DNA of 64,000 nt from Deltaproteobacteria bacterium (GTDB lineage Bacteria; Lernaellota; Lernaellaia; JACKCT01), in contig JADLEX010000143.1 in assembly GCA_020845895.1 (NCBI GenBank), positions 1 to 64,000 of the forward strand, read 5' to 3'. Positions 1 to 64,000 of this stretch are shown piece after piece. The first letter of the stretch is position 1. Every line of letters starts with the position of its first letter. Position numbers and translations under genes: made by a program. The notes under the pieces were generated by a model that was not told the DNA's origin, ran no database searches, and saw nothing but the letters and a program-made list of their open reading frames with translations.

Positions 1-1102
1 CGCCGATGGTCTCGTATCCCGTCACATGCCGGACCGCGAGCACCGCGCCGAACGCGCCGAGGTTCATCGCGAGATAGATCGCGAGATAGAGCATCACCGC
101 GCGGATCGACTCGGGCGACGCGACCGCCACGCCCATGAGCAGGTATCCCGCGTGGGCGATGCTGGAATACGCGAGCAGACGCTTGACGTTGTCCTGCGCG
201 ATGGCGACGACGTTTCCGAGCGTCATCGTCGCGATGGCGAGCACACCGACGACGAGCGCCCACGGGAAATGCCGGGCCGCGATTCCGAACATCTCGGGCG
301 TGGGAAACGCGACGGTGAGAAATCGAATGAGCGCGGCGAGACCGGCGGCCTTGGGGCCGACCGAGAGAAACGCGACAAACGGCGTCGGCGCTCCTTCGTA
401 AACATCGGGGCACCACATGTGGAACGGCACGGCGGCGACCTTGTATCCGAAACCCGCGAGCGAGAAGATCGCCGCCGCCGCGACGGTCAAGCTCGTGCCG
501 AATTCGGTCGAGGACACCGGCAGGATGCCGCCGATCGCCGCGAGGTCGAGCGAACCGGTCAGGCCATAGATGAGCGAGAAACCGTAGAGCATCAGGCCCG
601 ACGCGCCCGCGCCGTAGATGACGTATTTGAGCGCCGCCTCGCTCGATCGCCGGTCGCCGCGCCGAAACCCCGCGAGGATGTAGGACGGGATCGAGACGAG
701 TTCGATGGCCAGATAGATCATGAGCAGGTTGCGCGCCGAAGCGAGAAACGCGAGACCCAACGTGAGGCACAGGAGCAGCAGCAGGTATTCGCCCAGCCGC
801 GACTCGGGAATCTCGTCGGACGACGCGCCGAGCCAGACACCGTAAAGCGCGACGACGAGGAAGAAACCGCGGAAAAACGCAGCGAAGCCGTCGAGGGCGA
901 GCATGCCCGAAAACGCCGTGCCCGTGTCGCCGCCCCTCGCAACGAGGGCAATCAGCGCACCGGCGACGGCGGCCAGGGCGGTCGCGGCCAGCACGCCACG
1001 GCGCGACGAAGCGGTCTTCCAGAGAAGATCGACCGCGAGCACGGCGGCAATGCCGAGCATCAGGACGAGTTCGGGGGCAATCCGGGCGAGATCGGCGGTC
1101 AT
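1..1102 (-). CDS. nuoN: NADH-quinone oxidoreductase subunit N (partial, C-terminus off the window)
   Basis: An open minus-strand frame of 367 codons runs off the left edge without a stop, so the C-terminus is missing. It starts MTADLARIAPELVLMLGIAA at an ATG 20 bases after the nuoM stop. The product is a very hydrophobic antiporter-like proton-pumping subunit of the membrane arm of complex I. The Mrp-antiporter family signatures are visible: a Lys-containing core (GFGYKVAAVPFHMWCPDVY, about residues 205-225) and a conserved stretch around VKRLLAYSSIAHAGY. It is the last gene of the nuo operon, immediately downstream of nuoM, the usual order in bacteria. The paralogues NuoL and NuoM are encoded just upstream; position and the N-type sequence support NuoN. 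Confidence 0.93.
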   Translation of the reverse strand, partial: MTADLARIAPELVLMLGIAAVLAVDLLWKTASSRRGVLAATALAAVAGALIALVARGGDTGTAFSGMLALDGFAAFFRGFFLVVALYGVWLGASSDEIPESRLGEYLLLLLCLTLGLAFLASARNLLMIYLAIELVSIPSYILAGFRRGDRRSSEAALKYVIYGAGASGLMLYGFSLIYGLTGSLDLAAIGGILPVSSTEFGTSLTVAAAAIFSLAGFGYKVAAVPFHMWCPDVYEGAPTPFVAFLSVGPKAAGLAALIRFLTVAFPTPEMFGIAARHFPWALVVGVLAIATMTLGNVVAIAQDNVKRLLAYSSIAHAGYLLMGVAVASPESIRAVMLYLAIYLAMNLGAFGAVLAVRHVTGYETIG

Positions 1103-1121
1103 CGGCGCTCTCCCGCCCGCG

Positions 1122-2777
1122 TTACATCGACGTCTTCACGACGGCGACGAGTTGATGAAGCGTGGCGTTGACGAGGTTGAATACCGGCGCGGGCCAGAAT
1201 CCCAGCAGCACCGTGACCGCGGCCAGCGGATAGAGCGTCAGCCGCTCGCGCCAGTTTACGTCCCACAGGTGCGCCCATTTCTCGTTGAACGCACCGAGGA
1301 ACATGCGCTGCATCGTCCACAGATAGTAACCCGCCGTGATGACGACCGCGGGAACCGCGCACACGATGAACCAGCGGAAGATCGGGTCCGCCGCGCCGAA
1401 TCCGCCGAGGAATACCAGCACCTCGCCGATGAATCCGGCCAGCCCCGGCAGGCCGAGCGACGCCATGAACGCGAGGCCCGTGAGCGCGGTGTACTCGGGC
1501 AATTTTGCGGCGAGGCCGCCGAAGCCCTCGATCTCGCGGGTGTGCGCGCGATCGTAAACGACGCCGGCGAGGAGGAAGAGCATCGGCGAGATCACGCCGT
1601 GCGAGACCATCTGGAACACGCTGCCCGAGATGCCCTGCGGCGTCAGCGAGGCCATGCCGAGCAGACAGAAGCCCATGTGGCTGACGGACGAGTACGCGAT
1701 GAGCTTCTTGAGGTCCTTTTGCGCGAGGCACACGAACGCGCCGTAGATGATGTTGATGACGCCGAACACCGCGATGATCGCCGCCGCGCTCACCATCACG
1801 CCGGGAAGCATCTGCATGTTGAAACGCAGGATGCCGTACATGCCCGTCTTGAGCAGGATGCCCGCGAGGATGACGGAGATCGGCGTGGGCGCATCGACGT
1901 GCGCGTCGGGAAGCCACGTGTGGAACGGGAACATCGGGACCTTGATGGAGAACCCGATGAAAAGCGCCGCGAAGACGATGGTCGGGAACGCAACGCCGAG
2001 AATCGGCGCGGCCGACGCGAAGGTGCCGTCGCGGCCCATGCGGATGAGTTCGACGATGTTGAAGGTGTGCGCGGTCGTCGTTCCGTCCACCAGGCGCGAC
2101 GGTCCCGAGTTGTAGTAGATCGCGATGAGCGCGAGCAGCATCAACACAGACCCGGCGAGCGTGTACAGGAAGAACTTGATCGCCGCGTAGGGGCCGCCGC
2201 GCACACGCCCATCGCCTTCGGTGCGCGTGGGCGCGCCCCAGATGCCGATCAGGAAGTACATGGGCAGGAGCATGATTTCCCAGAAGACGTAGAACAGGAA
2301 AAAGTCCTGCGCACAGAAGGTGCCGAGCACGCCGGTTTCGAGTAGAAGAAACAGGATCATGAAACCCGGCACGCGCTTTTTCGAGAAGTGCGGGTGATGC
2401 GCGTCGTCGAGGCGACCCCACCACGGCAGCGACGCGATCATCGCCGCGAGAAACACGAAGACGGTGAGCAGGACCATCGAGATCGACAGGCCGTCCACAC
2501 CGACAAAGTATTCGATGTTGAAATCGCGGATCCACACCACGCGGTGAACGAACTGGAGAGCCGTGTTCGCCCCGTCGAAGGCGCGCCAGAGCACGACGGC
2601 GAGCAGCGTCTCGACGAGACTTGCCGCGAGCGCGATCATCCGCGCCGCGTCATCCACGCACTCGCGTGAAATGCGCAGCGACCCGCCGAGCGCCCACACG
2701 GCGATGATCGCACCGATACCGATCACGGGCACGAAAATGATCCACGAAAGCAGTGTGCTTGTCGTTGTGTAGTCCAT
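1122..2777 (-). CDS. nuoM: NADH-quinone oxidoreductase subunit M
   Basis: This 551-residue multi-spanning membrane protein is one of three antiporter-like proton channels of complex I. I chose the ATG giving MDYTTTSTLLSW because an AGGGG ribosome site lies just upstream and because the longer open frame adds a non-hydrophobic Arg/Trp-rich stretch in the nuoL-nuoM spacer. Family features include the GVDGLSISMVLLTVF segment, the Glu-containing helix FFLFYVFWEIMLLPMYFLIG, the KVPMFPFHTWLPDAHVDAPT loop and KDLKKLIAYSSVSHMGF. The length matches ordinary NuoM. It is separated from nuoL by 73 bases and is followed 19 bases later by nuoN. Confidence 0.97.
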   Translation of the reverse strand: MDYTTTSTLLSWIIFVPVIGIGAIIAVWALGGSLRISRECVDDAARMIALAASLVETLLAVVLWRAFDGANTALQFVHRVVWIRDFNIEYFVGVDGLSISMVLLTVFVFLAAMIASLPWWGRLDDAHHPHFSKKRVPGFMILFLLLETGVLGTFCAQDFFLFYVFWEIMLLPMYFLIGIWGAPTRTEGDGRVRGGPYAAIKFFLYTLAGSVLMLLALIAIYYNSGPSRLVDGTTTAHTFNIVELIRMGRDGTFASAAPILGVAFPTIVFAALFIGFSIKVPMFPFHTWLPDAHVDAPTPISVILAGILLKTGMYGILRFNMQMLPGVMVSAAAIIAVFGVINIIYGAFVCLAQKDLKKLIAYSSVSHMGFCLLGMASLTPQGISGSVFQMVSHGVISPMLFLLAGVVYDRAHTREIEGFGGLAAKLPEYTALTGLAFMASLGLPGLAGFIGEVLVFLGGFGAADPIFRWFIVCAVPAVVITAGYYLWTMQRMFLGAFNEKWAHLWDVNWRERLTLYPLAAVTVLLGFWPAPVFNLVNATLHQLVAVVKTSM

Positions 2778-2850
2778 CTTCACCCCTGCCGGCGCATCGC
2801 GCCGGGTACGCACGAGCGGGCGAACGCGCCAAGGCGCGCCGCGCCGCCGA

Positions 2851-5094
2851 TCACCAAGGAAGTACGAACACCAAAACCACCAGCGCCAGTGCGCCGGCGA
2901 CCATTCCATAGAGATATGTCTGAATCCGTCCCGTCTGGATGCGGCGCAGATCGCGCCCGGCGCGCAGCACCGCTTCGCCGATGAGGTTGACGAGGCCGTC
3001 CACGAAGACGCAGTCGATCCAGCCCTGCAACTGCCCGAAGACGCGACCGATCGCTCCGCACAGGTTCACGATCGCGTCGACCACGTACCGGTCGAACCAC
3101 GAAAGCCCGGACGCCGTTCGGAGCGTATTGTCGATGAAAACCTTTTGATACAGCTCGTCCACGCGGTACTTGTCGAAGATCAGGCTGTGCATGGTACGCA
3201 CGAGCGCGTTGGGGCTCGCCAACAGTTTCGCCGGAATCGGATTCGTGTTGTTGCGATAAAGCCATCGCGCGAAACCGAAGCCCGTGAACGCGACAACCAC
3301 GGAGAAGGCCATGAGAGCCCACTCCCACGTCACCCCCTTTTCCGCCCAGCGAAGGCTCTCGGCGGTGCGGGCAAAGACCGGCTCCAACCAGTGCTCAAAC
3401 AGATTCGGCAGATTCCACAGGTGCGGCAACCCGATGAAGCCGCCCGCGACCGCGAAGAACGCCAGCACCGCGAGCACGCCGGTCATCGTTGCGGGGGATT
3501 CGTGCGGAACACTGCCATGATGACCGTGATCGTCATGTCCGTGTTCGCCGTGCGAGTGCGCCGCGCCGCGATACGCACCGCTGAAGGTCATGTAGTACGA
3601 GCGGAACATGTAGAACGACGTGCACAGCGCCGCGCTCGCCGCGATCACCCACAGCCAGAAACCCTGACTCGCGAAGCCGAGGTTCGCCGTGTCGAACGCC
3701 TTCCACAGAATTTCGTCTTTCGAAAAGAACCCTGAAAAGAACGGAAATCCCGCGATGGCGCAGCACGACAGGAAGTAGGTGACCGCCGTGATGGGCATCA
3801 GCGCACGCAGGCCGCCCATGCGGCGCATGTCCTGCTCGTGATGGCAGCCCAGAATCACGCTGCCCGACCCGAGGAAGAGACAGGCTTTGAAAAAGGCGTG
3901 CGTGACAAGGTGGAAGATGCCGACCCAGTACGCACCCACGCCGACCGCCACGAACATGAACCCGAGCTGGCTCACGGTCGAATAGGCGAGCACCTTTTTG
4001 ATGTCGTATTGGAACAGGCCGATGGTCGCCGCGAAGAGCGCCGTCGCCGCACCGACCGTGGCGACGACGGTCATCGCCGTGGTGCTGAGCGCGAAGAGGA
4101 AATTGAGCCGCGCGACCAGATACACGCCCGCGGTCACCATCGTCGCCGCGTGAATCAGCGCCGAGACCGGCGTGGGCCCCGCCATGGCGTCGGGCAGCCA
4201 GACGTATAAAGGAATCTGCGCGCTCTTTCCCGTCGCGCCCAAAAAGAGCAGCAGGCATGCGAGCGTGGCGATGCTCATCCCCCACCACCGCTGGCCCGTG
4301 AACGCATCCCGCCGTTCGGGGTTGTGCAGAATGCGCTCGACCTCGCGGAATTTCACCGAGGTGGCGGGCAGTGCTTCCACCTGACCGGACTCGTGCGCGC
4401 CGGCGTGCTCGGCAATCGCCGCCGTTTCTCCGAGGGCCGTTTCGACTGCCGGAACCGGCTCGAGCTTCGGCGCGGACCAGGTTCCGGCGAGTCCCCAGAA
4501 CACGAGAAACAGGCCGAGCGTAAAGCCCGCATCGCCGATGCGGTTCACGACGAACGCCTTCATGCCCGCCTGCGCCTTTTCGACGTCGCGATACCAGAAG
4601 CTGATGAGCAGGTACGAACACAGGCCCACGCCTTCCCACCCGACGAACATCAGCAGGAAGTTGTCGGCGAGCACGAGCGTGAGCATCGAGAACATGAAGA
4701 GGTTGAGATACGCGAAGAAGCGCCAGTAGCCCGGATCGCCCTTCATGTAGCCGATCGAATAAACGTGGATGAGGCTCCCCACGAACGTGACGACAAGCAC
4801 CATCACGGCGGATAGCGGGTCCATGAGGAGCGCGAGATCGACATCGAGATCGCCGATCGGCATCCACGCCCAGAGCTTGACGTAAAGCGCGCCGCCGTGG
4901 CCGAGTCCGGCGAGTTTCACGAAGCCGACGGCCGCGATAACGAACGACAGCCACGGCAGGATCACCGTCGGCCAATGAATGACGCCCTCGCCAAACCGCC
5001 GGTGCAGACGAAGCCCGAACGCGCCCGCGTAGATCGCGCCGAAGAGCGGAAAGATCGGGATCAACGCAAGGAGGGGAAAATCGCCGAGATGCAT
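2851..5094 (-). CDS. nuoL: NADH-quinone oxidoreductase subunit L
   Basis: At 747 residues this is the largest antiporter-like subunit of complex I, carrying the distal proton channel and the long lateral C-terminal helix. Motifs include FVGWEGVGLCSYLLISFWY, KSAQIPLYVWLPDAMAGPTP and YDIKKVLAYSTVSQLGFMF. It is longer than most NuoL (about 610-660 residues). The extra length includes a charged insertion around residues 215-265 and a His-rich loop around residues 512-530 (pattern SHGEHGHDDHGHHG), which could bind metal but is common in NuoL-like loops. The start lies 3 bases after the nuoK stop, so translation is probably coupled. Confidence 0.97.
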   Translation of the reverse strand: MHLGDFPLLALIPIFPLFGAIYAGAFGLRLHRRFGEGVIHWPTVILPWLSFVIAAVGFVKLAGLGHGGALYVKLWAWMPIGDLDVDLALLMDPLSAVMVLVVTFVGSLIHVYSIGYMKGDPGYWRFFAYLNLFMFSMLTLVLADNFLLMFVGWEGVGLCSYLLISFWYRDVEKAQAGMKAFVVNRIGDAGFTLGLFLVFWGLAGTWSAPKLEPVPAVETALGETAAIAEHAGAHESGQVEALPATSVKFREVERILHNPERRDAFTGQRWWGMSIATLACLLLFLGATGKSAQIPLYVWLPDAMAGPTPVSALIHAATMVTAGVYLVARLNFLFALSTTAMTVVATVGAATALFAATIGLFQYDIKKVLAYSTVSQLGFMFVAVGVGAYWVGIFHLVTHAFFKACLFLGSGSVILGCHHEQDMRRMGGLRALMPITAVTYFLSCCAIAGFPFFSGFFSKDEILWKAFDTANLGFASQGFWLWVIAASAALCTSFYMFRSYYMTFSGAYRGAAHSHGEHGHDDHGHHGSVPHESPATMTGVLAVLAFFAVAGGFIGLPHLWNLPNLFEHWLEPVFARTAESLRWAEKGVTWEWALMAFSVVVAFTGFGFARWLYRNNTNPIPAKLLASPNALVRTMHSLIFDKYRVDELYQKVFIDNTLRTASGLSWFDRYVVDAIVNLCGAIGRVFGQLQGWIDCVFVDGLVNLIGEAVLRAGRDLRRIQTGRIQTYLYGMVAGALALVVLVFVLPW

Positions 5095-5097
5095 CGC

Positions 5098-5406
5098 CTA
5101 TTCCTTCATCCCGGCGCTCGCCGTGGCGTCGACGGTGCGGAACGCGCGATAGAGCTGGAGCATGATGGCGAGCGCCACCACCGCCTCCGACGCCGCGAGG
5201 ACGATCCCGAAAATCGCGAAGACCTGCCCGTCGGTGGTCTTCGGCATGAACGCGGAGAATGCGACGAGGTTGACGATGCCCGCGTTGAGCACGAGTTCGA
5301 CGCCCATGAGAATCGACACGGCGTTCTTGCGCGTGGCGATCGTGAACAAGCCCAGCGCCAGCAGCACCGCCGAGACGATCAGGTAGTGCGTGAGACCGAT
5401 CGTCAT
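5098..5406 (-). CDS. nuoK: NADH-quinone oxidoreductase subunit K
   Basis: This 102-residue protein with three transmembrane segments corresponds to the MrpC-like subunit NuoK of the complex I membrane arm. I chose the ATG giving MTIGLTHYLIVSAVLLALG because it overlaps the nuoJ stop as ATGA; the longer open frame is antisense-like Arg-rich sequence. The conserved intramembrane Glu is present in ILMGVELVLNAGIVNLVAF, and the second conserved acidic residue occurs in AASEAVVALAIMLQLY. The length is typical of the family (about 100). Confidence 0.96.
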   Translation of the reverse strand: MTIGLTHYLIVSAVLLALGLFTIATRKNAVSILMGVELVLNAGIVNLVAFSAFMPKTTDGQVFAIFGIVLAASEAVVALAIMLQLYRAFRTVDATASAGMKE

Positions 5407-5945
5407 TTGCGGATCCAATCCACCGCCGAGGTCGTGTCGTCGGTTTTCTTTTCGCTCTTCGCCAACGTCACCGCGCCCAGCAGCGCCGCGAAGAGAAGGA
5501 TCGAAATGACCTCGAAGGGGAGTACGTACGGCCCGAGCAGCGCGTCGCCGATCGCGGCGGTCGTGTGCGTCGGCGTCGCCGGCGACGCACCCGGCCACGG
5601 CGTGCGCAGCGCGGCTGTCACCAGCAACACCGTGACGCCGACCATCATGACGATGCCGGGCACGAGGCCCATCGACGGGTTTGACGCGCCGACCTCGCCG
5701 ATGCGCGACGTGAGCATGACGGCGAAGAGGATCACGATGAGGATACCGCCGACGTAGACGAGCATCTGCGTGACGGCGACGAAGTCGGCCGAGAGCGTGG
5801 CGTATAGCCCCGCGACACCGAGAAACGTGGCGAGCAGGGCGAAGGCGCTGCGCACGATGTTGTGCGAGAACGCAACGACGACCGCTCCGCCGAGTGTGAG
5901 CGCGACGAGCAGCAGAAAGACGATCGCGCCGATGCCGGTGATCAC
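5403..5945 (-). CDS. nuoJ: NADH-quinone oxidoreductase subunit J
   Basis: The 180-residue product with five predicted membrane segments is NuoJ, a core subunit of the proton-translocation path. The start is a GTG overlapping the nuoI stop as GTGA (MITGIGAIVFLLLVALTL); the in-frame extension upstream belongs to nuoI in another frame. The conserved third helix with the pi-bulge is visible as FVAVTQMLVYVGGILIVILF. The reading frame ends in an ATGA overlap with nuoK. The soluble C-terminal tail (about 20 residues, charged) is usual for the family. Confidence 0.95.
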   Translation of the reverse strand: MITGIGAIVFLLLVALTLGGAVVVAFSHNIVRSAFALLATFLGVAGLYATLSADFVAVTQMLVYVGGILIVILFAVMLTSRIGEVGASNPSMGLVPGIVMMVGVTVLLVTAALRTPWPGASPATPTHTTAAIGDALLGPYVLPFEVISILLFAALLGAVTLAKSEKKTDDTTSAVDWIRK

Positions 5946-6619
5946 GACGCGTCCTCCTCGGACTTCGCTTCGGCCTCTCCCGCGACCTTTCCCGCCTCCG
6001 CCGGGAGCGCCTCGGGCTCCGGCTCCGGTTCCGGCGCGCGGCCCGACCAGCGGTGGCCGTCGTGCGTCGGGGGTGCCACCTCGGCGAGGGCGGCGCCCTG
6101 CGGGCGGCGCGGGATGGGATTCCCCTTCCCTTTCGCGACCGGCACCGGCGTTTTCACATAACGAAGCACGAGCCGATCGGGCGATGACGCGACCGCCTCG
6201 AACTCCGTCGTGTGACGAAGCGAATCGAACGCGCACGCCTCGGAACAGAGCCCGCAATACATGCACCGCCCGATGTCGATGTCGAATCGCATGATTTCGC
6301 GAACGCCCGTCTCCGGATTTTTCTCGAGCTGAATATCCAATACGTTGATGGGGCAGGTCTTCGCGCAGAGCATGCACCCGCTGCACCGCGCGAGATCGAC
6401 TTCGAGGATGCCGCGATAGTTGTCGGGCAGCGAATCTTGAATCGGCTGCGGGATCTTGTCCGGATACTGGATCGTGATCGGTCGGCGGAAGAGCCAACTG
6501 GACGTGACCGCGAGCCCCTCGAATGTGGACGTGATCGCCCGCCGGATGTTCGAGAAATACCCGGTCGGGCGCTTCGTCAAAGGCGTGGAGCCTTCGGATT
6601 TCGCCTGTTCCATCGTCAT
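5942..6619 (-). CDS. nuoI: NADH-quinone oxidoreductase subunit I (2x[4Fe-4S])
   Basis: This 225-residue peripheral subunit carries clusters N6a and N6b that pass electrons toward N2 in NuoB. Two CxxCxxCxxxC motifs are intact: Cys79/82/85/89 (CSGCMLCAKTC) and Cys119/122/125/129 (CMYCGLCSEAC). Candidate starts are a GTG at 6625, an ATG at 6619 (used here) and an ATG at 6613; the site choice changes only a few residues. After about residue 165 the protein has an unusual 60-residue tail rich in Pro, Glu and Ala (EPEPEPEALPAEAG), which ordinary NuoI of about 160-180 residues lacks. It sits between nuoH and nuoJ. Confidence 0.95.
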   Translation of the reverse strand: MTMEQAKSEGSTPLTKRPTGYFSNIRRAITSTFEGLAVTSSWLFRRPITIQYPDKIPQPIQDSLPDNYRGILEVDLARCSGCMLCAKTCPINVLDIQLEKNPETGVREIMRFDIDIGRCMYCGLCSEACAFDSLRHTTEFEAVASSPDRLVLRYVKTPVPVAKGKGNPIPRRPQGAALAEVAPPTHDGHRWSGRAPEPEPEPEALPAEAGKVAGEAEAKSEEDAS

Positions 6620-6635
6620 GAGCACGTCGCCTCGC

Positions 6636-7907
6636 TCACGGTAACCGGTACGGGGGATACCACAGTTCCTTGCCTTCCATCTTCTCGTAGGATTCTCTGT
6701 CCACGAGATAATTCCGGCGGACCTTTCGCGCGTAGGCGACGAGGATCGCCGCGACGAGCAACGTCATACCCGCCCGCAGCGCCCAGTCGACCGCACCACC
6801 CTCAGGCACCGTCGCCATCAGGATCAGCACGCCGAACATCGAAACGACCGAGAGCGGTACGAGGTACTTCCAGCACGTCATCATGAGTTGATCGACGCGC
6901 AGCCGGGGAAGCGTCCAACGCAGTTGAACGACGATGAAGACGAGCGTGGACGCCTTCGCCGCGAAAACGACGAACGAGAGAAGCTGCCAGGCCGCGAACG
7001 CGAGTCCGTCGGCCGCGGCGATCCGCGCCGGCGACACGCCGGGGATCTGCCATCCGCCGAGAAAGCATACGGTGGCGACCGCGCTCATGATCCACAGGTT
7101 CGCCCACTCGGCGAACAGGAAGAACAGAAATCGCATGCCGGAGTATTCGACGTTGTATCCCGCGACGATTTCGCTTTCCGCCTCGGGCAGGTCGAAGGGC
7201 GTGCGGTTCCCCTCGGCGATGGCCGACGTGAAGTAGAGGAAAAACGCGGCGAACAGGAACGGATTGCGCAGCAGGAACCACTGCCACGGCCAGCCGCCCT
7301 GCGCCGAGACGATTCCCTGCATCGAGAGCGTTCCGGCGACGAGAATCACCGCCATGAGCGAAAACGCCGACGGGATTTCGTACGACACGAGCTGCGCCGA
7401 TGCGCGCACGCCGCCGAACAGCGCCCATTTCGAATTCGACGCCCACCCGGCCATGAGCAGGCCGACGACCACGAGAGACGTGATCGCGAGCAGGTAGAGC
7501 ACGCCGACGTTGAGATCCGCGGCGATGAGGTGCGTGCCGAATGGCAGGATGACGAACGCGCCGAACATGCCCGCGAAGACGAAGTACGGAGCGATGCGAT
7601 AGAGCACGCGGTCCGCGCCCTCCGGAATCAGGTCTTCCTTGAGGAAGCATTTGATGCCGTCGGCGAGCCACTGGAGCGAGCCCTGCGGACCAACGCGGTT
7701 CGGTCCGATGCGCGACATGATGCGCCCCGCGATGCGCCGCTCCAGCCAGCTCAACGGTCCCGCGAAGAGCGCGACGAAGGTCACGGAGAGGATCGCCGCG
7801 ACCAGGATGAAGCCGAGGTCCACGGTCCACCGATGCGCCCACGTCGCGGGATCGAGCCCGAGCACGCCCGCGATGAACCGGTCGGACGCGATGCGCAGCA
7901 CGTTCAT
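6636..7907 (-). CDS. nuoH: NADH-quinone oxidoreductase subunit H
   Basis: This 423-residue integral membrane protein (about eight or nine helices) forms the quinone-access channel with NuoB and NuoD. Family signatures are the loop [20 protein letters not shown], the acidic segment [20 protein letters not shown] that lines the quinone chamber, and [20 protein letters not shown]. Its ATG overlaps the nuoCD stop (ATGA type), indicating translational coupling. The C-terminal extension after the last helix ([20 protein letters not shown]) reaches toward NuoI, encoded 16 bases downstream. Confidence 0.97.
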
Positions 7908-9562
7908 CGGTCCACCTCCGGCGCCACGATGTCGAGCGACCCGATCAGCGCCACGAGATCGGCGATCATGAGTCCGGGCGAGAGCGACTCGACGATCGAC
8001 ATCGCCGTAAACGAGCCCGTGCGGATCTTCATGCGGTACGGTTTGTCGGTGCCGTCGGAAACGACGTAGTTGCCCAGTTCGCCCCGTGCGCCCTCGACCC
8101 GCGTGTAGATTTCATTCGCCGCGGGTTTGAGCGCGCGCGTCTTGGTCAGCGTCTCCCCCTCGGGTATTGACGCGCATGCCTGACGCAGGATCTTCACGCT
8201 CTCGCGCATTTCGAGTATGCGGCAGTAGAACCGGTCGAAGCTGTCGCCGACCGTCCCCTCGAAGCCGCGCCCGACCACCACGTCGAAATCGAATTGCGAA
8301 TAGATCGAGTACGGCTCGTCGCGGCGGATGTCGAAATCGACGCCGCTCGCGCGCAGGTTCGGGCCCGCGAGGGCATAAGCGATCGCATGGTCGCGCGAAA
8401 TCACCGCCACGTTCACAAGACGCTTCATGAAAATCTCGTTCGTCGTGATGAGGCGGTTGAATTCGTCGATCATGATCTCGAAGTGATCGAGCCAACGCAG
8501 GATGGTGTCGATGATCGCCGCGTCGATGTCGCGCGACACGCCGCCGAAACGCAGATAGTTGTAGGTCAGGCGCGCGCCGCAGATGCGCTCCATGATGTCG
8601 TTGATCTTCTCGCGTTCGCGGATCCAGTGGACGAAGGGCGTGAACGCGCCGAGGTCCATCGCGATCGTGCCGGTGGCGATCAGGTGGCTCGCGATGCGGT
8701 TGAGTTCCGACGCGATGACGCGACAGGATTCGCCGCGCGGCGGGACCTCGACCCCCGCGAGCTTTTCGACCGCGAGCGCCCACGCGTGGTTGCCGAAGAT
8801 CGCGCCGAGATAATCGATGCGGTCGGTGTACGGCATCGTGCCCAGATACGCGTTCATCTCGGCGAGCTTCTCGATGCCCCGATGCAGATAGCCCACGTCG
8901 GGGATCACCCGTCGCAGAATCTCGCCGTCGGTTTCGAGCAGGAAGTTGAGCACGCCGTGCGTGGCGGGGTGGTGCGGCCCCATGTTGAGGCGCATGAACC
9001 CGACCACTTCGTCGGTCTTCTGCACGTGCATGGCGGGCTGGACGGTCGGGTGGTTCGCCGTCTGTTCGCGGGTGACCGTTTCGCCCACGTCCCGTGACGT
9101 CGGAATGCCGTGATAGACCTCGGGGCGTACATAGTTCTTGCGCAGCGGATGGCCGACCCAATCCTCGGGCATGAAGAGCCGTTTGGGATTCGGGTGACCC
9201 GTGAATTCGACGCCGAGCAGGTCGAGGATCTCCCGCTCATGCCATTCGGCCGCCGGCCAGATCGCGTGAACCGAGTCGGCGACAGGCCGATCGTGATCGA
9301 GCCGAACCTTGACCGTCAGGCCGTGCCGCGCGTCCATCGAGTACAGGTGATAGACCATTTCGAACGCGTCTTTTCGATCCACGCCGGTCAAGTTTCGCAG
9401 CGTGTCGAAACGCAGTTCCGGTTCGTCGCGCAAAAACGTCGCCGCGCGCGCCAGTTGCCCGACGGGAATCTCGACGAATGGGTCGAGCGTTTCCGTCCTC
9501 AGGACCGCTGTTTGCGGGCCGAAGGCGGCGTCCAGACGTTCGAGGATTTCCGGGGGATTCAT
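7904..9562 (-). CDS. nuoCD: NADH-quinone oxidoreductase subunits C and D, fused
   Basis: A single 552-residue protein combines NuoC (about residues 1-150; the 30-kDa signature is [20 protein letters not shown]) with NuoD (from about residue 190; [18 protein letters not shown]), joined by a short Thr/Gln-rich linker. NuoD is the [NiFe]-hydrogenase large-subunit homologue that forms the quinone site with NuoB; the His of GPHHPATHG and the typical C-terminal [18 protein letters not shown] are present. Such fusions occur in Escherichia coli and many other bacteria. It lies between nuoB (7-base gap) and nuoH (4-base overlap). Confidence 0.97.
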
Positions 9563-9569
9563 GACGACG

Positions 9570-10124
9570 TCACGCCCCGCGCATCTTGTCGGCCCAATGC
9601 TCGGACTTCATTTTCGCCTGCAAATGAATGATGGCGTCGGTGAGCGCCTCGGGACGCGGCGGGCATCCGGGAATGTACAGATCGACGGGGACGATCTTGT
9701 CCGCGCCGCAAACGACCGAATAGGACCGCTGGAAGAGTCCACCGCAGTTGGCGCAGCTTCCCATTGCGATGACGTATTTCGGGTCGGCCATTTGCGCCCA
9801 GAGCAACCGGACGCGGTCGGCCATTTTGTAGGTCAGCGTGCCGGCGACGATCAGCAGGTCCGACTGGCGGGGGCTTGCCCGGAACACCGCACCGAAGCGG
9901 TCGAGGTCCGTCCGCGGCCCGCCGGTCTGCATCAGTTCAATGCCGCAGCACGCCGTGGCGAACAGCAGGTACCAGATCGACGACTTGCGGAACCAGTTGA
10001 CCGCGTCGTCGAGACGCGTGGCGATCGCGCCGGGCATCATCGTGGCGTTGATGAAGCCACCCTCGCCGGCGTCGGCTTCGCCGGTCGCGACCGTCGGTTC
10101 GATGTTCGGGGACTCATCGGTCAT
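9570..10124 (-). CDS. nuoB: NADH-quinone oxidoreductase subunit B (cluster N2)
   Basis: This 184-residue protein ligates the terminal [4Fe-4S] cluster N2 of complex I. The ligand pattern is complete: the vicinal cysteines of [13 protein letters not shown], the Cys of GSCANCGG and the Cys of [10 protein letters not shown]. The start is an ATG overlapping the nuoA stop as ATGA ([16 protein letters not shown]); the roughly 40-residue N-terminal extension before the core is acidic and poorly conserved. The longer upstream open frame is only the shifted frame of nuoA. Confidence 0.97.
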
Positions 10125-10522
10125 CCATGATCCTCCGGCGATTGGATTTCGCGAACCCAATCGAGATGCCCCTTCGCCCAAACGAAAACGAGAGCCGCGA
10201 TCAGCACGGCGAGAAAGAGCGTGACTTCGACGATCGCGGTGAACGCACGGCCTTCCTCGATCCATCGACGCACGACGGCGGCGACGGGGAACGTGAGCGC
10301 AATTTCCACATCGAAGACGATGAAGACGAGCGCCATGACGTAAAAGCGCGGATTGAAGTTGAACCACGCGCCGCCGATGGGCCGCTCGCCGCATTCGTAC
10401 ACGAGGGATTTTTGCGCGTCGGGCAGGTTCGGTCGGACGAAGCGTCCGACGAACAGCGCGCCGAACACGAAAAGAACAGCGACGACGAGGAAGACCAAAA
10501 CGGTCGCGAACTCGAAAAGCAC
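10121..10522 (-). CDS. nuoA: NADH-quinone oxidoreductase subunit A
   Basis: First gene of the nuo operon, encoding a 133-residue three-helix membrane subunit (MLFEFATVLVFLVVAVLF from a GTG start). The conserved loop near Q is present as KSLVYECGERPIGGAWFNFN, followed by RFYVMALVFIVFDVEIALTF with the conserved acidic residues. I prefer the GTG at 10522 because a GGGGCG stretch sits about seven bases upstream; a TTG at 10540 would add six residues but has no obvious ribosome site. It overlaps nuoB by four bases. Two inverted repeats lie directly upstream. Confidence 0.94.
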   Translation of the reverse strand: MLFEFATVLVFLVVAVLFVFGALFVGRFVRPNLPDAQKSLVYECGERPIGGAWFNFNPRFYVMALVFIVFDVEIALTFPVAAVVRRWIEEGRAFTAIVEVTLFLAVLIAALVFVWAKGHLDWVREIQSPEDHG

Positions 10523-10548
10523 GAAACACGCCCCATTCAAAACACCGA

Positions 10549-10590
10549 TCGGTCTCGAGAGACCGACCGGTTTGGGAAAAAACGTCCCAA
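10549..10590 (-). promoter_or_regulatory. Paired inverted repeats in the nuo operon leader
   Basis: Two perfect inverted repeats precede nuoA. The proximal one has 8-base arms TCGGTCTC/GAGACCGA with a 2-base spacer (10549-10566); the distal one has 6-base arms TTGGGA/TCCCAA with a 7-base loop (10572-10590). In the RNA they would form two consecutive hairpins ending about 26 bases before the GTG start. In DNA the proximal one could be an operator. No strong U-tract follows either, so an intrinsic terminator is unlikely. Further upstream (about 10640-10700) the sequence is AT-rich for this genome and probably holds the promoter, but I could not fix its boxes. Confidence 0.45.
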
Positions 10591-10759
10591 GCAGTGTTCG
10601 CAGTTTCCACCGGATGCCGGTTTTTCGACGTGACCAACATCACGGATTTGGATTTTCTCAGGTTAGATTACTCACAATAAAAGATCAAGATGTCCATTTC
10701 GTGCTATGAACCGACGGTTCACCTTCCCTGAGGATGCGGCGATCCGACCCGAAAACGAA

Positions 10760-10790
10760 CGCCCCGGCAGGGCCTGGACCCACCGGGGCG
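10760..10790 (-). terminator. Possible terminator of the SurA-like lipoprotein gene
   Basis: An 8-bp GC-rich stem (CGCCCCGG/CCGGGGCG) with a 15-base loop lies about 25 bases downstream of the 10815-11513 stop on the minus strand. The following bases on that strand read GTTCGTTTTCGG, a weak T-rich tract. The loop is long, so this call is tentative. Confidence 0.4.
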
Positions 10791-10814
10791 TCGCGAATGT
10801 TTCGCGTTCGTGTT

Positions 10815-11513
10815 TTACGGCGTTCCGGGTGCGCCGGGCATGCCGCCTTCCGGCGCGCCCGGGCCGCCCGGCATCATCGGCATGGCGGGCGGCGGAGCGG
10901 AGAGCGATTCGTTGTACTTGACCTCGGCCCCCGCACGAAGCCCGGTCACGAACTTTTCGATCTGCTCCTGCTCGCTCGACCGCGAAAGATGTTCGCGGAT
11001 CTGATCCTTCACCTGATCGAAGTTCGAGTTCGCGAGTTCGGGTCGCTCATCGAAGAACTTCTTGACCGCCGCATCGTCGGGCGGCGGCAGCTTGGGCTGC
11101 GACGCGATGTGGTTCTTCACATACTCGGCGTAGATCAGGTGCTTGGAGAGTTCACGGACCTTCTCCTGGATCTCCGGCTTGTTCGCGAATCCGTCGCTGT
11201 TCGCCTTGGCATACACGAGTTCGACCGCGACGAGATTGTCCACGAGAGTCTTACGTCCCTCGGGCGACGCGAGCTGCGCGACCATGAACGGCGGCATCTG
11301 CGCAATCATCTCGTCAACGCGCTTGTTCGAAATCGGCTTGCCGTTCACCCACGCGGCGATCTCGCTGTCGGGCAATTTCTCGTCGGACGCGGAAGCCGCG
11401 GGCGCTGAGTCCGAAGCCCCGGGCGCGCCGGGGGCCGTGGGCTGGCAACCCGCCGCCAGCAGGAACGAAGACAGAACGAATCCCCACGCCATCAATGCGA
11501 CCAGACGTTTCAT
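10815..11513 (-). CDS. SurA_N-like periplasmic lipoprotein without a visible PPIase domain
   Basis: This 232-residue lipoprotein has a signal peptide MKRLVALMAWGFVLSSFLLA with lipobox LAAGC, so it is probably anchored on the periplasmic side of a membrane. After a Pro/Ala-rich linker comes a helical domain resembling the N-terminal chaperone part of SurA/PrsA (AAWVNGKPISNKRVDEMIAQ, then KFFDERPELAN). The parvulin prolyl-isomerase domain normally found in PpiC/PrsA proteins is not visible. The C-terminus is Pro/Gly/Met-rich (PPPAMPMMPGGPGAPEGGMP). The start follows an AAGGA site; upstream in-frame codons would precede the signal peptide. It stands alone between nuoA and lon, with a terminator-like hairpin on each side. 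Confidence 0.75.
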   Translation of the reverse strand: MKRLVALMAWGFVLSSFLLAAGCQPTAPGAPGASDSAPAASASDEKLPDSEIAAWVNGKPISNKRVDEMIAQMPPFMVAQLASPEGRKTLVDNLVAVELVYAKANSDGFANKPEIQEKVRELSKHLIYAEYVKNHIASQPKLPPPDDAAVKKFFDERPELANSNFDQVKDQIREHLSRSSEQEQIEKFVTGLRAGAEVKYNESLSAPPPAMPMMPGGPGAPEGGMPGAPGTP

Positions 11514-11640
11514 CACGGAATCCTTGGGCTGGTGTTGCGCCGCCGACCGCTGTTGCGCCGTCGAAAGGCGCGTCAACCTATCCGCAATCCTTCGCCGTGT
11601 CAAAGAGGATTCGTTGAGGAATTCGTGCGTGGGAAACCAT

Positions 11641-11684
11641 CGAAAACGACAACGGGCCTCGCGACGAATTCGCCGCGAGGCCCG
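11641..11684 (-). terminator. Intrinsic terminator after lon
   Basis: A perfect 11-bp stem CGGGCCTCGCG/CGCGAGGCCCG (11653-11663 with 11674-11684) with a 10-base loop lies 19 bases past the lon stop. On the minus strand it is followed by TTGTCGTTTTCG. This fits a rho-independent terminator separating lon from the lipoprotein gene. Confidence 0.78.
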
Positions 11685-11702
11685 GGATTTCCGGCCGGTT
11701 GG

Positions 11703-14051
<2,349 letters not shown>

Positions 14052-14302
14052 CGTCAAAACATCTCTCGCGGACGAAAAAAGACCGGCCGCGACGCTGCTT
14101 TCCTACATTAACCACGTTACCCGCCCGTGTCACCATCAAAGTGCGTTTTTTCACGACAAGCATGCGACGGCGCAGGTTTCGGACGCAGTGCGAATAACGC
14201 GGGACGCCAAATGGATTTTTTGTGCGAAAAGTGCCTCGCGGACGGCCTCGAGCTGACCGCGATCCTTTACTTCGCCGTGGGCCTTGCCTAACATTCGCCG
14301 CC

Positions 14303-15289
14303 ATGAGCACGATGGCCCGAGATCGAACCTGGTTCAAGGTGCAGGACGACGTTCTGGCGCGCATCCGCCAGACGCTTCCGCCCGAGCGCGTCCGCGAGCT
14401 TCAAAAGCTTCGCCCGTGGCGGCATTTCCTCACCGTCGCGCGACAATTCACGCAGATGTTCGCGTGCGGATACGTCTGCTGGGTGTCCGAAAATCCGTTC
14501 ATCTGGGTTCCGGCGGCGGCGCTTCAGGGATTCACGGCGCTGGGTTTCATCATCCTGCTGCACGAGCAGCTTCATAACGTCATCTTCACCAAGCCGCACC
14601 CGCGCCTGTCGCGCGCGCTCGCCCTCATCTACTCCTGGCCGAGCGCCATCTCGGCGACGCAGTTCACCCGATGGCACCTGGATCACCACGGCAACCTCGG
14701 CCACGAGGTCGACGATCCCAAGCGCGGCAACCTGTCGCCGAAAACGAATGCGCGCTGGTTGAAGGCGCTGTACTTCACGGTCGCACTGGTGGGGATTTAC
14801 GCCCGCGCCGCCGGGGCCGAGAACAAGCGCTACGACGAGGCGCTGCGCGCGAAGATTCGTCGGGAGCGGATGACCAACTTCGGCCTGCACATCGCGCTCG
14901 CCGTGGTCATCGGCCTCGTGGGTGGGTGGTACACGCTCGCGCGGGTCCACCTGATCCCCATGATGGTGTTCTTCCCGATCGCCTTCATCGTCAATCGGCT
15001 CGGGCAGCACTACTGGATCGACGAGACGGACCCCGCCAAGTGGGGTACGCGCGTGGACGGAAACCCGATCATCCACTACCTGTTCCTGTGGTCGAACTTC
15101 CACATCGAGCACCACTATTATCCGCTCGTCCCGATGTACAATTTGCGCCGCCTGAATCTGGAACTGCGTCCGTTTTTCAACGAGATCGGCTGGCCGAATC
15201 GCACCTACCGCGAACTCCTTTGGGGTTGGGTCGTCGAGAATCGCAAGTCCCACACGAACTGGGATGCCGCCCCGACCACGCATGCCTGA
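14303..15289 (+). CDS. Membrane fatty acid desaturase
   Basis: This 328-residue membrane protein has the three His boxes of the di-iron fatty acid desaturase/hydroxylase superfamily: HEQLH (87-91), HLDHH (125-129) and HIEHH (267-271). Four or so hydrophobic segments lie between them. It probably introduces a double bond or hydroxyl into a membrane acyl chain using O2, which implies at least occasional oxygen exposure. The substrate cannot be read from sequence; carotenoid or sphingolipid-type desaturases share these boxes. The start ATG (MSTMARDRTWFKV) was chosen because upstream codons are unrelated. Its 3' end overlaps the next gene by eight bases. Confidence 0.88.
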   Translation: MSTMARDRTWFKVQDDVLARIRQTLPPERVRELQKLRPWRHFLTVARQFTQMFACGYVCWVSENPFIWVPAAALQGFTALGFIILLHEQLHNVIFTKPHPRLSRALALIYSWPSAISATQFTRWHLDHHGNLGHEVDDPKRGNLSPKTNARWLKALYFTVALVGIYARAAGAENKRYDEALRAKIRRERMTNFGLHIALAVVIGLVGGWYTLARVHLIPMMVFFPIAFIVNRLGQHYWIDETDPAKWGTRVDGNPIIHYLFLWSNFHIEHHYYPLVPMYNLRRLNLELRPFFNEIGWPNRTYRELLWGWVVENRKSHTNWDAAPTTHA

Positions 15290-17108
15290 TTTTTCCGCGA
15301 CTCGAACACGTTTTCTCGCCGCTGCCGTGATGTCGTTAGTTCTCGCGTTCGTCGCGGCACCGCGTCTCGCGCATGCCGAGTGGTTGTCCGCGGGCGGCGT
15401 TAAGGCGGGCGTCGTCATGGCGGGCGCGGCGGAGTTCGACATCACGCCGCGCATCAAGAGCTTCGTCGATCGAAACGGCAACGGCCGGCACGACATGGGC
15501 GATCCCACGCAGCCCTTCGACTTGGGCGAACCGGTGCTCGAATTCGAGGATGGACCGATTTACGTCGGCAACGGCTCCGGGCTCGCGACGCACGTACACG
15601 GCCCGCTCAAGGTCGGCGCGCTCGTCGTCGAAGACCCCCGCACGGGAGTTCGCATCGCGCTCGTGTCCACCGATCTCTACATGGTGTTGCAAGCCGACAC
15701 CGACGCGATCCGCAAACTCGTCGGTGCGACCGCGGACATCGACTTCATCCTGCTCGGTTCCACGCACACGCACATGGGTCCCGACACGATCGGTCTCATG
15801 GGTCTGTCCGACGTGAAACCCGTCGACTTCCCCAAGATCCTGTGGGGCGAGATGGAGGCGAAGAGCGGCGTCAACCACGTGTGGTTCGACTGGATGATGC
15901 GACAGACCGCCCGCGCCATCGAGCAGGCGGCGTTCACAATGATGCCGGCGACCGTCCGCGTATCGCGCACCAAGTTTTCGTTCGGCATGACCGACGAGCG
16001 CGAACCGCACATCATCGACGACGATCTCATGACGCTCGCCGTGGACGCCCTCGACGGCAAACCGATCGCCACGGTGGTTCAGGGCACCTGCCACCCCGAG
16101 TCCATTCTGCTCAACGGCGATCCGCGCTACACGTTGCTCGAACCGGCGTCCGTCCCCGAGGAAGCGAAGAAGGCATGGGGGCACATCATCACGCCGGGTT
16201 TCCCCGGATGGGTTCGCAAGACGATCCGCGACCGGCGCGGGGGCACGCCGTTGTATTTTTCCGGCGCGCTCGGCGGAATGATCACCAACATCACGTCGAA
16301 GATCTGGGACCCCGAACAACATCCGGAATACCCGACCACCGCCGACCCGAAGACCGTTCCCGACTCCGTCAAGGTCTCGCCAGACATGCGCTTCGAGGTG
16401 ATTCAGGGCCGCGAAATGGCGAAAGCCGCCTTGGCGTCGCTCGAAAACGCAAAACCCGCGAGTACGGCGGATGTGTCCTTCGACCGGGAGACGATCCTCG
16501 TTCCATTGGAAAACCCGCTGTTTCGCCTGACCGGTGGGCTCGGCATCATGGGCCACACGCCTTCGATGCTCTACGACGACGAGGGCAAACCCGACCCCCG
16601 CACGAAACGCGGACTCAAGGGCATGGTTTTCACGGGCGTGGAGATCCCCAAGGGCGCGAACATGAAGACCGAGGTCAGCGTCGTAAACATCGGCCCGGCG
16701 CAGTTTCTCGCGATGCCGGGGGAACTGTTTGGCGAACTTTCCGTCGCGCTGCCGGACGACTTCGTCACGAACGAAGAACGATACTTTCCGAAAGACCGGA
16801 AGAAGCACGCGCACGGCGAGGCGCTGCGGTTTCAATTCCCGCCGCTGAAAAAACAGGCCACACGGCCCTACCCCTTCATCGTGTGCCTGGCCGGAAACGA
16901 CCTCGGCTACATCATCCCGGAAGTGGACTTCAAACCGCCGCACGAGATCCCCGTTCCGCCGCTCGCGTTTTGGTGGATCAGTCTCGATGCCAGCGCCAGC
17001 GCGCATTACGAGGAATCGATGACCGCCGGCAGCAAACTCGAGGAGCGGATCATCGGCGGACTTACGCGGCTCCTGAACCGCCAGAGGCATTACGATTCGG
17101 CGGACTGA
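15282..17108 (+). CDS. Secreted neutral/alkaline ceramidase-like hydrolase
   Basis: A 608-residue exported protein with a classical signal peptide (hydrophobic core about residues 11-28, cleavage near LAHA/EW). The mature part begins VVMAGAAEFDITPRIKSFVD and contains the zinc-site motif LLGSTHTHMGPDT plus the paired GTCHPES motif, both characteristic of neutral/alkaline non-lysosomal ceramidases and relatives. The family hydrolyses N-acyl bonds of sphingolipids, but many homologues are uncharacterised. An EF-hand-like segment DRNGNGRHDMGDP follows the N-terminal motif. Position next to a lipid desaturase, with overlapping ends, suggests a shared lipid role. An alternative ATG six codons upstream exists; neither start has a strong ribosome site. 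Confidence 0.75.
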   Translation: MPDFSATRTRFLAAAVMSLVLAFVAAPRLAHAEWLSAGGVKAGVVMAGAAEFDITPRIKSFVDRNGNGRHDMGDPTQPFDLGEPVLEFEDGPIYVGNGSGLATHVHGPLKVGALVVEDPRTGVRIALVSTDLYMVLQADTDAIRKLVGATADIDFILLGSTHTHMGPDTIGLMGLSDVKPVDFPKILWGEMEAKSGVNHVWFDWMMRQTARAIEQAAFTMMPATVRVSRTKFSFGMTDEREPHIIDDDLMTLAVDALDGKPIATVVQGTCHPESILLNGDPRYTLLEPASVPEEAKKAWGHIITPGFPGWVRKTIRDRRGGTPLYFSGALGGMITNITSKIWDPEQHPEYPTTADPKTVPDSVKVSPDMRFEVIQGREMAKAALASLENAKPASTADVSFDRETILVPLENPLFRLTGGLGIMGHTPSMLYDDEGKPDPRTKRGLKGMVFTGVEIPKGANMKTEVSVVNIGPAQFLAMPGELFGELSVALPDDFVTNEERYFPKDRKKHAHGEALRFQFPPLKKQATRPYPFIVCLAGNDLGYIIPEVDFKPPHEIPVPPLAFWWISLDASASAHYEESMTAGSKLEERIIGGLTRLLNRQRHYDSAD

Positions 17109-17151
17109 TCGACGAGGGCGATATTTTGTGATCAACCACGCCAAACCGAAT

Positions 17152-17172
17152 GCCGGCGCTTGCCGGTTTTCG
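17152..17172 (+). terminator. Weak terminator after the ceramidase-like gene
   Basis: A short GC stem GCCGGC-GCTT-GCCGGT is followed by TTTTCG about 45 bases after the stop of the preceding gene. The stem is only 5-6 bp. It overlaps the -35 element of the next promoter. Confidence 0.5.
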
Positions 17173-17188
17173 TTCGCGTGGGTACAAT
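17160..17188 (+). promoter_or_regulatory. Sigma-70-type promoter for the glycine-rich mini protein
   Basis: TTGCCG and TACAAT (one mismatch from consensus at -10) are separated by exactly 17 bases. The element lies about 60 bases upstream of the ATG at 17247. The intervening leader can form a small GGGGC/GCCCC hairpin (17199-17213). Confidence 0.6.
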
Positions 17189-17246
17189 TTTTCTATACGG
17201 GGGCATAAGGCCCCGATTTGATTTGCAATTCACTTGGAGTCGTGGA

Positions 17247-17432
17247 ATGGCACCCATCCTCATCGGCGTCCTGATCGGATTCCTGCTCGGCGGTATCGCC
17301 GGCAACGCAACCTTCGGACCGCATGGCGCGGTCATCGGCTGCATCCTCGGCGGACTCGTCGGCGGCGGCATCATGACAACACTGGTCCGCGCCGCGAAAA
17401 AACTTGAAAAGCAGGGCGGCAAGATCGATTGA
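17247..17432 (+). CDS. Small glycine-rich membrane protein
   Basis: A 61-residue protein composed mostly of two Gly-rich hydrophobic segments (MAPILIGVLIGFLLGGIAGN and GAVIGCILGGLVGGGIMTTL) with a short basic C-terminal tail. The spacing of glycines resembles glycine-zipper membrane proteins. Start: ATG with GGAG ten bases upstream; the longer frame upstream would cross the promoter. Function unknown. It has its own promoter and stands between unrelated secreted-protein genes. Confidence 0.65.
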   Translation: MAPILIGVLIGFLLGGIAGNATFGPHGAVIGCILGGLVGGGIMTTLVRAAKKLEKQGGKID

Positions 17433-17514
17433 ACGCGCCGGGGCGCGGACGCGCACCCCGAGCGATCGCGTCGCCGCCGTTGCGTCCCGCGGAAAAAATC
17501 ACAAACATGCCGCC

Positions 17515-18432
17515 ATGCGCAGAGGCTTCGTCTATCTGATTGCGGCGGTCGTCGCACTGGTGTTGCTGTCGATTTGGCTTGGCGACGACTCGTCGCCCCC
17601 GTTGCCTCCGCCTCCCTCGCCGCGATTCCACCCCGATGTGGCGCCCGAGCGGGTTTCTTCGGCGATCGCGATCCCCGACGAGCGGGCGAATTCTCCCGCT
17701 CCCCAGGAACCCCCGCCCCGCGCAACGCCCGCGCGCCAGTGGGCCAAGTCCGAGTCGTGTTCGCAGGAATTCTACGCCCCGGACGGCGCGCTCCTCGGCA
17801 CGCGTTACGACGCGGCCTGCGACGGTTCGTGGGATTTCTGCACGAACTACGTTTACGACGGCGTCGGGAATTTGATCCGCGTGGAATCGGATCATGGATG
17901 CGACGGCGATATCGAGGAATGCACCCGTTCGACCTTCGACGCGTGGGGCAACGAAACTCGCACGCTCGTCGATCACGGATGCGACAACGACCGCGAGGAG
18001 ACGCCGGACTGCATGACGCACGAGGTCAATGACGAAGGATTGCCGATCGCCACCACGGTCGACATCGGCTGCGACGGCGTGCCGGACGTTTGCACCCGGC
18101 TGACCTACGGCGACAACGCGCAAGTCGTTGCGCAAACCACCGACAAGGGTTGCGACGGCACGGACGACTCGTGCATGAACAAGAGCTACGACGCCGAGGG
18201 ACGTCTAACCCGTACCACGACCGACGACGCCTGCGACGGAGCGCCGGACATGTGCGTGAACGACGAATTCGGAAAGGACGGCTCGTCCACATCGACCATC
18301 TTCAAGGGCGCGTGCGGCGACGAGAGTGCCAAGGTCCACACGATGACCGAAGGCGCTCCGGACGCCGAAGGAGTGGTGCGATCCTCAAACGAATATCCCG
18401 CGCCTGTTGGCGAGCCCTCCGGCAAACACTGA
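17515..18432 (+). CDS. Exported Cys-rich protein with YD/RHS-like repeats
   Basis: The 305-residue product starts with an uncleaved-looking N-terminal membrane segment or signal (RGFVYLIAAVVALVLLSIWL), then a Pro-rich linker (PPLPPPPSPRF). From about residue 80 to 275 come five or six tandem units of about 33 residues. Each resembles an RHS/YD repeat (YDGVGNLIR, FDAWGNETRT, YDAEGRLTRT) but also has a Cys-Asp motif (GCDGD.EECT, ACDGAPDMC). The paired cysteines suggest intra-repeat disulphides in an extracytoplasmic beta-structure, with Asp-rich loops that might bind calcium. It lacks the toxin tip and length of real RHS proteins. I do not recognise a specific family and give no function. Start: ATG at 17515, directly before the hydrophobic segment. 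Confidence 0.65.
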   Translation: MRRGFVYLIAAVVALVLLSIWLGDDSSPPLPPPPSPRFHPDVAPERVSSAIAIPDERANSPAPQEPPPRATPARQWAKSESCSQEFYAPDGALLGTRYDAACDGSWDFCTNYVYDGVGNLIRVESDHGCDGDIEECTRSTFDAWGNETRTLVDHGCDNDREETPDCMTHEVNDEGLPIATTVDIGCDGVPDVCTRLTYGDNAQVVAQTTDKGCDGTDDSCMNKSYDAEGRLTRTTTDDACDGAPDMCVNDEFGKDGSSTSTIFKGACGDESAKVHTMTEGAPDAEGVVRSSNEYPAPVGEPSGKH

Positions 18433-18448
18433 CGTATTTCAGACGAAC

Positions 18449-18478
18449 TTGACGCGCCCGCGCGCGAATCGCCATAAT
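18449..18478 (+). promoter_or_regulatory. Sigma-70-type promoter for the ATP-grasp gene
   Basis: TTGACG (one mismatch) and CATAAT (one mismatch) are separated by 18 bases, immediately followed by a T-rich run. The predicted start of transcription is about 20 bases before the ATG at 18504, so the leader is very short. Confidence 0.6.
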
Positions 18479-18503
18479 TTTTCTTTTTCGTGTGGGGTGT
18501 GCC

Positions 18504-19664
18504 ATGAATCTGGTCTTTGTCTCACCGCATTTCCCGCCGCAGTACCACCTGTTCTGCGTCGCGGCGCGGCGGCGGGGTATCAACGTGGTGGGTGTCGGCG
18601 ATGCGCCGTTCGAGTCGTTGCGCGCGGAGCTGGCTGCGGCGCTCGCGGAGTACGTCTACGTCTCCGACATGAACGACGACGACGCGATGATCCGCGCAAT
18701 GGGCTACATGACGTCCCGCCACGGCAAGATCGACCGGATCGATTCCCTCAACGAACACTGGCTGGAGGTCGAGGCGCGCCTGCGCGAAAACTTCAACGTC
18801 TTCGGACAGAAGCCTGCCGACACCGCGCGAAACCGCAGCAAGTCGGCGATGCGCGAGGTCTTCCGCGCCGCGGGCGTGCCCTGCACCGAGGGGACCGCGT
18901 TCACCACCGCGGCTCAGGCGACGGTTTTCGCGAAGCAGCACGGCTATCCGCTCGTCATCAAGCCCGACACGGGCGTGGGCGCGGCGAAGACGTACAAAGT
19001 GCGCAACGCGGCAGAACTCGACGCCGCGCTCGCCGACAACCTCGACGGCTACGTCATCGAGAAATTTGCGACGGGCAAGCTCGGCAGCTTCGACGGACTG
19101 GTCGATCGCGACGGGCGCATCGTGATTTGCATCTCGAACATCTACAGCTCGGGCATCATGGAGATCGTGAACGAGCGTCGCCCCCTGCACTATTACACGC
19201 GCCGCGAGATCCCCGCGAAACTGGAAGACTACGGAAAACGCGTGATCGCCGCGTTCGGCATCCGCGAGCGGTTCTTTCACATCGAGTTTTTCGAGACCGA
19301 CGACGACTTCGTCGCGCTCGAGGTCAACGTGCGTCCGCCGGGCGGATTCACGACCGACATGATGAACTACGCCATTGAAGGCGACATCTATGACCTGTGG
19401 GCACGCGTCTTGTCGGAAGGCACGATTCCCGATTTCACGTACGAACGACGTTATCATGTCATGTACGTGGGGCGTCGGCGCGGCGCACCGCATCGGTTCA
19501 TCGCCGAAGAGATCCGCGTCGCGCTCGGCGACCGGTTCATTCTCTACCGGGAGATGCCCGACGCGTTTGCGGGCGCGATGGGAGACGAGATGTTTCTGCT
19601 GCGCGATTCCTCGCTCGAACCCTTGCTCGAAGCCGAGCGGATGATTCAGGAGACGGCCCCCTAG
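18504..19664 (+). CDS. ATP-grasp domain protein, substrate unknown
   Basis: A 386-residue soluble protein with an N-terminal Rossmann-like domain (MNLVFVSPHFPPQYHLFCVA) and an ATP-grasp fold. Recognisable parts are the ATP-binding Lys in GYPLVIKPDTGVGAAKT, the hinge GYVIEKFATGKLGSFDGLVD and the metal-binding FFHIEFFETDDDFVALEVNVR with the Glu/Asn pair. Such enzymes join a carboxylate to an amine or thiol through an acyl phosphate; related sequences are annotated as carbamoyl-phosphate synthase-like or PurK-like. A GGGGTG site precedes the chosen ATG. The 3' end overlaps the end of hydE on the other strand by four bases. Neighbours do not reveal the substrate. Confidence 0.8.
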   Translation: MNLVFVSPHFPPQYHLFCVAARRRGINVVGVGDAPFESLRAELAAALAEYVYVSDMNDDDAMIRAMGYMTSRHGKIDRIDSLNEHWLEVEARLRENFNVFGQKPADTARNRSKSAMREVFRAAGVPCTEGTAFTTAAQATVFAKQHGYPLVIKPDTGVGAAKTYKVRNAAELDAALADNLDGYVIEKFATGKLGSFDGLVDRDGRIVICISNIYSSGIMEIVNERRPLHYYTRREIPAKLEDYGKRVIAAFGIRERFFHIEFFETDDDFVALEVNVRPPGGFTTDMMNYAIEGDIYDLWARVLSEGTIPDFTYERRYHVMYVGRRRGAPHRFIAEEIRVALGDRFILYREMPDAFAGAMGDEMFLLRDSSLEPLLEAERMIQETAP

Positions 19665-20734
19665 CGTCGTCGCCACGCGGGCGCCGCGCCGGGTCCTTCG
19701 CCCACCTCGCGCCCGATCGCCCGGATCCGGGCGACGAGTTGCGCGTTGAAATCGACCGGGTCCTCGGAAATGCACGATTTCGCCGGATAGATCTCGTAGA
19801 GACTGCGATAACGAAACGGCGTCAGATTCGGCATGACGATATTGGCGCCGCGCGCAAGGCCGAGTTCGCGACCCTGCTCCGGTGCGAGCGTGGCGAGCGC
19901 CGTAGTGCTGGGGATGTTGGCATCCGGGCATGCGAGGCGCGCGAGTGCCACGACCTTGCACGTCATCTCTTTCGTCGCGGGGACCTGCTCGCCGACGGGC
20001 AGCGACGCGATCTCGCCTCGGCCCATCGGCGTGGCCGGATGCGCGAGAAACGGGCCCACTCCGATCATGTCGAGGTCGAGTTCGCGGAACGTCATCACGT
20101 CGTCGGCGAGACTGGCGTACGACTGGCCGGGAATGCCCACCATCACACCGCCGCCGATCTCGAAACCCATCCTTCTCAGCTCCCGAAGCCTCTGGACACG
20201 ATCGCCGGCGACATGCACGCGACCCGGGTGGATCCTCGCGAACAGCGCGCGATCGGACGTCTCGAAACGCAAAAGATAACGGTCCGCGCCCGCGTTTTTC
20301 CATGCGAGGATTTCGTCGTCGTCTCGTTCGCCCAGCGAAAGCGTCACGGCGAGGCCCGTTTCGCTTTTCACTCGCCGGATCAAATCGCACACGCTGTCCC
20401 GGGTCCAACCCGGGTCTTCTCCTGCCTGCACAACCAGCGTGCCGTATCCGCGACGCACCGCTTCGTGAGCGCATTCGAGGACTTCCGACATGGTGAGCCG
20501 GTATCGGACGAGTTCACGATGGCCCGCGCGGATACCGCAGTATAGACACTGACGCACGCAGTGATTCGAGATTTCCACAAGTCCCCGCAGATGCACGGCG
20601 TCGCCGACGTGCTCGCGCCGCATCTCGTCGGCCGCGATCCACAACTCCTCCAGCCGGATCGGGTCGCCTTCGCAAAGCCACGCCTCGATCGACGACCGGT
20701 CGGAGAAGTCGATGGGTAGACCCGGCTCACGCAT
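19661..20734 (-). CDS. hydE: [FeFe]-hydrogenase maturase HydE (radical SAM)
   Basis: This 357-residue radical S-adenosylmethionine enzyme carries the CX3CX2C site at Cys59/63/66 (HCVRQCLYCG) and a BioB/HydE-type barrel with TLSLGERDDDEILAWKNAGA and MVGIPGQSYASLADDVMTF. HydE acts on the organometallic Fe product of HydG during assembly of the H-cluster diiron subsite. The length is standard. It is the last gene of the island, starting eight bases before the hydF stop. Grouping with hydF and hydG removes doubt between HydE and the paralogous PylB or BioB. Confidence 0.95.
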   Translation of the reverse strand: MREPGLPIDFSDRSSIEAWLCEGDPIRLEELWIAADEMRREHVGDAVHLRGLVEISNHCVRQCLYCGIRAGHRELVRYRLTMSEVLECAHEAVRRGYGTLVVQAGEDPGWTRDSVCDLIRRVKSETGLAVTLSLGERDDDEILAWKNAGADRYLLRFETSDRALFARIHPGRVHVAGDRVQRLRELRRMGFEIGGGVMVGIPGQSYASLADDVMTFRELDLDMIGVGPFLAHPATPMGRGEIASLPVGEQVPATKEMTCKVVALARLACPDANIPSTTALATLAPEQGRELGLARGANIVMPNLTPFRYRSLYEIYPAKSCISEDPVDFNAQLVARIRAIGREVGEGPGAAPAWRRR

Positions 20735-21965
20735 GCGCCGGACTCCTTCCGGCGAAGAACGCCGAACGCGCGCCGGGAAACGGCTCCAGGGCTCGCTCGA
20801 AAACGCCGAGGCTGAACGCGATGGCGAGTCCGTAGTTCGTGATCGGTACGCCCGCCGAGCGAGCCCGCCAAATGCGGGAGAGCATCTCGCGGCGATTGAG
20901 CATGCACGCGCCGCAATGGATGACGAGCCGATACGGCGAAAGATCGCCCGGGAAGTCGCGTCCCTGCACGGTCTCGAATTCGAGTTTGCCGCCGACGTAC
21001 TGCGTCAGCCAGCGCGGAAGTTTCACGCGGCCGATGTCCTCGCCGATGGGATGGTGCGTGCACGCCTCGCACACGAGCACGCGATCGCCGACGCGCAGCC
21101 GATCGATCGCCGCCGCGCCCTCGATCTGCGTGGTCAGGTCGCCCTTCGCTCGCGCAAAAAGGATCGAAAAGCTCGTCATCGGCGTGCCGGCCGGCGTGTC
21201 GCCCGCGACCTTGAGAAACGCCTGCGAATCGGTGACGACGAGCTTCGGCGGCTCGCGTAGTTTCGCGAGCGCGGTGCGCAGTTCGCGCTCCTTGACGACG
21301 AGCGCCATCGCGTCACCATCGAGCAGATCGCGGATCGACTGGACCTGCGGCAGGATCAACCGTCCGCGCGGCGCTTCCTTGTCGATCGGAACGACCAGCA
21401 CCGCGACCTCACCCGGACCGACGAGGTCGGACAGAATCGCCGGTGGATCGACGAAGTCCGCGGGCGCGGCGTCGAGAATCGCCTGCCGAAGCGGCCCAAA
21501 CCCGTCGCCGCGCGTAGCCGACGTGATTGCGACGCGTGCGCCGCCCGCGCGAAGTCGCTCGACCAGCGATTCATTCGGCGCGGCGAGATCGCATTTGCTG
21601 AACACGACGACGATCGGCGCTCCGCGATTCGCAAGTTCGTCGCGCAGCGCCTCCTCGAACGCGCCCCACACGCCGTCGGTGACGATCAGGCCGAGATCCG
21701 TACGCTCGAAGACGCGCCGCGTGCGTTTCGCGCGTTCTTCGCCCAGCGATCCCTCGTCGTCGATACCCGCCGTGTCGATGAAGAGCACCGGGCCGAGCGG
21801 CAGCAGTTCCATCGGCTTTTCGACGGGATCGGTCGTCGTTCCCGCGATCGGCGACACGAGCGAGACATCCTGACGGGTGATCGCATTGAGCAGACTCGAT
21901 TTGCCGACATTGCGCCGCCCGAAAATCCCGATGTGCAGGCGAAGGCTTTTCGGCGCGGTCGTCAC
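20727..21965 (-). CDS. hydF: [FeFe]-hydrogenase maturation GTPase HydF
   Basis: A 412-residue scaffold GTPase that carries the diiron precursor and transfers it to apo-hydrogenase. The N-terminal GTPase domain has P-loop GRRNVGKSS, switch region AGTTTDPVEK and G3 DTAGIDD. The C-terminal Fe-S domain has the diagnostic CxH...HCxxC set: Cys302, His304, His350, Cys351 and Cys354 (CTHHPIG and IHCGAC). The start is a GTG overlapping the aspA stop as GTGA. The protein is complete and of normal length. Confidence 0.96.
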   Translation of the reverse strand: MTTAPKSLRLHIGIFGRRNVGKSSLLNAITRQDVSLVSPIAGTTTDPVEKPMELLPLGPVLFIDTAGIDDEGSLGEERAKRTRRVFERTDLGLIVTDGVWGAFEEALRDELANRGAPIVVVFSKCDLAAPNESLVERLRAGGARVAITSATRGDGFGPLRQAILDAAPADFVDPPAILSDLVGPGEVAVLVVPIDKEAPRGRLILPQVQSIRDLLDGDAMALVVKERELRTALAKLREPPKLVVTDSQAFLKVAGDTPAGTPMTSFSILFARAKGDLTTQIEGAAAIDRLRVGDRVLVCEACTHHPIGEDIGRVKLPRWLTQYVGGKLEFETVQGRDFPGDLSPYRLVIHCGACMLNRREMLSRIWRARSAGVPITNYGLAIAFSLGVFERALEPFPGARSAFFAGRSPAHA

Positions 21966-23377
21966 GGGATCACTCCGCCCGGCGCGCCGAGCCGGCAGAC
22001 GGACTCGGGCGAAATGAGCGCGTCGTACTCGGCATCGGTCATCAACGCGCGCTCGCGCACAATCTCCCGTACCGACACGCCCCGCGAGGTCGCGGCGGCG
22101 GCGATGTCGCTCGCGGCCTCATACCCGATGCTCGCGACCAAGGCCGTCGCGCAGGCGACCGAGCCCTCGACATGCGCCCGGCAAACGTCCTCGCGCGCAA
22201 CGATCCCGCGCACGCACCGCGTCGCCAGTGCGTGGGCGGCGTGCGTGAGCAGATCGATCGTTTCGAGCAGCGCGTCCGCGACGAGCGGCAAAAATGCGTT
22301 GAGTTCCAGATTCCCGGCGGCGCAGGCATGCGTCACCGCCGCATCGTTCGCGATCGCTCGCATCGCCGCGACTGCGACCGCCTCGGGAATCACCGGGTTG
22401 ATCTTTCCCGGCATGATCGACGAACCGGCCTGCATCGGCGGGAGCGTGATCTCCCCCAACCCGGCGGCCGGACCCGACGACATCAACCGCAGGTCGTTCG
22501 CAATCTTCAGCAGATTCGTCGCACAGGCTTTGAGGATGCCCGAGACCTCGACAAAGGCGTCGGCGTTCTGCGTCGCCTCGACCAGGTTCTCCGCGCGGGC
22601 CAGGCCGAAACCCGTGATCTCGCGCAGCTCATCGGTCGCGCGAAAGATGAACGCGCGCGGTGCGGCGATGCCCGTACCGATCGCCGTTCCGCCGAGGTTC
22701 ACGACGCGGAGACGCTCCTCGCACTTCGACACGCGCCAGCGGTCACGGTTGAACGCCTCCGCGTACGCGCCCATTTCGCGGCCAAGCGTCGTGAGCACGG
22801 CGTCCTGCAACTGCGTGCGGCCCACCTTCACGACGTGGGCGAAGCGTTTCTCCGCGTCCTGAAACGACTCCTGCAAATCGACCAGCGCGCGTTCGAGCGC
22901 GCGCAGCCGGTCGATCGCCGCGACGCGCAGCGCCGTCGGATAGGTGTCGTTGGTCGATTGATGCAGGTTCACGTCGTTCGTCGGGCTGACGCGACCGTAG
23001 TCGGCCAAGGATCTGCCGAGAATTTGCAGGGCGCGATTGGCGATCACCTCGTTCACGTTCATGTTCGTGCTGGTGCCCGCACCGCCCTGCAGCGCGTCCA
23101 CGACGATCCACGCGTCGAGCTCGCCGGCCGCCATCTCCCCGCACGCCCGCCCGATCGCGTCGGCTTTTTCGGTGTCGTCGCCCCATGCGCTGAGACGGCG
23201 ATTTGTTTGCGCGCACGCGAGCTTCACCTGCCCGTAGGCGTGGATGAGCGCGGGATGCACCGGTCGATTCGCGATCGGAAAATTCTCCAGCGCCCGCAAC
23301 GTGTGGATGCCCCACAGCGCGTCCGCCGGAACATCACGTTCGCCCAGCAGATCCCGTTCTTTTCGCGTCGCGCCCAT
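21962..23377 (-). CDS. aspA: Aspartate ammonia-lyase embedded in the maturation operon
   Basis: A 471-residue fumarase/aspartase superfamily enzyme that converts L-aspartate to fumarate and ammonia. The family signature is intact as GSSIMPGKINPVIPEAV, and the substrate loops TNMNVNEVIANRA and HQSTNDTYPTALR are present. The AspA-type N-terminus ERDLLGERDVPADALWGIHT is more like aspartase than fumarase. I start at the ATG at 23377, eight bases after hydG ends, because an AGGCG site precedes it; a longer frame would overlap hydG. Lying between hydG and hydF, it is likely to be made with the H-cluster maturases. A role supplying ammonia for the dithiomethylamine bridge is an attractive inference. 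Confidence 0.92.
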   Translation of the reverse strand: MGATRKERDLLGERDVPADALWGIHTLRALENFPIANRPVHPALIHAYGQVKLACAQTNRRLSAWGDDTEKADAIGRACGEMAAGELDAWIVVDALQGGAGTSTNMNVNEVIANRALQILGRSLADYGRVSPTNDVNLHQSTNDTYPTALRVAAIDRLRALERALVDLQESFQDAEKRFAHVVKVGRTQLQDAVLTTLGREMGAYAEAFNRDRWRVSKCEERLRVVNLGGTAIGTGIAAPRAFIFRATDELREITGFGLARAENLVEATQNADAFVEVSGILKACATNLLKIANDLRLMSSGPAAGLGEITLPPMQAGSSIMPGKINPVIPEAVAVAAMRAIANDAAVTHACAAGNLELNAFLPLVADALLETIDLLTHAAHALATRCVRGIVAREDVCRAHVEGSVACATALVASIGYEAASDIAAAATSRGVSVREIVRERALMTDAEYDALISPESVCRLGAPGGVIP

Positions 23378-23384
23378 GTTTCGC

Positions 23385-24791
23385 CTAGCAGAAGACGTCG
23401 CGCTTGCCGTCACGAACCTTTTGCATCATGTGCACGGCGGCGTTTCGCGGCTTCGGGTCCATGTGTTCGAGCGCGGCGGCGATGGTTGCTTCGCCCGCCG
23501 CGCGACATTCGTCGGATGCGTAATCCGTCAGGTATTCAACAAAAGTCGAGAGTGCATTGGGATCGCAGTGGTGCTTGATCTCGCCGGGTTTCGCGAGATC
23601 CATGAAATCAGCGCCGGTGCGCCCGAGCCGGTAGCACGCCGTGCAGAACGACGGAATGAATCCGAGATTCGCGAGGTCGCGCACGACCTCGTCGAGCGTG
23701 CGGTGATCGCCGAGCTGAAACTGCTCGGCGCACTCGTCCTCCGATGCGTATCCGCCCGGATTAGTTCGGCTGCCCGCCGAAATCTGCGAAACGCCGAGCG
23801 CGAAGGTTTCGCGCCGAATCTCGGCGGTCTCGCGCGTGGACATGATGAGACCCGTGTACGGAACCGCGAGACGCAGGATGGCGACGATCTTTCGGAAGTC
23901 CGCATCGCTGACGGGCATGGGCGGATGCTCGGCGATATCGGCTCCGGTCGCGGGTTCCAGACGCGGTACGCTGATCGTGTGCGGCCCGACTCCGAAGCGC
24001 GCTTCGAGATGGCGGATGTGCTGCAGGAGCGCGAGCAGTTCGAATCGCCAGTCGGCGAGCCCGAACAGCACGCCGATGCCGACATCGTCGATGCCGGCCG
24101 TCATTGCGCGGTCCATGGCCGTGATGCGCCAGTCGTAGTCGCGCTTGCGGCCCGCCGCGTGGACGCGGGCGTAGGTCTCGCGGTGATAGGTTTCCTGAAA
24201 GAGCTGATAGGTGCCGATCCCCGAGCCGTGGAGCTGCGCGAACTCGCCGATCGTCAGCGGCGCGATGTTTACATTGATTCGGCGGATCTCCCCCCGCCCA
24301 CTCTTCGTCGCGTAGATCGTCGCGATCGAGTCGAGAACGTATTGAAATCCCTGCTTCGGATACGACTCGCCCGCGACGAGCAGCACGCGCTTGTGCCCGT
24401 CGTCGATGAGCGCACGGACTTCCGCGGCGATCTCCTCCTGCGTCAGCGCGCGCCGGGCGAGCGACTTGTTGCGCACGCGAAACCCGCAGTAAAGGCAGTC
24501 GTTGGAACATAGGTTGGAGACGTAGAGCGGCGCGAACATCACGATGCGCCGACCGTAGATCGTCTCCTTGACCTCGCGGGCCGCCGCAAACAACTCGCCG
24601 ACCAGCTCCGGATCGCTGATCGCGGCCAGCACGGCAATGTCCGCGGCGTCGAGACCCTTCATCAGTCGGGCTTTGGCGATCACCTCGCGCACACGAGACG
24701 CGTCGCGGGAGGACGCCTCTTTCAGGGTGTTCCAGATCATCTGTTCGTCGATGGGAACCTCGAACGGCGAGGTAGCTTCATTCGCGGACAT
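23385..24791 (-). CDS. hydG: [FeFe]-hydrogenase maturase HydG (tyrosine lyase)
   Basis: This 468-residue radical SAM enzyme cleaves tyrosine to make the CO and cyanide ligands of the H-cluster. Both clusters can be assigned: the SAM cluster CX3CX2C at Cys95/99/102 (CSNDCLYC) and the C-terminal auxiliary cluster CX2CX22C at Cys383/386/409. The C-terminal extension distinguishes it from ThiH, which lacks this second Cys set in the same form. It is complete, of normal length, and encoded between a sensor kinase gene and aspA, with short gaps. Confidence 0.97.
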   Translation of the reverse strand: MSANEATSPFEVPIDEQMIWNTLKEASSRDASRVREVIAKARLMKGLDAADIAVLAAISDPELVGELFAAAREVKETIYGRRIVMFAPLYVSNLCSNDCLYCGFRVRNKSLARRALTQEEIAAEVRALIDDGHKRVLLVAGESYPKQGFQYVLDSIATIYATKSGRGEIRRINVNIAPLTIGEFAQLHGSGIGTYQLFQETYHRETYARVHAAGRKRDYDWRITAMDRAMTAGIDDVGIGVLFGLADWRFELLALLQHIRHLEARFGVGPHTISVPRLEPATGADIAEHPPMPVSDADFRKIVAILRLAVPYTGLIMSTRETAEIRRETFALGVSQISAGSRTNPGGYASEDECAEQFQLGDHRTLDEVVRDLANLGFIPSFCTACYRLGRTGADFMDLAKPGEIKHHCDPNALSTFVEYLTDYASDECRAAGEATIAAALEHMDPKPRNAAVHMMQKVRDGKRDVFC

Positions 24792-24800
24792 CGAAAGACC

Positions 24801-26306
24801 TCAATTCGCCCCGGTGGGCTCCGCCCGCTCGGCGGGTTCGCGCGGCAGCACGACCGTAAACGTCGAGCCCTTCCCCGGTTCGCTCGATACGCGGACCGAG
24901 CCCTGATGCAGCGCGACGAGACGCTTCACGAGCGACAACCCCAGCCCCGTTCCCGGGACCTTGGCGGTAAATTTGTTGGAGACCCGATAGAACTCCTCGA
25001 AAATCTTGGCCTGCTCCTCGGCGCTCATGCCGATGCCGGTATCGCGGATCGCGACGACCACCTCGCCCGCGCGCCCTTCGCCGCGCACGCTCGCGCGGCC
25101 CCCTTCGGGGGTGTACTTCACCGCGTTGTCGATCAGGTTGTTGAAAACCGAAAACAGCGCCTCGCGGTCGGCCAGAATCGGCGGCGATCCGGCGAGCGCC
25201 TCGATATCGAGTTCGAGATCGATCCGCCGCTCCGCCGCGCGGTCGCGGCAGGCGTCGAGCGCATCGCGCACCACGCCGGAGATATCGGTTGGAACGCGGC
25301 GGATCGCGAAGTGGCCCGTCTCCATCGCGGACAGGTTCATGAGTTCGTTGACCAGCACGCGCAGGGTCTTCGCGCGGTCGCGGCACCTCGTGAGGACATC
25401 CGTTTTCTTCGTCTCGTCTACGTTTGCGGCGCCGGACAGCAAAATGTTCAGGTAGCCTTCGATGACGCCGAGCGGCCGCTTCACCTCGTGAGCGACCATC
25501 GAAACGAACATCGACTTGGCGGTTTCGAGTTTCTTCATCTCGGTGATGTCGGCCAGAATCGCCACCGCGCCTGTCGCCCCGCGCCCTTCCTCCAGCACCG
25601 GACTGACGGTGACCAGAAACGTCCCCGCCTCGACGCGGAGTTCGCGCGTGACGACGTGCGGCAGGTCGCCACCCTCTGCGGCGTCGCGCAGCCACTCGGC
25701 CAGCGCATCACAGCCGAGCGCCTCCGTTCGGATCGGCGGTTCGGCTCCGGAAATTGACGGAAGAGCCTGCGTCGCCGCGGCATTCCACATGACGACCTGC
25801 CCCTCGCGGTTGGCGACAATCACGCCGTCGGACAGGCACTGCAAAATCGTGCGGGACTTGCCGCGCTCCGAAGCGACCTCGAGCAGGCGATCCTCGCGCT
25901 CCTGACGCAGCCGTCGCGCCTCGATGCGCAGTTGACGCTTTTCGAGCATGTTGCGAAGGGGCAGCAGCAACTCGCCGGGCGTAAAGGGTTTGGGAATGTA
26001 GCCGTCGGCGCCGCGCTGCGTCGCCTCGACCGCCGTTTCGATGGTCGCATAAGCGGTCATGACCAGCAGAACCATGTCCTCGTCGCGGGCGCGAAGCGCC
26101 TCGATCAGCTCGACGCCGCCCATGCGCGGCATTTTGAGATCGACGACCGCCGCGTCGTAATCGCGCCGCGCATCGTAGCGTTCGAGTCCGTCCAGTCCGT
26201 CGCACGCGGTTTCCGCCTCGAAGCCTTCCGCCTGCAGGATCTTCCGGCAGCCCTCGCGCAAGCCGACTTCGTCATCCACGACCAGAATTCGCGGCACGAC
26301 CGTCAT
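24801..26306 (-). CDS. Hybrid signalling protein: receiver-PAS-histidine kinase
   Basis: The 501-residue soluble protein has an N-terminal receiver (residues 1-120; phospho-acceptor Asp in AAVVDLKMP, conserved Lys in GYIPKPFTP), a coiled coil, a PAS-like domain (about 150-260; SDGVIVANREGQVVMWN) and a kinase core. The kinase has HisKA (FVSMVAHEVKRPLGVIEGY), N-box NNLIDNAVKYTPEGG and G boxes DTGIGM and GTGLGLSL. No membrane segment is visible, so the signal is cytoplasmic or comes by phosphotransfer to the receiver. It overlaps the upstream lone receiver by four bases and is followed by hydG, so it probably relays the sensory hydrogenase signal. No DNA-binding domain is present. Confidence 0.92.
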   Translation of the reverse strand: MTVVPRILVVDDEVGLREGCRKILQAEGFEAETACDGLDGLERYDARRDYDAAVVDLKMPRMGGVELIEALRARDEDMVLLVMTAYATIETAVEATQRGADGYIPKPFTPGELLLPLRNMLEKRQLRIEARRLRQEREDRLLEVASERGKSRTILQCLSDGVIVANREGQVVMWNAAATQALPSISGAEPPIRTEALGCDALAEWLRDAAEGGDLPHVVTRELRVEAGTFLVTVSPVLEEGRGATGAVAILADITEMKKLETAKSMFVSMVAHEVKRPLGVIEGYLNILLSGAANVDETKKTDVLTRCRDRAKTLRVLVNELMNLSAMETGHFAIRRVPTDISGVVRDALDACRDRAAERRIDLELDIEALAGSPPILADREALFSVFNNLIDNAVKYTPEGGRASVRGEGRAGEVVVAIRDTGIGMSAEEQAKIFEEFYRVSNKFTAKVPGTGLGLSLVKRLVALHQGSVRVSSEPGKGSTFTVVLPREPAERAEPTGAN

Positions 26307-26728
26307 GACGCGCCCCCCGCCGGTGTCGCCGCGCCCAGCAACTCGCGCACCTTGGCGAGCAACGCGTCGTGATCCGCCGGTTTGTCGAAGTAGGCGTTGA
26401 CGGCCATGGCGGCGAGATCGGCCTCGGACTTCGGCCGGAAGTCGAACCCCGGTCGCGCCGCGACCGCGGTCACGAGAATTACGGGGATTCCGGACGTGGC
26501 GGGGTCGCTCTTGAGTGCCCGGGCCAGCGAGAACCCGGAGTCGAGATGACCCATCATGAGGTCGGTGACGATGAGGTCCGGTCGAGCGGCCGACATCGCC
26601 GCGATCGCCTTCTCGGGGTCGTCGAAAGTCCGTACGGCGTAGCCACCCGACGTCAGGACGACTTCGTGGATCTCCAGCACATCGTGGTCGTCGTCAACGA
26701 CGAAGATGAGCGGTTTCTTCATGTTCAC
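26303..26728 (-). CDS. Single-domain response regulator
   Basis: A 141-residue receiver-only protein: acidic pocket FVVDDDHD, phospho-acceptor Asp in DLIVTDLMMG, Thr/Lys switch residues in ILVTAVAA and AYFDKPADHD. It has no output domain. The start is a GTG preceded by AGGAG at good spacing; an ATG two codons on is possible. Ten bases separate it from the sensory hydrogenase-kinase stop, and it overlaps the following hybrid kinase. It may shuttle phosphate between the two kinases or to a regulator encoded elsewhere. Confidence 0.93.
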   Translation of the reverse strand: MNMKKPLIFVVDDDHDVLEIHEVVLTSGGYAVRTFDDPEKAIAAMSAARPDLIVTDLMMGHLDSGFSLARALKSDPATSGIPVILVTAVAARPGFDFRPKSEADLAAMAVNAYFDKPADHDALLAKVRELLGAATPAGGAS

Positions 26729-26738
26729 GGCATCTCCT

Positions 26739-28823
26739 CTAGTTCACCAAGCCGACGGCTTGCTCGATGGTCGTGCCCTCGACCGGCAGCGTGATGCGAA
26801 ACGTCGTGCCGCGTCCGACGGCGCTGTCCACGGTGATGTCGCCCGAGTGCATCTTCACGACGCCGTAGGCGATCGCGAGACCGAGCCCCGTCCCTTTCCC
26901 CATCGCCTTCGTCGTGAAAAACGGCTCGAATATCTTGGAGAGATTCTCCGTCGGGATGCCGCAGCCCGTGTCCTGCACCTCGATCCGCACCGAGCGGCCG
27001 TTCGCCGCCGCGCGCATCGTGACCGATCCACCCCGCGCAGTCGCATCGACGGCGTTCTGCACGAGGTTGACGAGCATCTGCTTCACCTGCGCCACGTCGA
27101 GGCATACCGGCCCGAGATCGGGTTCGACCTCGGATCGTAGTTCGATGCCCGCTTCGCTCGCCGCCGGGGACTCGATCGAGATAATGTCCTCGATCACCTC
27201 GCGCAGGTCGGCGCGGGACTTCGAGACGCGGGACTGGCGCGCGAAGTCGAGCAGTCCGCGCACGATCGTCTTGCAGCGCGTGGCCTCGCGAACGATCATC
27301 TCCAGGTCTTCTTTCGCGCCGGTATTCTGTTCGAGTTGTTTGAGCAGCACGTGCGAGTAGAGCAGGATGCTGCCCAGCGGGTTGTTGATTTCGTGCGCCA
27401 CGCCGGCCGAAAGCTGCCCCATCGACGCGAGTTTTTCCGTCTGCACCAGCCGCTCCTGCGCGTCGGCGAGTTCCATGTACGTGCTTTGCAGCCGCACGCA
27501 CGTCGCCTCGAGTTCCTCGATCAGGTACGGCAGGCACATTTCGGCCTCGGCGAGACCCTGACAAACGGCAATCGCCTTGTCGCGGCATGTCGGATATCCG
27601 CACGCCCCGCAGTTGAGGTGATCCTCGGGCTTCGTCTTGCGCATGGCCTCGAGGGCGGCCTGGATCTCCTCCGCCGACGGCTGCGCCAGTTGGATCTCCT
27701 CGTGGTGATAGGTGCGTTCCGTGGAAATCCGATGGACGCGCTGCAAGGCGCGCTCCGCCTCTTCCGGGCTCACGTACGCGCGGCGTTCCTTGACGTACTC
27801 GGCCAGAATCTGCTTGCGCGCATAAACGCTGAGATCACCGGGCATCGCCGGACCGCTGACGCACCCCTCGCAGAACAGGACGTCGAGAAAACGCGCCTGA
27901 TGGCGACCCGCGGCGAGCTCCTCGACCGCCGAGATCACGCGCTCCTTGCCGTCCACGCACAGGATGTTGTCCTGCAAAACGTCGTTGGGAAGTCCCGCCG
28001 TTCGCAGCAGACCACCCGACAACGCGAACGCGCGGCCGACGATGCACGGCGGGCTGTCGAAGGTGCTCTTCTCCAGATCCTGGGCGCGCAGACCGTCCTC
28101 GTCGATCATGTTTTTCAGTTCGACGAAGGTGAGCACCTCGTCGATCTCGCCCGCGATTTCCTCATCTCGGATCTCGCTCTTTTTCGCTACGCACGGTCCG
28201 ATGAACACGACGCGCGCGCGCGCGCCGAACTTCGCGCGGATCACTCGTGCGGTCGCCACCATCGGCGATACCGCGGGCGCGAGCGCGCTGACGAGATTGG
28301 GGACGTATTTTCGCACGTACGAGACGACCGCCGGACACGCCGTGGAGATCACCGCCTCGCGGTCGCCGTTCAGCACCTGCTCGTACAACTCGCGATACGA
28401 GCGGCTGACCATCTCCGCGCCGAACGCGGCCTCCCAGACCTGCGTGAAGCCGAGACGGCGAATCGCGGTGACGACGCGCCCGGGGGTCATCTGGTCAAAC
28501 GCCTCCGGGTACGAGGGCATGTAACACCACGAATAGACGTGGTGCATCGGGACCGCCGTGTCGAACGCCGCGGGGAATGACGGCGCGACGACGGCGAAGA
28601 CCGGTTCCGATCCCGCGAGCAGCGCCCGCACCGCCTCGACACTGCTCTCAATCTGCTTCGCCCGTTGGCCGCAGACCTTGACGCAGTTGCCGCACGCGAT
28701 GCAGCGGTCGGCGAGCACCTTGGCCTGGCCGTACTCGACCTTGATCGCCTTGGCGGGGCATTCGCGCACGCAGCTGTAGCAGCGGCGGCAGCGCTCGGGG
28801 ATCGTCGTGATGATCGAATTCAT
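26739..28823 (-). CDS. hydS: Sensory [FeFe]-hydrogenase fused to a histidine kinase (HydS type)
   Basis: This 694-residue soluble protein combines a 2x[4Fe-4S] ferredoxin domain ([23 protein letters not shown]), an H-cluster domain (about residues 70-330), a further Fe-S domain ([10 protein letters not shown], about 408) and a histidine kinase ([11 protein letters not shown] about 474; N-box [17 protein letters not shown]). The H-cluster motifs deviate from catalytic enzymes: L1 reads STACPAV (Ala where catalytic enzymes have the proton-relay Cys), L2 reads GPCVAKKSE (Gly for Met) and L3 reads [11 protein letters not shown]. These are the substitutions associated with histidine-kinase-linked sensory (group C) hydrogenases. 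It probably senses H2 or redox state and controls the island through the two signalling genes behind it. Confidence 0.9.
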
Positions 28824-28846
28824 CGCACAACCAAGGTTTCATCGGG

Positions 28847-28866
28847 CCGGGCCCAAATCGGCCCGG
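28847..28866 (-). other. Hairpin between hndD and the sensory hydrogenase gene
   Basis: A perfect 7-bp stem CCGGGCC/GGCCCGG with a 6-base loop lies 24 bases before the hydS start codon. No T-run follows on the minus strand. It could be an RNA-processing or attenuation element separating expression of catalytic and sensory parts, or the leader of a separate hydS transcript. Confidence 0.4.
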
Positions 28867-28998
28867 CACCACGCGCATGAGAGTATGCCACATCACGCGA
28901 AACGGGAACGTCCCGTGGCTCACCACTCGGGTCGAATCCCGCCGCGCGACGCCTCTTCTCACCCATGTTTCCGTCGTTTTTCATCCTGACCTTCGCGC

Positions 28999-29035
28999 GG
29001 AGCCGAACGCCTCACCACGAACGGCGTCCGGCTCC
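28999..29035 (-). terminator. Hairpin after hndD, possible partial terminator
   Basis: A 12-bp stem with a single mismatch (GGAGCCG-ACGCC pairing with GGCGT-CGGCTCC) and an 11-base loop starts 15 bases past the hndD stop. The following minus-strand sequence has only a weak run (GATGAAAAACG), not Ts, so it may stabilise or process the hnd transcript rather than stop it. Confidence 0.4.
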
Positions 29036-29049
29036 GCCACCGATATTTC

Positions 29050-30822
29050 CTAAACGCTCGTCCGCGTCACGTACTTCGTGTGCAGCAGCTCATGGGACCG
29101 ATGTCCCAGGGGCTTCTCCAGAAATTCCTTGTAGAGTTTCGCGACGTCGGGGTTTTCGTGCGACTTGCGCAGGCGCTTTCCCTCGTCTTCGCGATAGATC
29201 GCCGCGATTCGCGCGAGGCGCACCGAGTCGTCGGTGAAGCGGGGTTGCCCGCCGCCGCCGATGCACCCGCCGGGGCAGGTCATCACTTCGATGAAGTGAT
29301 ACGACTTCTTTCCGGACTTCACCGCCTCGATCACGTCGCGCGCGTTGTGCAGTCCATGCGCGACCGCGACCTTGAGTTCCGCGCCTTCCAGAAAACTCCA
29401 CTCGGGTTTGACGCTGGTCACGGGAATCGACGCCTCCTTGACGCCTTCGAGCCCGGCGACCGGTCTCACGTGCAGGTTGTCGCCCGGCATCTCTCGCCCC
29501 GTGACGATCTCGTACGCGGTGCGCAGCGCCGCTTCCATGACGCCGCCCGTGTTGGCGAAGATGTCCGCCGCTCCGCTGGAGACGCCGAGCGGATTGTCCA
29601 TCTCGCTGTCCGGCAGCGACACGAAGTCGATCCCGGCCTCGCGGATCATGCGGATCAGTTCGCGCGTCGTGAGCACCACGTCCACGTCGCGCGCGCCGCT
29701 GGCCGCCATCTCCGGCCGCTGCGCCTCGAATTTCTTCGCGGTGCACGGCATGATCGACACGACGAACATCTCCTCGGCCTTCTTGCCGACGCGGTCCGCG
29801 TAGTAGGTCTTCGCGACCGCACCGAACATCTGCTGCGGCGACTTGCACGTCGAGATATTGGGCAGGATCTCGGGATAGAAGTGCTCGGCGAACTTGATCC
29901 AGCCCGGCGAGCAGCTCGTGAACATCGGCAGCGCCACGTCGCCCTTGTCCACCAGCGCCGTTTTCAGCCGGGTCAGCAGCTCGGTGCCCTCTTCCAGAAT
30001 CGTCAGGTCGGCCGTGAAGTTGGTGTCGAAGACCGCCGCGAAACCCAATCGACGCAGCGCGGTCACCATCTTGCCCGTGACCAGCGTTCCCGGCGGCAGG
30101 CCGAAGCCCTCGCCCAGCGCCGCGCGAATGGCGGGCGCCGTCTGCACGACGACGTGCTTCGTCGGATCGGAGAGGGCAGCGAAGACCTCGTCGATCTGAT
30201 CGCGCTCACAGATCGCGCCCACCGGGCAGACCGCCGCGCACTGGCCGCACTGCACGCACACGACCTCGGACAGGTTCGCGCCGAACGCCGGGCCGATAAT
30301 CGTGTCGAAACCGCGCTCTTGCGGGAACAGCGCGCCCACGCCCTGCGTCTCGTTGCACACGGTGACGCAGCGGCGGCATTTGATGCACTTGCCCGTCTCG
30401 CGCACGAGCGCGGGCGTGGATTCGTCGAATACCGAGTGCGGCTTCGCGCCCGCGTAGCGAACCTCGCGCACACCCATTTCATAGGCGAGGCGCTGCAATT
30501 CGCAGTCGTCGGCGCGCAGACACGTACGGCAATCGCCCTCGTGCTCGGAGAGCAGCAGTTCCACCACGGTGCGCCGCGCGAGTCGCACCCGCGCGGTATT
30601 CGTTTTCACCTTCATCCCCGGTGTCGCCGGCATCGAGCACGACGCGGCGAGCCCGCGCGCGCCCTCGACTTCGACCAGGCAGACGCGGCACGCGCCCATG
30701 CCGGGATGGCCTTCGAGATGACACAGCGTCGGCACCCGCACGCCCGCCGCGCGGCACGCGTCCAGGACGGACGCGCCCTCGGGGACGGCGACGGGAACCT
30801 CGTTGATCGTCAGATTCAGCAT
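29050..30822 (-). CDS. hndD: Catalytic [FeFe]-hydrogenase subunit HndD/HydA (group A)
   Basis: The 590-residue product has a [2Fe-2S] NuoG-like N-terminus (PTLCHLEGHPGMGACRVC), the His-Cys3 cluster domain (HEGDCRTCLRADDC), two [4Fe-4S] motifs (CIKCRRCVTVC, CVQCGQCAAVC), the H-cluster domain and the C-terminal small-subunit-like region (KRLRKSHENPDVAKLYKEFL). H-cluster motifs are TSCSPGW (about 302), MPCTAKKFE (about 358) and EVMTCPGGCIGGGGQP (about 510-523), the catalytic type. It reversibly reduces protons as part of a cytoplasmic HndABCD-type NAD(P)-linked, possibly electron-bifurcating complex. I chose the ATG with a strong GAGGAGG site; the longer frame upstream lies inside hndC. Confidence 0.96.
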   Translation of the reverse strand: MLNLTINEVPVAVPEGASVLDACRAAGVRVPTLCHLEGHPGMGACRVCLVEVEGARGLAASCSMPATPGMKVKTNTARVRLARRTVVELLLSEHEGDCRTCLRADDCELQRLAYEMGVREVRYAGAKPHSVFDESTPALVRETGKCIKCRRCVTVCNETQGVGALFPQERGFDTIIGPAFGANLSEVVCVQCGQCAAVCPVGAICERDQIDEVFAALSDPTKHVVVQTAPAIRAALGEGFGLPPGTLVTGKMVTALRRLGFAAVFDTNFTADLTILEEGTELLTRLKTALVDKGDVALPMFTSCSPGWIKFAEHFYPEILPNISTCKSPQQMFGAVAKTYYADRVGKKAEEMFVVSIMPCTAKKFEAQRPEMAASGARDVDVVLTTRELIRMIREAGIDFVSLPDSEMDNPLGVSSGAADIFANTGGVMEAALRTAYEIVTGREMPGDNLHVRPVAGLEGVKEASIPVTSVKPEWSFLEGAELKVAVAHGLHNARDVIEAVKSGKKSYHFIEVMTCPGGCIGGGGQPRFTDDSVRLARIAAIYREDEGKRLRKSHENPDVAKLYKEFLEKPLGHRSHELLHTKYVTRTSV

Positions 30823-30836
30823 CTTTTCGGTCCTCC

Positions 30837-33800
30837 TCAGGCGCAGCGGAAGTCGCAGCGCAGGCAGCGCCGGGCTTCCCGCAGGGCCTCGGTCTCGGTC
30901 CAGGGTTGTTCGACTTCGCGGAAGTTGTGCATACGCAGTTCGGCCGGCAGCGTCCGGATCGGCGCCCGCGGAACCAGAATCGGGTCCGCGTCGGGATCGA
31001 ACGCCGTGTCCACCTGCGTGCGGAGGCGCCAGAAGGCGTTCTCCTTCCCGGTGAACATGCGATCGATGCCCACCGCCGCACGTTCGCCTCCGCCGACCGC
31101 CTCGGCGACCGACGAGGGTCCGACGACCGCGTCGCCGCCCGAGAACAGCCACGGAATTGTGGTTCGGCCCGTGATCGGGTCCGCGACGATGAAGTGGTTG
31201 TCGCGCAGGCGCAATTCGCCGTTCACGCCGAGGAACGACGGATCGAGCGTCTGCCCCACGGCGGCGATCACGAGGTCGCCTTCGATCACGAACTCGCCGC
31301 CGGGTGTCGCCACCGGGCGTCGTCGCCCGCTGCGGTCGAACGCGCCGAGCGACATCTGCTGCGCGCGCACGCCGCACACGCGGCCGTTCTGCGTGAGAAC
31401 TTCGACCGGCGCGACGAGGAACTTCATCCGCACACCCTCGCGCTCGGCTTCCTCGACCTCCTCGGCATACGCCGGCATCTCCTCGCGGGTGCGTCGGTAC
31501 AGGAGCGTCACGTTCTGCGCGCCCAAGCGCACCGCCGTGCGCGCCGCGTCCACCGCGGCGTTGCCGCCGCCGATGACGAGCACGCGCTCGCCCTTGGCCG
31601 CCGTTCCGCGCAGGTTGTACTCGCGCAGGTAATCGAGCGCCTCCACAATGCCCTCGGCCTCGTCGCCGGGCACGCCGAGCCGCTGGCCCGAGGGCGCGCC
31701 GACGCCGAGAAACACCGCCTCATAACCCTGGCCACGCAGGTCGGGCAGCGTGAAGTCGCGTCCCAACCGCTGGCTGTAACGCAGTTCGACGCCGATCCGT
31801 TCGATCATCGAGACCTCGCGGTCCACGATCTCGCGCGGCAGACGGTACGCCGGAATGGCCTGCACGAGCATGCCGCCCGCGCGGGGTTCGGATTCGAAGA
31901 TCGTCGGGCGGTAACCGAGCCGCGCGAGGAAGTATCCGCACGCGAGACCCGACGGACCCGCGCCGACGATGGCGACCTTGCGCTTCGCCGCTTCGTCGTT
32001 GATGCGGATCTCCGGCAATTGCCACGTGGTCTCCTGATCGGCCATGAAGCGCTTGAGGCCACGGATGCCGACCGATTCGTCGAGCCCCGAGCGGCGGCAC
32101 TTGTCTTCGCATGCGTGGAAGCACACCCGGGCGCACACGGCGGCCAGCGGGTTGTTTTCGCGGTGCACGCGCATGGCCTCGGCGTAGCGCGCCTCGCCGA
32201 TCAGCGAGACGTAGCCGGGCACGTACACGCCCGCGGGACACGCGGTCATGCACGGGGCGCGTGTGAGATCGGCGCAAACGCCCGCGGGACACTTTTTGTC
32301 ACGGATATGCGCGATGTACTCGTCGCGGAAATGACGCAGCGTCGAGAGCACCGGGTTCGGCGCGGTTTGGCCGAGGCCGCAGAGCGACGTCTCGCGGATC
32401 TGCTGACCGAGCTCCATCAGCTTGTCGAGGTCGGCCATCTCGCCCTTGCCCTCGGTGATGCGCGTGACGATCTCGAGCATGCGTTTGGTTCCGACGCGGC
32501 ACGGCGTGCATTTGCCGCACGACTCTTCCTGCACGAATTCCAGGAAGAACCGCGCGACGTCGACCATGCACGAGTCTTCGTCCATGACGATCAGACCACC
32601 CGACCCCATGATCGCGCCGAGTTCCTGCAACGATTCGTAGTCCACCGGCACGTTGAGGTGCTCGCGCGGGATGCATCCGCCGGACGGCCCGCCCATCTGC
32701 GCAGCCTTGAACTTCTTGCCGCCCGGGATTCCCCCGCCGACGTCGTAGAGCAATTCGCCGAGGCTCATGCCGATCGGCACCTCGACGAGACCGGTGTTGT
32801 TGATGGCCCCCGCGAGCGCGAACACCTTGGTGCCCTTGCTCTTCTCGGTGCCCATCGACGCGTACCAATCCGCGCCCTTGGTCAGGATCATCGGCACGTT
32901 GGCGAAGGTCTCGACGTTGTTGAGACACGACGGCTTGCCCCACAGACCCTTGTGCGCGGGATACGGCGGACGCGGCCGCGGCTCGCCGCGCTTGCCCTCG
33001 ATCGAGGTCATGAGCGCCGTCTCTTCGCCGCACACGAACGCGCCCGAACCCATGCGGATTTCGAGATCGAAGTCGAAACCGCTGCCGAAGACGTTGGTCC
33101 CCAGCAGACCCATTTCGCGCGCCTGGCCCATGGCATGCTGCAGGCGCTCGACCGCGAGCGGGTACTCCGCGCGCACGTACACGAACCCATGCCGCGCGCC
33201 GATCGCGTACCCGGCGATCATCATGCCTTCGATGATGGAGTGCGGATCGCCTTCGAGCACGCTGCGATCCATGAACGCGCCCGGGTCGCCCTCGTCCGCG
33301 TTGCACAGAATGTACTTCTCGTCTCCGGCCGACTTGCGGGTGAGCTCCCACTTCAGACCGGCCGGGAATCCCGCGCCGCCGCGCCCGCGCAGCCCGGAGC
33401 GTTTGACCTCGTCGATCACCTGCTCGGGAGTCATCTCGGTGAGCGCGCGCGCCGCGCCCATGTACCCTTCGCGAGCGATGTATTCCTCGATCTTCAGCGG
33501 GTCGATCACGCCGCAGTTGCGCAGCACGACCTTGACCTGCCGGCGGAAGAACGTGATGTCGCCCATCTCGCGCTCGGGTTCGTGCGTCTTGCGATCCTGA
33601 TGCACGAGCCGCTCCACCACGCGACCTTTGAGCAGATGCTCCTCGACGATGTGTTTGGCGTCCTCGGGCTTGACGTTCTGGTAGAATGTGCCCTCGGGGT
33701 AGATGACCATCACCGGGCCAACGGCGCAGGGGCCCAGGCACCCGGTTTCGATGACCTTGACCTCTTCGGACAGGTCGAACGCGGCAACGGCCTCGCGCAT

Positions 33801-33890
33801 TGCGGCGCTGACTTCGAGCGCACCGCACGCAATGCAGCCGCCGCCCGCGCAGACCAGACAGTGACTTCTCACGGATTTCGGCATTTTCAT
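30837..33890 (-). CDS. hndC: HndC/HydB (NuoF-like) fused to a GltD-like flavoprotein
   Basis: A 1,017-residue fusion. Residues 1-90 are a thioredoxin-like [2Fe-2S] domain (CLVCAGGGCIACG, ETGCLGPCAVG). Residues about 100-550 are NuoF-like, with FMN/NADH sites GRGGAGFPAGLKW and GSGAFVCGEETALM and the N3 cluster motif ESCGKCTPCRVGTK. After KKCPAGVC, where ordinary HydB continues into a 2x[4Fe-4S] ferredoxin domain, the chain instead enters a GltD/NfnB-like module: Cys-rich PCMTACPAG and CARVCFHACEDKC, FAD site GAGPSGLACGYFLARLG, NAD(P) site VIGGGNAAVDAARTAV and GltD-type C-terminus RRCLRCDFRC. The fusion implies a second pyridine-nucleotide flavin site in the hydrogenase complex. One continuous frame, 14 bases before hndD. 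Confidence 0.93.
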   Translation of the reverse strand: MKMPKSVRSHCLVCAGGGCIACGALEVSAAMREAVAAFDLSEEVKVIETGCLGPCAVGPVMVIYPEGTFYQNVKPEDAKHIVEEHLLKGRVVERLVHQDRKTHEPEREMGDITFFRRQVKVVLRNCGVIDPLKIEEYIAREGYMGAARALTEMTPEQVIDEVKRSGLRGRGGAGFPAGLKWELTRKSAGDEKYILCNADEGDPGAFMDRSVLEGDPHSIIEGMMIAGYAIGARHGFVYVRAEYPLAVERLQHAMGQAREMGLLGTNVFGSGFDFDLEIRMGSGAFVCGEETALMTSIEGKRGEPRPRPPYPAHKGLWGKPSCLNNVETFANVPMILTKGADWYASMGTEKSKGTKVFALAGAINNTGLVEVPIGMSLGELLYDVGGGIPGGKKFKAAQMGGPSGGCIPREHLNVPVDYESLQELGAIMGSGGLIVMDEDSCMVDVARFFLEFVQEESCGKCTPCRVGTKRMLEIVTRITEGKGEMADLDKLMELGQQIRETSLCGLGQTAPNPVLSTLRHFRDEYIAHIRDKKCPAGVCADLTRAPCMTACPAGVYVPGYVSLIGEARYAEAMRVHRENNPLAAVCARVCFHACEDKCRRSGLDESVGIRGLKRFMADQETTWQLPEIRINDEAAKRKVAIVGAGPSGLACGYFLARLGYRPTIFESEPRAGGMLVQAIPAYRLPREIVDREVSMIERIGVELRYSQRLGRDFTLPDLRGQGYEAVFLGVGAPSGQRLGVPGDEAEGIVEALDYLREYNLRGTAAKGERVLVIGGGNAAVDAARTAVRLGAQNVTLLYRRTREEMPAYAEEVEEAEREGVRMKFLVAPVEVLTQNGRVCGVRAQQMSLGAFDRSGRRRPVATPGGEFVIEGDLVIAAVGQTLDPSFLGVNGELRLRDNHFIVADPITGRTTIPWLFSGGDAVVGPSSVAEAVGGGERAAVGIDRMFTGKENAFWRLRTQVDTAFDPDADPILVPRAPIRTLPAELRMHNFREVEQPWTETEALREARRCLRCDFRCA

Positions 33891-33896
33891 GTCCCC

Positions 33897-34268
33897 CTAC
33901 GCCTGGACCAGGAATTTGGCGACCGGCTGGCCGTGCACAACATGGCTGCTCACGATCTCGTGCACCCGAAAGCGGTCCAGACGCCCGTAGGTGAACTCGT
34001 GGCCGTCCTTGTCCCGAACCGTGAACATCGGCTCCTGATCGCAAAGGCCCAGGCATCCCGATTGACGGACCGTCACGTTGTCCACGTGTTCGGTCTCGAG
34101 TTCGTCCATGAGTTTCGCGAGCACGTCCCGCGCGCCCGCGGCGATTCCGCAGGTCCCCATGTGGACGGTGACCTGCATCTCCTTGGTGCCCGCACGCAGT
34201 TCCAGATCGCGCTTCGCCGCCTCGCGAAGGCGTTTGAGATCCTCGGGATTCGTCACGCGCTGGCCCAT
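33897..34268 (-). CDS. hndB: [2Fe-2S] ferredoxin-like hydrogenase subunit HndB
   Basis: The 123-residue protein has the length and pattern of HndB of NADP-reducing hydrogenases: a thioredoxin-fold [2Fe-2S] domain with MGTCGIAAGARDVL and RQSGCLGLCDQEP. Three cysteines of the cluster region are visible (40, 72, 76). The chosen ATG (MGQRVTNPEDLKRL) overlaps the end of hndA by 16 bases and has an AGGAGGTCAG site inside the hndA coding region. It probably passes electrons between the NuoF-like and catalytic subunits. Confidence 0.9.
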   Translation of the reverse strand: MGQRVTNPEDLKRLREAAKRDLELRAGTKEMQVTVHMGTCGIAAGARDVLAKLMDELETEHVDNVTVRQSGCLGLCDQEPMFTVRDKDGHEFTYGRLDRFRVHEIVSSHVVHGQPVAKFLVQA

Positions 34269-34816
34269 GGCTGACCTCCTTCCGCCTGCTCGGCCTGCCG
34301 CCGCGTCGGTTCGCCGCGGAAGCGGGCGAGGATCTCGCCGATGCGTCCCGGCTTCACCCGGTGCAGGACCTCCTGATCGATCATGATGGCGGGCGCGAGT
34401 CCGCACGCGCCGAAACACCGGGCGATCTCGAGCGAAAATCGGCGGTTGTCCGTCGTCTGCCCGACGTCGATGCCGAGCTTGGCCTTGAGCGCGTCGAGCA
34501 CGCCCTTGCCGCCGCGCACGTAGCAGGCCGTTCCGAGGCACACGCGCACAAGGTGCTCGCCGCGTGGAACGGTGGAGAAGAACGAGTAGAACCCCACGAC
34601 GCCCGCGACCTCGCTGTACGGTTTCTTGAGCGCGAGCGCGATGCGGCGCAGCGCCGATTCGGGCAGATACCCGAACAGCCCCTGCGCGATCTGCAGGACC
34701 GGGATCAAGGCTCCCGGTTTGTCCCGATAGTCGGCCAATACCGCGTCGAGTCGGGCAAGAAGCTCGGTCTCGGTCGCGGTCTCGCCGCAGGAACAGGAGT
34801 GAACGGTTTCGATCAT
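34253..34816 (-). CDS. hndA: NuoE-like hydrogenase subunit HndA/HydC
   Basis: A 187-residue NuoE-type [2Fe-2S] protein with the CX4C...CX3C ligand set at Cys93/98/134/138 (VCLGTACYV and CFGACGLAP). The N-terminus is short and contains CSCGE. I start at the ATG behind a GGGAGG site (MIETVHSCSCGE). A 124-base gap separates it from the upstream ATPase gene, the largest gap in this half of the island, so a secondary promoter or processing site here is possible. It forms the small subunit of the NAD(P)H-oxidising unit with HndC. Confidence 0.94.
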   Translation of the reverse strand: MIETVHSCSCGETATETELLARLDAVLADYRDKPGALIPVLQIAQGLFGYLPESALRRIALALKKPYSEVAGVVGFYSFFSTVPRGEHLVRVCLGTACYVRGGKGVLDALKAKLGIDVGQTTDNRRFSLEIARCFGACGLAPAIMIDQEVLHRVKPGRIGEILARFRGEPTRRQAEQAEGGQPWASA

Positions 34817-34940
34817 CGAGGACCTCCCAAAATACGTCCAAAACTCCAGGGCAAAACACCGTGCGCCGACGGCCTCCGAATCCGTCCCCGGACGTTCCGA
34901 AACGGGATTCGTGTGCCGGCGGCATGTCCGAAATTCCACG

Positions 34941-35483
34941 TCATGACCGCATCCCCACACTGGCGAGGGCGATCTTCACTTCCTGCGAAACCTTGCGGGC
35001 GACGGTCAGACCGGCCGCCCCGCGTTGGCGGGCGTCGTCCAGATCCTTCACGCGCACCTCGCGTTCGGCTCCTTCGACGAGGAAACGAAGCTGGAGATCC
35101 AGATCGGGATTGGTGCATACGACGGACGAAAACGTCGTCGGCAAATCGCCGAGCGGCGCGCGATCGATGTGCGAAAGCTGCATCACGACATCGACGCAAA
35201 CCCCTCCCAGCGACGACTGTTCAAGCTTCAGGTGACCGCCCGCGCGCTCCGCGGCCCCCGCGAACAGCGCCAGTCCCAGACCGACCCTTTTGCCGGGCTT
35301 GGTCGTGTAAAAGGGATCGAGCGCCTGCTCGGGAGTGACCCCGAGGCCCGCGCCGTTGTCCTCGATGCGAACTTCGAGCAGATCCCGCGACGGCGACTCG
35401 TTCACCGTCACGCGCACGACCGAGGCGCGGGCGTTGATGCTGTTCTCGATCAGATCGAGGATGTGCAGGGCGATCTCAACCAA
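34941..35483 (-). CDS. HATPase-domain regulatory protein of the hydrogenase cluster
   Basis: A 180-residue protein with a GHKL ATPase domain: N-box HILDLIENSINARAS, G1 EDNGAGL and G2 GKRVGLGLALF. It lacks a phospho-acceptor His domain, so it is not an ordinary sensor kinase. The C-terminal third (about residues 110-180) is unlike histidine kinases. The best start is TTG at 35483, inside the 3' end of the PHP gene with a GGAG just before it; the GTG nearby is out of frame. Genes of this type sit beside hndA/hydC in clostridial hydrogenase clusters. Role unknown, presumably redox or energy-linked regulation. Confidence 0.82.
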   Translation of the reverse strand: MVEIALHILDLIENSINARASVVRVTVNESPSRDLLEVRIEDNGAGLGVTPEQALDPFYTTKPGKRVGLGLALFAGAAERAGGHLKLEQSSLGGVCVDVVMQLSHIDRAPLGDLPTTFSSVVCTNPDLDLQLRFLVEGAEREVRVKDLDDARQRGAAGLTVARKVSQEVKIALASVGMRS

Positions 35484-36210
35484 TTCTCCACCCCCGCCCG
35501 CCTTCGCCGTGAAGCGCCCCGAGCAGTTCCGCAAAAACCGGCACCTCGAGCGTCCAGACGGTCCGCGCATCGCCGATTTCGTCGAGGCTGTGCGCGTCCG
35601 ATGCCGTCACGATGGGCTTCCCCGGCTTCTGGAGATCAGCGGCCCTCCCGTGCTTGGCGCCCGCCGCGGAAACTTCGATCGCATCGAACTCCACGTCTTC
35701 GGGCCAGATCCCCAGCTGGCTGAGCACGGAAAACGAGCGCCGGTCGGCATGGGCCGCGATGGCGATGCCTTCGTTCGCCCGTATGAGGCCCACCGCGTGG
35801 CCGAGCGACAGGGCGCACGCCGACTCGTACGCCGAGTCCGGACGCTCGACGACCGATCCGAGCGCGTCCACGACCTCGGGCGGTCGCAGCGCCCCGCGCA
35901 GGCCGCTTCGCGCCGGCAGCGTCGCGCGAACGACCGCCGCCACCGCGTCGGCCGCGGCGTCGTCGCCGAACCAGCCGAGCACGTGCACTTCCTCGACGGT
36001 CGTGATCTCGATCCCCGCGATCACGATCAGATCCCCCGCCGCCGACTCTCGAACCGCGCCGATATTCGCCGTCGCGTTGTGATCGCAGATCGCGATCATC
36101 GCGACCCCGCGCGCGAGCGCCGCCTCGACGATCGCCGGCGGGCGCATCGCCGCGTCCGCGCAGGGCGACAGCACGGTGTGGATATGCAGATCGGCGGCGA
36201 AGTCCTTCAC
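35476..36210 (-). CDS. PHP-domain phosphoesterase
   Basis: The 244-residue product has PHP metal motifs: DLHIHTVLSPCADAAM, ICDHN, an internal Glu in IAGIEITTVEEVHVL, AAHADR and ASDAHS. PHP proteins hydrolyse phosphoester bonds with a trinuclear metal site; the substrate here is unknown. The start is GTG (MKDFAADLHIHT), overlapping the upstream DRTGG gene as GTGA. It occurs in the same gene order in other [FeFe]-hydrogenase clusters, which suggests a conserved but unexplained link. Confidence 0.87.
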   Translation of the reverse strand: MKDFAADLHIHTVLSPCADAAMRPPAIVEAALARGVAMIAICDHNATANIGAVRESAAGDLIVIAGIEITTVEEVHVLGWFGDDAAADAVAAVVRATLPARSGLRGALRPPEVVDALGSVVERPDSAYESACALSLGHAVGLIRANEGIAIAAHADRRSFSVLSQLGIWPEDVEFDAIEVSAAGAKHGRAADLQKPGKPIVTASDAHSLDEIGDARTVWTLEVPVFAELLGALHGEGGRGWRIG

Positions 36211-36560
36211 GCGCGTCGTCCCCGAATGCCGAGTTCGTAGAGCCGTCCGACGAGGTCGAACGCGGGCTCGTTCGCGAGCCACAGAGGCACGCCCTCGGCG
36301 CTCGCGCGTTCGATCACATCGGCATCCGGACGACGCCCGCCCGCGAGAATCACCCCCGCGAGACCGGCGTGCAGCGCCACGGCCACCATGTTCAGGTGCG
36401 CCTGGATCGTCACGAGCACGCCGCCTTCGGGCGCGTGCGCGAGCACGTCGGACAGCAGATCCGAAACATAGCCGTACCCGATGTCCCGCTCCGCCTCGAC
36501 CGCGAGCCGGGGCGTGAGGCATTCGAGCTTCAGCGTGGTCGCCAATTCCGCGAGTGTCAT
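36207..36560 (-). CDS. DRTGG-domain protein
   Basis: A 117-residue single-domain protein (MTLAELATTLKLECLT) resembling the DRTGG domain found in HPr kinase and phosphotransacetylase-like proteins. The typical segments are GYGYVSDLLSDVLAHA, VLVTIQAHLNMVAVALHAG and GVILAGGRRPDADVIERA. The start ATG overlaps the stop of the upstream ATPase/Fe-S fusion as ATGA. It probably binds a small ligand or a partner protein; no catalytic motif is visible. Confidence 0.82.
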   Translation of the reverse strand: MTLAELATTLKLECLTPRLAVEAERDIGYGYVSDLLSDVLAHAPEGGVLVTIQAHLNMVAVALHAGLAGVILAGGRRPDADVIERASAEGVPLWLANEPAFDLVGRLYELGIRGRRA

Positions 36561-38092
36561 GACTTCACCTCTCGATAGGGGCACTGCCCGGCCGGCGCGC
36601 GGCCCAGCACGATGTCCTCTGCGTACGTGGAACAATCCGGCGCGCCGCATTGCGCGCAATCGCGACCCGGCAGGATCTTCGTCGTCCGGTCGATCTCGGC
36701 GAATTTGCGCATGGCAACCGCCATGTCGGGGTCGAGACGCAGCGCGGCGCGCGGCGCGACCGGCGATTCACGCCGCACGGCCTTCGCATCGTTCGATATG
36801 TCGCCGTTGGGGCGCCGTGATGCTCTGCGCGACGAGATCCATGGGTTCTCGGCGAGAAGCGGCGAGCCGCGGCAGCCGCCGTCGCACAGATAGAGTTCGA
36901 GCACGCGGCACGGATCGAGACGTCCGTCTTCCAGTCGATCCAGAATTTCGAGGACGTGCCGGGCGCCCCATGCGACGAAGACGCCGTCGCGGCCCCGGTC
37001 CGTCCCGGCTTCGCCGTCTTCGCCCGCATTCCCCGCTTTCGGCATCGCGGGACGGACTTTCCGGATCACCTCGTCGATGGCGACGCAAGCGATGAGCCCC
37101 GTGGGATCGGCGTTTTGCGCGGCGGCGCGCTGCGCCGGGCACATCACCGCGACGAGCGAACCCGCGCCCGCCTCGAACGCCGCGGCTTCGATCGGCGACC
37201 GGAATGGAGACAGGTTTGCGACGAGCGAGGGGAAGCGCGTCGCGACGAGATCGGCGATCGCCGAACACTGGGCGGAGATCACCGGCGCGTTTTCGGAAGC
37301 GGCCTCCCGCTCCGCATCGCGAAGCGTTTCAGTCCAGCCGTCGGTCCACATCGCGCGCGCGGCGAACGATGACGACACCGCGTCGTCGATTCCGCAATGC
37401 TCCGCGCAACGCCCGAACTGCGTGCGCAGTTCCGCCGGCAGCACGGCGATGCGGCCATCCGCGGCGACCGGCTCGCCGACCTCGACCTCGATCGCCTTCG
37501 GTCGGCACGCGCGAACGCACTCGGCGCAATCGACGCACAGGTGCGCGAGCACGCTCGGGCTACCGTCGCGAACGCGCATGGCGGTCGTCGGGCACGCGAT
37601 CACGCAGGCCATGCACGAGGTGCACCGCTCAGCACGCAGGCGCAGATGATGGCGGAAGTACCCTTCGGGCGACGTGGGTGAAACACGAATCGCAAAACGC
37701 AGCCGGGTCCCCTGCCCGATGCGCGTGTCGAGTTGGAATGTGTCGCTCATGCGGCGGATGTTCGGCAGCCCCAAGCCCGCGCCGAATCCGAGTTGACGCG
37801 CCTTTTCGGGCGCGGTGGACCACCCTTCCGTGAGCGCGCGGGAAACGTCGGGGATCCCGGGGCCTTCGTCCGAGATCTCGACCGTGATGCGGTCGGCGTC
37901 GATGGCCGCGTCCATCCGACCGCATCGGGCATGGATGATGACGTTCATCTCGGCCTCGTACGTCGCGATCACGGCCCGACGTACGGCGGAGGGATCGGCG
38001 CCCGAACGTTGCAGCAGAGCCTTGAGCCGTCGCGACGCCTCGCCGCCGTGCTCGAAGTCTCCGCCACCGATCGGGACCGACAGGGCGTTCAC
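36557..38092 (-). CDS. Anti-sigma-type ATPase fused to Fe-S and degenerate H-cluster-like domains
   Basis: This 511-residue fusion starts with an RsbW/SpoIIAB-like ATPase domain (1-140; Asn50 in YEAEMNVIIHA, G1 SDEGPGIPD, G2 GFGAGLGLPNI). Two [4Fe-4S] motifs follow (Cys157/160/163/167 and Cys186/189/192/196). Next comes a region laid out like an H-cluster domain but diverged: Cys276 in ISAQCSAIAD, Cys318 in VMCPAQ and Cys403/407 in LYLCDGGCRGSP. A last Fe-S motif has Cys479/482/487/504 (CAQCGAPDC). Four cysteines that could hold a cluster remain, but L1-L3 consensus residues do not. Start is GTG, overlapping the previous stop as GTGA. It is probably a redox-responsive regulator that binds a sigma or anti-anti-sigma partner. 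Confidence 0.8.
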   Translation of the reverse strand: MNALSVPIGGGDFEHGGEASRRLKALLQRSGADPSAVRRAVIATYEAEMNVIIHARCGRMDAAIDADRITVEISDEGPGIPDVSRALTEGWSTAPEKARQLGFGAGLGLPNIRRMSDTFQLDTRIGQGTRLRFAIRVSPTSPEGYFRHHLRLRAERCTSCMACVIACPTTAMRVRDGSPSVLAHLCVDCAECVRACRPKAIEVEVGEPVAADGRIAVLPAELRTQFGRCAEHCGIDDAVSSSFAARAMWTDGWTETLRDAEREAASENAPVISAQCSAIADLVATRFPSLVANLSPFRSPIEAAAFEAGAGSLVAVMCPAQRAAAQNADPTGLIACVAIDEVIRKVRPAMPKAGNAGEDGEAGTDRGRDGVFVAWGARHVLEILDRLEDGRLDPCRVLELYLCDGGCRGSPLLAENPWISSRRASRRPNGDISNDAKAVRRESPVAPRAALRLDPDMAVAMRKFAEIDRTTKILPGRDCAQCGAPDCSTYAEDIVLGRAPAGQCPYREVKS

Positions 38093-38457
38093 GCCGCTTC
38101 TCCTCCGAGGACGGTTTCCACGAGTGGAGTCAGCCGTTTCGCGGCATCGGCGGGCGCCAGAGAAGACCGCGCAACAATCATCCCCGCAGCCCGAGCCGCG
38201 TCGATCAATCGGCTGTCGGTTACGAGCGTTCCGAGAACGCATAGCGCGGGCGAGTCGAGCAGTTCGGCGAGACGAACCAGATGCGGGCCGGAGAGCCGCG
38301 TGACGATCAATGCCCTCGGCGACGCCCATTGGAGCAGCTCGCTCATGCGGTCACCCACATAGACGATGTCGATGGGCAGATCGGCTTTTTCGGGACCGTC
38401 CTCGATGACCAATACGGCGTCGAGTACACGCAGGATTTCGCCCAGGGTCGTCGGCAT
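38089..38457 (-). CDS. DRTGG-like protein, first gene of the hydrogenase island
   Basis: A 122-residue protein (MPTTLGEILRVLDAVLVIED) with a core VYVGDRMSELLQWASPRALI and HLVRLAELLDSPALCVLG. It resembles the second DRTGG-type protein of this cluster in size and secondary-structure pattern, although the signature is weaker. The start at 38457 has an excellent GGAGGTGAG site. A longer start at 38481 would fall upstream of the transcription start predicted from the sigma-54 promoter. Its stop overlaps the next gene's GTG. Confidence 0.75.
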   Translation of the reverse strand: MPTTLGEILRVLDAVLVIEDGPEKADLPIDIVYVGDRMSELLQWASPRALIVTRLSGPHLVRLAELLDSPALCVLGTLVTDSRLIDAARAAGMIVARSSLAPADAAKRLTPLVETVLGGEAA

Positions 38458-38482
38458 GGCGCTCACCTCCGGTTCGGACATG

Positions 38483-38497
38483 AGCAAACCCCGTGCC
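38483..38497 (-). promoter_or_regulatory. Sigma-54 (-24/-12) promoter of the hydrogenase island
   Basis: On the minus strand the sequence is GGCACG-GGGT-TTGCT. This matches the sigma-54 consensus TGGCACG-N4-TTGC(A/T), with exactly ten bases between the invariant GG and GC; only the first T is changed (to G). The expected start of transcription is near 38472, two or three bases before the GGAGG of the first gene, giving a leader of about 15 bases. A sigma-54 promoter needs an AAA+ activator, and none is encoded in this window. Confidence 0.72.
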
Positions 38498-38774
38498 CTC
38501 GCGACCGATCGAGCGTACCGAAAATTTTCCCGATGAATTACGGGGTTATGCACGCGGTCGTCGATCAGAGCCGGAACGCCGCGAGAAGGTGCGTGCACAA
38601 GTCTCCCGTGGGTGAACGGCGCACGAAGCTTCCGGAGATCGGTGTGTTCTTGTCCTGTTTTCGCGGGCTTTGTTCGGGGTTGGCGATGCATCTCACGGCG
38701 ACGGCGCTTGATCCACGGGCGGGCTTGTGTTAGCGGAGTTGCGATTTGATTTTTTCCTTGCCGATGGAGTGCTG
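38498..38774. other. Divergent intergenic region, hydrogenase island / resB
   Basis: This spacer holds the sequence upstream of the sigma-54 promoter, where activator sites would be expected. Visible elements are a 10-base palindrome GAAAATTTTC (38520-38529) and an inverted repeat CCCG-N8-CGGG (38528-38543), both within about 50 bases of the -24 box. I could not define a promoter for resB on the other strand. The local reading frames look like shadows. Confidence 0.4.
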
Positions 38775-40112
38775 TTGAATTCCCTGAAGTCCGATTCGGA
38801 AGCTCGCGGAGGCTGGCTCGGCTTTCTCTCCGGCAACCAACTCGCGATCTACACGCTGATCGCCATCGGCGTCCTCGCGCTCGTCGGAACGATCCTGCCC
38901 CAGCGCGGTCCCGGGCTTTCCGAAGAGCAGTTTCAGGCGCTCGCGAATGCGCCTGGAGTGAAGGGGCTGGCACACCAGATCGGTTTCTATGACATCTTTC
39001 ACAGCGTGTGGTTTTACGCGCTCATCATGATCCTGTGCGTCAATCTCGTGTTGTGTACGACGTTCAACTTCAAGCGCGTGTACCGCACCAGCGGCGCCAA
39101 GCACGCCGTCGTGGGTCCGGGGCTCTTCGATCAACTCGACGAACTGCGCCGCTTCAAGTCGCGTAGCGTCAAGGCAGAGTCCGTCGAGGCCGCCGTTCGG
39201 CCGCAGATCAAGACCGACAACAACGGCCAGTGGTTCTACCGAGAATCGGGGACATCGCACCGCTACGGCGCAATCGTCACGCACATCTCCATCATTCTGA
39301 TGGCCGTCGGCGCGGTCTATGGCAGTCTCGTCGGCATCGACGGTTCGATGCTCGTCGCGGAGAAGGATACGAACAACACGATCGAATTGCGTCGTGGGGG
39401 CGAGATCAAGCTGCCGTTTACGGTTCGCTGCAACGACTTCGAGGTCGAATACTACGAGGGCGGCCGTCAACCCAAGACATTCCGATCGGAATTGACGTTT
39501 ATCCCCGCCGCCGGCGCGCCGGTCGACACGAAGATCGAGGTCAACCAACCCGCCGCGTTTGGGGGATATCGGTTTTTCCAATCGTCCTACGGCCAGACCC
39601 CGCCCAAGGTGCAGCTCGTCGCGACTCGACGCTCTGACGGGACGAAGCTCCCGTTGCGGCCCGCATCGCTGCGCCAGTGGGTCGATGTCGAGAACCACAT
39701 TCACGTCGCGATCAAGGACGTCGATCCGAACAAGTTCAACGCGGGATTGGCCGCCCTGGTCGTCGAGGAAGACCACAAGACGCCGCCGAAGGAGTTCTGG
39801 ATCTTCCGCGAAAACCCGACGTTCGACGATTCGCGTGCGGGCGATTACACGTATTCGCTCACGGCTTATGAGTCGGGCGGGTGGTATACGGGCCTTATGG
39901 TCACGCGTAATCCCGGTCTCGCCGTTTTCTGGCTCGGGTGCGCACTCGGCGGCGTGGGGCTTTTCCTCGCGTTTTTCGTGCCCCACAAGCGTCTTGTGGT
40001 GCACGTGCTCAATGATCAGATCACGGTCGGCTACAGCGATTCCCGCGCGGGCGACGTTCCCAAGCGCGAAGCCGATCGATGGGTCGAAGAACTCAAGGGT
40101 CGTACATCCTGA
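38775..40112 (+). CDS. resB: Cytochrome c biogenesis protein ResB
   Basis: A 445-residue membrane protein of system II (Ccs) cytochrome c maturation; with CcsA/ResC it moves heme across the membrane and attaches it to apocytochrome c. Hydrophobic segments near residues 20-42, 80-100 and 175-195 and a final one near 390-412 flank a large periplasmic domain, as in ResB. Motifs include VGTILPQRGPG, FYDIFHSVWFYALIMILCVN and FFQSSYGQTPP. The start is uncertain: TTG at 38775 has GGAG five bases upstream, while GTG at 38727 has no clear site. Confidence 0.9.
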   Translation: MNSLKSDSEARGGWLGFLSGNQLAIYTLIAIGVLALVGTILPQRGPGLSEEQFQALANAPGVKGLAHQIGFYDIFHSVWFYALIMILCVNLVLCTTFNFKRVYRTSGAKHAVVGPGLFDQLDELRRFKSRSVKAESVEAAVRPQIKTDNNGQWFYRESGTSHRYGAIVTHISIILMAVGAVYGSLVGIDGSMLVAEKDTNNTIELRRGGEIKLPFTVRCNDFEVEYYEGGRQPKTFRSELTFIPAAGAPVDTKIEVNQPAAFGGYRFFQSSYGQTPPKVQLVATRRSDGTKLPLRPASLRQWVDVENHIHVAIKDVDPNKFNAGLAALVVEEDHKTPPKEFWIFRENPTFDDSRAGDYTYSLTAYESGGWYTGLMVTRNPGLAVFWLGCALGGVGLFLAFFVPHKRLVVHVLNDQITVGYSDSRAGDVPKREADRWVEELKGRTS

Positions 40113-40134
40113 CGTGTCGCGAAGGAGATCTGCC

Positions 40135-40830
40135 ATGAAGTCCTGGAAAATCGTCCTGATGACCATCGCGGTCTGCGCACTGATCCTGTCGGTCGGCTGC
40201 AAGAGCGCATCCGAGACGCCGAAACCCGCGGACGACCCGCACGCCGGGCACGACCACGGCGACGGCAAGTCGGACCCGGATGGGAAAATGCCGGCGATGC
40301 CGCCGGAACATCCGCCGATGGACAAATCCATGGGCGGAGCCATGGGCGGCGCGATGGGCAAGCCCATGATGCCCGAGGGCGGCCACCAGATCGTGGTTCC
40401 CGACGACGTGAAGGCGAAGTTCAAGTCGGTCAAACTGAATTTCGGAAAAAAGGGCGAGCAACCGACCGCCGTCGAGGCCAAGGTCGGCGAGGAAACCAAG
40501 CTCGGCGATTCGGGTCTGACCGTGTTCGTCGAAGCGTTCCTGCCCGCGTTCTACATGGACTCCACGCGCATTTCGTCCATCTCGACCGAACTGACGAATC
40601 CGGCCGTTCGGGTCGCCATCAAGGAAAAAGGACAAGAGATCCACAAAGGCTGGCTGTTTGCGAAGATGCCGACCGTTCACCCCTTCGAGCACGCGACGTA
40701 CACCTTGACCCTCGTCGAGGGCGTGGCCGATCCCAACGCTCCCAAATCCGCCGCGCCGCCGGCGCCCGAAGCGCCCGCTCCGGCAGCGCCGACCGCACCG
40801 CCGACCGCACCGCCCGCCACGAACGGCTGA
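40135..40830 (+). CDS. DUF2155-like lipoprotein in the cytochrome c biogenesis operon
   Basis: A 231-residue lipoprotein (lipobox LSVGC at the end of an 18-residue hydrophobic leader). A His/Asp and Met-rich linker (DDPHAGHDHGDG, PPMDKSMGGAMGGAMGKPMM) precedes a beta-rich domain whose end, EIHKGWLFAKMPTVHPFEHA, resembles DUF2155 proteins. A Pro/Ala tail closes the chain. It lies 22 bases after resB with a GAAGGAG site and 12 bases before ccsA, so it is likely to work with them. The His/Met-rich segment might bind copper or heme, but this is speculation. Confidence 0.75.
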   Translation: MKSWKIVLMTIAVCALILSVGCKSASETPKPADDPHAGHDHGDGKSDPDGKMPAMPPEHPPMDKSMGGAMGGAMGKPMMPEGGHQIVVPDDVKAKFKSVKLNFGKKGEQPTAVEAKVGEETKLGDSGLTVFVEAFLPAFYMDSTRISSISTELTNPAVRVAIKEKGQEIHKGWLFAKMPTVHPFEHATYTLTLVEGVADPNAPKSAAPPAPEAPAPAAPTAPPTAPPATNG

Positions 40831-40842
40831 GGAAACATCGAG

Positions 40843-42171
40843 ATGGGGAACTTCATCCGTTCCATGATGGACGCGCTGGCGTCCGGGTCCGCCGAAGGCG
40901 TTTCGATCGGGTTTTTCGATCTGTCGTTCCTGATCTTCGTGATCTCGACGATCGGCTACCTGCTCTATTTGATGAAACGCACCAACGGCCCGTGGATCGT
41001 CGGCTTCGGAGCGCTCGCCGTCGGATGCGTCACCATGACGGTCGCGTTGATCGTGCGCTGGATCGCCGCGGGCATCGATCATCCGCCCTGGACCAATCTG
41101 TATGAGTCGCTCGTCTTCTTCTCCTGGGGCATGGTCGTCTCGTACGGCGTGATGGAGATGAAGTATCGCGTCAAGATCGTCGGCGCGTTCGTCGTGCCGC
41201 TGGTCATGATCGCAATGGGCATGGCGTCGCTGTCCGGCAACAAGGAAATCACGCCGCTCATGCCCGCGCTGAAAAGCGTGTGGCTTCACTTCCACGTCTT
41301 CGGCGCGGCCATTTCGTATTCGCTGTTCATCGTCGCGTTCGCGTTCGCGGTGCTCTACCTCTACCGCGACAATCTGGCCCTGCCCTTCTTTCACGCCGCG
41401 TCGTCGGTGGCGAACATTCTCGCCCTCGTCGCCGTGACCAAGGGACAGGTCTTCATGATGCGCTACCCGCTCACGAAGTCCGTCTTCATGAACGGCAAGT
41501 GGTATAAGGACATGGTGCCCGGATCGGACCCGCCGATTTGGATCGACATGGAACTCCCCGGGCTCGGCGCATTCGCGTTTGTCGTGTTTGTGCTCTTCGC
41601 GGTGTCCGCCGCGATCGCGTTCGCCAAGCGCGACGACGCGACCGATAAGGGCAAGCGTTTCGTCTTCGCGGCCCACCTGTTTCCGACGATCCTGCTGACG
41701 ATCGTCGTCGGTCAGATCCTGTATCAGTCGGGACGCTTTCCCGACTTCACGATCAGCAACAACGTTTACTCCTTCGCACTGGTCGCCACGACATGGTTTT
41801 TCTCGCTGACCGTGCTGATTCTGCACTCCGCGAAATCGGCCATCGTCGAGCACCTGCCGAAGCCCAAGGACCTCGACAACATCGCGTACAAGGCGATCAT
41901 CGTCGCCTTTCCGTTGCTTTCCTTCGTCATCATCTCGGGCGCGATCTGGGCGAATAACGCCTGGGGACGTTACTGGGGCTGGGACCCCAAGGAGACGGCG
42001 TCGCTCGTGACGTGGGTCGTGTACCTGCTCTATCTGCACACGCGCGTCACCAAAGGCTGGGTTGGACGCAAGACGGCCTACATCGCCATCATCGGATTCG
42101 CGAGCGTGGTCTTCACCTACCTCGGCGTGAATCTTGTTCTGTCCGGCCTGCATTCCTACGCGACCGGCTGA
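40843..42171 (+). CDS. ccsA: Cytochrome c biogenesis protein CcsA/ResC
   Basis: A 442-residue polytopic protein with the WWD heme-handling motif (WANNAWGRYWGWDPKETASL) near residue 375. External His candidates are in the WLHFHVFGAAISYSLF segment and others. It is longer than the usual 280-330 residues: an insertion of roughly 100 residues, including a soluble loop (YPLTKSVFMNGKWYKDMVPG) and two extra hydrophobic segments, lies before the WWD region. With ResB it forms the heme exporter and lyase of system II. The upstream GAGGAAAC ribosome site is adequate. Confidence 0.93.
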   Translation: MGNFIRSMMDALASGSAEGVSIGFFDLSFLIFVISTIGYLLYLMKRTNGPWIVGFGALAVGCVTMTVALIVRWIAAGIDHPPWTNLYESLVFFSWGMVVSYGVMEMKYRVKIVGAFVVPLVMIAMGMASLSGNKEITPLMPALKSVWLHFHVFGAAISYSLFIVAFAFAVLYLYRDNLALPFFHAASSVANILALVAVTKGQVFMMRYPLTKSVFMNGKWYKDMVPGSDPPIWIDMELPGLGAFAFVVFVLFAVSAAIAFAKRDDATDKGKRFVFAAHLFPTILLTIVVGQILYQSGRFPDFTISNNVYSFALVATTWFFSLTVLILHSAKSAIVEHLPKPKDLDNIAYKAIIVAFPLLSFVIISGAIWANNAWGRYWGWDPKETASLVTWVVYLLYLHTRVTKGWVGRKTAYIAIIGFASVVFTYLGVNLVLSGLHSYATG

Positions 42172-42189
42172 CAAACCCGCATCACACCA

Positions 42190-42219
42190 AATCGGGGACG
42201 GCCGCGGCCGTCCCCGATT
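42190..42219. terminator. Bidirectional hairpin between ccsA and the TonB receptor gene
   Basis: A perfect 30-base palindrome (arms AATCGGGGACGGCCG and its complement) lies between two convergent genes, 18 bases after ccsA and 21 bases before the receptor stop. It lacks a U-tract on both sides, but position and stability suit a shared terminator. Confidence 0.65.
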
Positions 42220-42240
42220 CGTTTGCGCTCTCCGTTTCGA

Positions 42241-44385
42241 TCAGAACTTGATCGCCACCTGCGTCTTGAAGTTGCGACCCGCTTCGAGCGGCCCCGAACC
42301 GTGGAACTTGTACTTGCGGTCGAACGCGTTCTCGACCGACGTCACGGTCTCGATCCAGTCGTTGACCGTGAGTCCGAGGCGGAAATGCCAGACCAGAAAG
42401 GCCGGCGTGCCGTCCTCGCCGATGCGCACGTCGTCCTTGTCGGCCTGCGAGAGGCGGTCCTGCTTCGACGCGGCCTCCATCGCCGTCTCGAACCACAGCG
42501 GGTCCGCGCCGAGCTTGAGCCAACCCGTGCCCAGCAGCGGCGGAATGCGGCGTAGCGGCTCCTCGTCGGTCTCGTTCTGACCGAATGTGTAGTGCGCCGT
42601 GCCGCCCAGCGCGATCAGGTCCTCGAGCACCACCAGTCGGCTCGATGCCTCCCATCCGTAGATGAACGCCTCGCCCACGTTCTCATTGTGGTTCACCACA
42701 TCGCCGTTGATCTCGGTCGCGCCGTTGTAGTCCGTCGGCTTGCGCACGATCAGGTCGGTGATCTGCGAGTAGTAGCCGAACAGTGAAAAGAACGCGCGCT
42801 TGGCCGCGAGTCGATATCCGGCCTCGTACTGGATCATCTTCTCGGGTTCGATGTCGGAGTTGGGGATGTCATAGCGCCCGTCTTCGCTGCCCAGCTTCGA
42901 CAGATCATCGATGCCCGGCGCGCGAAAACCCCGCGACGCGCCGAGGATGAAGTTGTGCGTATCCGCCGCCGTGAACATCGTGTGCGCGGCCCAGGTCACG
43001 TCGGTGATCGGTTCGTCCACCGTCACGTCGCCGAGCACCGGGTCCTCGAGATCGAAATCCGGTTGCATATAGCTGTAACGCACCCCCGGCACGAGCCGCC
43101 ACCACGTCACGGGCGTGAATCGCGCCTCGAGGTACGCGGCTGACGTGGTGTACGTCGCGCCGTCAGGCAGTTGCGGGTCCTGCTCGGTCGTATCCCCGGT
43201 GACGAGGTCTTCAATCTCGCGCTCGCTGGAGACGTCGTCGCGATAGTATTCGCTTCCGAAGATGAATCGCGCCCATTTTCCCGTGGGCATTTCGATCTGC
43301 ACGCCCGCGCCGACGGTATCGACGTGGTCGAGGTCCTTCGTCTCGAATGCGGGGTCCGCCGCATCGATTTTGCGGCGACCCTCAGTCTGCCGCTGGAACG
43401 AGCCCCAGAATTCGACGTGGTCCAGGTAGTCCGACAGATCGTTAAAGATGAGCTTGCTGTATCCGAGTCGTCGCTCCTGCGGGTCGTACTCGTTCTTGGG
43501 ATTGCCGGGATCGTAGTTCGGAACTTGATTCATGTTCAGAAGCTGACCCGAGAACAGCCAGTCCACCTTGGGACCGATGTGAAAATCGAGGTTCGCCGCC
43601 ACGTCGTCCTCGACATAACCGAATGGCGCTTGCAGGTGTTCGTCCTCGCCGCCGGGATCGATGTCGCCGAACGAGCGGGAGTTCGCCGACGCTGCGATTC
43701 CCATCACCTTGCCCGCGTTCATCGATGTGGACGCGTGCGAGAGCCGCTCGCTGTCGGCGGTCGAGAATCGGCCCATGATCCGGCCGTCGAGCCCGAATTT
43801 TTTCTCAAACTGGTCGCGTCGCACGGTGATGACGTTGATCGCGCCGCCCAGAGCATCGGACCCGTAAAGCACGGAACTCGGTCCGCGCACGACCTCGATC
43901 CGGTCCACGAACAGAGGATCGATCGTGTTGAGGTACTGGTTCGGGCCGCTGCGATACGTGGAATTGTTGAGCCGGATTCCGTCGACCAGGTAGAGCACCT
44001 GATTACCCATCAGGCCGCGGATGAACGGAGCGCCGCCGCCGAGGTTCGTGCGCTGCACCATCACGCCTTCCTCGAAACGCAGCGCCTCGGGGACCGTGCG
44101 GCTCATGCGATCGTAGATTTCCTCGCCGGTCACGACCGAGACGGCGCGCGGCGCGAGCGCGAACTCCTCGCCGCTGCGCGATGGCGTCACGAGCACCTCG
44201 GCGAGTTCGGTCGCGGGTGAATAGTCCATCGCCGGCGCGCCGTCGGGATCGGGCATTGCCGGCGGCGGCGACGCGGGCGAGAGCGTGGTCGCCGGGGGAT
44301 CGGCCTCATCCTCCGCGAATGCGCCGAACGGAACGACAGTCAGGAACACCGCGAGGGCCCAACCAAGAAGTCGAATCCTATTCAC
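42241..44385 (-). CDS. TonB-dependent outer-membrane receptor
   Basis: A 714-residue outer-membrane protein: a signal peptide ending VVPFGAFA, then a Pro-rich stretch, a TonB-box-like segment ATELAEVLVTPSRS, a plug domain (VPEALRFEEGVMVQRTNLGG, APFIRGLMGNQVLYLVDGIR, VEVVRGPSSVLYGSDALGGA-like block) and a beta-barrel ending in a terminal Phe (NFKTQVAIKF). It imports an iron chelate, cobalamin or similar ligand with TonB-ExbBD energy. The substrate is not evident and no riboswitch was seen upstream. Start: GTG with GGAG seven bases upstream. No transporter genes adjoin it. Confidence 0.93.
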   Translation of the reverse strand: MNRIRLLGWALAVFLTVVPFGAFAEDEADPPATTLSPASPPPAMPDPDGAPAMDYSPATELAEVLVTPSRSGEEFALAPRAVSVVTGEEIYDRMSRTVPEALRFEEGVMVQRTNLGGGAPFIRGLMGNQVLYLVDGIRLNNSTYRSGPNQYLNTIDPLFVDRIEVVRGPSSVLYGSDALGGAINVITVRRDQFEKKFGLDGRIMGRFSTADSERLSHASTSMNAGKVMGIAASANSRSFGDIDPGGEDEHLQAPFGYVEDDVAANLDFHIGPKVDWLFSGQLLNMNQVPNYDPGNPKNEYDPQERRLGYSKLIFNDLSDYLDHVEFWGSFQRQTEGRRKIDAADPAFETKDLDHVDTVGAGVQIEMPTGKWARFIFGSEYYRDDVSSEREIEDLVTGDTTEQDPQLPDGATYTTSAAYLEARFTPVTWWRLVPGVRYSYMQPDFDLEDPVLGDVTVDEPITDVTWAAHTMFTAADTHNFILGASRGFRAPGIDDLSKLGSEDGRYDIPNSDIEPEKMIQYEAGYRLAAKRAFFSLFGYYSQITDLIVRKPTDYNGATEINGDVVNHNENVGEAFIYGWEASSRLVVLEDLIALGGTAHYTFGQNETDEEPLRRIPPLLGTGWLKLGADPLWFETAMEAASKQDRLSQADKDDVRIGEDGTPAFLVWHFRLGLTVNDWIETVTSVENAFDRKYKFHGSGPLEAGRNFKTQVAIKF

Positions 44386-44527
44386 GAAACACTCCGGGTA
44401 GCGGGTTGGTTTTGCACGGGCGAACTCGATCCTATCGAAGCCCAAACGGCTACGCAAGCGAGCCCCCCATGCCTTTGCGCGAGCGCGCGATGGCGGTCAC
44501 TTTTTTCGCCGATGCCATCACGAACGG

Positions 44528-44555
44528 TTGACCGTCCCCGTCCGCGCGCTACGAT
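44528..44555 (+). promoter_or_regulatory. Sigma-70-type promoter for the DUF5684-like gene
   Basis: TTGACC (one mismatch) and TACGAT are separated by 16 bases, about 55 bases upstream of the ATG at 44613. The gene is short and monocistronic, with a strong terminator behind it, so this promoter probably serves it alone. Confidence 0.5.
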
Positions 44556-44612
44556 AAGCCGTTCCGAAATGGGCTGTTTGTTCGTCTCACCCGTGACCCG
44601 TGGGAGGTTTGC

Positions 44613-44954
44613 ATGGAAATCGTTGCCCTTTTGATCCAGCTCGCGATCCTGGCCTTTTTCGTCGTCGTCGGTTGGAAGATCTTCGTCAAGGCCGGCGAGC
44701 CCGGCTGGGCGGCGATCGTGCCGATCTACAACATCATCGTGTTCCTCAAGATCATCGGCAAGCCGGTGTGGTGGATCGTCCTGTTCCTCATCCCGATCGT
44801 CAATTTCGTCATCGCCATCATCGCGTCGATCGAGCTCGCCAAGTGCTTCGGCAAGAGCACGGGCTTCGGCGTCGGACTCGCGTTCCTCGGCTTCATCTTC
44901 GCGCCGATTCTGGCGTTCGGCGACGCGACCTATCAGGGCCCCGCGTCGGCATAA
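44613..44954 (+). CDS. Small DUF5684-like membrane protein
   Basis: The 113-residue protein has about three hydrophobic segments and the family-like stretches FVKAGEPGWAAIVPIYNIIV and FLIPIVNFVIAIIASIELAK, common in small bacterial membrane proteins labelled DUF5684 or signal-peptidase-adjacent. A GTGGGAGG site precedes the ATG. It stands between a divergently transcribed receptor gene and its own terminator. Function unknown. Confidence 0.85.
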   Translation: MEIVALLIQLAILAFFVVVGWKIFVKAGEPGWAAIVPIYNIIVFLKIIGKPVWWIVLFLIPIVNFVIAIIASIELAKCFGKSTGFGVGLAFLGFIFAPILAFGDATYQGPASA

Positions 44955-44976
44955 CCGCTATTCATCCAAACGATCG

Positions 44977-45013
44977 CGAGGCGCCGGCATTCCCGGCGCC
45001 TCGTTTCGTTTTC
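44977..45013 (+). terminator. Strong intrinsic terminator
   Basis: An 11-bp perfect stem CGAGGCGCCGG/CCGGCGCCTCG with a 5-base loop is followed by TTTCGTTTTCG, 22 bases after the stop of the small membrane protein. It may also serve the convergent peptidase gene. Confidence 0.85.
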
Positions 45014-45027
45014 GCCGGCGTAAACCG

Positions 45028-47106
45028 TCAGGGATTCGGATTCGCGGGCAACCCCGGCACCAGCTCCGATCCGTGGCGGATCTCGATGCTCGAACCCCCG
45101 AAATCGTCGCCCACCGGTTCGTAACGACCACCCAGGCACTGGCCCAGAAACGCGTCGGTCACCGCATAAAACGACATGCGGTTCTTCGGCTTGGCGAAGC
45201 CGTGCCCCTCGTCCGGATATAGCACGTACGTCACGCCGATGCCGTTTTTCGTCATCGAGTCGACAATCTGATCCGATTCGGCCTGCTTGACGCGCGGATC
45301 GTTCGCCCCCTGCGCGATCAGGAGCGGCTTGCGGATCTTATCCGCATGCGTGAGCGGTGAACGCGCGGTCAGCAGCGCGCGGCCCTCGGGCGTACGAGGA
45401 TCGCCCACGCGGGTCGTGAACATATCCATCATCGGTTTCCAGTACGGCGGAATCGTCTCGATCAGCGTGATGAGGTTCGAGGGACCGACGATGTCCACGC
45501 CGCACGCGAAGACGTCGGGCGTGAAAGCCAGACCGACGAGCGTGGCGTAACCGCCGTAGCTGCCGCCCATGATCGCGATCCGGTCGGGCATGGCGATTTT
45601 GCCCTCGATCGCCCACCGGACCGAATCGATCACGTCGTCGTGCATTTTGCCCGCCCACTCGCCGTCGCCCGCGTTCAGAAACGCCTTGCCGAAGCCGGTC
45701 GAGCCTCGGAAGTTCACGTCGAGCACGGCGTAACCGCGATTCGCGAGCCACTGGTGCCACGGGTTGTAGCCCCACTCCTCGCGCGCCCAAGGTCCGCCGT
45801 GCACCGAAACGACCATAGGCACGGGCCGGTCGGGTCGGCCATCGCCGTCGGAGTCGGTCTCGCGCGGGAGTGACAGGTAGTTCACGAGTGTCAGGCCGTC
45901 GCGCGTCGTCACCTGCACGGGGTGCATGTGGACGAGCGGCAGGGACTCGAGGGCCTTGCGGTTGGCGAAGAGAAACCGAATCTCGCCCGAGTCGCGATCG
46001 AAGAGGTAGTAACGCACGGGCCCGTCGTCCGCGAGATCGACGACGATCCACCGCCGGTCGTCGAGCGTACCGTCGATCACTTCAATGTCGCCCGCAAGCT
46101 TGGCGCGCAGCCGCTGCATGTCCGGCCGGATGGACTCGTCGAGGATCGTCCACTCGGTGCGCTCGTACGTGGACGCCGCCGCCTGGATCGTCTTTTCCGT
46201 GGGATGCGCCATCACGCCGCTCACGTCGGCGCGCGCGTTTTCGTAGATCGTCTTCGCAGCGCCCGTCGCCAGATCCACGCTCGTGAGCGCGGCCGTGTTG
46301 CGCCCGCGGCTGTCGATCAGATAGATCGACGTGGCCGATTTGTCGAATCCGGAGATGCTGGTTGTCATCGAGTCTTCGCGTCCCACCGTCATGTACGGTT
46401 CAAACGCGCCGTCCTTCGCAATCAGGTAGTCCGTCCCGCCGTCCTCTCGCATCTTCACCGCGAAACGCACCCGGTAATCGTCATCCACCAAAAATCCCGC
46501 ATAGCCGTCATTTCGCTGAATCAACTCGCGTGCGCCGATCGCGAGGTCGATCCGGTAGAGATCGTGAAACTCGGGATCGCGATCGTTGAGACCGACGACG
46601 ATCGAGTCGGGATGCTTCGGACTCACCGCTTCGATTTGTGCCTGAACCTTGTCGAACGGTGTCAGATCGCGCGTTTCGTTCGTCGTCAGATCGACCGCGT
46701 AAACGCGCCAGTTCTCGTCGCCGCCCTGATCCTGCAGATACAGGATGCGGTCGCCGAGGTACGGCCAGAAGTACATGCGAATGCCGCGATCGCGATCCCG
46801 CGTCACCGGCTTGGCCGATAACGGCGCATCGGCGGGTCCCACCCAGACGTTGAGCACGCCGTCGACCGCGGCGAGGTAGCTGATCCGCGTGCCGTCGGGG
46901 CTGAGTTTGACGCCCGCAATGTCGGGATTTCCGAAAAAGGTCTCGCGCGCGATGAGCTGCGGAGCCAACGGCGCGATCTCGCTTTGCGACACCGGATTTT
47001 TTCCCGCCGAGCAGGCCGTTCCGAGCGCAAGAGCGAAAATCGCCAGGACAACGCAAGTCCAGGTCAACGAGCAAAATCGGGTTGGATGCACGGCCGATCC
47101 TTTCAT
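45028..47106 (-). CDS. Exported S9 prolyl oligopeptidase family peptidase
   Basis: A 692-residue protein with an N-terminal export signal (WTCVVLAIFALALGTACS; lipoprotein processing is possible but the lipobox is weak). A beta-propeller region (about 60-440; repeated SPDG/DRIL-type blades) precedes an alpha/beta-hydrolase domain. The catalytic triad can be seen: Ser in MGGSYGGYA, Asp in QGANDPRVKQ and His in DEGHGF. The HGGPWAREEWGYNPWHQWLA oxyanion region fits dipeptidyl/acylaminoacyl peptidases. An Asp-rich loop DSDGDGRPDRP resembles a calcium site. A second ATG nine codons upstream (MRPRPATFN) has a better GGTAGGC site, so the start is open. Confidence 0.9.
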   Translation of the reverse strand: MKGSAVHPTRFCSLTWTCVVLAIFALALGTACSAGKNPVSQSEIAPLAPQLIARETFFGNPDIAGVKLSPDGTRISYLAAVDGVLNVWVGPADAPLSAKPVTRDRDRGIRMYFWPYLGDRILYLQDQGGDENWRVYAVDLTTNETRDLTPFDKVQAQIEAVSPKHPDSIVVGLNDRDPEFHDLYRIDLAIGARELIQRNDGYAGFLVDDDYRVRFAVKMREDGGTDYLIAKDGAFEPYMTVGREDSMTTSISGFDKSATSIYLIDSRGRNTAALTSVDLATGAAKTIYENARADVSGVMAHPTEKTIQAAASTYERTEWTILDESIRPDMQRLRAKLAGDIEVIDGTLDDRRWIVVDLADDGPVRYYLFDRDSGEIRFLFANRKALESLPLVHMHPVQVTTRDGLTLVNYLSLPRETDSDGDGRPDRPVPMVVSVHGGPWAREEWGYNPWHQWLANRGYAVLDVNFRGSTGFGKAFLNAGDGEWAGKMHDDVIDSVRWAIEGKIAMPDRIAIMGGSYGGYATLVGLAFTPDVFACGVDIVGPSNLITLIETIPPYWKPMMDMFTTRVGDPRTPEGRALLTARSPLTHADKIRKPLLIAQGANDPRVKQAESDQIVDSMTKNGIGVTYVLYPDEGHGFAKPKNRMSFYAVTDAFLGQCLGGRYEPVGDDFGGSSIEIRHGSELVPGLPANPNP

Positions 47107-47540
47107 GTTGAAGGTCGCGGGCCTCGGCCGCATGCCTACCACAACCGTCGCGGCCTGAGAACGCGAGTTTCCGCGGGTGATGCGGGACCGAACACAGGCA
47201 GGAGAACTTGTTCCGGTGGGATCGGTCGAGGGAAGGAGGGCCATTTGGGCTTCTGCCGCGACCGAACAAGCCTCAAATTCCTCAATACTTATGTATTTTC
47301 ATATATTTTTATATTTTATGATTATTTTATTTTTCCGCAGTATCTCAATATCCCATGCATCTAGTGGATATTCATGTGTTTTTCTTCTTGATAAAGAAGT
47401 TCGTTCCGTCGTAGGATCATCCTGACGGCAAAAGGGTTATCGGCCCGATTGCCGGGGGACTTTAGGGTTTTCTTGAGGCGAGTTTCACGGGATCCAAAGG
47501 TTGCGGCGCAAAGCCGCAGCGAACGAGGGGAGGATCGAAC
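47107..47540. other. AT-rich divergent regulatory region upstream of the repeat-protein gene
   Basis: No gene is visible in these 434 bases. From about 47274 to 47335 the sequence is almost only A and T (for example TATATTTTTATATTTTATGA), sharply unlike the rest of the window, and moderate AT-richness continues to about 47399. It is followed by a promoter-like element and two hairpins: CGGCAA/TTGCCG enclosing GGG/CCC (47426-47454), and TGCGGC-GCAAA-GCCGCA (47502-47518). These suggest a structured leader of about 120 bases. The AT block could bind H-NS-like or other nucleoid proteins, carry UP elements, or mark foreign DNA. Confidence 0.6.
47388..47417 (+). promoter_or_regulatory. Candidate promoter and operator for the repeat-protein gene
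   Basis: TTGATA (one mismatch) and TAGGAT are separated by 18 bases. The -35 box overlaps an inverted repeat CTTCTT-GATA-AAGAAG (47384-47399) that could be an operator. Transcription would start near 47424, giving a leader of about 117 bases that contains the two hairpins. Confidence 0.4.
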
Positions 47541-48122
47541 ATGCATCGTCTCGAAACTTGGTGGAAAGCCGGCTCCGCCCAGAAGAAGTTTGCGCTCGCG
47601 ATCGCGCTGTTTTTCGCGTGCGAACTGCTCTTCATGGCCTTCGCCGACTTCCCCACCGCCGGTGAAGCGGTGGTCGACGCATCCAGCGAAGCTGTGATTC
47701 AGACTTCGGGCGTCGGCTGGACGGGCATTCTGCCCGCGTGGTTCATCAACCTGTTCGGCACGGAAGCCATCAACACCGCCGGGGTTGGCTGGACGGGCAT
47801 TCTGCCTGCCTGGTTCATCAACCTGTTCGGCGCCGAGCCCATCACCACGGCCGGCGTCGGCTGGACGGGCATTCTGCCTGCCTGGTTCATCAACCTGTTC
47901 GGCATGGAGCCGATCACCACGGCCGGCGTCGGCTGGACGGGCATCCTGCCCGCGTGGTTCATCAATCTGTTCGGCGTCGAGCCCATCACCACGTCCGGCG
48001 TCGGCTGGACGGGCATCCTGCCCGCTTGGTTCATCAACCTGTTCGGCCCCGAACCCATCACCACGTCCGGTGTGGGGTGGACCGGGATCATCCCGATCTG
48101 GATCATCAACCTGTTCGGCTGA
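47541..48122 (+). CDS. Exported protein of six near-identical 24-residue hydrophobic repeats
   Basis: The 193-residue product has a short charged N-terminus, one hydrophobic export or membrane segment (about 17-36, KFALAIALFFACELLFMAFA) and a 15-residue acidic/neutral linker. The rest is repeats: five 24-residue units and a sixth 19-residue unit. The consensus is T-(A/S)-GVGWTGILPAWFINLFG-x-E-P-I-T; differences are confined mostly to the residue after FG and the linker. I recognise no family. An excellent GGGGAGGATCG site precedes the ATG and a strong terminator follows, so it is a real single-gene unit. Possibilities include a multi-copy peptide precursor, a membrane-active or self-assembling repeat protein, or a surface layer or filament component. 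Confidence 0.75.
   Translation: MHRLETWWKAGSAQKKFALAIALFFACELLFMAFADFPTAGEAVVDASSEAVIQTSGVGWTGILPAWFINLFGTEAINTAGVGWTGILPAWFINLFGAEPITTAGVGWTGILPAWFINLFGMEPITTAGVGWTGILPAWFINLFGVEPITTSGVGWTGILPAWFINLFGPEPITTSGVGWTGIIPIWIINLFG
47703..48119 (+). repeat. Six tandem 72-bp coding repeats
   Basis: Units begin at 47703, 47775, 47847, 47919, 47991 and 48063 (the last is 57 bp plus stop). The protein sequence is more uniform than the DNA: synonymous third-base changes occur between units while the GVGWTGILPAW core stays fixed. This suggests selection on the peptide sequence rather than very recent duplication only. The last unit has diverged (GIIPIWIINLFG). Confidence 0.95.
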
Positions 48123-48145
48123 TCCGACCGGCATCTGCGATCTCG

Positions 48146-48184
48146 ACGGGGAATCCGCAACCGCGGGTTCCCCGTTTTCGTTTC
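48146..48184 (+). terminator. Intrinsic terminator after the repeat-protein gene
   Basis: An 11-bp stem (core ACGGGGAA/TTCCCCGT, 48146-48156 with 48165-48175) and an 8-base loop are followed by TTTCGTTT, 24 bases after the stop codon. Confidence 0.82.
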
Positions 48185-48255
48185 CGCCCCGGGCACCCGG
48201 TTCCGGCCCGGCAAGGTGGTCGTACAAAAATTCCGCACGCCGCCCGCTGTAAGGC

Positions 48256-48283
48256 TTGCCCTTTTTCTCAGCTATTCTATGAT
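48256..48283 (+). promoter_or_regulatory. Sigma-70-type promoter for the OmpA-like lipoprotein
   Basis: TTGCCC and TATGAT (one mismatch) are separated by 16 bases in a T-rich spacer. The ATG of the lipoprotein gene is at 48341, giving a leader of about 50 bases with a GGAGG site. Confidence 0.6.
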
Positions 48284-48340
48284 AAGTGCCGTTCGCTCAT
48301 GGATTTTTCCGAAAACCGACGACTCCGATCGGAGGATCCC

Positions 48341-49120
48341 ATGCAGGCCCGAAGCCGTGTAGTCTGGACCGCCTGTTTCGCCTTGGTGCTAACCATGGCC
48401 ATGGCGGGGTGCGCCGACAAGGAATATCCCGCGGAACTCACCGCGGCAAAGGCCGCCGTGGCCGACGCCAAAGCCGAAGGCGCTGCCGATTCGTGCCCGG
48501 ACGAGTACGGTTCCGCCGAAGCCGCGCTGAAAAAGGCCGAGGCGCTGTACGACGAGGGTGAGGACGACGAGATGAAGGCCACCGCGCTGGAGTCGTCGAA
48601 ACTCGCGCAGATCGCCGAGGACTGCGCCAGCGGCAAAAAGGCGACCGCGCCGAGTACGCTGCTCGAAGGCGAACTTCCCGAGGAACTCGCGAAGTATCAG
48701 GAATCGATCCTCTTCGATTTCAATTCCAACACGATTCGCCCATCCGAGGCCGCCAAGCTCAAGGGCATCGCGAACTTCATCAAGCAGCAGCAGGAAAATA
48801 CGAAGTTTTGGGTGATCCTGACCTGCCACGCCGATCGCCCCGGCAGCCCGCAGGAGAACTTCTTCCTGAGCAAGCGGCGCGGCATTGTCGTGCGCAATTT
48901 CCTGATGGATCAGGGCGTCGATAAAGACCGCGTTCTCGTCCAGCCGATGGGCGAATACCTCGCCGCGTCGAAACAGGGCAAGGACAACATGAATCAGGAC
49001 TTCCGAAAGGTCGTCTTCACGCTGTATCCGTACAAGGCGCTTCCCGGCCAGGTCGAGGGCAGCCCCTTCATCCCGGGTGCGTACAACTACTATTCCGGAG
49101 CCTTCAAGACCTCGAAGTAA
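48341..49120 (+). CDS. OmpA-family (Pal-like) lipoprotein
   Basis: A 259-residue outer-membrane lipoprotein with lipobox AMAGC. An Ala/Lys/Glu-rich helical segment (about 25-110, resembling Lpp or TPR-like spacer, KAAVADAKAEGAADSCPDEY) leads into a C-terminal OmpA peptidoglycan-binding domain. The domain has ILFDFNSNTIRPSEAAKLKG, a diverged ILTCHADRPGSPQENFFLSK in place of the usual GHTDxxG block, and RRGIVVRNFLMDQGV. It probably tethers the outer membrane to peptidoglycan. Own promoter and terminator. Confidence 0.88.
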   Translation: MQARSRVVWTACFALVLTMAMAGCADKEYPAELTAAKAAVADAKAEGAADSCPDEYGSAEAALKKAEALYDEGEDDEMKATALESSKLAQIAEDCASGKKATAPSTLLEGELPEELAKYQESILFDFNSNTIRPSEAAKLKGIANFIKQQQENTKFWVILTCHADRPGSPQENFFLSKRRGIVVRNFLMDQGVDKDRVLVQPMGEYLAASKQGKDNMNQDFRKVVFTLYPYKALPGQVEGSPFIPGAYNYYSGAFKTSK

Positions 49121-49155
49121 CCGAGCGGCGACGCCCTCGCCGACTTGTCCCCGTG

Positions 49156-49190
49156 AACCGGTCCACATAGAGTGTGGGCCGGTTTTCGTT
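49156..49190 (+). terminator. Intrinsic terminator after the OmpA-like lipoprotein gene
   Basis: A 12-bp stem (AACCGGTCCACA pairing with TGTGGGCCGGTT, one G-T pair) with a 5-base loop is followed by TTCGTTT. It ends 16 bases before the tsaD start codon. Confidence 0.85.
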
Positions 49191-49205
49191 TGGGCCGACC
49201 GCAAA

Positions 49206-50228
49206 ATGCTCGTGTTGGGAATCGAATCCAGTTGCGACGACACCAGCGCCGCCGTCGTGGAAGACGGCACGCGCGTGCGCTCGTGCGTCGTCGCGCGTCA
49301 GGACGAATTCCACGCGAAATACGGCGGCGTGGTGCCGGAGATCGCCTCGCGAAAACACCTCGAAGTGATCGCGGCCGTGGTTCGTGAAGCTCACGCGCGG
49401 GCCGGAATCGAGAAGAGCGAAATCGGGGGCGTTGCGGTCAGCCAGGGTCCCGGCCTCGTGGGATCGCTCATCGTGGGCCTCAACTTCGCCAAAGCCTACG
49501 CCTACGCGGCGAACTTGCCGTTCATCGGAATCAACCACGTCGAGGGGCACCTGTGGGCTTCGCGACTCGGCGACCGTCCGGCCGAGCCGCCGTTCGTCGG
49601 TCTCGTCGTCAGCGGCGGGCACACGAATCTGTACTTGGTCGATGCCGACCGGTCCATGCGTCTCGTCGGACGCACCGTGGACGATGCGGCGGGCGAGTGC
49701 TTCGATAAGGTCGCGAAGATGCTCGGTCTCGGTTTTCCGGGCGGTGCGATGATCGATCGCCTCGCCGCGGGCGGCGATCCGGAGGGTGTGGACCTGCCGC
49801 GCCCGCTGATTCGGTCGGGAGACTTTCGATTCAGCTTTTCCGGGCTCAAGACGGCCGTGCGCACGCACCTCGAACGTCGCGACATGCCCCCCGAGGGACG
49901 GGATCTCGGGGATCTTTGCGCGTCGCTCAACGCGGCCGTGGTCGACGTGCTGCTGGAGAAGCTGCAAGTGGCGGCACGGGAATTCGGCGTCGGCCGCGTG
50001 GTCATCGCGGGCGGCGTCGCGGCGAACCGCATGCTGCGCGAGTCCGCGGCGCGACGATTCGAGGGCGCTGGAATCGAGCTGTCCGTTCCCGACTTTCTGT
50101 TTTGCACGGACAACGCGGCGATGATCGCCGCGGCCGGCGACTCGCTGCTCACCGCCGGAGTTCGCTCGCCGTGGACGGCGAACGCATACGCATCGATCAA
50201 GAAGGTTTCGCGCGATGCCGCTTCGTAA
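49206..50228 (+). CDS. tsaD: tRNA N6-threonylcarbamoyladenosine transferase TsaD
   Basis: This 340-residue ASKHA-fold enzyme transfers threonylcarbamoyl to A37 of ANN-decoding tRNAs, with TsaB and TsaE. The metal-binding HVEGHLWA, the N-terminal GIESSCDDTSAAVV, VSGGHTNLYLV and C-terminal GGVAANRMLR and CTDNAAMIA motifs are all present. Length and start (MLVLGIESS) are standard. It begins a plus-strand run tsaD-DUF2062-rsmA whose genes overlap or touch. Confidence 0.97.
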   Translation: MLVLGIESSCDDTSAAVVEDGTRVRSCVVARQDEFHAKYGGVVPEIASRKHLEVIAAVVREAHARAGIEKSEIGGVAVSQGPGLVGSLIVGLNFAKAYAYAANLPFIGINHVEGHLWASRLGDRPAEPPFVGLVVSGGHTNLYLVDADRSMRLVGRTVDDAAGECFDKVAKMLGLGFPGGAMIDRLAAGGDPEGVDLPRPLIRSGDFRFSFSGLKTAVRTHLERRDMPPEGRDLGDLCASLNAAVVDVLLEKLQVAAREFGVGRVVIAGGVAANRMLRESAARRFEGAGIELSVPDFLFCTDNAAMIAAAGDSLLTAGVRSPWTANAYASIKKVSRDAAS

Positions 50229-50682
50229 AGCGTGGGCGCGATTTCGAGAAACATTCCTCTCCCTGCGCGGATCGCCCAATTACATCGCGTTCAGTTTCGC
50301 CGTGGGCATGGTCATCGCGTTCTGCCCGTTTTTCGGCCTCCATACGGTGCTGAGCGCCATCGTGGCGATCGCGTTCCGCCTGAATTTTCCGGCCACCTAT
50401 CTGGCCGCGTGGCTCTCGAACCCGCTCACGATCGCGTTTTTTCTCGCCGCCGAGTACGAAACCGGGCGCGTCTTTCTGGGCTGGGAGCGCGTTCGTCTCC
50501 CCCATTCCGAGATCACCATCGATGCGCTCAAGTCCACGGGCTGGTCGCTGATCGCGCCCCTGCTGATCGGATGGGCGATTCTCGGCATGCTCTCCGGTGT
50601 CGCGTCGTTTCCGTTGGTACGCGGCGCCATTATCAAGGCCCGGTCGCGGAAATCCGAGCCGAACCCGGAAACGGGTCCATGA
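50215..50682 (+). CDS. DUF2062 membrane protein
   Basis: A 155-residue inner-membrane protein with the DUF2062 layout: basic N-terminus, LRGSPNYIAFSFAVGMVIAF, a CPFFGLHTVLSAIVAIAF segment and SNPLTIAFFLAAEYETG. The function of the family is not known. It overlaps tsaD by 14 bases and ends one base before the rsmA start, so the three are co-translated. Confidence 0.9.
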   Translation: MPLRKAWARFRETFLSLRGSPNYIAFSFAVGMVIAFCPFFGLHTVLSAIVAIAFRLNFPATYLAAWLSNPLTIAFFLAAEYETGRVFLGWERVRLPHSEITIDALKSTGWSLIAPLLIGWAILGMLSGVASFPLVRGAIIKARSRKSEPNPETGP

Positions 50683-50683
50683 G

Positions 50684-51565
50684 ATGACGTCGCACCTCGA
50701 TCTCCTCCGCGCGCGCGATATCCGTCTCAAGGCGTCGCTCGGCCAGAATCTGCTGATGGATGCCAACTTGTGCGAGAAGATCGTCCGCGAGGCCCGGCTC
50801 GCGCCCGGCGACGCCGTGCTCGAAATCGGCCCCGGAACCGGCGCGTTGACCGAGAAGCTGCTCGAGGCGCGCGCGCGCGTGCTCGCGGTCGAGACCGACG
50901 GCCGCTTGATCCCCCTGCTCGCCGAGCGATTCGGAAGCGACGAAAACTTCCGACTCGTTCACCAGGACTTTCTCCGATTTCCTCGAGAAACTTTGGACGA
51001 ATGGCGTGGGGGGCGGGCGGTCGCGGTTGTCGCCAACCTGCCCTACTACAACTCTTCGCAAATCATCTTTCGCCTGCTCGAATGGCGTGACGCGCTTCTC
51101 GCGGCCATTCTTACCCTGCAACTCGAACTCGCCGAGCGCGTCGCGGCCCCGCCGGGCGGCAAGGACTACGGAATCTTGTCCGTTCGCGTACAGGCGGTCA
51201 CGGCGGCTCATCGACTGTTCAACCTTCCGGCCCACGTCTTTTTTCCGAAGCCGAATGTGGAAAGCGCTGTCCTGCGACTCGATTTTTCGCGCCGGAGCCT
51301 TCCGGTCGACCTGGATGAAAAGCAATTCGCGAAATGCGTGAAGACGGCATTTGGCGCGCGCCGAAAAACGCTCGCCAATGCCCTTTCCCAGGCATACGAA
51401 CGTGGCGAGGTGCTGGCGGCTCTCGCGGCGTGCGGGATCGACCCGATCCGCCGGGCGGAAACGCTTGCCCTCGCCGAGTTTTTTAGCCTCTCCCGCGCGC
51501 TGGGGACATCGCGCGATGGCGGGCAAAACACGGCAAATTCCGGCGCCGGCGGCGACGAGTCTTGA
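50684..51565 (+). CDS. rsmA: 16S rRNA dimethyladenosine transferase RsmA (KsgA)
   Basis: The 293-residue SAM-dependent enzyme dimethylates two adjacent adenosines in the 3'-terminal helix of 16S rRNA. Motifs: SLGQNLLMD, SAM-binding EIGPGTGALTEKLL, acidic loop VLAVETDGRLIPLL and catalytic NLPYYNSS. The C-terminal helical domain (FGARRKTLANALSQ) is complete. The chosen ATG (MTSHLDLLRARDIRL) follows the DUF2062 stop directly. Confidence 0.97.
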   Translation: MTSHLDLLRARDIRLKASLGQNLLMDANLCEKIVREARLAPGDAVLEIGPGTGALTEKLLEARARVLAVETDGRLIPLLAERFGSDENFRLVHQDFLRFPRETLDEWRGGRAVAVVANLPYYNSSQIIFRLLEWRDALLAAILTLQLELAERVAAPPGGKDYGILSVRVQAVTAAHRLFNLPAHVFFPKPNVESAVLRLDFSRRSLPVDLDEKQFAKCVKTAFGARRKTLANALSQAYERGEVLAALAACGIDPIRRAETLALAEFFSLSRALGTSRDGGQNTANSGAGGDES

Positions 51566-51663
51566 CGACCGAGGGCACTCATGGTTATTGGGAACCGTCA
51601 CACGCAACCCCACGGATAAAAACGTGAATTTTCCCCGATTCCTCGAGATCTCCCGGAATCCGG

Positions 51664-51692
51664 TTGTGTTCGCGCGCAGGTCGCGTTATTCT
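51664..51692 (+). promoter_or_regulatory. Candidate promoter for the deoxynucleoside kinase gene
   Basis: TTGTGT and TATTCT are separated by 17 bases, about 80 bases upstream of the ATG at 51773. The match is moderate; the spacing and the 207-base gap after rsmA favour it. Confidence 0.35.
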
Positions 51693-51772
51693 TGGCCTGT
51701 TTCGGTGACAGGGGCGGTCCCCCTGGTCAAGGTCTTTGCGGTCGAACACGTCGCGGGGAGCGCGCGGGACCG

Positions 51773-52414
51773 ATGACGCAACCGCGCTACATCGTGGTCG
51801 AGGGACCGATCGGGGTTGGCAAGTCCAGCCTGGTTCGCATGCTCGGCGAGCGTCTCGATGCGCGCATGATTTTTGAGCAGGTCGAGGAGAATCCATTTCT
51901 TGAGGGATTTTACCGCGATCCGCGCAAATACGCGTTTCAGGCGCAGCTCTTCTTCCTGCTCTCCCGATACGGCCAGCAGCGCGAACTCGTTCAGCAGGAA
52001 CTTTTCGCGCAGCACACCGTGAGCGACTACCTGTTCGCCAAGGATCGGATCTTTGCGTATCTGAATCTGACCGAGCACGAACTGGCGCTGTATGAGCGCA
52101 TCTACCGCCTGCTTGAGATCGAGGTGGCGAAGCCGGATCTGGTGGTCTTTCTGGTGGCGGACCCCAAGGTCCTCCTCAAACGGATCCGGATTCGCAACCA
52201 TCCCTACGAGCAGCGGTTGGGCTTGGAGTATTTGGAGCAGCTCACCAACGCGTACAGCAAGTTTTTCTTTGCGTACGACGAGAGCCCGCTCCTGGTGGTC
52301 AATACCTCGAGGATGGACTTCGTCAACAACCCGAGGGATTTCGACGCGCTGATGAGCGAGATCGAAAACCACACGAAAGGAACGAAGCATTTTATTCCGC
52401 TTGGATCCCGCTGA
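51773..52414 (+). CDS. Deoxynucleoside kinase
   Basis: A 213-residue P-loop kinase (VVEGPIGVGKSSLVRML) of the dNK/dGK family. The helical lid and substrate residues appear in QAQLFFLLSRYGQQRELV, VSDYLFAKDRIFAYLNL and LLKRIRIRNHPYEQRLGLEY. It phosphorylates deoxynucleosides for salvage; the base specificity is unclear. Such a kinase directly before panC is a common arrangement in several anaerobic lineages, perhaps because it is misread as a pantothenate-related kinase. A GGGAG stretch precedes the ATG. Confidence 0.9.
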   Translation: MTQPRYIVVEGPIGVGKSSLVRMLGERLDARMIFEQVEENPFLEGFYRDPRKYAFQAQLFFLLSRYGQQRELVQQELFAQHTVSDYLFAKDRIFAYLNLTEHELALYERIYRLLEIEVAKPDLVVFLVADPKVLLKRIRIRNHPYEQRLGLEYLEQLTNAYSKFFFAYDESPLLVVNTSRMDFVNNPRDFDALMSEIENHTKGTKHFIPLGSR

Positions 52415-52480
52415 ACGCCGGACCGAGACGGGACGATCGACGCGACGGACCTTGGAGTCCGCCCCGAAGAGTCCATCTCG

Positions 52481-52508
52481 CCCTCCGGCAGCCGGTCGGA
52501 GGGTTTTT
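52481..52508 (+). terminator. Terminator/attenuator overlapping the panC ribosome site
   Basis: A perfect 7-bp stem CCCTCCG/CGGAGGG with a 9-base loop is followed by five Ts. The 3' arm contains the GGAGGG that serves as the Shine-Dalgarno of panC (TTG start at 52511). When folded, the RNA would both terminate transcription and hide the panC ribosome site. Confidence 0.7.
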
Positions 52509-52510
52509 CG

Positions 52511-53437
52511 TTGGCCGAGACGTCGCAAATCCGGGTGATCCGCTCCGCGCGCGAAATGCAACGCGCGGCGGACGAGATTCGCGTGTCCGGTCGACGAATC
52601 GCATTCGTGCCCACCATGGGCTACCTGCACGAGGGCCACGCGACCCTGCTGCGTCGCGGGCGCGAACTCGGCGATGTTCTCGTGCTGTCGATCTTCGTGA
52701 ATCCCACGCAATTCGGAGCGGGTGAAGACCTCGACCGCTACCCGCGCGACTTCGAGCGCGATCACGCGCTCGCCTTGCGGGAACTCACGGACATCATCTT
52801 CTATCCCGATACCAAGGACATGTATCCCAGCGGTTACCAGACCGAGGTCCGCGTGCGAAAGGTCAGCGAGCCCCTGTGCGGACTGTCGCGGCCGGTGCAC
52901 TTCGCGGGCGTTGCCACGGTCTGCGCAAAGCTCTTCAACATCGTCAAACCGCATGTCGCGATCTTCGGCGAGAAAGACTTCCAGCAATCTCTCGTCGTGG
53001 ACCGCCTCGTTCGCGACCTGAATCTGGATGTCGAGATCGTTCCGCACGCCACGGTGCGCGAGCCGGACGGACTCGCCATGAGCAGCCGCAACGTCTATCT
53101 GACGCCCGAGGAGCGCGAGCAGGCTGGCGCGCTGAACACCGCGTTGCAGCGCGTGAAACGGCTGGTCGATTCGGGCGAGCGCCGCGCGGCGGCGGTCATG
53201 GCGACGATCGACGAGGAACTCGCCAAGGCCCCGCTGGGGCGGCTCGATTATGCCGAGGCGCGAAGTCTGCCCGACCTTGACGAGGTCGGTGAGAATATCA
53301 AGGGACCGACACTGCTGGCGCTGGCCGTATTCTTTTCGAGGGCGCGCCTGATCGACAACGTCGTGCTCCTTCGCGAGCAATGGAACAGCGCGCCAAGCGC
53401 ACAGAACGGCCGACCGGCCACGGGAGCGAATTCATGA
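52511..53437 (+). CDS. panC: Pantothenate synthetase PanC
   Basis: The 308-residue enzyme joins pantoate and beta-alanine with ATP. Motifs are complete: [55 protein letters not shown] and [10 protein letters not shown]. The start is TTG ([10 protein letters not shown]), which fits the upstream GGAGGG. The C-terminal tail runs about 20 residues beyond the usual end and its stop overlaps panD as ATGA. Confidence 0.96.
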
Positions 53438-53808
53438 ATCGCACCATGCTCAAGAGCAAGATCCACCGCGCCACGATCACGATGGCCGATCTGAATTACG
53501 AGGGATCGATCGCGATCGACACCGATCTGCTGACGGCGGCGGATATCCTGGCGTTCGAAAAGGTCGCGGTGTGGAACATCACCAACGGCAACCGATTCGA
53601 GACGTACGCCATTGAGGAGCGCGCCGGTTCGGGAATGATCTGCGTGAACGGCGCGGCGGCCCGCCTCGTCTCGCCCGGCGACAAGATCATCATCGCGTCG
53701 TGGGTGGAATTGGGTGATGCGGAAGCGAAAGCCCACGAACCCAAGCTCGTCTTCGTCGACGACCACAACGTGCCGCTCGCTCCGAAAAAGTCGCTCAAGA
53801 GCGTTTAG
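53434..53808 (+). CDS. panD: Aspartate 1-decarboxylase PanD
   Basis: The 124-residue pyruvoyl enzyme makes beta-alanine for PanC. The self-cleavage site is NYEGSIAID (Gly-Ser), with the supporting Lys/His region [12 protein letters not shown] and the [12 protein letters not shown] loop. The start ATG overlaps the panC stop, so the two are co-expressed. Its 3' end overlaps the end of obgE on the other strand by 14 bases. Confidence 0.97.
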
Positions 53809-54835
53809 GCGATCTTCTCCGCGCGGGCGGGCGATCCGGCTCGGAGAGCACCCGCTCCACCTCGTCGAGCAGCTCGGCCAAGCCCGTGCCGTCCTTTGCG
53901 CTGATGGCAAACACCTTCCGTTTTCGTCGCCGAAACGCCGCCACGGTTTTCTTCAGGCGCTCGGCCGCCTCCGGCAGATCGCATTTGTTCGCCGCGACGA
54001 TCTGCGGCTTGTCGAGCAACGTCTCCTTGTACGATCGCAGCTCTTCGTTCAGCACATCGAAGTCCGATACCGGCTCGCGGCCCGAGTGCCGGTCCATGTC
54101 GAGCACGTGGATCAGCACCCGGGTGCGTTCGATGTGTCGAAGGAATTTCAAACCCAGCCCGATACCCTGATGCGCGCCTTCGATGAGCCCAGGGATGTCG
54201 GCGACGATGAATCGCCGCGTCGGGTCGCGATCGACCGCACCGAGATGCGGAACGAGCGTCGTGAACGGATACGGCGCGATCTTCGGGCGCGCGGCCGAAA
54301 TCGCCGTGATGAGCGTGCTCTTGCCGACCGAGGGAAACCCCAGCAGGCCGACGTCCGCGATGGCCTTGAGTTCGAGCAGGAGCCATCGCTCCTCGCCCTC
54401 TTCTCCGTCCTGCGCCATGCGCGGCGCACGATTGGTGGACGACGTGAAAAAGGCGTTGCCCTTCCCGCCGCGCCCGCCCTTCGCCGCAACGAAGCGAGCG
54501 CCAAACTCCTCGAGGTCCGCAAGGATTTCCGATTTGTCGTCGTTGAAAATCACCGTGCCCGGAGGCACGTGAATAACGCACTCCTCGCCGTCGCGACCGT
54601 GGCAGTCGGCGCCGCCGCCGTTGCCGCCGCGTTTCGCGCGATGGTGCTTCTTGTGTCGCAAATCGTAGAGATTCATCGATTGCAGGTCGGCGACGATGAC
54701 GACATCGCCGCCCTTCCCGCCATTGCCGCCGTCGGGACCGCCGCGCGGTACGAACTTCTCGCGACGAAACGATATGCAGCCGTGGCCGCCATCGCCCGAC
54801 TTCACGAAAATTTTTACCTCGTCGACAAAATCCAT
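53795..54835 (-). CDS. obgE: GTPase ObgE
   Basis: A 346-residue ribosome-assembly and stress GTPase. The Gly-rich Obg fold is present ([35 protein letters not shown]), followed by the G domain with P-loop [10 protein letters not shown], switch [11 protein letters not shown]3 [11 protein letters not shown]4 NKCD and G5 SAKDG. The C-terminal Obg-specific domain is reduced to a short basic tail ([10 protein letters not shown]). No rplU or rpmA lies upstream, unlike the classical arrangement. Confidence 0.96.
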
Positions 54836-54873
54836 GTTCGGTCCAGTTCGCGATTTTTCCGCAAAGAGTGCAT

Positions 54874-56781
54874 TTAGAACGGCAGCGGCGTGCAGCGATA
54901 TTCGATCGCGCCGGTTCCGGGCACGTCCGAGGACGCATCGGGCGACTTCGTTTCGTTCGAAACGCCCTTCCGGATCGCGCCGCCCTCGTCGATGTAGCCG
55001 AGCGATTTGAGTTTTTCGACCATCTCCGGGCTCATCTCGAGCTGATCTCCGACCTCGAAGCGCGTCAGCACATGCGCGTTCACCAGCACCTCGTCACACC
55101 AGATCGTGAATCCGCCGCCGGGGGTGAACGATCGAGAGCCCGCGAGTTCGGCCGGCACGACGAAGGGGATCGCGCTTGGTTTCGTGCCCGCGCCGATCGC
55201 GACTTTCGCGGTGTCGCGTTGGTCATCGACCAGCAGATCGAAACGCAGTTCCGAATTCTCCGGTTCCTGAATGAAGGTCACGCCGTTGTTCCCGTCCTTG
55301 CCCAGGGCGAGAAATTGCAGACGCTTTTCCTCTTTCTTCAAGCCGAATTCGAGCGTCACGAGTTGGCGCTTCGCGTCGGTGTCGAGGATGATGTTGTCCT
55401 TGTTCGCCGCGATGAAGGACCCCGCCGTTCGCAGCGTGCCCAGATATTTGTGAGGATCGGAGGTGCCCGAGAAAAACACCGAGAACTGCCGTCGCTTCAC
55501 GTAGAGTCCCGTGTCGAAGATTGCCTTGACGAGGCTCTTCGCGCGTTCCGGCTGCGTCTTCACCAAGTCGTTTTTCTCGTGCGGGTCCGCCGTCAAATCG
55601 AAGAGCCGCTCGCCCACTTCGCGGTCGTTGAGGCGAAATGTCGGCGAGTAGATGTATTTCCACCCGTCCTTCACGACGCTCACGCGGTCGGGCCCGAGCC
55701 GCGTCGTTTCGGAAATCAGCACGCGGTCCGCGAGTGCGACCTTTGCCGCCGGATCGCGCATGATCGGCGCAAGCGACTTTCCCGCAATGCCCGCCGGCGG
55801 CGGCGCGCCCGCGAGATCCACGATAGTCGGCATCACGTCGATCAGGCTGACCGGCGTATCGACCACCGTTCCCGCGGGCAGATGGTCGGGCCAGGCGACC
55901 AGCAGCGGAACCCGGAGTTGTTCATCGTAGAGTGTGAATCCGTGCTCCATCATCTGGTGGTCGAGGAACTCCTCGCCATGATCCGCCATGAGCACGACGA
56001 TGGTGTTTTTCAGCTCGACGCGTTCGATGGCCTGAAACAGACGCCCCAGTGTCTGATCGACGGATTCGATTTCGGCCTGATAGAGCGCCTTCAGGCCGTC
56101 CACGGTTTTCGGATCTCCGCGACCGTGCACGGCATCCATGACCCCGGCGGTGTCGCCGCGCAGTTGCGGCAGCCCTTCGGCGACGTGCTTGACGCGCAGC
56201 GACGGCGGTGGCGTGTACGGCGTATGCGGATCGAAGAGGTGTAAAAACAGGAAGACCGGCTTGCGTCCCGTGTTTTCGCGCAGCCAGCGCGTCGCGAGAT
56301 CCACCATCTGGTCCGCGGGCGCTTCCTCGCGACGCGTGAATTCGTCGAACCCGCGTTTGAAACCGTAGTCTTCGCCGACGTAGTAGTGCGTGACGAATCC
56401 CGCCGTGCGGTAGCCGGCGTCGTGAAGGATCTCGGTGAGCATCGGCGCGTCGCCGCGAATCTTCATGCGGTCATCGATGGCCCGGTGATCCGTGGGAAAG
56501 ACGCCCGTGAACGCGGAGGCGTGACTGGGCAGCGTCCACGGCGCGGTCGTTCTCGCCTGCGCGAAACGCACGCCCCGTTTCGCGAGTTCGTCCAGCACCG
56601 GCGTGAAGCGCCCCTCGTTGCCGTACTCTCCGAGTTGGTCGGCCCGCAGGGTGTCGATCGAAATGAGCACGATATTCGGTCGGTCGGATTTCGCTCCGCA
56701 CGCGGCGAACACCGCCCCGAGCGCCAGCACGACGAGCGCCGCCGCCCGCGTCCGCACGGCGGATCGAACTGGGGTTTTCAT
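54874..56781 (-). CDS. Sulfatase-like lipoprotein of the alkaline phosphatase superfamily
   Basis: A 635-residue lipoprotein (lipobox FAAC, Cys28) with a sulfatase-type fold: SIDTLRADQLGEYG (metal Asp43), APWTLPSHASAFTG, VLMADHGEEFLDH and MMEHGFTLYDEQLRVP. The metal set looks intact. The position normally holding formylglycine Cys or Ser (CxPSR) is Thr83 (TLPSH), as in Thr-dependent phospho-transferases and some sulfatase-like proteins, so a true sulfatase activity is doubtful. A C-terminal beta-domain (about 400-560) follows. It overlaps the next gene upstream as ATGA and belongs to a three-gene operon with a degraded paralogue and a GT-C protein. Confidence 0.85.
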   Translation of the reverse strand: MKTPVRSAVRTRAAALVVLALGAVFAACGAKSDRPNIVLISIDTLRADQLGEYGNEGRFTPVLDELAKRGVRFAQARTTAPWTLPSHASAFTGVFPTDHRAIDDRMKIRGDAPMLTEILHDAGYRTAGFVTHYYVGEDYGFKRGFDEFTRREEAPADQMVDLATRWLRENTGRKPVFLFLHLFDPHTPYTPPPSLRVKHVAEGLPQLRGDTAGVMDAVHGRGDPKTVDGLKALYQAEIESVDQTLGRLFQAIERVELKNTIVVLMADHGEEFLDHQMMEHGFTLYDEQLRVPLLVAWPDHLPAGTVVDTPVSLIDVMPTIVDLAGAPPPAGIAGKSLAPIMRDPAAKVALADRVLISETTRLGPDRVSVVKDGWKYIYSPTFRLNDREVGERLFDLTADPHEKNDLVKTQPERAKSLVKAIFDTGLYVKRRQFSVFFSGTSDPHKYLGTLRTAGSFIAANKDNIILDTDAKRQLVTLEFGLKKEEKRLQFLALGKDGNNGVTFIQEPENSELRFDLLVDDQRDTAKVAIGAGTKPSAIPFVVPAELAGSRSFTPGGGFTIWCDEVLVNAHVLTRFEVGDQLEMSPEMVEKLKSLGYIDEGGAIRKGVSNETKSPDASSDVPGTGAIEYRCTPLPF

Positions 56782-58619
56782 GGCGTGGTCTCGCCTTTCG
56801 CATAATTCAGGAACAGGTCTCTGAGCGTGCGATCCCGCTTTTCAACCAGTACAGCCAGGCGATTGATCAACTCGATCCCGGGACGAATCTGATCCGTGAT
56901 TTCGATTCCGCCCGAGTCCGCGGAGCTGGTCCATATCCATTCGCTCGAAATCGCGTAACCGGCATGTACCGCGTCGGCGAGCGTCGCGTCGGCGAGCGTC
57001 GCGAGGTCCACGGGGATGCGGGCCGGGTCTCCAATCGAGGTTTCCACGACGCCCGTGTCGGCGTGCCCGTCAAGGAGCGGCGTCACCTCGACACGCGCGT
57101 CCGCGGGCTCGACCACGAACTGAAATCCATTGCCGCCGTCCTCGCCCGTCGCCGCGAAATACAGGGACTGCGGACCGCGAACGAGCAGGAAATCGTCGCT
57201 GACGAGCTGCGTCTTGCCGAGTTGAAACCGTGAACTCAGTTTGAACGACGACACGAAGCGGCCGCTCGTGGTCACGCGACCGCTGTAGAGCGTCGGCCGT
57301 TCGGTCCCGCCGAACGTCACGCGCCAGGTCCTCCGGCGCGAGAACGACGGCTCCGAACGCAGGTGCTGATCGAAAGGCGCGAGCGAATCCGGATTGTCTT
57401 TTGCGAGATTCGAACGCTCACCAGGATCCTTCTCGAGGTCGTACAGCTCCGGTCCGAGATCGCGGCCATGAACCGAAAAACGCCCCGAGAAGACGGCCTT
57501 GTGCCCGTCCACGACCACCGCGATCCGGTCGGGCCCCGTGTGCGACGTTTCGATGATGATCGGACGCGCTCGAAACTCGTTCGCCGCCGCCTCGATGTCT
57601 TTCGGCTCGCCATGCCACAACGGTCGGAGCGATTGCCCGTGACCGTCCGGCCCTTCGCCGATTCCGGCCAGATCCGCGAGTGTCGCAAACAGATCGACGA
57701 GGCCGACGGGGGCATCGATTTTTCTTCCCGCCGGCGCCGCGCCCGGCGCGACGACGATGAGCGGCACGCGCACGAGTTCGTCGCTCAGGGACAGCCTGTT
57801 GTTCATCAAGCCCCGGTCCATGAACTCTTCGCCGTTCGTCGAGAAGATCACGAGAATGGTGTCGTATTCGAGACGGCGCTTCTGAAGGTGCTGGATGATG
57901 CGCAGGATCGCGCGGTCCACGTGATCGAGTTCCGCCCGGTAGAGCTCGCGCGCGCGGGAGAGTCCGGCCTGGGCCGCGGGCTCCGGCCAGTGATTCACGA
58001 CCTGCATCGCGTCGCGCGGGCCGAACTGACGAATCGGCAGATCCGCCTTGCGAAACTTCGATTCGTCCTCGTCCTCGGACTCGTACGGCATTTGCGGGCC
58101 GGCGAGATCGATCGTCAGAAAAAACGACCGATCACGATTTTCGTCGATCCAGGTCTCGGCGGCCTGGGCCGCGGCCGACGCGGGGGCGTTGAACCGCTCG
58201 ATGTAAGAGCCGTATCCGCGAGCAAAACCGACCTGCTTCGCCAGCAGGGGATTCGTCACGATCGCGCCCGTCTGGAATCCGCCTTGCGCGAACCGCTCGG
58301 CAAGCGTTTCGATTGAGCGATCGAGCTGGTTGCCGACCTCCACGATCCCGTTCGCCGACGGGCTGCGCCCCGTCAACACGCTCGCCCAACTGGGCAGCGC
58401 CCAGGAGGACGACGCCCGCGCCTGTGTGAATGTCACGCCCTTCGTCGCCAGCAGATCGAGATAGGAAACGGGGCTCTTGGTCGCGCCGAACGTCTTGAGT
58501 TCGTCCGCGCGCAGGCTCTCGATGCCGATCAGGACCACGTTCGGTCCCGGTCGCGACGCACGGCAGCCCGCGATCCCGAAGATCACGACGAGTGCGGCGA
58601 AAATGCGCGCGGCTCTCAT
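56778..58619 (-). CDS. Degenerate sulfatase-like lipoprotein, probably inactive
   Basis: A 613-residue paralogue of the preceding protein with the same plan (lipobox GIAGC, Cys19; fold; C-terminal beta-domain). The active site has decayed: Asp43 of the partner corresponds to Glu34 (GIESLRADEL), the nucleophile Thr to Ala74 and the following His to Trp78 (SSWALPSWASVLTG), and the metal pair DH to TN (FSTNGEEFMD), with the EHG His also lost. The reading frame is intact and full length, so it is a maintained pseudoenzyme rather than a pseudogene. It overlaps both neighbours by four bases. A tandem 15-bp duplication (56971-57000) repeats ATLAD. Confidence 0.85.
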   Translation of the reverse strand: MRAARIFAALVVIFGIAGCRASRPGPNVVLIGIESLRADELKTFGATKSPVSYLDLLATKGVTFTQARASSSWALPSWASVLTGRSPSANGIVEVGNQLDRSIETLAERFAQGGFQTGAIVTNPLLAKQVGFARGYGSYIERFNAPASAAAQAAETWIDENRDRSFFLTIDLAGPQMPYESEDEDESKFRKADLPIRQFGPRDAMQVVNHWPEPAAQAGLSRARELYRAELDHVDRAILRIIQHLQKRRLEYDTILVIFSTNGEEFMDRGLMNNRLSLSDELVRVPLIVVAPGAAPAGRKIDAPVGLVDLFATLADLAGIGEGPDGHGQSLRPLWHGEPKDIEAAANEFRARPIIIETSHTGPDRIAVVVDGHKAVFSGRFSVHGRDLGPELYDLEKDPGERSNLAKDNPDSLAPFDQHLRSEPSFSRRRTWRVTFGGTERPTLYSGRVTTSGRFVSSFKLSSRFQLGKTQLVSDDFLLVRGPQSLYFAATGEDGGNGFQFVVEPADARVEVTPLLDGHADTGVVETSIGDPARIPVDLATLADATLADAVHAGYAISSEWIWTSSADSGGIEITDQIRPGIELINRLAVLVEKRDRTLRDLFLNYAKGETTP

Positions 58620-60226
58620 TCGAACGTCGCTCCCAGCGTCTCCATCTGCTCGCGCAGACGGTCGGGCGTCACGAAAGTCAGCTCGCCCTGGGCGTTCTTA
58701 TAAATGGCGTAGACGTGGTTTTTCGAGGCGAGGCCGGCGAGAATATCGCGTGGTTTGACGTCGACGACACCGTACCACAGATCGCCGAATCGCGAAGGGT
58801 TCTTCGTGAAGGTGGCCGGGAACGTCAGATCCCCGCCCCGCGTTTTGTAGAGCGCGTCACCGCTGAAGACCTGCGTCTGGCCGCTGCAGTTCACCAGAAA
58901 CGCCTTGTCCAGGTATTCGGGGTGCCAAACCTTGAGCGAAGAGTCGAGCGCGACGTCGAGGCCGCGCTGACAGGCGTAGATGACCGCCGGTTCGTCGGAC
59001 GTCCACTCCTTTTTCAGGAACTCGTCGATGCGCGTCAGGTTTTTTTCGGCGCGCCGCGTGGACTCCATCGTGTGATGCGCGACCAGAAACGTGTTGACCG
59101 ACCCCACGAGCACCATCAGGACGATGAATGCCCGGGCGAAACCCCGGCGGATCGGCCCGGTGCGCGGGTTGTAGACTGCCGCCGCCATCATGGCAAAGCC
59201 GATGCCCGGCAGAAAAAAGAAACGCGGCGTGTGGTAGGTCATGACGGACTCGATGCGGATCACCATCGCCAGCGGCGCGGCGGTGAGGATCGCGAACGCG
59301 AGTCCGAACCACATGAGCGGATTCGCGCGCCGGAAGTGGCGCTTCTGGAGCAGGAGCACCATGACGACGGCAAGGCCGAGGGTCACGAGCGGCCACTCGA
59401 AGTACCAGACGTAGCTGCCGAACGCGGACAGCAGGCCCATCAGGTAGCCGAACGTCAGATCCACGCGCGGCTCGCCCACGTAGCCGCCCATCGTGCCGAG
59501 GATCGCGTATCGCACGATCATGAAGGCGGCGGCGCCGACGAAGTACGGCGCGGAGAGAACGACGGCGCGCTTGACGATCGCGCTCGTGAGCGTCCCGCGG
59601 AAATGGAACATGAACGTGCCGGAGGCGATGAGCACCACGGGCAGCGTGATGTACATTTCCTTGCAGAAGTACGAGAACACACCCGCCGCCAGCGACCCCG
59701 TGAAGTCCCACGGCCGGTGAAAGCGCAGGTAACGCAAAAACAACACGCACGACGCGAGAAAAAAGACCGCTCCCAGCAAGTCGAAACGGTTCGACAGCCA
59801 CAAGACGCCCTGTGCGGTGATCGGCGAAACCGCGTAGAGCAGCGTCGCCCATGTGCTAAAGCCCTTGTAGCCCGTCAGGTGCTGCAGGTACTGCATGAGC
59901 AACAGGCAGGTGGCGGCGAGCAGGCCCATGTTGAACGCATAGTAAACGGCGGGGTTCAAGTGGCCGGCCAGCCAGTTGAGCTTCCAGAACCAGAACACGC
60001 CGGGCCGGTAGAACGCGCCGAACATCAGGTCGGTCGTAAACGGTGTGACGGGGCTCGCGATCCGGCTGATCAGATGCAGGTGCAGGTAGTCGTCGAGAAA
60101 AAAGCGAAGGGCGTAAATGTCCTTATAAACGAGCGCCGTCCACGCGAAAATCGCCGCGACGAGGAGCGAATTGCGAAAAAAAATGCGACGCTCCGCGCGT
60201 CGGTGGTCCTGGTCCGTCAGATTCAC
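58616..60226 (-). CDS. GT-C-like polytopic membrane glycosyltransferase
   Basis: The 536-residue protein has about ten membrane segments. A first-loop acidic pair, FFLDDYLHLHLISR, is typical of lipid-linked-sugar-dependent GT-C enzymes (PMT/ArnT-like), and the layout RPGVFWFWKLNW fits. The last 150 residues form a soluble periplasmic domain. It starts the operon whose next two genes encode the sulfatase-like pair (overlapping stop/start codons), suggesting modification of a cell-surface glycan. Specific substrate unknown. Confidence 0.75.
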   Translation of the reverse strand: MNLTDQDHRRAERRIFFRNSLLVAAIFAWTALVYKDIYALRFFLDDYLHLHLISRIASPVTPFTTDLMFGAFYRPGVFWFWKLNWLAGHLNPAVYYAFNMGLLAATCLLLMQYLQHLTGYKGFSTWATLLYAVSPITAQGVLWLSNRFDLLGAVFFLASCVLFLRYLRFHRPWDFTGSLAAGVFSYFCKEMYITLPVVLIASGTFMFHFRGTLTSAIVKRAVVLSAPYFVGAAAFMIVRYAILGTMGGYVGEPRVDLTFGYLMGLLSAFGSYVWYFEWPLVTLGLAVVMVLLLQKRHFRRANPLMWFGLAFAILTAAPLAMVIRIESVMTYHTPRFFFLPGIGFAMMAAAVYNPRTGPIRRGFARAFIVLMVLVGSVNTFLVAHHTMESTRRAEKNLTRIDEFLKKEWTSDEPAVIYACQRGLDVALDSSLKVWHPEYLDKAFLVNCSGQTQVFSGDALYKTRGGDLTFPATFTKNPSRFGDLWYGVVDVKPRDILAGLASKNHVYAIYKNAQGELTFVTPDRLREQMETLGATFE

Positions 60227-60486
60227 GCCGCCCTCGATCGAAAACGCCGTGAATTAAGGGGATCGGGGCCGGAATTGTCAAGGGAGAACGGCGGCTTGGA
60301 CCTCGTGCATCTCGTTCAAGGGTCGCCGTACGCAAGCCGCTCGCAGCCCCTGTTCGCGGGGTACGTCGCGCGCGATTTTGCGCCCGATGACGGCGATCGG
60401 ATCACCGAAGCGACCGAACGCACACTCGGTCGCCACGCGATGTGCTGATAGGTGCATCCGTCGCGAGCCGTCGCGAGGGACAGACG

Positions 60487-61572
60487 TCACCCGTGTTTGC
60501 GGCGGAACTCACCCATGAAATCGACGAGTACCTTCACCGATGCGGGTTCCATCGCGTTGTAGATCGACGCGCGCATGCCGCCCACGCTGCGGTGGCCCTT
60601 GATCTCGACGATGCTTTCGCTCGCCGCCTCTTTTACGAAGAGCTTTTCCAGTTCCTCGGTCGGAAGACGGAAGGTCACGTTCATCGTCGAGCGGCTGCCC
60701 GGTTGCGCGTGACCGCGATAGAATCCTCCCGACTCGTCGATCGCGGCGTAGAGCATCCCGGCCTTTTCGCGATTGCGTTGTTCGATCGCGGCGACGCCGC
60801 CCATTTCCTTGATCCACCGCGCCGTGAGGCCGATCATGTAGATGCCGAATGTCGGCGGGGTGTTGTACATCGAATCGTTTTCGATGTGGATCTGGTAGCG
60901 CATCATCGTCGGCAGCGTTTCACGCACGGCGCCGAGCAGCGATTCCTTCACGATTACGAGCGTCGTGCCCGAGGGGCCGAGGTTCTTCTGCGCGCCCGCG
61001 TAGATGAGGCCGAACTTCGAAACGTCGATCGCCCCGCACAAAATGTCGGACGACATGTCGGCGATGAGCGGAATCCCCGCCGTGTCGGGGAGCGCGTGGT
61101 ACTGCGTGCCGAAGATCGTGTTGTTGGTGGTGATGTGGACGTATTTCGCGGCCGGATCGAACGAAGACGGGCCGAGGTCGGGGATGCGGTCGTAGTTCGT
61201 CTCCTTCGACGTCGCCGCGACGCGCGCCTTGCCGACGATCTTCGCCTCCTTGATCGCCTTTTCGGACCACGTTCCCGTCACCACGTAATCGGCACTCTCC
61301 CCGGGGCCGAGCAGGTTCATCGGGATCATCGCGAACTGAAGGCTCGCCCCACCCTGCAGGAAGAGAATTCCGTATCCCTCGGGGATCCCGAGCAGTTCGC
61401 GAAGATCCGCCTTCGTTCGCTCATGCACCTGCTCGAACACCTTGCCCCGGTGCGACAGCTCCATCACGCTCATGCCCGAACCCGCGAAGTCGACGAGCTC
61501 GGCCTGCGCCCATTCGAGCACCTGCAGCGGAATCATGGAGGGGCCGGGAGAAAAGTTGTGCACGCGGGTCAT
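60487..61572 (-). CDS. serC: Phosphoserine aminotransferase SerC
   Basis: The 361-residue PLP enzyme makes phosphoserine from 3-phosphohydroxypyruvate in serine synthesis. It begins MTRVHNFSPGPSMIPLQVLE and has FLQGGASLQFAMIPMNLL, DMSSDILCGAIDVSKFGLI and the PLP Lys in YAGAQKNLGPSGTTLV, plus C-terminal GHRSVGGMRASIYNAM. The chosen ATG has an AGGAGA site. The 260 bases between its stop and the GT-C gene contain no gene and no clear terminator. Confidence 0.97.
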   Translation of the reverse strand: MTRVHNFSPGPSMIPLQVLEWAQAELVDFAGSGMSVMELSHRGKVFEQVHERTKADLRELLGIPEGYGILFLQGGASLQFAMIPMNLLGPGESADYVVTGTWSEKAIKEAKIVGKARVAATSKETNYDRIPDLGPSSFDPAAKYVHITTNNTIFGTQYHALPDTAGIPLIADMSSDILCGAIDVSKFGLIYAGAQKNLGPSGTTLVIVKESLLGAVRETLPTMMRYQIHIENDSMYNTPPTFGIYMIGLTARWIKEMGGVAAIEQRNREKAGMLYAAIDESGGFYRGHAQPGSRSTMNVTFRLPTEELEKLFVKEAASESIVEIKGHRSVGGMRASIYNAMEPASVKVLVDFMGEFRRKHG

Positions 61573-61716
61573 GCCGAGTCTCCTGATGTGACGAATACGA
61601 TGTGGGCCGTTTCGAAAGGCCGCGATCGTCGGGATTGAAAGCGCGCGCTTTTTGCCACAATTCCGCCGGGCTCGCAACGCCCGCGCACCGGCCGGTTGGG
61701 ACGGCGGTTCCCAATG

Positions 61717-61741
61717 AAAACGCCGGCCCGAAGACCGGCGT
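61717..61741 (-). terminator. Intrinsic terminator after the TlpA-like lipoprotein gene
   Basis: A perfect 7-bp stem ACGCCGG/CCGGCGT with an 8-base loop lies 24 bases past the stop on the minus strand and is followed by TTTCATT. Confidence 0.75.
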
Positions 61742-61764
61742 CGGTATGCGCGGATGCGTCGAAA

Positions 61765-63051
61765 TCAGAGCGTCAGCAGGTAGTCGATCACGTCCTCGAT
61801 GTAGGGCTGATAAAAGCCGTTCATCTTGAAGCGCACCACGTGGTCGGCGTCGAGCACAAACGTCTGCGGGACGTAGTTGGCGATGTAGTAGTCGCCGCAC
61901 ACGGCGTAGTTCTGGTCGTTGAGTACCGTGCCGGTGAGTTGGAATTCGACCTCGCCGTTCTTACGCCGCGCGGGTTCGTACCAGTACTTGCCGAAGTGGT
62001 ACAGAGTCCAACCTTCCAGATCGAAGTCGTCCACGCCGGCAACCGGGTCGCCGGTTTGCGTGTCGCCCATGAACGAAAAAACCACGGCGTCTCCCGCGTA
62101 GGTTTCCGCGATTTCGTCGAGTTCGGGCGCGGCCGCGTCGCACGGCGGGCACCATCCCGCGAAGCTGTCCACGACCACGACCTGGCCGAGGTAATCGGAG
62201 AGCGTGTAGTCCGCGAACGTGCCGGTGGAGCCATCGATCGCCGTCACCGTCGCCTTGAATCCGCGAAGCGTGAAGTCGGCGAACTGAGAACCCAGACCGT
62301 ACGGCGTCGGGTCGGCGGTCGCTCCGTAGCTGAAACTGAGGTGGTTGCTTTCGTTCCCATTCGAGTCCTTGACCCAGACTTCGACGTCGTGATCGCCCAC
62401 CTCGGCAAATTCCTCGTCCAGGTCCACGTAGATCTTCATTTGGTCCCACGTGCCCGAAATCGTCATCGTCGCCGGCAGATCCGACTCCACCGGCTCGCCG
62501 CCGTCGAGCGCGACGTACAATTTGCCTCCGCCCAGGTCCTCATCGAGATCCGTCCATCCGGCGGACCAGCGCGCCTTTTCCCAATCCGGGCAGAAGTCGC
62601 CGCCGTTCCACTGGTCCCACCCCGCCAGCTCGGGATCGGAAGGGCTGATCAGAAAGTTCGGTGATTTCAATTTCGGCGCGTCGCCTTCGGCGTCGTCATC
62701 CGCCGCGTCGTCGTCGTCCGAATCATCGTCGGCCGCGTCGTCGTCATCGTCGCCGGCAATGCCAAAACACTGGCCGAGCTGATCGCAGTTCCCCGCGCTG
62801 TCCACGCATGTCACCGTCGCATCATCCAGTCCCGACAGGACACTTTCGCAGTCGGACATGCTCCCAATGCCGAGGTCCGCTCCGAGTCCGCAACCCGCGA
62901 TATTCGTGCAGGCGGTCTGGAAGTTCGAATCGCTACCGCCGTCATCGTCGTCATCGCCGCCGCTCGCGCAACCGAGCAGGGCGCCGCCCGTCAACATCAC
63001 CAGCATCGCGACGGCAAAGGCTGTCCACGTCAACATCCACTTCGATTCCAT
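61765..63051 (-). CDS. Lipoprotein with poly-Asp linker and TlpA/thioredoxin-like domain
   Basis: A 428-residue lipoprotein: signal peptide with lipobox ALLGC, an Asp-rich stretch (GGDDDDDGGSD), a small Cys-rich domain (residues about 48-100; TACTNIAGCG, DCESVL, TCVDSAGNCDQ) and a long acidic linker (DDDDDAADDDSDDDD). A beta-sandwich domain (about 135-255) follows, and then a thioredoxin fold with redox motif GWCPPCDA. A C-terminal Cys (YAVCGDYYIANYVPQTF) precedes the cis-Pro site of TlpA-like proteins. It probably acts as an envelope thiol-disulphide reductase or is an orphan relative. The Asp-rich linkers are a lineage trait in some deltaproteobacterial-type genomes. A strong AAGGAG site supports the ATG. 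Confidence 0.85.
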   Translation of the reverse strand: MESKWMLTWTAFAVAMLVMLTGGALLGCASGGDDDDDGGSDSNFQTACTNIAGCGLGADLGIGSMSDCESVLSGLDDATVTCVDSAGNCDQLGQCFGIAGDDDDDAADDDSDDDDAADDDAEGDAPKLKSPNFLISPSDPELAGWDQWNGGDFCPDWEKARWSAGWTDLDEDLGGGKLYVALDGGEPVESDLPATMTISGTWDQMKIYVDLDEEFAEVGDHDVEVWVKDSNGNESNHLSFSYGATADPTPYGLGSQFADFTLRGFKATVTAIDGSTGTFADYTLSDYLGQVVVVDSFAGWCPPCDAAAPELDEIAETYAGDAVVFSFMGDTQTGDPVAGVDDFDLEGWTLYHFGKYWYEPARRKNGEVEFQLTGTVLNDQNYAVCGDYYIANYVPQTFVLDADHVVRFKMNGFYQPYIEDVIDYLLTL

Positions 63052-63096
63052 GAAAAGTTCTCCTTGCACGACGGGCTCCCGTCGAATAGAGTGGTT

Positions 63097-63125
63097 TATT
63101 GACCGTTCGGTATCGTTTTTGTCAA
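63097..63125 (-). promoter_or_regulatory. Possible promoter for the TlpA-like lipoprotein
   Basis: A perfect -35 box TTGACA stands on the minus strand, 17-19 bases before a weak AT-rich -10 (TCAATA/AATAAA). It lies about 50 bases upstream of the ATG at 63051. The -10 assignment is uncertain. Confidence 0.4.
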
Positions 63126-63228
63126 GAAGGCGCGTGGAGGCGTTTGGAGCGTTTTTGACGGATTCGTCGCTCTATTCGCCCGAAAAATCAGGAATTTTTC
63201 ATTTCCCTTTTCGCCGAGGAGTCATTTC

Positions 63229-64000
63229 ATGACGATCGAATCCCCCGAACGTTCCCCGTCCGCCGAACGCATCGCCGTTTACTGGGACTTCGAGAACATC
63301 CACAACGGCGTCCAGTTGCGCAACGCGCCGCTGCCGTCGCGCGTGGGGTTTCGGGAGCCGGAGCGGCTCGCCAACGTCAAGGTCATCATGGACTACCTGA
63401 ATTCGCTGGGGAACGTGGTCATCAACCGCGCGTACGCGAACTGGACCATGCTGCGTCAATACCGCTTCGTGCTCATGGAGCACTCCATCGATCTCGTTCA
63501 ACTCTTTCCGCGCGGATCGCACGCCAAGAACGGCGCGGATATCCGACTCGCCATCGACGCGGTGGAGGACGTCTTCCACTACCCCTTCGTGACCATGCAG
63601 GTGGTCATCGGGGGCGACAGCGACTTTTCCAACCTCGCGCAAAAACTGAGGACTCGCGGGCGTTACGTCGTCGGCATCGGGGCCAAGAACTCTTCCAACA
63701 TCTACTGGATCAAGGCGTGCAACGAGTTCAAGTACTACCACACCCTGATGGAGGGCGCGGGCGCGACGACCGACGAAGAGACGCCGACGGAGTCCGGGGA
63801 GACGCCGACGCCCGCCAATCGCGACGACGCCAAGGACCTGCTACTGCGCGCCGTGCGGCGTCTCGCGCGCAGTCGTGACGACGGCCGCGTGTCGATTTAC
63901 ACCGTCCGTCCCATGATGGTGCGACTCGACCCGTCCTTCGACGAGGGCAACTACGGGTACAAGACCTTCACGCAGTTCGTCGAGGAGTGCCACGACGTCG
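63229..64000 (+). CDS. NYN/LabA-type PIN-like domain protein (partial, 3' end off the window)
   Basis: The visible 257 residues begin MTIESPERSPSAERIAVYWD. They form an NYN (DUF88/LabA) domain with the conserved acidic residues in AVYWDFENIHNG, KNGADIRLAIDAVE and VIGGDSDFSNLAQKLR, typical of RNase-like PIN-superfamily proteins. After an Asp/Thr/Pro-rich linker (residues about 178-200) a winged-helix OST-HTH/LOTUS-like domain starts (DLLLRAVRRLARSRDDGRVS, then YGYKTFTQFVEECHDV). This pairing usually suggests RNA binding and cleavage. The end of the gene is outside the window. A GAGGAG site precedes the ATG. Confidence 0.88.
   Translation, partial: MTIESPERSPSAERIAVYWDFENIHNGVQLRNAPLPSRVGFREPERLANVKVIMDYLNSLGNVVINRAYANWTMLRQYRFVLMEHSIDLVQLFPRGSHAKNGADIRLAIDAVEDVFHYPFVTMQVVIGGDSDFSNLAQKLRTRGRYVVGIGAKNSSNIYWIKACNEFKYYHTLMEGAGATTDEETPTESGETPTPANRDDAKDLLLRAVRRLARSRDDGRVSIYTVRPMMVRLDPSFDEGNYGYKTFTQFVEECHDV

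Follow-up and report, generated by a model that had tools for sequence, protein, structure and literature searches.

The repeat protein described here can be compared with several known systems. In LapD, the periplasmic domain carries a PxWF segment (residues 103–106), which Navarro et al. regard as a likely point of interaction with the inner membrane, as well as a GWxQ motif (residues 124–127) (PMC3032553); in our protein, the PAWF of the core matches the PxWF segment, with a GW that follows. DbfQ is a small periplasmic protein that tunes an adjacent sensor (PMC12714742), and regulators of this type, like the repeat protein, are small exported proteins whose genes adjoin that of a membrane sensor connected with c-di-GMP/biofilm control. 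Functional amyloids (curli CsgA and FapC) are small exported proteins with five to six tandem units of ~22 to 24 residues. Plant-type extracellular leucine-rich repeats (LRRs; 24 residues, LxGxIPxxLxNL) share with our units the 24-residue period and a local TG-x-[IL]-P-x-x-[FL]-x-N-L register, and multi-copy precursors (yeast alpha-factor and multi-core RiPPs) share the order of signal, spacer, and repeated W-rich core, with the last core at the C terminus.

The gene lies in the 64,000-nt stretch of DNA that was analyzed (the window; 64% GC), which comes from a genome here called G000, and its features are collected in Table 1. The encoded protein has one N-terminal hydrophobic helix (hydropathy maximum 2.39; residues 13–34 in the AlphaFold2 [AF2] model) that is conserved across three genera in the alignment and is followed by the repeats; the original prediction of an exported or membrane-anchored repeat protein is supported. 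AFA|D is a possible signal-peptidase site at which the N-terminal segment may be cleaved. From residue 41 onward, the 153 residues include 12 W, 11 F, and 25 G but not a single K, R, H, or C. The earlier claim that the gene has its own leader, ribosome-binding site, and terminator is likewise supported.

Table 1 Features of the repeat-protein gene and its flanking DNA, with positions in the window
Feature	Position	Strand	Basis
Extreme A/T-rich tract 5′ of the gene, 24% GC	47275..47394		Lowest-GC 120-bp stretch of the window
Candidate sigma-70-like promoter, TTGATA-18-TAGGAT, at the downstream edge of the A/T tract	47388..47417	+	Consensus scan, 9/12
Ribosome-binding site GGGGAGGA, 6 nt 5′ of the ATG	47527..47534	+	Read directly from sequence
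Repeat-protein gene, 193 aa, ATG start	47541..48122	+	ORF translation; relatives in G001 and G002
N-terminal segment, residues 1–16 (MHRLETWWKAGSAQKK), positively charged	47541..47588	+	Translation
Single membrane helix/signal anchor, residues 17–35 (FALAIALFFACELLFMAFA)	47589..47645	+	Hydropathy, alignment, AF2
Non-repeated spacer, residues 36–56	47646..47708	+	Translation
Repeat unit 1, core GVGWTGILPAWFINLFG + TEAINTA	47709..47780	+	Tandem Repeats Finder, translation
Repeat unit 2, core + AEPITTA	47781..47852	+	Tandem Repeats Finder, translation
Repeat unit 3, core + MEPITTA	47853..47924	+	Tandem Repeats Finder, translation
Repeat unit 4, core + VEPITTS	47925..47996	+	Tandem Repeats Finder, translation
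Repeat unit 5, core + PEPITTS	47997..48068	+	Tandem Repeats Finder, translation
Terminal core 6 (GVGWTGIIPIWIINLFG), abutting the stop codon	48069..48119	+	Tandem Repeats Finder, translation
Intrinsic terminator, 14-pair stem followed by T run TTCGTTTCC	48145..48176	+	Computed

Tandem Repeats Finder placed the array at 47709–48119 (period 72, 5.7 copies, 88% match, score 568); all other arrays of the window are far weaker, with scores of 50–70. From residue 57, the protein consists of five 24-residue units (24-mer, TAGVGWTGILPAWFINLFGAEPIT) and a final 17-residue core, with GVGWTG starting at residues 57, 81, 105, 129, 153, and 177, i.e., at a spacing of exactly 24. This layout confirms the original prediction of five equal-length units plus a short sixth; the x-E-P-I-T linkers that it described were found in four of the five linkers, the first (TEAINTA) being different. 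Cores 1–5 are identical as peptides, and their DNA carries seven distinct substitutions, all seven of which are synonymous, an outcome with a chance of 0.8–2.8 × 10⁻⁴ under neutrality, depending on the transition bias. In comparison, the linkers show ~3 synonymous and 7 non-synonymous changes (core versus linker, Fisher p = 0.0098). Selection therefore acts on the core and not on the linker: the core is held by purifying selection, and the linkers are free to change, which bears out the earlier claim of selection on the peptide. Because this contrast lies inside one gene, it also answers the objection that the units are merely recent duplicates.

Next, we compared the gene with those of other members of the phylum, sampled as seven genomes. 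It occurs as one copy in G000, where no paralogues were found, and every one of the family's three genera (G000, G001, and G002) carries it. In the G001 relative (L002 1504–1794, (−) strand; 96 aa), the N-terminal helix is the same (KRFALLVAVVFACELLFLLLADVP), and the two units are SGVAWTGFSLDWFFNLFA and, directly before the stop codon, AGVAWTGFSFDWFFNLFG. The G002 relative (L003 1456–1866) shares this helix, and its units are based on GLNWVD..., as in AGLNWVDLLPGWFVHLFG; its reading frame is broken twice. Since the neighboring HD-GYP gene (L009 10555–12368) and further G002 genes are likewise divided between frames, the breaks probably stem from sequencing indels. What is kept among the three genera is the helix, which in the alignment carries a mid-membrane E/Q, the core, and the C-terminal LFG ([NH]LFG-stop in the relatives), and what varies is the copy number and the linkers. 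Specifically, G000, G001, and G002 have six, two, and ~three units with spacings of 24, 26, and 23 residues, respectively, and the linkers of the relatives (SNDADMTVA and TTSDVA) have no site in common with TEAINTA through PEPITTS.

A further ORF of 131 aa (L111 295–690, (+) strand) was found in G003, which belongs to a different, sister family. It contains GVGWTG-x20-GVGWTG, the two copies being 26 residues apart, exactly the G001 spacing, but has neither a membrane segment nor the hydrophobic half of the core, and its GC3 is 0.66 versus 0.90 in the neighboring gene. Because of the missing membrane segment and the weak codon bias, we call it only a possible member, whose sequence may be that of a distant or decayed one.

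Beyond the phylum, a protein-pattern scan of 84,980 species genomes yielded 88 candidate stretches and no relatives, and none of 20 candidates from viral contigs was a relative; both scans are pattern-based, and close kin of the window's genome may be left out of them. No relative was found among the phages and plasmids searched. A DNA pattern of two GV[GA]WTG copies gave 72 stretches in ~85,000 genomes (257 Gb), of which none proved a relative upon inspection of all frames; they consist solely of short Trp/Gly repeats, in proteins of actinobacteria and in others. Within the phylum, the two-copy DNA pattern occurs only in G000, G001, and G003 (in G003 at a single place), is absent from G002 and G004–G006, and gave zero matches in the backward control; the repeat gene was not found in G004, G005, or G006. 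Matches in G003 and G024 from the first genome search were rejected as chance matches to LRR proteins, and G003 encodes unrelated, near-perfect 24-residue bacterial LRR proteins (L005, L007; G003:C80, G003:C134). As far as searched, these sequence comparisons indicate a new family restricted to this lineage.

In agreement with the original prediction, none of the collections searched places the repeats in a known family: Pfam, NCBIfam, PHROGs, PADLOC, and the PDB sequences gave only repeat-inflated or weak matches, with nothing of substance from NCBIfam and PHROGs and no family for two members from the PADLOC anti-phage defense models, and no paper with GVGWTG was found in the literature searched. 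The full protein scored 26.7 bits against Pfam LapD_MoxY_N (PF16448; cut-off 25). This match consists of 14 residues, PAWFINLFGxEPIT, aligned with profile positions 82–95 and summed over the repeats; no single stretch of the protein passes alone, a 45-residue piece with about one match has an E-value of 0.061, no continuous match over the ~124 positions was found, and the G001 and G002 relatives gave no match. As an alternative, the repeats could be a lure for a LapG-type periplasmic protease, their PxWF...GW segments mimicking the LapD loop, in which both motifs occur (PMC3032553). In contrast to LapD, however, the protein has no PAS-like domain, no HAMP/GGDEF/EAL, and GWTG instead of the LapG-binding GWxQ, so that the Q is missing. 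LapG (Peptidase_C93) exceeded the cut-off in none of the seven phylum genomes, with a positive Caulobacter control, and the lure therefore fails as an explanation, which we regard as highly improbable.

A search of PDB sequences with phmmer gave a strong-looking match to the plant LRR protein GSO1 (E = 2.7e-8), which arises from the common 24-residue period and the local register given above. Membership of the LRRs was rejected: the LxxLxLxxN segment is absent from the repeats, which have AEPITTAGV at that place, the relatives are spaced by 26 and 23 residues and lack TG or P. Foldseek returned no LRR structure, with nothing in the PDB at E ≤ 0.001 for the low-confidence AF2 model. This model combines the helix with a solenoid of three strands per 24-residue turn at a pLDDT of 58, and the five models disagree (pLDDT 35–58). 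Together with a weak Foldseek match to FapC, a functional amyloid (E = 0.21), it would fit a beta-solenoid or amyloid-like filament that self-assembles in the envelope, each 24-residue unit being one turn of the stack. AF2 is known, however, to produce solenoids even from random sequences when these are repeated perfectly (PMC11795689), and from the same alignment rows it modeled the two-unit G001 relative as helices (H3–33, H54–69, and H76–95; pLDDT 49), which at this low confidence correspond to one membrane helix and one helix per unit. Given the low confidence, the bias on near-perfect repeats, and the helical model of the relative, we distrust the solenoid; neither model is reliable, and the two in combination leave the solenoid without support but do not prove helices. 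The varying copy number and spacing also argue for beads on a string rather than a solenoid of fixed register. Unlike the amyloids, moreover, the protein lacks a Gln/Asn-rich strand motif, is W/F-rich, and retains its hydrophobic anchor, and no curli or fap secretion genes were seen near the repeat gene. The solenoid or filament reading of the original prediction, with a solenoid drawn by AF2 solely for the near-perfect six-unit protein, is thus unsupported, and we consider it unlikely. The near-perfect repeats set three annotation traps: the Pfam match is a false positive, the LRR hit looks strong, and AF2 draws a solenoid. Automatic annotation could mislabel the protein as a LapD domain or an LRR.

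We tentatively favor a protein anchored in the inner membrane, with units rich in W/F that sit at the membrane interface and act by avidity as a staple or tether. In favor of this reading are the fixed cores beside freely changing linkers, the varying copy number and spacing, and the conserved N-terminal helix. The helix would anchor it with the repeats in the periplasm, as suggested by a basic N terminus, which would stay inside, and an ectodomain devoid of K/R. Each core, a Trp/Phe/Ile stretch bounded by Gly ([SA]G[VL]xW..xxxxWFxxLFG), would bury its aromatic residues in the interface, most likely by forming a short helix in the plane of the membrane, and with many cores the protein would grip the membrane face at many points, the copy number setting the avidity and the linkers serving as mere spacers. 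It would then be an abundant membrane-stapling or tethering envelope protein, strongly transcribed from its own gene, with a possible output link to the c-di-GMP phosphodiesterase that adjoins its relatives. Predicted Wimley-White water-to-interface energies of −4.4 to −7.7 kcal/mol per unit, which are kept though the sequences differ, fit this reading, as does the hydropathy; the membrane-active core of the original prediction is plausible, and by analogy the PAWF of the core may touch the membrane as the PxWF segment of LapD is thought to do. The first G002 unit, in read-through (GLNWVDIVTWFTKFFEDFWNWLFG), forms an amphipathic helix with a moment of 0.39; the G000 and G001 cores have low helical moments (0.09–0.19), and those of G000 and G002 contain Pro, which disfavors a regular helix. 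The six-unit AF2 model, with its strands instead of helices, would speak against such a membrane protein, and the possible G003 relative, which lacks a membrane segment and the hydrophobic half of the core, fits a purely membrane-binding role poorly.

Proteins of the HD-GYP type are c-di-GMP phosphodiesterases. In both G001 and G002, the next gene 3′ of the repeat gene, on the same strand, encodes a multi-pass membrane HD-GYP protein (with GAF as well in G001), and no other gene within ~10 kb is common to the two loci (L008 versus L009), which excludes a shared neighborhood as the cause of the adjacency. The repeat protein might be an input or output partner of the HD-GYP protein, binding its multi-pass N-terminal domain and tuning its activity, for which DbfQ (PMC12714742) would be a precedent. 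A PilZ gene upstream in G001 is in line with such a partnership, as is the GVGWTG ORF of G003, which ends 40 bp 5′ of the orthologous HD-GYP gene; a chance match in this 0.5-kb interval has a probability of ~1e-7, base composition not yet being allowed for, and the two-copy motif is otherwise rare. Against it, the G003 ORF is doubtful by its GC3, a strong terminator separates the two genes in G001, and no repeat gene was found in G004, G005, or G006, although all three have the sensor domain. The adjacency is also lost in G000. There, the repeat gene is flanked by a divergent S9 (prolyl oligopeptidase) gene on one side and an OmpA/DUF4398 gene on the other, and the one close relative that the sensor domain has is found away from the repeat gene, in fusion with a hybrid histidine kinase. 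On balance, we hold a direct HD-GYP partnership to be rather doubtful. A broader coupling, in which GVxWTG would be the recognized element and the repeat number its avidity, and which would connect the state of the membrane or envelope to a multi-pass sensor (an HD-GYP phosphodiesterase in most of the lineage and the hybrid kinase in G000), also seems unlikely to us. More generally, the protein may be linked to c-di-GMP (surface-life) signaling.

The sensor domain itself is fused to a histidine kinase and receiver in G000 (L022 5020–7164, (−) strand) and to HD-GYP-GAF in the relatives (L008 7675–9594, (−) strand), so that a single family shows a swap of output modules. G001 and G002 share synteny with the window over its OmpA-tsaD-DUF2062-rsmA-kinase-panC region and have the repeat gene at another place. 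A mobile insertion was rejected, given the OmpA-side synteny without the repeat gene in these genomes, with insertion elements judged from the listed ORFs.

The S9 gene beside the repeat gene in G000, the order of signal, spacer, and repeated cores with linkers, and the last core abutting the stop codon would suit a multi-copy precursor that releases Trp-rich peptides of 17–24 residues (signal, antimicrobial, or RiPP-like). Unlike in known precursors, however, there are no basic, dibasic, or other conserved cleavage sites; the linkers differ between genera, their Pro is absent in the relatives, and the adjoining gene is a different one in G001 and G002. No modification, protease-transporter, or immunity genes were recognized among the neighbors, nor other maturation genes nearby. 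This part of the original prediction is left unsupported, and we regard it as quite improbable.

A strongly transcribed membrane-stapling protein would also be in keeping with the A/T-rich tract 5′ of the gene, which the original prediction had overlooked. The second-lowest 120-bp stretch of the window has 43% GC, compared with the 24% of the tract, and a 40-bp run of W with ≤2 mismatches occurs at a single place in the 4.98-Mb G000 genome (47294–47334). G002 has two such W40 tracts in 5.2 Mb, one of them directly 5′ of the repeat gene (G002:C1:140700–140767, in L009; 13% GC over 120 bp), and G001 has two W36 tracts (at a slightly looser threshold) in 4.8 Mb, again with one directly 5′ of the repeat gene (G001:C80:16468–16508, in L008). 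Promoter-like hexamers are found at the downstream edge of the tract in G000 and G002; in G000, where the candidate promoter is a consensus match only, the region contains three promoter-like sites versus 0.4 expected from shuffles. The tract is a candidate UP-element-like region that would drive strong transcription. In both G000 and G001, a terminator 3′ of the gene defines it as a single-gene unit; in G002, a GC-rich hairpin and T run are visible 3′ of the gene. No Rfam family reached its gathering score in the leader, and a riboswitch or RNA element was rejected, as was a replication origin at the tract, where the GC-skew shows no clear change. Elsewhere in the phylum, such tracts adjoin the gene of a FadL-type porin and that of a probable RiPP precursor, a placement that suits strong promoters better than a replication origin. 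The latter tract, in G004, is equally A/T-rich and precedes a 74-aa probable precursor (L156 3538–3759, (−) strand) without a Pfam family, which ends in ...NCACVSIGCIVCGDVGA and is followed by a radical-SAM/SPASM enzyme gene (1951–3261, (−) strand).

The repeat protein is real, under selection, in no known family, and lineage-restricted. It is ordinary in kind, i.e., an orphan exported repeat protein, and unusual in its sequence, promoter region, and c-di-GMP neighborhood; its function is one that we infer. The pattern is a clean one, in which a 17-residue aromatic core is frozen by selection, its surroundings drift, the copy number varies, and the tract 5′ of the gene ranks among the most A/T-rich in each genome. 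If the protein does grip the membrane, the genera would provide a natural series of two, three, and six copies for how repeat number sets membrane avidity, and if the HD-GYP link is true, the protein would be an entry point to the input of a multi-pass c-di-GMP sensor.
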